Below, one piece after another: positions 1 to 24,343 of a DNA stretch of 24,343 nt. Each line of letters begins with the position of its first letter. Position 1 is the stretch's first letter. The DNA lies in the IMG/VR virus record IMGVR_UViG_3300027736_000243, positions 1 through 24,343 of that record; one strand, written 5' to 3'. Origin of the DNA: a virus. The notes below the pieces were generated by a model that worked only from the letters and a program-made list of their open reading frames with translations, was not told where the DNA came from and did no database searches. Position numbers and translations under genes: made by a program.

Positions 1-183
1 AAGATTGCCAGAGATTGTAGTATCACCAACAACATTAAGAGTATTACCTACAACAAGATTGGTGTTGGCATAGAAAGTTCCGCTAATATTATCAGTAAGA
101 TTATTAGCGACTGTAATTAAGTCTTGTGTTCCAATCAGCCATTGTTGAAAAGTATTGGCTGTTGTTAAATAATTAATTGCCAT
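1..183 (-). CDS. Probable tail fibre or virion structural protein, N-terminus only
   Basis: This gene is cut by the left edge of the window; 61 codons are visible. The start is the ATG at 183-181, preceded by a good Shine-Dalgarno (AGGA, then an A/T-rich spacer), which makes the start convincing although it overlaps the preceding 79-aa gene by 11 nt. The visible protein begins MAINYLTTANTFQQWLIG and continues with short Asn/Thr/Val-rich beta-type repeats (for example NTLNVVGDTTISGN), the pattern of trimeric fibre or collar proteins in T4-like phages of aquatic bacteria. Its place at the end of the baseplate operon, after the large DUF4815-type protein, fits a fibre or fibre-adaptor role. The receptor-binding part lies outside the window, so the specific role is inferred. 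Confidence 0.6.
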   Translation of the reverse strand, partial: MAINYLTTANTFQQWLIGTQDLITVANNLTDNISGTFYANTNLVVGNTLNVVGDTTISGNL

Positions 184-412
184 TTAACTTTCCTGTATTG
201 ACTAATTGAACTAACAAATTTTTGATATCTGACATGTCATTTTCTATTTTATCTAAGCGGTCTTTAGTTTGTATCTGTTCAGCCTGTTGTTTCTTTGCGA
301 TTTCTCTTTTCATTAGATAATCATTTAGACCTGATTTATCTGTATTTAGAATCGCCTTGGAATGAATATCTCTAATCAGAGCAGTATCACCTATTCTTAC
401 ATGTTGACCCAT
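173..412 (-). CDS. Small conserved coiled-coil protein, function unknown
   Basis: A 79-aa acidic/basic protein starting MGQHVRIGDTALIRDIHSKA. An earlier in-frame ATG at 436 exists, but it would overlap the upstream gene; the ATG at 412 lies 1 nt after the upstream TAA (TAATATG), an arrangement also seen between gp25 and gp6, so it is preferred. Residues about 8-35 include 'SKAILNTDKSGLNDYLMKRE' and the C-terminal half (about 35-73) is a charged helix with hydrophobic heptad spacing (DRLDKIENDMSDIKNLLVQL), so a coiled coil is expected. Small proteins of this build accompany structural genes in aquatic T4-like phages, but I do not know a tested function. A minor structural protein or a fibre/baseplate assembly chaperone is possible; that is inference from position only. 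Confidence 0.6.
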   Translation of the reverse strand: MGQHVRIGDTALIRDIHSKAILNTDKSGLNDYLMKREIAKKQQAEQIQTKDRLDKIENDMSDIKNLLVQLVNTGKLNGN

Positions 413-413
413 A

Positions 414-3400
414 TTATGTACCAGAAGGTAAAGCAATTGCTCTCAAATCTCTTACTTTTGGAACATCAGTTGTATCTGTACCAGACATAACAATCTTAAT
501 AGCAAAAGTTTTAAATGAGTTAAATGCAGTTGAGCCAGATGTATATGAAATTGAATTATTGGCCACAGAAGAAGTTCCTGGTGCAAAACTCAACTCTCTA
601 TAGTCTCTCTTGTTACTAGAAACAAAATTAGGATTACCTAATTGTGTCATCAATTGATATGATTTATTATCAAACACATCAGAATCAGATCCAGACAATA
701 ATTTATAATAAACATAGATTTCAGAACCAGTTGGTTTGTATGCAGTCAAATAAACTCTTAGGTCACCAGAATCAAATCCATCGGCAAGAGTAACACGCCT
801 TGTCATATATCTAGTTGCAGCATTACCGCCAGTTTTCTTATCTTCACCATTGTATGTGACTGATGCACCTGAACCACCACCAGAACCTGGAGTTATTGTG
901 ACTGTTGGAGAAGTTGTATAACCAGTACCACCACTTGTTACAGTAATAGCAGTGATAACATTTGATGAGACTGTGGCCGTTGCAACAGCACCTGATCCGC
1001 CACCTCCAGTAAATGAGACAGTCACATCAGCAGAGTTTGCATATGCAGAACCTGAGTTCGCAATTAAGAATCCTGAATTCAACAAAGGTAAGGCGTTGAT
1101 ATAGTTATCAACTAAAATTGTTCCAAATCTAGTAGTATCCAATATAGGAGAAATAGCAGGATTAGATGTTGACATTGTTGCCTTCAGTATGAAGGATGTA
1201 TTGCCTGTTGTTGGATTTAATACCCTTCTTCCATTTCCATCATCCATTGTATAATCTTCTTTTGGATTAAAAGTTATAAAACTTGTTAGTCCACCAGTTG
1301 ATTTTTCAGATAAGAATGAATATCCTAATGATGTATTTGCCATTGTTACTTCAGATGTAACAGTATTAATTAAATCATAAGCAATATTTGAAGTTGGTTT
1401 GTCAACTATGAATTGAGCCGTTGCAGGAGAAGTACTAAAGACTTTTCTATAAATTCTAAACAACATGTCTAGATTTTGGTCAGCTGTCCAAGTAGAACCA
1501 TTCTGTGATTGGAACAATGAACCGCCATATGGTTGTTCAGATATTTGTAGACCAGAAACTATATCTAATTTACCAACTTCACCAACATAGGCTTCATATC
1601 CATTTGAGTTGGATAAGAGAATAAAAGAATGTTCACCAGGCAACATATAGATTGGTGTATCAAATACAAAGTCTGTGCATTTTGTTGCATCATCTAAATC
1701 TGGTGAAGTTGTGGTATTAACTTTATCAGGTGTAAGAGTTACAGACCCATAAGGATAAACAATTGTTGAAGATGGATAACCATTTACAGTTGGTCTTAAT
1801 TGTAGTGTAACAGGAGAAGTATCATGTTTAGTTTTAAAACAAACTCTAATTTTCTCAACAAAAATACCTTGATTATATTGTGCAGGTGCAATTAAGAAAG
1901 TTTGTGCGAGTGGATCCCACCATCCCATTACAGGAACATCATTTACACTTGTAGTTGTTGTAACTCTACTATCATTGACAGAAGTTCTTTGAATTACAGG
2001 TTGAACAGTAGAGACAATAGTATTTTCTGTTGTTTGTAACAATCCTTGTGCAAAGAATGATGCATCACCATTTGTTGATGATGAAGGAATATCACCCGTT
2101 GAAGTATCAATTAGTCTAAAAGATTTTTCACCAGTTCTAAATGTTGATACAGGAATATTAAGAATACCTGCAACATCACCAGACCTTGTTGTTGTTAATC
2201 TGCCAATTGAATAGAATGAAGTTGTATCTGGTGTTGTAGTCCAAGCAGAAGAAATAGTTGCTGTTCTTGTTGCCGCAACATATGAGCTAATTGTTCTTTG
2301 TTGACCAGCACCAGTTCCAGACACAATAGAAATTATGTTACTATTAGAAGTATTGCCATAATAAACTTCATTGTTTGCACCAGTTGCGTCTAGTGCTAAT
2401 ACAATCGTTGTTGATGTGGCAGTATTTGTTTTTCCAGAGTAATGTTCATATCCAGCAATTCGAATACTTGTTCCAGATATATCTCCAATAACATTAGCGT
2501 TTGCAAGATTTAAATTACCTGTTGGTACGAGATTAGCAACAAATATAGCATTGTTTGAAGTTTTTACAACTACAGCAGTTGCATTGTTTGAAGCAGTAGT
2601 ATTGTTATATACTCTAATGGTTTCTGTGTTTGCAGTCTTTGTGCTATAACCTAAATTATTTGTGGCAAGAATAAATTTATTTGCTCGAGCAACATATTGT
2701 TCAACTGAGGTATTATCAAAGAATGGATATAAAATTGTATCAGGTTTAAAATCTGTTGCGGTAAATAGAACTGTCTTAGCTCTCATATAAGGAATAACAG
2801 ACACATCTACAATACGGTCACCAATTGATTGTGTGATAGTTTGTGGAACAGCTCTTGATAAGACACCAGAACGAGTTTGAGCCGATGTAGTAGTGGTTGT
2901 TGTTCTTTCATTACCAATTACACCATATTGTCCTCTTGTGTCGTTTCTAATGTAAATATCATTTCTTAAATTGACTTGTGTAGAAGATGAAGTTCCAGTC
3001 CATTGAGTTTGCCAATTTCCCCATTCGTATTCGTAACCGGCATTACTGAGACCTTTCATCACTAAATCCCAAGCGTCTTTGTCACCACCTAGATTGACTA
3101 AAACATCGGCTTTTCTAGTTGTATCTACCCAAACATCAGAAGAAGGATTCAATGCAATTTTACCAAGATAGTTAACCACATTGAACGGGTTAATATTCAT
3201 TGTCTTAGATGCAAGTGGTTGATTTACAAATGTTGTATTACTAGCCGCAACAGTAACAAACGGTCCTGTTTGTAAGTATCCGGTTGAATTTGCAGAATCG
3301 AAGTTCAACATTCTTGATGAAACATTGAATGATGGGCGAAGTTCTTGATTTATTGGATCGATTGAAGAAGAATATTCAACTGAAGATACATCAGCAACTG

Positions 3401-6400
3401 AATGTCCTTTGAAAGAATCTACAACAATACCATTTTTAAATCTTGGTAAGTTTGTACTATCAAGAATAGTCAAATCTTGTTTGTTCACAGCATCTTGTTC
3501 AAGTAATGACAATGATGTGTAGTATTCTAAATTCTCAATTCTCTTTTCAATCGTGCCAATATCTCGCATTGTATATCGGCGATTATTAATATATTGAACT
3601 GAGACCGAAGATGTGTTTGCGATATAAGCCGGTTCAGTTAAAATATAAAGATTCATTGCGTCATCTTTATTTTTTGGTTGAACAGGTGTTAATGATGGTG
3701 TTCCTTGAATAACATCAAATGTTCTATTTTTATTCAGAACAACAGTATCGATTCTTGGTAAATAATAAGAATAATCAAGAAGAATATCGGAACCATTTTC
3801 TGGTATTTTTGGACCAGTAGTGGAAGGATCAACATCAAATGTTGTTGTTACAGTTGTTGAATCTAATGCATTTGTAGCATTTTTTCTAATTGGTCTAAAG
3901 TCTAAAGTATCTCTTAATGAATAAGATGTTCCAATTGTTGGAGAAGTAAAGGTTGGTATTGTACCATATGTTGGGTATGAATCAACAGAAAATAGTCCAG
4001 CACCAGAAGAGGAATGTCGATTATATCTTACAACTAATGGACCAATAGGTGCAGAGTAACCTGATTTTAATATAATCGATGAATGGTCATAGAAAGAATT
4101 CTTTTGGCCGTTATCTAATGTATACCTTGAAGTTACATCAGTATAACCTGTATTTGCTACAGCAGCACCATTGAAATCATATACAGAAACCAATTCAATA
4201 ACATCGGAAACATACAATGATTGTGCGGTACCTGATGTTTTAATAATATTATTTGCTTGAATTGTTGTTTGACTTGTGGTTGCATTTGCATAAACAATTA
4301 CACCGTTGGTGTTTATTGACTCTCCACCAGATGTTTGAATTGTTGCATTGGCTGAAACTAATGTTTTTGTTTTTGCTGGACTACCAGATGCCAATGTATA
4401 ATTAATAGTTGCCACAATATTGGCAGTCATATTATTTGCATTAACAATTGTTAATTTTCTAGTTGATGTATTAACAGTTGTAATTTTATCAGCAGGAACA
4501 GTTGAACCTACTGCATAAGGAGAAGTACCCGCAGTAGTAACAACAACTTGATAACTTTGTTGTTTTGCAGTTGTTGAAGAAGCGGTAGTTAATGTTTCAC
4601 CAGAACCAACAGATAAAGCAGGAGAATCTGAAGCCACAAAAGTTTGTGCTTCATACAGTCTACGATATGAATATGAAAAATCTGCAATCGTACTAGGTGT
4701 AATATATTGTTGTCCCAAATTAAACACAATGGGTTCAAAAGAAACATCAGTTAAATATGCATCATCATATACTGATGCTAAATCTTTTGACCTTGCATCA
4801 ACATCGGCAGAATTAGTTCTTGTTGTACTTGAGAAAGTTGCCAATGATTCAACATCATTGAATTCAAAATCTATTGACCAAACAGAAGTATTATTTGGTG
4901 TTGTTAAGAAATTACTTCCAAGAGTAATCACTTGGTTGGTTGCATCAAATGCGGTAATGTATTTTGGTGATTCTGCTGAACCTGGTCCAGAAGTAATCCT
5001 TATTTTTGCGCCTTTGTATGCATCAGTTACCGATGAGAAAATTTGGCCTGCGGTAGTATTACCAATTGTAACATTACCAGAGTTGGCAGACCTTATTGTT
5101 CCTGTTAACGAACCAACACTCACATCAAACAAAAATGTTTTGTAAGAATAAGTCGCAGAATTGGAAGTATTTGATGCAGAATCAAAAGAGAAAGATTTAA
5201 TTCTTGCAGTACCAATTTTAGTATTGCTAATAGATGCAGTAGAAGTTAAATTAATAGATGCATTTGAAACACAATGTAAATCAATTGTTGATAAATGATT
5301 TATAGGAAATGTTCCGTAGTGACCGGTTGTGTATATAAAATTACCATAATCAACTGAAACATCTTTATTATTAATTGATTCTGTTGTTCTAGGTTTAGCA
5401 ACTGTTATTGTTGTTGGAGAAATAGTTTCATACTCATATCCAAAAACATATGCTTTGCCTGGAGACAAAATAACATCCATGTTTGCAGTATTGGATGTAT
5501 TTGTTTGTAGTGATAGATTAAAAGGCCTAACAGTATAGTTACCTGATTCATCATATGTTCTACGAGCAAGAGTGTCTTCTAAAACAGAATAAAGTGGCAG
5601 TCTATAACTTCTTGTTTGAACACCTTCTTCAACTCTACCCAATTCAATAAATTGAGTCGTGTCTGTTGATGTAAGTGACCTTGATGCAAGTGTCAATTCA
5701 ATTTTGAATCTATCAGCACCAGGAGCTTGATAGTTTGATGCATCTTGAGCTGGGTCAAGTAAAGAAGTATCAGCAGTAGATTTAACTAAACTTTCTGTAA
5801 TTTCAAAACCAATTTTTGCATTGGCAGTTGTGTTACTGTATTTTGAAGTTGCAATAGTTTGTTTATCATTTTTAATAAAATATCCATCATAGTAATAAAC
5901 ACCTTCAGTAACAGAAAAAATCTGTCCTGTGCCTACGCCAGATGTGGAGATATTTGCATACGCAGGTGCGGCTTCATAAGTGAGAATTGTATCACCAGAA
6001 GTAAATGCAGTACCATATAATTGTTTAACTAAAAGAGTTTTTGGCTCACTTGTTCCAGAATCGGCATCATAAACTTTGATTACTTCTGCTCTTTTTGTTG
6101 GTGTTTGAATATTATCAACAATTGTTGAGTCAACAAAATTACTGATATTTACAGTAGTTCCACTATAAGTGGAATCTAATTTAATATAGGTACAATCTTG
6201 TAAGAATGATTGCCCACCAGTGACAACAGAACCATTTTGAAAAACATGATTACCAAATCTTTCAACTTGTTTTTGGAGAATGGATTGAGCTTGAGTTAGT
6301 TCACGAGCTTGAACGGCATATCCAGGTTTGAATAATACACGAAGAAATTTCTTATCTTCATCGTAATCATCATAATATGGATTCGCATTAAAATTAGTAT

Positions 6401-6410
6401 CGATACTCAT
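414..6410 (-). CDS. Giant virion structural protein, DUF4815-type (baseplate periphery)
   Basis: A 1998-aa protein. The N-terminus (about residues 1-70, including FKPGYAVQARELTQAQ and a following QxxVERFGNHVFQNGSVVTGG stretch) is typical of the DUF4815 structural proteins of T4-like phages. Later landmarks are a 'PGxAYVFGYEYE' segment, a coiled region around residues 960-990 (IEKRIENLEYYTSLSLLEQ), and 'GWWDPLAQTFLI' near residue 1494, start of a lectin-like beta domain. Two copies of a beta module built around GxGxxxxxxI (about residues 460-525 and 1360-1415) and a glycine-rich GTGY repeat (about 1783-1855) are visible. It follows gp8, where T4 has genes 9 and 10, so a role in the outer wedge or fibre attachment is likely. 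The start has a strong SD (AGAGGA) 5-6 nt upstream of ATG. The protein is Thr/Ser/Asn-rich throughout, with no break or frameshift. Confidence 0.85.
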   Translation of the reverse strand: MSIDTNFNANPYYDDYDEDKKFLRVLFKPGYAVQARELTQAQSILQKQVERFGNHVFQNGSVVTGGQSFLQDCTYIKLDSTYSGTTVNISNFVDSTIVDNIQTPTKRAEVIKVYDADSGTSEPKTLLVKQLYGTAFTSGDTILTYEAAPAYANISTSGVGTGQIFSVTEGVYYYDGYFIKNDKQTIATSKYSNTTANAKIGFEITESLVKSTADTSLLDPAQDASNYQAPGADRFKIELTLASRSLTSTDTTQFIELGRVEEGVQTRSYRLPLYSVLEDTLARRTYDESGNYTVRPFNLSLQTNTSNTANMDVILSPGKAYVFGYEYETISPTTITVAKPRTTESINNKDVSVDYGNFIYTTGHYGTFPINHLSTIDLHCVSNASINLTSTASISNTKIGTARIKSFSFDSASNTSNSATYSYKTFLFDVSVGSLTGTIRSANSGNVTIGNTTAGQIFSSVTDAYKGAKIRITSGPGSAESPKYITAFDATNQVITLGSNFLTTPNNTSVWSIDFEFNDVESLATFSSTTRTNSADVDARSKDLASVYDDAYLTDVSFEPIVFNLGQQYITPSTIADFSYSYRRLYEAQTFVASDSPALSVGSGETLTTASSTTAKQQSYQVVVTTAGTSPYAVGSTVPADKITTVNTSTRKLTIVNANNMTANIVATINYTLASGSPAKTKTLVSANATIQTSGGESINTNGVIVYANATTSQTTIQANNIIKTSGTAQSLYVSDVIELVSVYDFNGAAVANTGYTDVTSRYTLDNGQKNSFYDHSSIILKSGYSAPIGPLVVRYNRHSSSGAGLFSVDSYPTYGTIPTFTSPTIGTSYSLRDTLDFRPIRKNATNALDSTTVTTTFDVDPSTTGPKIPENGSDILLDYSYYLPRIDTVVLNKNRTFDVIQGTPSLTPVQPKNKDDAMNLYILTEPAYIANTSSVSVQYINNRRYTMRDIGTIEKRIENLEYYTSLSLLEQDAVNKQDLTILDSTNLPRFKNGIVVDSFKGHSVADVSSVEYSSSIDPINQELRPSFNVSSRMLNFDSANSTGYLQTGPFVTVAASNTTFVNQPLASKTMNINPFNVVNYLGKIALNPSSDVWVDTTRKADVLVNLGGDKDAWDLVMKGLSNAGYEYEWGNWQTQWTGTSSSTQVNLRNDIYIRNDTRGQYGVIGNERTTTTTTSAQTRSGVLSRAVPQTITQSIGDRIVDVSVIPYMRAKTVLFTATDFKPDTILYPFFDNTSVEQYVARANKFILATNNLGYSTKTANTETIRVYNNTTASNNATAVVVKTSNNAIFVANLVPTGNLNLANANVIGDISGTSIRIAGYEHYSGKTNTATSTTIVLALDATGANNEVYYGNTSNSNIISIVSGTGAGQQRTISSYVAATRTATISSAWTTTPDTTSFYSIGRLTTTRSGDVAGILNIPVSTFRTGEKSFRLIDTSTGDIPSSSTNGDASFFAQGLLQTTENTIVSTVQPVIQRTSVNDSRVTTTTSVNDVPVMGWWDPLAQTFLIAPAQYNQGIFVEKIRVCFKTKHDTSPVTLQLRPTVNGYPSSTIVYPYGSVTLTPDKVNTTTSPDLDDATKCTDFVFDTPIYMLPGEHSFILLSNSNGYEAYVGEVGKLDIVSGLQISEQPYGGSLFQSQNGSTWTADQNLDMLFRIYRKVFSTSPATAQFIVDKPTSNIAYDLINTVTSEVTMANTSLGYSFLSEKSTGGLTSFITFNPKEDYTMDDGNGRRVLNPTTGNTSFILKATMSTSNPAISPILDTTRFGTILVDNYINALPLLNSGFLIANSGSAYANSADVTVSFTGGGGSGAVATATVSSNVITAITVTSGGTGYTTSPTVTITPGSGGGSGASVTYNGEDKKTGGNAATRYMTRRVTLADGFDSGDLRVYLTAYKPTGSEIYVYYKLLSGSDSDVFDNKSYQLMTQLGNPNFVSSNKRDYRELSFAPGTSSVANNSISYTSGSTAFNSFKTFAIKIVMSGTDTTDVPKVRDLRAIALPSGT

Positions 6411-6419
6411 TTATTTCCT

Positions 6420-8033
6420 CTAAAATCTAACCACAATTTTGATATTTTCTGCTTGACCATCTTCTCTTTGCGTCTTTGTAATATTTTCAACATATAAAAT
6501 GTCACCAGTATATGGTTTAAATTCTGGATTTGTTTTAGTAATAATAATTCTAGAAACACCAGAACTTAAACCAACTAAAGGCAATCCAATTGTTACTGTT
6601 CCTATAACCTTAGATAACTTAACTTCATTTGATGTTTGTGAGTTAATATATCCATAAAATGTAGCCGTAGATGAAGAAGCACCCTGATAAACAAATTCAT
6701 CTAATGTATAACTTCCTCCAGCAACCAAACCTAAATTTGTTGTTTGAGAGATTACTGAATTGGCTGTTGTTTGTGTTACGGCAGTAGTATTAGCATATTT
6801 ATGCGGATTAGCCAAGAGTCCGTACTGTCTAAAAGAAGTATTTGAAGAAATTAATCCATTCTCAGTAGTATCTATTTCACCAATTCTTACAGCAAACATT
6901 AAATTAGATGCGTTCAATTCATTAGCAGGATTGTAAGCATGACCATATTTTGGAGAGACAATAACTCTTGCTGTTGCACCAGTTCCAGAACCATAGATAT
7001 ACGCATTTGCTCTTGAGTAACCAGTTCCAATTGTTGTTACTGTTACCTTTGATACATTGGCATTTGCAGAAGAAACGCCAGATGTTGTATTTGATAGTGT
7101 AGTTGCTGCAGCAGAACCACTTCCATCACCATCAACATAAACTCTAGTTGATATTGTTAAGTTACCTGTATTGCCACCACCAGACGTTGTAGTTGCAGAT
7201 GATAGTGTGATTACTCCCGTTGCATTTGCAGTTGCAGTAATATATGAACCAGACGGAATGCCTGTTCCAGAGACAGACATATTTGCAAGATTTGCAACAG
7301 TTGAAATCTGAAACACACTCAGAACTCTGGCAGTATTTGCAAATTGCAATGTTGTTTGACCAGAAGTATATGCACCAACTACGATGTTTGATGCCTCTCT
7401 GTAATTTGTTCCATTTGCAGTAACAATAATTCTTGTCAATTCGCCATCAACAACACCAGTATCATTTACATTATAATCTAATTGTGCTGTGGATGTAGGA
7501 GTTGGAATCCAACTGGTAGTTAAAAACTTATTTGATGGCTTAACATTGTACATGTATTTCCACAAATAACCATCAGCAGTGGCAATATTGCCATTTGAAG
7601 TTGTATAGTCGCCCGATGGTTCTATTGTCGAATTGGCCGAGGAGTTATTAGACATGCATTTGTATACATTTCTTCCTGTCGTAATAACATACATGGGACT
7701 TAATCCCTGTGTGGTGTTTGATGATAACAAAGTGTTTATATCAATTGTATCATCATAATTTCTATATTTTGAATTCGCAGTCCAAGTGACTTTTGGAATA
7801 ACAAGTTCTACATCATTTGCCGTTACTTTTTTGGCGGCATATATGTTATTCCAAACATCTTTTTCTGTGCTAATCGTGTCCACAAGAGAATCTGGAGAAG
7901 ACTCATTTGCATACGGAACATTATTACCAATAAAAATATAAAGAACTGGATCAGTAGTTCCTGAATTATAGACCGAATTACGCCAAATCTTTGCGTTATT
8001 GTAACTTAGTTTTTTCTTTGTAATTGATGGCAT
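6420..8033 (-). CDS. 8: Baseplate wedge subunit gp8
   Basis: A 537-aa protein recognised as gp8 by several landmarks recalled from the T4 protein in the same order: an N-terminal 'LYIFIGNNVPYANE' strand, 'DVWNNIYAAKKV...LVIPKVTW', 'YKCMSNNSSANSTIEP', 'GYLWKYMYNVKPS', and a C-terminal 'GDILYVENI...ENIKIVVRF' ending the chain as in T4. gp8 dimers form part of the wedge and interact with gp6, gp7 and gp10. T4 gp8 is 334 aa; the extra ~200 residues are mostly an insertion at about residues 190-360 made of glycine-rich beta repeats (GTNY, GTGY, GSGTGA). It lies 9 nt downstream of the gene-7-position protein and 9 nt before the DUF4815 gene. No clear SD precedes the ATG; a perfect TATAAATA lies 6 nt upstream. 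Confidence 0.85.
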   Translation of the reverse strand: MPSITKKKLSYNNAKIWRNSVYNSGTTDPVLYIFIGNNVPYANESSPDSLVDTISTEKDVWNNIYAAKKVTANDVELVIPKVTWTANSKYRNYDDTIDINTLLSSNTTQGLSPMYVITTGRNVYKCMSNNSSANSTIEPSGDYTTSNGNIATADGYLWKYMYNVKPSNKFLTTSWIPTPTSTAQLDYNVNDTGVVDGELTRIIVTANGTNYREASNIVVGAYTSGQTTLQFANTARVLSVFQISTVANLANMSVSGTGIPSGSYITATANATGVITLSSATTTSGGGNTGNLTISTRVYVDGDGSGSAAATTLSNTTSGVSSANANVSKVTVTTIGTGYSRANAYIYGSGTGATARVIVSPKYGHAYNPANELNASNLMFAVRIGEIDTTENGLISSNTSFRQYGLLANPHKYANTTAVTQTTANSVISQTTNLGLVAGGSYTLDEFVYQGASSSTATFYGYINSQTSNEVKLSKVIGTVTIGLPLVGLSSGVSRIIITKTNPEFKPYTGDILYVENITKTQREDGQAENIKIVVRF

Positions 8034-8039
8034 AGTGCT

Positions 8040-8047
8040 TATTTATA
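8040..8047 (-). promoter_or_regulatory. TATAAATA box (T4 late promoter consensus) just before gp8
   Basis: The minus strand reads TATAAATA here, the exact T4 late promoter -10 consensus. It contains the stop codon of the upstream gene and sits only 6 nt before the gp8 ATG, so a transcript starting at the usual distance would have almost no leader. The match is seen; promoter activity is inferred and uncertain. Confidence 0.4.
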
Positions 8048-10574
8048 TCAATATAAAGGCCGTTTGTGCATTTGCAGATGTTGTAAATGCTGAAGAAACT
8101 GCAATATTTGTATTACTTATGATACTAGAAACAGTTCTAATTATGTTATTCACAGAAACATTCGATCCAATAGTCAAAGTACCTCTTGAGTTAGACACGT
8201 TAAATTTAGTGTTTACACCAGTTATATAAATTGAACCGTTGGAAACATTTACTGTTCCGGCAATCGTGTTAGCAGAAGTTGTTGATACAGTAATTGTATT
8301 TGCATTAAAAGAGGCGTTCTCATTTAAGTCAGCATAGTTTATAAATCCAGCTGGATGCAATAGTTGTTTTAATACTTTTTTGTATTTTGTGAATTCTACG
8401 GCTGAAGAAGTTATGTATGAATAATCAACATAGTAATCTTGGCCTTGTAGTTTTCTCTCTGAGGTTGACAAAATAGAATCAGATGTTGTCCATCTTCCAG
8501 GCAAAGAAATATAAACATCTTCAATTACAGCAGATGCAGTTGCCGTACCACTACCAGAACCTGTCAAGTCTACTTGTGGAATATATTGATATCCTGTACC
8601 ACCACTTACAACTTTAATTGATATGATTTGTCCTGGTTGTGTATTTCCAATAAATGGTGTAAGTGATTCACCATCGGCCATTAATGCAGAAATTTGTACA
8701 TTCGCATTTACTCCAGCAGTTGATGATACAGTTATTGTTGGAAAATTATTTTGTGTATAACCTTGGCCACCAATTAAGTAGTCTCCATACTTACCAACTT
8801 TCTTACCAGTTGAAGTAGCTGTCCAATTCACATTTACATTTGCATAGGTAGTATTTGAAATTGCATTAATATATCTTGATTCATTATTGATTGTGATTCT
8901 ATCACCAACTCTAATTTGTGTACCAAATTGTGTTCCTGTACCTACGATGAACGGACTGTTGTTAGTTACATTTGCCGTACCAGAAACTCTAGATGGTTGA
9001 ATTTCAATTTGAGTAATTGTTCCATTTGCGTTGACTGCTTTAACTGCTGCAGCTGCACCTCTTCCATTTGTTCCCACAGGATTAGAACCAAATGTAATCT
9101 CATCACCAACTTGATATCCTGTTCCACCATTGTTGATTTTAATTCTACCTACTGACTTGAAATTTTTAATGGCAAAAGAATTACTATTTGCCGTAAACAA
9201 TGGCGAGTTAGCATCTAGCGTTGGGGAAATTGCAGTCGATGTATTTGAGTATAGAACAATGACATTTGATATTGGGCCTAAACTTGTGAACGTGTAATAA
9301 CTCAATGCATCAGCAATAACTGTTGAAACATTTTCACCAGCAGTAATTACTGTTGCAGGAAATCCATAATCAGCAGCAGAAATTAATGTATTTGCATATG
9401 TTGAAATGGCATCATTAGATACAGTATAAGTATTTGAAGTTGAATTTGCACTACCTGTTGTATCCGTAGCGTCAATGGCAAGGTCAAGTGCAAACGGAGA
9501 AATACCAGAAACTGTAATATCACCATTAAGTTCAAATCCTGCACCGCCATAATTTACAACGATGCCATCAATATATCCTTCAACAATATCATCAACTTGA
9601 GCAGAAGCATCTGTTACTGCTCCACCACCAGTTACAATGACAACATCTCCTACATTATAACTTGACCCACCATTGATGACATTAATTCTATTGACGATTG
9701 AAAATGTATCAGCTCTTAAAGTTATTAAGGCATCATTATCATCAATAATTGTAGCTTGAATTTCTTCACCGCCAGAAAATGTTCCTACTAATGTTTTATC
9801 ACTAATAAACAATTCAAATGGAAAACCAAGATTCAATCGGTCAGTAATAATTCTCTTTACAGATTTTTCAACAATTGCGGTTGCACCAGAAGTAACACCT
9901 GTAACTTGCCTATTTTTAAGCAAAGCAATATCAAAATTTGTATATATTACCTTAACTTCTGAATTTGCAGCCGGTGCAGTATTAAAAACTAATTTTTTAG
10001 ATTCTTTACGAATATAATAATCTGTGGTGATTGTTTTTAAGACTCCACTTACATAAACTTCTATTTCATCAGTATTAACTTGTTGTGCTAAAGAAAAACT
10101 TGTGTTACCTGTTGCGGTATAAACACTTCTTACATCGGTATCAATTCTAAGAATATTATCAACTGTCCATTTACCATCAGAGGCTCTGAGAACATTATTT
10201 TTTGGATAGATTAATTCTAGTTCTTCAGAAAATAACATTCTGAATAAAAGTTTAAAAGACCCTTCTGATCCTTTAGAGAGATATATGGGTAAAACATTCT
10301 TAATTAAAAATGCTTTATCTACAGTTACATCTTTAGGTAAATATGTAGCAAACGAATTGAAAAATTGTTGTTCAAAATCTTCTATTGAATCATCAACATC
10401 TGAAAGGTTTCTTAAATCTTTTGATGCTGAGATTAAATCATTTATTTGAGTGCCTTGTTTTGTTTCAAGGTATTCATAATAAGCTTCCAAAAATGTAATG
10501 AACAGAGGATATTCGTCCCGAACAAATTCGGGAACCTGACGATTAATCAGTAAAGAAACTTTGTTATCAGACAT
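8043..10574 (-). CDS. Baseplate wedge structural protein in gene 7 position
   Basis: An 843-aa protein lying exactly between gp6 and gp8, where T4 encodes wedge protein gp7 (1032 aa). The N-terminal ~120 residues are the conserved part, with 'VPEFVRDEYPLFITFLEAYYEYLE' around residues 14-37 and 'LPIYLSKGSEGSFKLLFRMLF' around 89-110, a region I associate with a conserved structural protein of T4-like phages of aquatic bacteria. The middle (about 290-690) carries at least four glycine-rich beta repeats (GGSSY, GGAGF, GGTGY twice), and the C-terminal part has 'LLHPAGFINYADLNE', a common phrase in such proteins. Start and gp6 stop share one base (TAATG), implying translational coupling. Assignment to the gp7 role is inferred from synteny; clear homology to T4 gp7 is not evident by eye. 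Confidence 0.75.
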   Translation of the reverse strand: MSDNKVSLLINRQVPEFVRDEYPLFITFLEAYYEYLETKQGTQINDLISASKDLRNLSDVDDSIEDFEQQFFNSFATYLPKDVTVDKAFLIKNVLPIYLSKGSEGSFKLLFRMLFSEELELIYPKNNVLRASDGKWTVDNILRIDTDVRSVYTATGNTSFSLAQQVNTDEIEVYVSGVLKTITTDYYIRKESKKLVFNTAPAANSEVKVIYTNFDIALLKNRQVTGVTSGATAIVEKSVKRIITDRLNLGFPFELFISDKTLVGTFSGGEEIQATIIDDNDALITLRADTFSIVNRINVINGGSSYNVGDVVIVTGGGAVTDASAQVDDIVEGYIDGIVVNYGGAGFELNGDITVSGISPFALDLAIDATDTTGSANSTSNTYTVSNDAISTYANTLISAADYGFPATVITAGENVSTVIADALSYYTFTSLGPISNVIVLYSNTSTAISPTLDANSPLFTANSNSFAIKNFKSVGRIKINNGGTGYQVGDEITFGSNPVGTNGRGAAAAVKAVNANGTITQIEIQPSRVSGTANVTNNSPFIVGTGTQFGTQIRVGDRITINNESRYINAISNTTYANVNVNWTATSTGKKVGKYGDYLIGGQGYTQNNFPTITVSSTAGVNANVQISALMADGESLTPFIGNTQPGQIISIKVVSGGTGYQYIPQVDLTGSGSGTATASAVIEDVYISLPGRWTTSDSILSTSERKLQGQDYYVDYSYITSSAVEFTKYKKVLKQLLHPAGFINYADLNENASFNANTITVSTTSANTIAGTVNVSNGSIYITGVNTKFNVSNSRGTLTIGSNVSVNNIIRTVSSIISNTNIAVSSAFTTSANAQTAFILI

Positions 10575-12631
10575 TAAATTGCAGAGAGTTCGGTGGTTAT
10601 AGAAGTTGTATCAGTATCATCAATAGATATGATTGTGTTCTTTGCTGTTTTTACAATACCTTTTCCTGATTCAATAGTCAATCTAATTAATCCATCTGTA
10701 GGAACAACAGATAATATTCTCACATCATTTATGGTAATTGTTCCTGTAACATAATTGATTGTTCCGATTTGTTCATTGATTGTTTGTTTTTCTGCATTGT
10801 CATCATAATAAATTGTTCTCAGATAACCAAACTTACCATCTAACACAGCAGACCCAGCAGCACCATATCCACTACCACCAGTAATTGTAACGATGGCTCT
10901 GGTGTAGTTAATTCCTCGATTTGTTAATGCAATACTTTGTATTTTTCCGTTTACAATTACTGCCGTTGCAACAGCACCAGTACCGTCACCGGTAATTGTT
11001 ATTGTTGGTGTTTCTGTATATCCAGTTCCTGCGTTTGTAACTTGTATCTCAGAAATGCCGGTAAATGACTCAGGTACTTCTTCAAACAAAACAGTTTTTA
11101 TTGCACCAGCAGAATCATAAATTCTAAACTCAGAAGAAGTTAATTTATTTGTTGTTGTTCCACGATTTAACGGCGCATTAAAATTAATTGTATATGTTGT
11201 TGATGCACCCAAAGTAGGTTCAAATCTTTTCTGTAAATATAATTTTGTTTCAGAACCACTAATAGCATTTAAATCAACACCATCAACACTATCTTGTAAT
11301 TTTGAAAGAACGAAAGTTGATCCAAATTTATTTAAGTTTGTATTTCTATACAAAAGTATAGCATTTCTTATTGAAGATTTGAGTGCTTCAGCTGTTTGAG
11401 TAGTTTTATTTGTATTGTATTCAACATAATTTTCAATTAATAGGTACAAGTATTCAGGATCCCGAATGATTGTATCAACAGAAACAATTGATTTTGGTTT
11501 AATAATTTCATCAATAATTCTTTGTTTTTCTGTTTCTGAAATATAATAGTTTTCTTTTGGCTTCAGAGACACTAAAACTTTTCCATATACTGGTGGAACT
11601 TCTTCTTCACCACCCCATACCGAAATAGAATCGATTGATGGGTAATTTCTTTTTAAATATGATTCATAATCTTTTGTTGTAATCAAACGATTTTGTGTGG
11701 TAAACTGTGCAGCTGCACCAAATTTAATATCATCAACAGATTCTCTCTCTGCACCACCAGATGCCGCTGAAACAGGAGTAATTGTGAAATTGGTTAGAGT
11801 TGCAGCCAAACTGTCAGTTAAAGTCAATGCAGCAACAAAATTATTTGCTTTGTTTGCAGTTGTTCCATTAGTTAACAAATATCTCACAGAAATAATACCA
11901 CCATCAGGAATACTTTCTCCGACTATATCATTTCCAAAATAGATTTGATACTGACCATTTTTTGATTCTTGTAAATAATAAACCGCAGAAGTAGAGTCAA
12001 CATCTAAAATATCTGTAACTAAATTATAAACTGTAACTGCGGTAGATATTGATGATGGTGATACGGTAACTTTAATTGTTGTTGTATCAATATTGCTATC
12101 TGGTAATGTAAATACTTGTTTTGGATTTGTGGCTTGATTATGTGTGAAACTATAAGTTATTAGTTGACCTTCATAAATGTCAAGATTTTCAAAATAATAT
12201 GAACTATTTGCTTTTGTTACTGTTGTATCTTCTAAGACAACAAAGTTATAAACTTTACTGTCAATTTGATTTGATAGAAAAGAATATCCTGAAGGTATGG
12301 TTAATGTTCCAGCAGTACTTGTCGCAGCAGTAACCAAAAAATTAATGGTTGCAATTGGCGCTCTCGTTGAATATGGAACATATCCCAAAGACTTAGCATG
12401 GGACACAACTGAATCTCGCAACAATGCGGTATCCATAAATGATTCATTTGCGACCATATTGAGATAATAGCCATTATAATGTGTATTATATGCTAAAACA
12501 TCAAGCAATACTGAAAGGCCAGAACCTTCAAAATCATAGTCTGTAAATTCAGATTGTTGGTTTAAAAATGTTCTTAAATTTGTCTTGATTGTATCAAAAT
12601 CAAGTTCTGTTACTCTTAAGCGGTCTGCCAT
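10574..12631 (-). CDS. 6: Baseplate wedge subunit gp6
   Basis: A 685-aa protein close to T4 gp6 (660 aa). The N-terminus 'LRVTELDFDTIKTNLRTFL' followed by 'LDVLAYNTHYNGYYLNMVANE' and 'SLGYVPYSTRAP' (residues 1-100) is the gp6/baseplate J-like signature. 'GGAERESVDDIKFGAAAQF' and 'RLITTKDYESYLKRNYP' in the middle match the conserved J-like core. gp6 dimers form the inner ring of the baseplate and hold the wedges together with gp25 and gp53. A glycine-rich GTGY repeat (about residues 527-600) interrupts the C-terminal region and resembles repeats in the next three genes. The ATG lies 1 nt after the gp25 stop (TAATATG), so the two are probably translationally coupled. Confidence 0.93.
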   Translation of the reverse strand: MADRLRVTELDFDTIKTNLRTFLNQQSEFTDYDFEGSGLSVLLDVLAYNTHYNGYYLNMVANESFMDTALLRDSVVSHAKSLGYVPYSTRAPIATINFLVTAATSTAGTLTIPSGYSFLSNQIDSKVYNFVVLEDTTVTKANSSYYFENLDIYEGQLITYSFTHNQATNPKQVFTLPDSNIDTTTIKVTVSPSSISTAVTVYNLVTDILDVDSTSAVYYLQESKNGQYQIYFGNDIVGESIPDGGIISVRYLLTNGTTANKANNFVAALTLTDSLAATLTNFTITPVSAASGGAERESVDDIKFGAAAQFTTQNRLITTKDYESYLKRNYPSIDSISVWGGEEEVPPVYGKVLVSLKPKENYYISETEKQRIIDEIIKPKSIVSVDTIIRDPEYLYLLIENYVEYNTNKTTQTAEALKSSIRNAILLYRNTNLNKFGSTFVLSKLQDSVDGVDLNAISGSETKLYLQKRFEPTLGASTTYTINFNAPLNRGTTTNKLTSSEFRIYDSAGAIKTVLFEEVPESFTGISEIQVTNAGTGYTETPTITITGDGTGAVATAVIVNGKIQSIALTNRGINYTRAIVTITGGSGYGAAGSAVLDGKFGYLRTIYYDDNAEKQTINEQIGTINYVTGTITINDVRILSVVPTDGLIRLTIESGKGIVKTAKNTIISIDDTDTTSITTELSAI

Positions 12632-12632
12632 A

Positions 12633-13037
12633 TTATCTAATCCGTTCTAGGAAAAAATTAATTGTAATTGGGTCTGGATTGTTTATCACAAAAAATTCCA
12701 GTCTAATTTTATATCCATTTTCATCAGGTGAAGGAATTGCAGTAGTAGAAGATATTTGAACTCTAGGTTCAAAATTATTAATAGTTTCTTCTATTTCTCG
12801 TTCAATTTGAGCTGCTAATATAACATCAACATTTTCAAACAATAATCTACGGATATTTGATCCGACTTCTGGTTGAAATGGTCGTTCAAAATGGTTAGTT
12901 AAAATTAAATTTTTAACTGAATTGATTACCGCATACTCTGCTTTGTATGTGTTTATGTCTTTGCGAATTGGATGAATTGCAAAATTCAAATCCAAATCTA
13001 CAAAATTTCGTGTGGAATCTATATTTACTGTTGCCAT
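12633..13037 (-). CDS. 25: Baseplate wedge subunit gp25
   Basis: A 134-aa protein, the same size as T4 gp25 (132 aa), of the gpW/gp25 family. It shows 'FVDLDLNFAIHPIRKDI' at the N-terminus and the family motif 'ERPFQPEVGSNIRRLLFE' at about residues 51-68, then 'IEREIEETINNFEPRV' . gp25 nucleates sheath polymerisation at the baseplate and forms the wedge core with gp6 and gp53. Genes 25 and 6 are adjacent in most T4-like phages of aquatic bacteria, as here. It starts 12 nt after the gp5 stop; instead of a clear SD the start is preceded by GATAAATA and GAAA. Confidence 0.93.
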   Translation of the reverse strand: MATVNIDSTRNFVDLDLNFAIHPIRKDINTYKAEYAVINSVKNLILTNHFERPFQPEVGSNIRRLLFENVDVILAAQIEREIEETINNFEPRVQISSTTAIPSPDENGYKIRLEFFVINNPDPITINFFLERIR

Positions 13038-13041
13038 TTTC

Positions 13042-13049
13042 TATTTATC
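13042..13049 (-). promoter_or_regulatory. GATAAATA box before gp25
   Basis: Minus-strand GATAAATA, one mismatch from the T4 late promoter consensus, lies 4 nt before the gp25 ATG and directly after the gp5 stop codon. The same box with the same spacing precedes the gene at 17919. It may be a late promoter giving a leaderless message or an A/U-rich translation element; both are inference. Confidence 0.3.
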
Positions 13050-14117
13050 TCATCCACCGATAACAACTGTTGCAGAACCGGTTTCAATTATGTTAGTTCC
13101 TGCACTATTAGTATCATTAGGTCCACCTGTTCCTTGGTCTCCAGTATCAGCCGTATCACCAATACGAGCTGCGCCGTTTGTGCCATCATTCAAATCTATT
13201 AGTGGTGCGTTAAGTTTCATATTTCCAGTAGAACGAATATTGCAAGTCCCATCTACATTCATATCAAAGTTACCTTGCACATATAATTCTGCATCACCTT
13301 GAATTGTGACTTGGCATTTACCCATAATGTAAACTTTGTCATCACCCATAATAATTTTATAATTATCTTTGGTAACTTTCTCTACCTTATCACCATTCGG
13401 AAACCATTCTTGAAAAGAACCATTTCTATGTGCCAAATGAATTCTCTCTGCTTCTGGAGTATCATCAAATTCTAATAGATGACCAGATTCAGTCTCAACA
13501 ACATTATTATATGGATAAACTGTATTATAAAGTGTTTCTGGTTCATCCCATGTATCACTTACAGTTTCAACTCCAGTTACAAGATTATCTTTTCGTTCTT
13601 GTATAAAAGTTTTTGTTATTGATGCGGCATCATTTCTTGCAATACGAGAAGTTGATGGTTCATCTAAAATTTTTGGATATGATTCTGATTGGTCTCTTTC
13701 AACAATTTCTATTCCAGTACCATCAGTATTATATGTTTTCTCTTTTGGAGTTTTTGGTGCAGAAGCTAATTCAGTTGCAGTTCTTGGGTCTGCAAATGCT
13801 TGTTGTGGATTTGCAGCCTTCAAAGGAATATTAGGTAAAATTCCCATCATCACACGCTCTTGTGCATTTTCTCCGTCAATGAAGAAACCTATGACCATGT
13901 CGCCTTCTTTTGGTGCATAAACTTCTGTTCCATTTACTGGTAACAAAGGTTTGGCCCAAGGCAAGTCTTTTGTTGGCAAATGCATTTTATTATCGGCATC
14001 CCATCCAACACAACGAACTTGGCATTGACCCAACTTCAATGGGTCATTTCTATTTTCAACGACTCCAGTCCACCAAATGAATCCGTTTTTACCAGCAAAG
14101 TCTTTATCTTTTTCCAT
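13050..14117 (-). CDS. 5: Baseplate central spike gp5, without lysozyme domain
   Basis: A 355-aa protein. Residues about 12-98 form the OB-fold of gp5-type spikes ('FIWWTGVVENRNDPLKLGQC', 'RCVGWDADNK', 'GDMVIGFFIDGENAQERVMM'). The C-terminal part (about 215-320) has alternating short strands ('YKIIMGDDKVYIMGKC', 'QGDAELYVQGNFDMNVDG') expected of the trimeric beta-helix that forms the membrane-piercing needle, followed by a Gly-rich tail. T4 gp5 is 575 aa and has a T4-lysozyme domain between these parts; here residues ~100-215 are a polar linker without the lysozyme catalytic pattern. So this is a spike protein without visible muramidase. It follows the gp27-like hub gene (TGATATG) as expected for gp27-gp5 partners. 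Confidence 0.85.
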   Translation of the reverse strand: MEKDKDFAGKNGFIWWTGVVENRNDPLKLGQCQVRCVGWDADNKMHLPTKDLPWAKPLLPVNGTEVYAPKEGDMVIGFFIDGENAQERVMMGILPNIPLKAANPQQAFADPRTATELASAPKTPKEKTYNTDGTGIEIVERDQSESYPKILDEPSTSRIARNDAASITKTFIQERKDNLVTGVETVSDTWDEPETLYNTVYPYNNVVETESGHLLEFDDTPEAERIHLAHRNGSFQEWFPNGDKVEKVTKDNYKIIMGDDKVYIMGKCQVTIQGDAELYVQGNFDMNVDGTCNIRSTGNMKLNAPLIDLNDGTNGAARIGDTADTGDQGTGGPNDTNSAGTNIIETGSATVVIGG

Positions 14118-14118
14118 A

Positions 14119-15453
14119 TCAATACTCTAAAACTTCTTTCACTTGATTTACACTTGCTTGTGGAATGAAAGGTACATTTTGTGATGTTGTTGCAACTTCA
14201 ATAATTGTTTCATGTTTATCAAAACCAATCATATGCCTAGTTGCAATAATCAAATACTTACCACTTATAGATTCATCTGAATTTTCTCCACCTTTTTCTT
14301 TTTTACCAAAATTAGGTGCAATAACATTCACATTAAAACCAGAAGTCAAATTGAAATTACCAGGCATTGTTAACTTAATTCTTCTACTCATCAAATTGGC
14401 CAAAATTGATTTTCTTTGTAACAAATATGATTCTGTATTATCTTGTTTACTTAATGTTGTTGGTGCATTTTGTTTAATGTAAGCACTAAATTGTTTTGCG
14501 GCACTAAAGAAACTTACTGTTTGTTTTGAATCAAACATTTCGGTACTATCTTTACCATCACGGTTTGGTATAGCAGACATAGTTGGATTTTCATTTGCAT
14601 GTTTCATGGAAGAAAACACATCTCCAAAACTGACATTCTTTTTAGTGATTGAACCTGTTGTTGGATCAAAACCAACAAATTTTCCAGCATTAACACCAGA
14701 CCTTGCTTTTTCCATACCATCAGTTTGGGCAACAACCTCTAATGACCTTGCACTACTGATTTCAGATATTGGATTTCCACCTTCTTGATTTTTTGGCTCA
14801 AATCTGATATCAAGCAAATCAGGCTTGGTTAATAAATTTGAAAGAGTTGCAAAATTGTATCCCAATATATTTTGATAGAATACAAAATTTGGTGATTGTT
14901 TAATATCAACGGCACGTTTTGCACACCACTCAATTGCATCTAATGGTCTTAAATTTGGTATTGTAACATTTCTAATACCATAAGATACATCAAAAACACC
15001 TCCAGAATTGTTATTTGAAATTTTTAAATAGTCCAAAAGAATCTTTTGAATTACTTGAGTGTATGTTAAATCATAAGATTGAGTAACTTTTTGTTGGTCA
15101 GAATACATTAATTCATCTGATACAAAATTTAAAACAAATGATTCACTATTTTGATTTTCATTTTTTCTATTAGATTGTTTATACACACGAAATGATTTTT
15201 TAAAAACTGCAACATCAGAGTTTTTATCTTTTGCAATATCCATTAATATAGATTCAGAACCGTCAAAAATTAATTTTGAAGACAATCCATTTGAATCTCG
15301 GATAAGTATGTTTCCTGTCATAACAGGGCTTAATAAACTATCAAAGATATTAATTTCTTCATATATGTTGGAGATATCAATATTACCACCTTTAGTAACA
15401 AGAATCAACTCATTAATATGAAATTGCGTTGACCGTTTAATGGCAAGTGTCAT
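14119..15453 (-). CDS. gp27-like baseplate hub protein
   Basis: A 444-aa protein directly upstream of gp5 in the operon. The N-terminus ('INIFDSLLSPVMTGNILIRD') followed by 'FRVYKQSNR...SFVLNFVSDE' resembles the first hub domain of tail hub proteins, and the C-terminal 'MPGNFNLTSGFNVNVIAP' with 'YLIIATRHMIGFDKHETIIE' parallels the end of T4 gp27, where a loaded-sugar-like domain closes the ring. gp27 trimers sit under the tube and bind gp5, and the neighbour gene is gp5. Length (T4 gp27 is 391 aa) and order support the call, but sequence identity to T4 is low. Start and gp53 stop overlap by one base (TAATG). Confidence 0.7.
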   Translation of the reverse strand: MTLAIKRSTQFHINELILVTKGGNIDISNIYEEINIFDSLLSPVMTGNILIRDSNGLSSKLIFDGSESILMDIAKDKNSDVAVFKKSFRVYKQSNRKNENQNSESFVLNFVSDELMYSDQQKVTQSYDLTYTQVIQKILLDYLKISNNNSGGVFDVSYGIRNVTIPNLRPLDAIEWCAKRAVDIKQSPNFVFYQNILGYNFATLSNLLTKPDLLDIRFEPKNQEGGNPISEISSARSLEVVAQTDGMEKARSGVNAGKFVGFDPTTGSITKKNVSFGDVFSSMKHANENPTMSAIPNRDGKDSTEMFDSKQTVSFFSAAKQFSAYIKQNAPTTLSKQDNTESYLLQRKSILANLMSRRIKLTMPGNFNLTSGFNVNVIAPNFGKKEKGGENSDESISGKYLIIATRHMIGFDKHETIIEVATTSQNVPFIPQASVNQVKEVLEY

Positions 15454-16100
15454 TATTTAATCACTCTTTTAAATTCTTTTTCAATTTGAGGCACAAATTC
15501 GGGTTTTAGTAAATTGATATTTCTTTTATCTTCATTCAGTCCCATTTCATAATCATAATAAGTTTTCTTTGATTTTGTGACTGTTTGAGTTATTACATCA
15601 CCGCTTTGCAATGTAACTGATGACGATGAGGTTGCCACATTTACATATGTATTTGCATCAACTTGAATAGTTTCAACAATTGATTTGTTATCAATATTTG
15701 TTCTGGTTACAATTTTATAATATGATTGAACATTATTAACACTCATTGCCCATGCAAGTCCAGTTTGAACTGTTGTATTTGCGGCACCATTTGCAGTATA
15801 CTTTGTATCAACAAATTTAATAAAATTTTCATATCTTAAAGGCCAATCAAATTGTGGATCAATTATATCATTAAACATTAAAACAATCCAATGTCTTTCT
15901 GGATTGTCATAATACTTATGAGCAATAATTTCAGGTGTATCGGTATCTTGTATTGAATATTTGTAAAATGCTGCAGAATTATCTTTAAGTTTTTGTTCAA
16001 ATCCAAATCGTGAAATAATATTTGTTACAGTATCTAAACCTGAAGAATTTGTGTTTGCAGTATAAACTGTTTTTGGAAAGTAATTAAAAAATCTAGCCAT
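15453..16100 (-). CDS. 53: Baseplate wedge subunit gp53
   Basis: A 215-aa protein (T4 gp53 is 196 aa). The N-terminal 'FFNYFPKTVY' and the central LysM-like segment 'YSIQDTDTPEIIAHKYY' followed by 'DNPERHWIVLMFNDIIDPQFDWPL' (about residues 46-90) are characteristic of gp53. gp53 clamps adjacent wedges through gp6 and gp25 when six wedges close round the hub. The C-terminus (about 180-215) 'YYDYEMGLNEDKRNINLLKPE' is also typical. Five bases separate it from the gp48 stop; no strong SD is visible, so coupling to gp48 translation is likely. Confidence 0.92.
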   Translation of the reverse strand: MARFFNYFPKTVYTANTNSSGLDTVTNIISRFGFEQKLKDNSAAFYKYSIQDTDTPEIIAHKYYDNPERHWIVLMFNDIIDPQFDWPLRYENFIKFVDTKYTANGAANTTVQTGLAWAMSVNNVQSYYKIVTRTNIDNKSIVETIQVDANTYVNVATSSSSVTLQSGDVITQTVTKSKKTYYDYEMGLNEDKRNINLLKPEFVPQIEKEFKRVIK

Positions 16101-16105
16101 AATTG

Positions 16106-17443
16106 TTAACCACCATTACTGTTACCCATTGCATCAACATTACTAAAAGTTGATACATCGGCTGAAAATGTTTTTGATGTTGAATTTTTATCTTTGCGAC
16201 CAGAAGATTTGAAATCGTCTTTTGTGAGGAAAGTTGTTTCTTTAAACTGTAACATCAATTGAATTGCAACTGGCATACCTGTTCTGCCTAGTGCAGGTTT
16301 GGTTTCACCAGGCACTTCATATGCGGTGAATCCATTTGGTGTATAGTTAACATCTATTTGTGTTAATACTGTAGTTGCAATTGCAGGAATATTAGGATTC
16401 ATTGAACCTGCATAATAGAATTTAATATCAAACTCAGAAGGAGGAATTAAAAAACCTTCCGCACCTTTAACTAATTCTGGTGCTTGATGAAATCTAAATC
16501 TTTCAATAATGCGCTGAACTTCAAGTGCCTCTCTTTCATCTCTTGGATAAAATGTAAACTCAAATTGAAATGACCTAAATCCCGGTGATGAATATACCAT
16601 TTCCAACATCGGGTTTCTAACTGTACCTGTTGCGGCTTGAAATCCTAATTGTGCAGTTTGAGCACCAGCAAGACCTCCAATTGCACCGGCAATCGCAGAA
16701 GCTCCTTCTAGTCCAGCAGTTGTACCGGCAGATTTTAAAACTGCACCGGCTTTACCCATTGCACCTTCACCACCTTTGAAAGCATCTATCAAAGAAGAAC
16801 CTGCGGCTAATACTTTACCACCTAATTCGTTACCTAATTGCAAATCACTATATGATTGTGTATATGAATAATTGAGTGTATCCGGCATATACAAAGCAAT
16901 TGCATCAGTTGTCAACTCTGTTGTTTTTAACAGACTTTTATTTGTAATTGCTTTTATTGAAGTGTCAATGTGAGCACTTGTTGATGCAGAGTCACCACCT
17001 ACGGATAAACTTGCTTTAGAAAAAACATTATCAATACTATCAGCAAGACCTCCTGCAGCTTTACCTAAAGCACCAGTGAGTCCTTTTAATGCACCATTTG
17101 TTTGAGCATTCAATTGTGCCAAACCACTATTGACTTTTCCTAAAATTTCTTGTCCTAATTTTTGGCCACCACCACTTAATATTCCACTAATCGGATTTAC
17201 AGTTGATCCAGAACCAGCATAATCAGATGCTTTAAAATCGGTAGCTTTAGTATATTTGAATTGTGTTGCTTTCTGTGCTTTAATGTAAAACACCATATAA
17301 TGTGATTTATCTGCACTACCAACATCTAATGGATATTTTAAAGTTGAAGTTTGGAATTGATTGCCAACTAAAGCGGCTAAAGGACCTTTTGATGGAGAAG
17401 TTCCTTTATTAAAAGTTATGTCTGAAAGACCAAAAAGTGCCAT
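16106..17443 (-). CDS. 48: Baseplate tail-tube cap gp48
   Basis: A 445-aa protein, first gene of the minus-strand operon. The C-terminal third ('FRSFQFEFTFYPRDEREALE' near 290, 'IPPSEFDIKFYYAG', and a final 'QLMLQFKETTFLTKDDF') has the tube-like fold expected of gp48, which sits on the hub and begins the tail tube together with gp54. T4 gp48 is 364 aa; the extra length is an Ala/Gly-rich region of amphipathic character at about 85-140 and 205-275 (for example 'AGAVLKSAGTTAGLEGASAI'). The start is supported by a well-placed SD (AGGA, 5 nt spacer) that forms half of a palindrome shared with the opposite strand. Confidence 0.85.
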   Translation of the reverse strand: MALFGLSDITFNKGTSPSKGPLAALVGNQFQTSTLKYPLDVGSADKSHYMVFYIKAQKATQFKYTKATDFKASDYAGSGSTVNPISGILSGGGQKLGQEILGKVNSGLAQLNAQTNGALKGLTGALGKAAGGLADSIDNVFSKASLSVGGDSASTSAHIDTSIKAITNKSLLKTTELTTDAIALYMPDTLNYSYTQSYSDLQLGNELGGKVLAAGSSLIDAFKGGEGAMGKAGAVLKSAGTTAGLEGASAIAGAIGGLAGAQTAQLGFQAATGTVRNPMLEMVYSSPGFRSFQFEFTFYPRDEREALEVQRIIERFRFHQAPELVKGAEGFLIPPSEFDIKFYYAGSMNPNIPAIATTVLTQIDVNYTPNGFTAYEVPGETKPALGRTGMPVAIQLMLQFKETTFLTKDDFKSSGRKDKNSTSKTFSADVSTFSNVDAMGNSNGG

Positions 17444-17448
17444 GATTG

Positions 17449-17458
17449 TCCTATAGGA
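17449..17458. promoter_or_regulatory. Palindromic Shine-Dalgarno element between divergent operons
   Basis: TCCTATAGGA is a perfect palindrome, so both strands carry AGGA. On the minus strand it is 5 nt before the gp48 ATG, an ideal spacing. On the plus strand it is about 16 nt before the gp4 ATG, too far to be optimal. Confidence 0.55.
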
Positions 17459-17460
17459 GT

Positions 17461-17468
17461 TATAGATA
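17461..17468 (+). promoter_or_regulatory. TATAGATA box before gp4
   Basis: TATAGATA, one mismatch from the T4 late consensus TATAAATA, ends 6 nt before the gp4 ATG, the same spacing as the TATAAATA before gp8. It is the only promoter-like element I see for the plus-strand operon in the short divergent gap. Activity is inferred. Confidence 0.35.
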
Positions 17469-17469
17469 G

Positions 17470-17477
17470 TATTTATG
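17470..17477 (-). promoter_or_regulatory. CATAAATA late-promoter-like box for the gp48 operon
   Basis: The minus strand reads CATAAATA, one mismatch from the T4 late consensus, 26 nt before the gp48 ATG. A start of transcription about 6 nt downstream would leave a ~20-nt leader containing the SD, a normal late-gene layout. It overlaps the gp4 start codon. Confidence 0.45.
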
Positions 17478-17906
17478 TCATATAAAGGAATCTTTCACCC
17501 CAAAAACCCAAAGAAATATAACGGTAATGCTAACAATATTATCTATCGTTCTTCATGGGAAATCAGAGTAATGAAGTGGTTAGATGACAACCCCAAAGTT
17601 ATTTGGTGGGCATCGGAAGAGTTGCCGATACCTTATAAGTCTCCTATCGACCAAAGGGTGCATCGTTATTTTCCAGACTTCATCGTTAGGATCAAACGGA
17701 AAGATGGTCAGGAGATGACGATGGTGCTGGAAGTAAAGCCAGAGTCACAAACAAAACAACCAGTGCGAAGGCGCAAAACGGCACGGTTTATCCAAGAATC
17801 CGCAACATATGCCATCAATCAAGAGAAGTGGCGAGCAGCTGACTTATTTTGTAAAGAACATGGATGGCAATTTAAAGTGCTAACTGAAAAAGACTTAGGC
17901 ATTTGA
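17475..17906 (+). CDS. 4: Head completion protein gp4 (PD-(D/E)xK nuclease fold)
   Basis: A 143-aa protein near T4 gp4 (150 aa) in length and landmarks: 'GIFHPKNPKKYNGN' at the start, 'YRSSWEIRVMKWLDDNP' (24-40), 'HRYFPDFIV' (63-71) and 'VLEVKPESQTKQP' (84-96), then 'YAINQEKWRAADLF'. The catalytic set of the TnsA/PD-(D/E)xK fold is intact: Glu29, Asp68 and Glu86-x-Lys88. In T4, gp4 (also called 50/65) is needed to complete DNA-filled heads so that tails can join. The start matches T4 gp4 alignment, although the nearest SD (AGGAG at 17455) is 15 nt away. It heads the plus-strand operon, diverging from gp48 with a 31-nt gap. Confidence 0.92.
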   Translation: MSYKGIFHPKNPKKYNGNANNIIYRSSWEIRVMKWLDDNPKVIWWASEELPIPYKSPIDQRVHRYFPDFIVRIKRKDGQEMTMVLEVKPESQTKQPVRRRKTARFIQESATYAINQEKWRAADLFCKEHGWQFKVLTEKDLGI

Positions 17907-17914
17907 GATAAATA
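17907..17914 (+). promoter_or_regulatory. GATAAATA box before the gp2-like gene
   Basis: GATAAATA begins right after the gp4 TGA and ends 4 nt before the next ATG, mirroring the gp5/gp25 junction on the other strand. No ordinary SD is present between it and the start codon. Late promoter or translation-initiation element; function inferred. Confidence 0.3.
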
Positions 17915-17918
17915 GATA

Positions 17919-18497
17919 ATGACAAAATTACTTGATAGAATTAAAACATCGCTTGCAAAAGAAGGTCTAACTCCTAGAACCAATGCATCTAGAGCATGGT
18001 TACGGGCAAAAGTCAAAGACTTAAAACCAACTTCAGATAAGTTAATGGCAGATAGAGATAGACTTAAAAATAAATCTATGATTGGAAAAATGTATTTCTA
18101 TTTCTATGATCCAAAAACAAAAGACTCAATGCCTTATTATGATAGGTTTCCTCTAGTGATTCCTATTGAACGATATAACGATGGGTTCTTAGGACTAAAT
18201 TTACACTACATTCATCCAAAAAACAGAATGGTTTTGTTGGACAAATTAAGTGATACTATTTCTAATGATACTTATGATGAAAACACTAAATTAAAAATTA
18301 ATTACCGCTATTTGGCCGCAGCTTCTAAAATATTTGAAGCAACTCCTTGTATTAAAAGATATTTATTTACTCAAATAGAATCTCGATTTTTAGAAATCAC
18401 TGCTGATGAATGGGACATTGCTGCATTGTTACCTGTAGAATCATTTGTTGGTGCAAGCACAAGTAAAGTTTACGCAGATTCAAGGAAAAAATTCTAA
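17919..18497 (+). CDS. Probable DNA end protector gp2-like protein
   Basis: A 192-aa basic protein. The core, about residues 55-100, contains 'GKMYFYFYDPKTKDSMPYYD' and 'NDGFLGLNLHYIHPKNRM', and the C-terminal part 'ATPCIKRYLFTQIESRF' then 'DEWDIAALLPVESF'. From memory this resembles the conserved core of T4 gp2, the protein that caps packaged DNA ends against RecBCD; T4 gp2 is 274 aa and its gene adjoins gene 4, as here. I could not align it, so the name is held as probable rather than certain; the alternative is an unnamed conserved head or tail assembly protein of aquatic T4-like phages. The N-terminal ~50 residues are Lys/Arg-rich. Its stop overlaps the next start by one base (TAATG). Confidence 0.6.
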   Translation: MTKLLDRIKTSLAKEGLTPRTNASRAWLRAKVKDLKPTSDKLMADRDRLKNKSMIGKMYFYFYDPKTKDSMPYYDRFPLVIPIERYNDGFLGLNLHYIHPKNRMVLLDKLSDTISNDTYDENTKLKINYRYLAAASKIFEATPCIKRYLFTQIESRFLEITADEWDIAALLPVESFVGASTSKVYADSRKKF

Positions 18498-19246
18498 TGG
18501 CATTTTCACCAAATTTATTTCTCGCAAATGTAAGGTCCAAAGACGGATTAGCCAAAACTTGTAGGTACGAAGTTGTTCTTCCTATACCACCATATATCAA
18601 TTCATTTATTGGAAATTCAATATTTGAAAAGATTTTGAATTTTCCTAATTCAATTTTTAGTGATGTGTCGGACGCTATCAACTCGACATTTGGTCGTGGA
18701 GGACAACAAGATGAATATTCTAGAACATCAAATTCATCTATGTCCAGAAACTTGGCACTACAATGTGAAGCTGCAGAATTACCAGGCAAAACATTAACAA
18801 CTGCCGATGTTAAAATTTATGGACCAACTTTTAAAGTTCCATATCAAACACAATATGGTGATACATCACTAACTTTTTTATGTACCAACGAATTCTATGA
18901 AAGAAAATTATTTGACCGATGGATGGAAGCAATTCATCCTTCAGATACAAACAATTTAAGATTCCCAAAAGGTGATAAAACAAGGTATATGACAAACATT
19001 AAAATCATTCAATATGATGATTTTATCAAACAGATTTATGCAGTAGAATTGATTGATGCGTTTCCAATTGGTGTTGCACCACAATCATTGGGTTGGGCAG
19101 ATGATGGGTTTCATCGTCTTGTCATTTCTTTTGCATATCAAAAATATCGTACCATCTATGAAGGAACTTACGATATTGGTGCCGCAGCTGCCAGTTTATT
19201 TGGTGCGGCAGGATCAAGACTTTTACCATTCGGTAGAGCACTTTAA
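18497..19246 (+). CDS. Baseplate tail-tube initiator gp54-like protein
   Basis: A 249-aa protein with a tail-tube-type layout: an N-terminal 'LFLANVRSKDGLAKTCRYEV' strand, 'LQCEAAELPGKTLTTADVKI' (about 91-110) with 'YGPTFKVPY', then 'FLCTNEFYERKLFDRWMEAI' and 'KIIQYDDFIKQIYAVELIDAFPI'. These phrases are shared by tube and tube-initiator proteins (gp19, gp54) of T4-like phages. The gp54 role is preferred because the gene lies with gp48, gp53, gp4 and gp26 rather than with sheath gene 18. T4 gp54 is 320 aa. A second tube-like protein cannot be excluded. An AAGGA SD lies 10 nt before the ATG, and the start overlaps the upstream stop. Confidence 0.7.
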   Translation: MAFSPNLFLANVRSKDGLAKTCRYEVVLPIPPYINSFIGNSIFEKILNFPNSIFSDVSDAINSTFGRGGQQDEYSRTSNSSMSRNLALQCEAAELPGKTLTTADVKIYGPTFKVPYQTQYGDTSLTFLCTNEFYERKLFDRWMEAIHPSDTNNLRFPKGDKTRYMTNIKIIQYDDFIKQIYAVELIDAFPIGVAPQSLGWADDGFHRLVISFAYQKYRTIYEGTYDIGAAAASLFGAAGSRLLPFGRAL

Positions 19247-19267
19247 TAATTAACAAGCGAGGATATT

Positions 19268-19999
19268 ATGCTACCTAAACTAGATGTTCCCATCTATGAA
19301 GTGAAACTTATTTCAACTGGAAAACCTATACGATTTAGGCCATTTTTAGTCAAAGAACAAAAACTTTTTCTAATGGCCGCAGAATCAGAAGACCCAAAAG
19401 AAACTGTTAATGTTATCAGACAAGTTTTAAAAAATTGTATCTTGGATGAAATTGACATTGACGGACTACCAACATTTGACCTTGAATATATTTTTATGCA
19501 TATGAGAGCAAGGTCAGTTGAAGAGGTTGTTGATTTACAATATAAATGTAATAACACCGTAAAGAATGATAAAGACGAAGATGTTCGTTGTAACGGAACT
19601 GTAGGTTTTCAATTCAACTTGTTGGAAATTGAACCAACAAAACATGCAGAACATACAAATCAAATTAAACTAACAGAAAATTTAGGTGTCTGTTTAAGAT
19701 ACCCAACATTTGAAATGGTTAAAAAATACGAAGACATGGATGAGAATGAAGTATTATCTCATATTCTTGTTGATTGTATTGATTACATATTTGATAAAGA
19801 ACAAATTTATTATGCAAAAGATTCAACGAAAGAAGAGTTGGAAGACTTTATTGATTCTATGCAGCAAAAAGATTTAGAAAAATTCAAAGACTTTTTTGAA
19901 AAAATGCCTGAGATTAAAAAAGATGTAAAATTTAAATGTCCAAAATGTAATTACGAAGAAGAAATTACAATTAAGGGCATGCAAAATTTTTTCGCTTAA
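19268..19999 (+). CDS. 26: Baseplate hub/assembly protein gp26, probable frameshift donor
   Basis: A 243-aa member of the T4 baseplate gp26 family (T4 gp26 is 208 aa). The start 'LPKLDVPIYEVKLISTGKPI' with 'RFRPFLVKEQKLFLMAAES' (1-40) is typical of the family. Four cysteines, Cys94 and Cys108 and a CPKC pair at 224-227, probably form a zinc ribbon. The SD (GAGGA, 4-nt spacer) is the best in the plus-strand operon. Position is telling: it lies between a tube-type gene and a tape-measure-like gene, where many tailed phages encode the tape-measure chaperone. The last codons (CAA AAT TTT TTC GCT TAA) contain overlapping -1 slippery heptamers, and a -1 frame ORF continues for 64 codons, so a 306-aa extended product is expected in addition to the 243-aa one. 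The frameshift is inferred. Confidence 0.85.
   Translation: MLPKLDVPIYEVKLISTGKPIRFRPFLVKEQKLFLMAAESEDPKETVNVIRQVLKNCILDEIDIDGLPTFDLEYIFMHMRARSVEEVVDLQYKCNNTVKNDKDEDVRCNGTVGFQFNLLEIEPTKHAEHTNQIKLTENLGVCLRYPTFEMVKKYEDMDENEVLSHILVDCIDYIFDKEQIYYAKDSTKEELEDFIDSMQQKDLEKFKDFFEKMPEIKKDVKFKCPKCNYEEEITIKGMQNFFA
19973..19993 (+). other. Putative programmed -1 ribosomal frameshift site at the end of gp26
   Basis: In the gp26 frame the sequence offers two overlapping X-XXY-YYZ heptamers, A-AAT-TTT (19984-19990) and T-TTT-TTC (19987-19993), two codons before the gp26 TAA. An SD-like AAGGG (19973-19977) lies 6-9 nt upstream, an arrangement known to stimulate -1 slippage at dnaX. After the slip the ribosome reads CGC at 19993 and continues for 64 codons. 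Elements are seen directly; slippage is inferred. Confidence 0.7.
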
Positions 20000-20187
20000 T
20001 ATTTCGTTATGATACATTAGGTAACTATTATCAGACAAACTTTGCATTAATGCAACATCACAAATATAGTTTGTCTGAGCTTGAAAACATGTTACCTTGG
20101 GAGAGAAGCATTTATGTTGGACTTTTAATTAAATACCTTGAAGAAGAAAAAGAACGAATTGCATTACAAAAACAAAGTAGAAGATAA
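19993..20187 (+). CDS. Tail assembly chaperone extension (gpT-like), read by -1 frameshift from gp26
   Basis: This frame is open from 19975 to the TAA at 20185-20187 but has no ATG until 20050, which would give only 45 aa and has no SD. Before that ATG the reading already looks coding ('YDTLGNYYQTNFALMQHHKY'), so the true entry is upstream, most simply by -1 frameshift from gp26 at 19984-19993. The 64-residue extension contains 'SLSELENMLPWERSIYVGLL' followed by a charged helix. A motif of the form PW-E-R...LL-x-E is typical of the GT/T-domain part of tape-measure chaperones in lambda-like phages. The stop overlaps the ATG of the tape-measure-like gene by one base (TAATG), so translation through this frame would deliver ribosomes to the next start. 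An independent non-ATG start is the alternative. Confidence 0.7.
   Translation, partial: RLIFRYDTLGNYYQTNFALMQHHKYSLSELENMLPWERSIYVGLLIKYLEEEKERIALQKQSRR
20031..20078 (+). repeat. Inverted repeat with nested palindrome downstream of the frameshift site
   Basis: TCAGACAAAC (20031-20040) pairs perfectly with GTTTGTCTGA (20069-20078), a 10-bp stem. Within its loop TTGCATTAATGCAA (20042-20055) is itself a perfect palindrome. It lies inside coding sequence, 38 nt after the slippery site, farther than classical stimulatory stems. Confidence 0.6.
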
Positions 20188-21902
20188 TGGCAAAACAACA
20201 ACCAATTCTTGACCTGCTTGCTAAAGAGTTAGGGTATAAAGACGGCGGCGACTTAAAAAAGAGACTGAAGCAAAGTCATGGAGATGATTTTGCTGGAAGT
20301 TTAAAAAGTCGATTAGAAGACGGTCAAGGTATTGGTGAATCTTTGAAAGGCGGTTTTTCTGATGCAAAAGAAGGAATTAAAAAAGCATTTAGTGCAAAAA
20401 GTATAAAGCAAAAATTAGTTCAAGGTGCTTTTGGTGGTGATAATGTTCTTTCTGCATTTATTCGTGGAAAAATAAAAGGTAAAAAATTAGAAGCTAATTC
20501 ATTATCTCCAACACCTGTAGGTGCCGAAAGCGGAAGTGTTGAAGGTGGAGAAAGTTCTATATTAGCAAGTATTGCAAAGAGTTCCATGGTTCTGCCGGAT
20601 ATGGCAAGAGACATGCATACTATGCAATTGAATGTCAAAGAATTAGTTAAAGTTAAAGGTGGTAAACCAGCAACTGGTGCATCTTCTTTTTTCCGTAAAC
20701 AAAGAGAAGAAGAAGAAAAAGCCGAAAATGACCGCAAAAAATTAGGAACAAAAAAACAAGAACCTGGTGTTCCAAAACCAGCGGCTGAAGGTGGTGGATT
20801 TTTAAGTGGAATTTTTGATATGTTGAAGAATGGCCTATTCTCAGCTGCCAAGTTTATTTTCAATCCAAAAAATATAATGAAAATCATTGGTAAACTTGCG
20901 TTACCATTATTAATAATTAGCACACTATTTTCGGGTATCACAGATGGTTTTAAAAAGTATCAAGAAACTGGTAGTTTAAGTGATGCAATAGTTGCAGGTT
21001 TAGGAGGAATGTTAAAGTTTTTAACATTTGGTATATTTGATGAGAGTACAATACAAGATGTATTCAATACACTAACAGATGTATTCAAACCAGTTATTGA
21101 TACTATATCTGGAATATTTGATAGTGTTAAAGGATTTTTTAAAAATATATTTGGTGATACAATTGATGTAAAAGAAATATCTACAACAACTTCAGCCGGC
21201 GTTACTCCAAAAATGGATGTTCCAGCTGCAGCAGATAGCATAAAGAAAGATGTTATTGCTGCCTCAGATGGTGCGGGACCACCATCATCAACTCCACCAA
21301 CTATTGCTGCAAAAACTGAGACTTCTACATCTCCAACTCCAGCGGGTGTTGAATTAGGCAAAAAAGCAGAAACAAGTCAATCTGGTGCTCAAGATTATTT
21401 AACCAAAATAATTGGTATCAAACAAAATGATGACGGTACATATACAGATACTAATACACAAAAAACTCTATCTGAGAGTGAAGTAAAGAATAGAATATCC
21501 GCAACAGGACAAAATCCTGATAAAGTATTAGAAACACTCAAAGGTGGACAACCAAAAGGCACAATGGAGGCTTCAGGACCCGCATCATCTGGTGTTGGTG
21601 GTGCAGCTGCAAGTGCATCTGGTGGCGGAGGTGGTGGTGAAGGAGGTGGTGAGTCTGGTGGTGCCGCTTCTGCAAGTGCAGTTTCTCCTTCACCAACAGC
21701 AGAAGAACCCAAGAGTGGTGAATCAATTTCATCCGCATCAACACAAGTTGCAGAATCACAACGTATGGAGTCTGCTGCTGACCAAGGTTCAGTTATTAAT
21801 TCACCTACAAATAATAATTCAACAAGTTCTGAAGGCAAACCAAGCAAACAAACTGCGAGTGCCTATGATGAAGATTTTGTTAATAGATTGGTAACAACAT
21901 GA
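20187..21902 (+). CDS. Tape-measure-like tail protein
   Basis: A 571-aa protein, near the length of T4 tape measure gp29 (590 aa). It is Lys/Gly-rich and helical at the N-terminus, has 'VLPDMARDMHTMQLNVKEL' at about 136-154, a hydrophobic membrane-type helix at ~232-252 ('KLALPLLIISTLFSGI'), then amphipathic 'IQDVFNTLTDVFKPVIDTIS' and 'FDSVKGFFKNIFG' helices. Residues ~450-500 are a Gly/Ala/Ser-rich linker. The end carries 'SISSASTQVAESQR' (513-526) and 'INSPTNNNSTSS', short motifs also found at the end of the next protein. Hydrophobic helices in a helical rod are usual in tape measures, which thread through the host membrane. Immediately upstream is the putative chaperone frameshift pair, supporting the call. 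A second possibility is an injected internal tail protein. ATG overlaps the upstream stop. Confidence 0.6.
   Translation: MAKQQPILDLLAKELGYKDGGDLKKRLKQSHGDDFAGSLKSRLEDGQGIGESLKGGFSDAKEGIKKAFSAKSIKQKLVQGAFGGDNVLSAFIRGKIKGKKLEANSLSPTPVGAESGSVEGGESSILASIAKSSMVLPDMARDMHTMQLNVKELVKVKGGKPATGASSFFRKQREEEEKAENDRKKLGTKKQEPGVPKPAAEGGGFLSGIFDMLKNGLFSAAKFIFNPKNIMKIIGKLALPLLIISTLFSGITDGFKKYQETGSLSDAIVAGLGGMLKFLTFGIFDESTIQDVFNTLTDVFKPVIDTISGIFDSVKGFFKNIFGDTIDVKEISTTTSAGVTPKMDVPAAADSIKKDVIAASDGAGPPSSTPPTIAAKTETSTSPTPAGVELGKKAETSQSGAQDYLTKIIGIKQNDDGTYTDTNTQKTLSESEVKNRISATGQNPDKVLETLKGGQPKGTMEASGPASSGVGGAAASASGGGGGGEGGGESGGAASASAVSPSPTAEEPKSGESISSASTQVAESQRMESAADQGSVINSPTNNNSTSSEGKPSKQTASAYDEDFVNRLVTT
21723..21764 (+). 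repeat. C-terminal motif repeat, copy 1
   Basis: Fourteen codons encoding SISSASTQVAESQR in the 571-aa protein. A closely similar stretch, in both protein and DNA, recurs at 23600 in the next gene, pointing to duplication or recombination between the two genes. Confidence 0.7.
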
Positions 21903-23782
21903 AATTACCAGAAGGTTTAAAATCTGTTATCTCAACCAAAGTTTTGGGTAAACCAAAAGAATCTTCACCAGGATCACCAGAAGCTTCTGATGATAAAAAA
22001 GATAAAGTTACACCATTAAAACAAATAGCAGATAACTTTTCATTACTACCTGATATTGCTAAAAGTTTAAATATTACTAGACAAAATATTTTTAAACTTG
22101 TCAAACTTGAAGGTGGTGAAGGAACAAAAGCAGATAACTTAGCACCAGTTGGAGGAAGCGAAACTCCTAAAGATTCATCTAGTGCCAACAGTTCTCCAAC
22201 ACCAAATAAGAAATCTGAGTCTGGTGGTAAAAAGGGTGGTATTATGTCTAAATTGGGACCACTACTTAAAGTTGGTGCAATCATCTTTGCACTATCACAA
22301 ATACCTGGTGGTTTTATTAAAGATATGTTTGATGGTATCGTTGATTCTATTAAAGAGTTGGCGAGTGCATTATGGGAAGAAATTAGTACCGCCTTTACTT
22401 CACTATTAGATACATTTAAAACATGGTTTAATGAAGTTGTTGACCCAATACTCCAACAAATAAAAAATTTTCTAAAACCTATTTGGGATAAAATTACAGA
22501 ATTTTTCAAACCTATTTTTGATTGGGTTGGTGATAAGATAAAAACTGTTGTTGAAACATTACAACCTGTGTTTGATTTTATGAAAGGTGTCTTTGATAAA
22601 ATTACTGGTGTTCTAAAAGGACTAATGAACAAGTATGAATTTCTGCGTGAGGGTGTAGAGAAAGCCAAAAACTTTTTAGGTTTGGGTGAAAAGAAACCAG
22701 AAACACCTAAAGAAGTAAAAGGACCACTTGAAAAGAGTAAAACAACAACTACTAATAATGAAACTGCGGCCGAAAAAGCAAAAAAGAATTTAACACCTTC
22801 TCAGTTAAGATGGTTGGGTAATGCAGATGCGACTGATCCATATATTATGGCAAGAATGCCGCCACCACAACCTGGTGAAAAAGGTGGACCTCCTGCCCAA
22901 CCAGGTCAACCTGCACCTCAGGCGCCTGCGGGTCCTGCTGTAACACCGCCTTCACAAGCACCTACTGCACCATCACCCGCAGAAAAGCCAAGCAAACCAT
23001 CTGATACTAAACCTGGAAAGATAAGTTCTCAACAAGGTGAAAGTATTATGATTAAAGCATTGGATGATGCTAAAATTACCGACCCAAATGCAAGAGCCGC
23101 AATCATGGCACAGATTGGCCATGAGTCTGGTAATTTTACCACATTAAGTGAAAATTTAAACTACAAAGCACCAACCTTGATGAAGTTGTTTCCTAAGAAG
23201 TTTGCAGGAGAACAAGATGCACAGGCAGTTGCTGCAGGTGGTCCAGAAAAAGTTGCTGAAAGGCTATACTCAGGACGCATGGGAAACGCACCAGAAGGTG
23301 CAGGAGAAGGTTTTAAGTATCGTGGTCGTGGATTCATTCAACTAACTGGTAAACAGAACTATACCAAGTTTGGGTATGCAAGTAATCCAGATGCAGTTGC
23401 CGAACCTGCAGCTGCAGCTGAGACTGCTATTAAATATATGTTGGGGTATAAAGGTGATTGGTCAGATATAACCAAAGTGACAAAATTTGTTAATGGTGGT
23501 ACTATTGGATTGGAAGACAGATTAAAACATTTTAAAGCATATCTAAACGATCCAAAGATTACAACAGTTGGTGCGGCGTCTACTGTGCCAAGTGGTGGTT
23601 CAGTTTCTTCAGCATCTACACAAGTTGCGGCAGACCAAAGACAACAACAGAAACCACAAACACCTGTTATAATAAATGCACCATCAACAACTAATACAAG
23701 CGTAGTTAAAAACGAAACAAAAGCTGCACCAGTTAATACTGCAACTGGTGGTGCAAACGCTTTATTATCAAGAGCGACATAA
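21899..23782 (+). CDS. Tape-measure-related protein with GH19 lysozyme/chitinase domain
   Basis: A 627-aa protein with four parts. Residues ~40-70 ('FSLLPDIAKSLNITRQNIF' then LVKLEGG) resemble residues ~134-160 of the upstream protein. Residues ~115-240 hold a hydrophobic segment ('LGPLLKVGAIIFALSQIPGG') and repeated amphipathic 'FKPIFDWVGDKIKTVVETL' helices. A Pro/Ala/Gln-rich linker spans ~315-375. Residues ~381-555 are a GH19 domain: 'IMAQIGHESGNF' with His408-Glu409 as the catalytic acid region, 'LNYKAPTLMKLFPKKF', 'YSGRMGNAPEGAGEGFKYRG' and 'RGRGFIQLTGKQNY' (about 475-488). GH19 enzymes of phages cleave peptidoglycan glycan strands. The tail after the enzyme has 'SVSSASTQVAADQR'. The start overlaps the upstream stop by ATGA. 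It probably supplies tail-borne wall hydrolysis, since gp5 here lacks a lysozyme domain; a free endolysin role is less likely given the tail-type N-terminus. Confidence 0.8.
   Translation: MKLPEGLKSVISTKVLGKPKESSPGSPEASDDKKDKVTPLKQIADNFSLLPDIAKSLNITRQNIFKLVKLEGGEGTKADNLAPVGGSETPKDSSSANSSPTPNKKSESGGKKGGIMSKLGPLLKVGAIIFALSQIPGGFIKDMFDGIVDSIKELASALWEEISTAFTSLLDTFKTWFNEVVDPILQQIKNFLKPIWDKITEFFKPIFDWVGDKIKTVVETLQPVFDFMKGVFDKITGVLKGLMNKYEFLREGVEKAKNFLGLGEKKPETPKEVKGPLEKSKTTTTNNETAAEKAKKNLTPSQLRWLGNADATDPYIMARMPPPQPGEKGGPPAQPGQPAPQAPAGPAVTPPSQAPTAPSPAEKPSKPSDTKPGKISSQQGESIMIKALDDAKITDPNARAAIMAQIGHESGNFTTLSENLNYKAPTLMKLFPKKFAGEQDAQAVAAGGPEKVAERLYSGRMGNAPEGAGEGFKYRGRGFIQLTGKQNYTKFGYASNPDAVAEPAAAAETAIKYMLGYKGDWSDITKVTKFVNGGTIGLEDRLKHFKAYLNDPKITTVGAASTVPSGGSVSSASTQVAADQRQQQKPQTPVIINAPSTTNTSVVKNETKAAPVNTATGGANALLSRAT
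23600..23641 (+). repeat. C-terminal motif repeat, copy 2
   Basis: Fourteen codons encoding SVSSASTQVAADQR, matching 10 of 14 residues of the copy at 21723 and sharing the 12-base run ACACAAGTTGC plus flanks. It follows the GH19 domain. Confidence 0.7.
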
Positions 23783-23804
23783 AAAACCCTGCCGAAGCAG
23801 GGTT
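23783..23804 (-). terminator. Rho-independent terminator of gene 32
   Basis: AACCCTGC (23785-23792) and GCAGGGTT (23797-23804) form a perfect 8-bp stem. On the minus strand the loop is TTCG closed by C-G, the very stable UUCG tetraloop, and the stem runs into six T (complement of 23781-23786). It therefore terminates the leftward gene 32 transcript. On the plus strand the hairpin has no U-tract, so it would stop the rightward operon poorly. Confidence 0.9.
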
Positions 23805-23823
23805 CAAACAAAATCTTATTTGT

Positions 23824-24343
23824 TTATTGTGCAAGTGATTTGAAGTAATCCAAATCTTCATCTTCTGTAACTGGTTTATCAATCACAGAAATATCATCAT
23901 CATTAAACTTGCTTACTACGGCAGTATCAGCCTTAGTTACAGGTGCGATACCTTCAAAACCTAGAACTTTTTCAAGGCGGGTCTTGAGTTGGTCATAAGG
24001 TTTGAATTGTTTCTTCTCTGTAAAATCTTTCAGAGAATATTCTTTCTTCCACAATTCTTCAAGTTTGGCATCATCACCATCAAGTAATGCAGACTTAGCA
24101 GCAAATTCTGATTTATCATAATTGCGATAGCCTTCAACATTACGAATCTTCAACTTGAAGTTAGCACCTTCCCACATATCAAATGGGTTAACAGGTGTCT
24201 CATCCGCAAACTCAGGGTTCATTGCTTCAGTAATCTTATCAAAGATTTTCTTACCGAATTTGTATAAACGAATTTCACCTTCGTTGGATGAATTACTTGG
24301 GTCTGATACGACCAGAATGTTTGCAACGTAAGTCAACTTGCGT
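23824..24343 (-). CDS. 32: Single-stranded DNA-binding protein gp32, C-terminal part
   Basis: The gene enters from the right edge; about 172 codons are visible, the frame continuing upstream through RK before the TTG at 24336, so that TTG is an internal Leu codon and not a start. 'LTYVANILVVSDPSNSSNEG' then 'RLYKFGKKIFDKI' and 'PFDMWEGANFKLKIRNVEGY' with 'NYDKSEF' follow the T4 gp32 core in order. The chain ends in an acidic tail (about the last 30 residues, 'DDDISVIDKPVTEDEDLDYF'), the region that in T4 recruits replication and recombination partners. The zinc-binding part lies outside the window. gp32 coats ssDNA in replication, recombination and repair. It converges on the tail operon and has its own strong terminator. 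Confidence 0.95.
   Translation of the reverse strand, partial: RKLTYVANILVVSDPSNSSNEGEIRLYKFGKKIFDKITEAMNPEFADETPVNPFDMWEGANFKLKIRNVEGYRNYDKSEFAAKSALLDGDDAKLEELWKKEYSLKDFTEKKQFKPYDQLKTRLEKVLGFEGIAPVTKADTAVVSKFNDDDISVIDKPVTEDEDLDYFKSLAQ

Follow-up and report, generated by a model that had tools for sequence, protein, structure and literature searches.

Frameshifted chaperone genes in tailed phages

Tail assembly chaperones made by frameshifting are a classic kind of phage protein, present in lambda and in many other phages, and the lambda G/GT, P2 E/E+E' and Mu 41/42 types were reportedly surveyed by Xu, Hendrix and Duda in 2004. The locus described here resembles lambda G/GT in several respects: a short form and a long form predicted to arise by a -1 frameshift, a slip site near the 3' end of the short-form gene, a predicted tail assembly chaperone fold, and a location downstream of a tail-tube-type gene and probably upstream of a tape-measure gene. 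It differs from lambda G/GT in its T4-like protein family (PF12322), its longer N-terminal part and its heptamer, T-TTT-TTC.

Among T4-like phages, the same gene pair is the subject of a paper on chaperone genes by Vladimirov, Gautam and Davidson (2022, Virology 566:9-15). Its title emphasises a mechanism other than frameshifting, and subsequent work refers to it both on poly-T slip sites in the short-form genes of T4-like phages (PMC12846349) and on the occurrence, in some of these phages, of short as well as long copies of the gene (PMC10885494). The sequence-only reading of the present locus had known of no slip described for a T4-like gp26; that statement has to be given up, since poly-T slip signals in T4-like phages are credited to the 2022 paper (PMC12846349). 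Judging from these citations (PMC12846349, PMC10885494), the kind is known and its breadth across lineages may be new. In the Vandenendeviridae and Andersonviridae (phage Adele), a conserved -1 slip site also lies at the 3' end of the short-form gene, and the downstream ORF has been misannotated as a separate gene (PMC12846349). These belong to other phage families, however, and their invariant motif is GTTTTT, compared to TTTTTTC here.

The junction at the end of gp26

The window analyzed is a stretch of 24,343 bases, an IMG/VR virus record from an uncultured T4-like phage. Its features around the junction are listed in Table 1.

Table 1. Features of the chaperone locus, numbered from the first base of the window
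Feature	Positions	Strand	Remarks
Tail-tube-type gene	18497..19246	+	directly upstream of gp26; 249 aa; phrog_45 tail tube, E 5.5e-33
gp26, short form	19268..19999	+	243 aa; stop 19997-19999; probable N-terminal tail assembly chaperone
Predicted frameshift fusion gp26-gp51C, long form	19268..20187	+	306 aa
SD-like AAGGG, possible stimulator	19973..19977	+	9 nt upstream of T-TTT-TTC
A-AAT-TTT, overlapping slippery heptamer	19984..19990	+	not conserved
T-TTT-TTC, canonical -1 slippery heptamer in the right frame	19987..19993	+	one codon before the gp26 stop
-1 frame continuation	19993..20187	+	64 codons and stop (20185-20187); C-terminal domain of the long form
First ATG of the -1 frame	20050..20052	+	18 codons into the conserved region
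Downstream gene, tape-measure position	20187..21902	+	571 aa; start overlaps the stop of the -1 ORF

The last codons of gp26, ATG CAA AAT TTT TTC GCT TAA (19979-19999), contain both of the overlapping heptamers that the sequence-only reading had pointed out. The other elements it had described are likewise in place, namely, the SD-like AAGGG upstream, the open -1 frame that would yield products of the two predicted lengths, and the overlap with the downstream gene, whose ATG has one base (20187) in common with the stop of the -1 ORF. In-frame slippery heptamers are frequent, and 15 genes of the window hold 63 of them. The two that end gp26 are the only ones at which the -1 frame stays open beyond the end of the gene; outside this site, no -1 run exceeds 40 codons, and the longest terminates within its own gene.

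Conservation of the slip site

The -1 frame continuation was found in all of the first 161 related loci and in all of the 143 distinct related loci. The codons at the slip site are TTT TTC in 137 of these 143 and TTT TTT in 2; as a control, Phe-Phe pairs elsewhere in gp26 form T-TTT-TTC in 1 case out of 142. The codon that precedes TTT is AAT (75/143), AGT (53/143), GAT (8/143), TCT or GCT in all but a few loci, and it therefore ends in T whatever residue is encoded. The T-TTT is also kept in 13 of 13 distant lineages, among them phages of Vibrio, Cronobacter, Aeromonas, Pseudomonas, Stenotrophomonas, Ochrobactrum, Pelagibacter and Desulfovibrio. Calculated from each lineage's own gp26 codon usage, the joint chance of this is about 10^-7.5, a figure that is only rough because the 13 lineages have common ancestry. 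Across the related loci, the arrangement goes far beyond chance.

Only one of the two heptamers proposed as the slip site holds up in the relatives. T-TTT-TTC is kept at the same codon, distant phages included, as the sequence-only reading had expected of a programmed site. A-AAT-TTT is not conserved and can be ruled out as the operative site, given the AGT and GAT codons that stand in place of its AAT.

Coding of the -1 frame

Before the slip site, substitutions among the relatives favour third positions of the 0 frame (0.58 vs 0.42 and 0.21). From +3 to +53 after the gp26 stop, upstream of the first ATG, the preference shifts to third positions of the -1 frame (0.46 vs 0.15 and 0.26), in agreement with the earlier observation that this frame reads as coding before its first ATG. 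The 0-frame residue after the Phe-Phe pair varies among the related loci (V, G, A, E, I or D). The first -1-frame residue after the pair is Arg in 134 of 143 loci, and the next is Leu, Ile, Val or Met.

No ATG, GTG or TTG is found in the -1 frame within 15 nt of the gp26 stop in 126 of the 143 loci, and the first ATG sits at +53 from the stop in 93. The -1 frame is open, is under coding constraint from the slip onward and has no start codon of its own. The sequence-only reading had named two of these features, codon-level conservation that begins at the slip and the lack of a conserved ATG, as marks of a frameshift, and the relatives bear out both. The coding pattern and the absence of start codons are in line with continuous translation across the junction and at odds with a separate start.

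Relationship to T4 gp26 and gp51

The gp26 of the window matches PF12322 (T4_baseplate) with an E value of 1.7e-61 and 208.2 bits, against a cut-off of 24.5, and phrog_150 with an E value of 5.9e-67. The -1 peptide matches phrog_634, the baseplate hub assembly catalyst or gp51 family (E 2.9e-27), as well as positions 231-278 of phrog_150, exactly where gp26 stops. In T4 itself, PF12322 spans all of gp26 and residues 1-201 of gp51, and phrog_150 matches gp51 over nearly its whole length. Both parts of the locus are therefore assignable to the family, gp26 by its own match and the -1 part by its similarity to C-terminal gp51.

A consistent result came from a profile of about 30 diverse gp26/-1 fusions, all of them predicted. 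T4 gp51 aligns to this profile across the junction, through residue 243, whereas T4 gp26 aligns only up to the junction. On these alignments, the -1 peptide, which the sequence-only reading had called gpT-like, represents the C-terminal portion of T4 gp51. T4 gp26 corresponds to the short form and T4 gp51 to the fusion, with homology along the whole length, but T4 has separate genes for the two forms. Its gp26 ends in GAG TTC TTT GAG TTA CTA TAA, with no slip site, and its gp51 is a single ORF that runs through the junction point. By homology, then, the T4 group makes the same two forms from two genes, 26 for the short form and 51 for the long form in frame. Genes 26 and 51 are divergently arranged in T2 and T4 and in tandem in RB16. 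In a tree of gp26 and gp51, the T4-type gp51 sequences cluster together; with its root and its long branches (RB16), the tree is compatible with either order of slip and duplication.

Predicted fold and neighboring genes

An AlphaFold2 model of gp26 was of good quality, with a mean pLDDT of 86. In a second-look comparison, residues 1-94 of the model aligned with 3fgx (Z 8.0), 2ob9 (Z 7.5) and 3klu (Z 7.0), all of them phage tail assembly chaperones (PMC9603447), and the next entry scored 5.2. Values of Z from 7 to 8 are moderate and can be reached by unrelated models, but it is telling, for a predicted structure, that the three top matches are all known chaperones. The N-terminal part would thus have a tail assembly chaperone fold, at a moderate Z. 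Foldseek returned no significant match for the gp26 model, and nothing at E 0.001 for a model of T4-type gp51; the latter, a natural long form, aligned with the HK97 chaperone 2ob9 at a Z of only 3.7. Sequence searches of solved structures with gp26 and T4 gp51 found no match. The earlier suggestion that gp26 is a chaperone gains support from its homology to T4 gp26 and gp51 together with the predicted fold, and we infer a role on the tape measure from the place of the gene, the homology and the fold.

The gene order that had been proposed, tube, gp26, -1 ORF and tape measure, stands on the upstream side, where the neighbor is of the tail tube type. The downstream product has no family match of its own, tape-measure families included. 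Comparing it directly with T4 gp29 produced only weak scores, from a tiny database, and these were given no weight. Genes that occupy this position in HTVC008M, Ochrobactrum phage OC and Vibrio phage K491 do match tape-measure families. Among relatives (L174, L175, L176 and others), the gene at this position ranges from about 440 to more than 1,000 aa and diverges very fast, features that would fit a ruler of tail length. For the second gene after the chaperone pair (21899-23782, 627 aa), the middle part resembles tape-measure families, and the C-terminal part matches phrog_181, an endolysin family (E 3.6e-47). Further upstream, a head-closure gene (17475-17906, phrog_218) has an N-terminal TnsA-like endonuclease domain (PF08722, E 1.7e-23), as in T4-like gp4.

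Possible stimulators of the slip

Predicted pairing with the anti-SD sequence is stronger upstream of the slip site than in control windows of gp26 (mean of -5.2 vs -1.2 kcal/mol). The Lys codon within the SD-like site is AAG in 57 cases vs AAA in 17, although AAA leads elsewhere. The AAG preference and the pairing may come partly from constraint on the protein, the Lys/Glu-Gly residues being conserved. A downstream stem or pseudoknot can be set aside as a stimulator: among 62 sequences, no consensus structure emerged over 50, 70 or 94 nt, and the 80 nt downstream in the window itself fold no better than shuffled sequences (z of -0.97).

Alternative explanations

The -1 ORF could instead encode a separate small protein, a short gp51 whose translation either reinitiates past the gp26 stop or begins at a start codon of its own. 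Many records annotate it as its own gene, among them those of S-ShM2, S-RIM4 and HTVC008M, an ATG or TTG occurs near the gp26 stop in a small number of the 143 loci, and in vibriophages and one Stenotrophomonas phage an ATG overlaps that stop (TAATG, TGATG); the same phages have the heptamer as well. However, the 126 loci noted above have no start candidate near the stop, the first ATG, usually at +53, lies deep in conserved coding sequence, and the annotated starts of the ORF vary among records. A separate protein would also leave the conserved T-TTT-TTC without explanation, and T4 gp51 has both parts in one chain. We consider this explanation improbable, with reinitiation possible in the vibriophages, the Stenotrophomonas phage and exceptions of the Ackermannviridae type. 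The latter are four phages, Ackermannviridae and one similar vibriophage (L168 at 3672, L169 at 3741, L172 at 3657 and L204 at 3720), in which a gp51-type C-terminal domain lies in the -1 frame without T-TTT-TTC, two of the four having TAATG; they may use reinitiation or another slip. As to annotation, the -1 part is not annotated at all in S-WAM1 and S-CAM1 (L174, 4013-4204, and L176, 4019-4204), and a gap is left between gp26 and the next gene. The junction might also be a neutral remnant with no programmed slip, either an in-frame long gene broken in its T-run or a sequencing error, given that such runs are liable to length errors and mutations and that the heptamer alone is so frequent in the window. 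Yet the same arrangement and heptamer recur across the loci examined, isolates included, and the -1 part remains open and under codon-level constraint. Unless one error is common to all relatives, conservation refutes the remnant, and we give it almost no credence.

A different objection accepts the slip but takes both forms to be structural parts of the hub rather than tape-measure chaperones. Most records annotate gp26 as a baseplate hub subunit, and genetic studies put T4 gp26 in the hub (PMC3004832). Against this, the same review counts T4 gp26 and gp51 among the hub assembly chaperones, and the finished T4 particle lacks gp51 (PMC3004832); moreover, the predicted gp26 fold matches solved tail assembly chaperones, and the gene adjoins the tape-measure position. 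Structural roles for both forms thus seem unlikely, if not negligibly so. The explanation that we hold with high confidence is that gp26 and the -1 ORF form a single gene from which two products arise, a chaperone pair made by a -1 slip.

Proposed mechanism and implications

According to this model, a ribosome translating gp26 would reach T-TTT-TTC with Phe tRNAs in its P and A sites. The majority of ribosomes would read one further codon and then stop, which gives the short form, while a fraction would slip back one base, with both tRNAs re-pairing with TTT TTT, and would continue in the -1 frame to give the long form. The SD-like AAGGG is a candidate pause signal that may increase the rate of slipping. 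By analogy with lambda G/GT, the tape-measure protein would be covered by many short copies and a few long ones, the latter recruiting tail tube subunits through their extra domain, and both forms would then leave the finished tail.

The groups in which the slip is predicted comprise cyanophages, pelagiphages, marine vibriophages, several Pseudomonas, Stenotrophomonas, Aeromonas, Cronobacter, Ochrobactrum and Desulfovibrio phages, and uncultured ones. We suggest tentatively that the T-TTT-TTC slip is a widespread and perhaps the older route to the gp26/gp51 pair in T4-like phages, that the T4 group switched to two genes, and that this had not previously been set out at such breadth; taken together, these proposals are somewhat less likely to be right than wrong. 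Sullivan et al. (2010) described cyanophage and marine vibriophage gp51 as lacking the first ~200 residues of T4 gp51 (PMC3037559), an apparent loss that would be explained if gp26 supplies those residues through the slip.

If the reading is right, it would correct a recurrent annotation error, in which the small gp51 or hypothetical protein after gp26 in cyanophages and their relatives is in fact the end of a frameshift product. It would also tie gp26 and gp51, the hub assembly chaperones of T4 with a long-obscure role, to the lambda G/GT system, and it would offer a testable case of one protein pair for which many lineages use a slip and the T4 group uses two genes.
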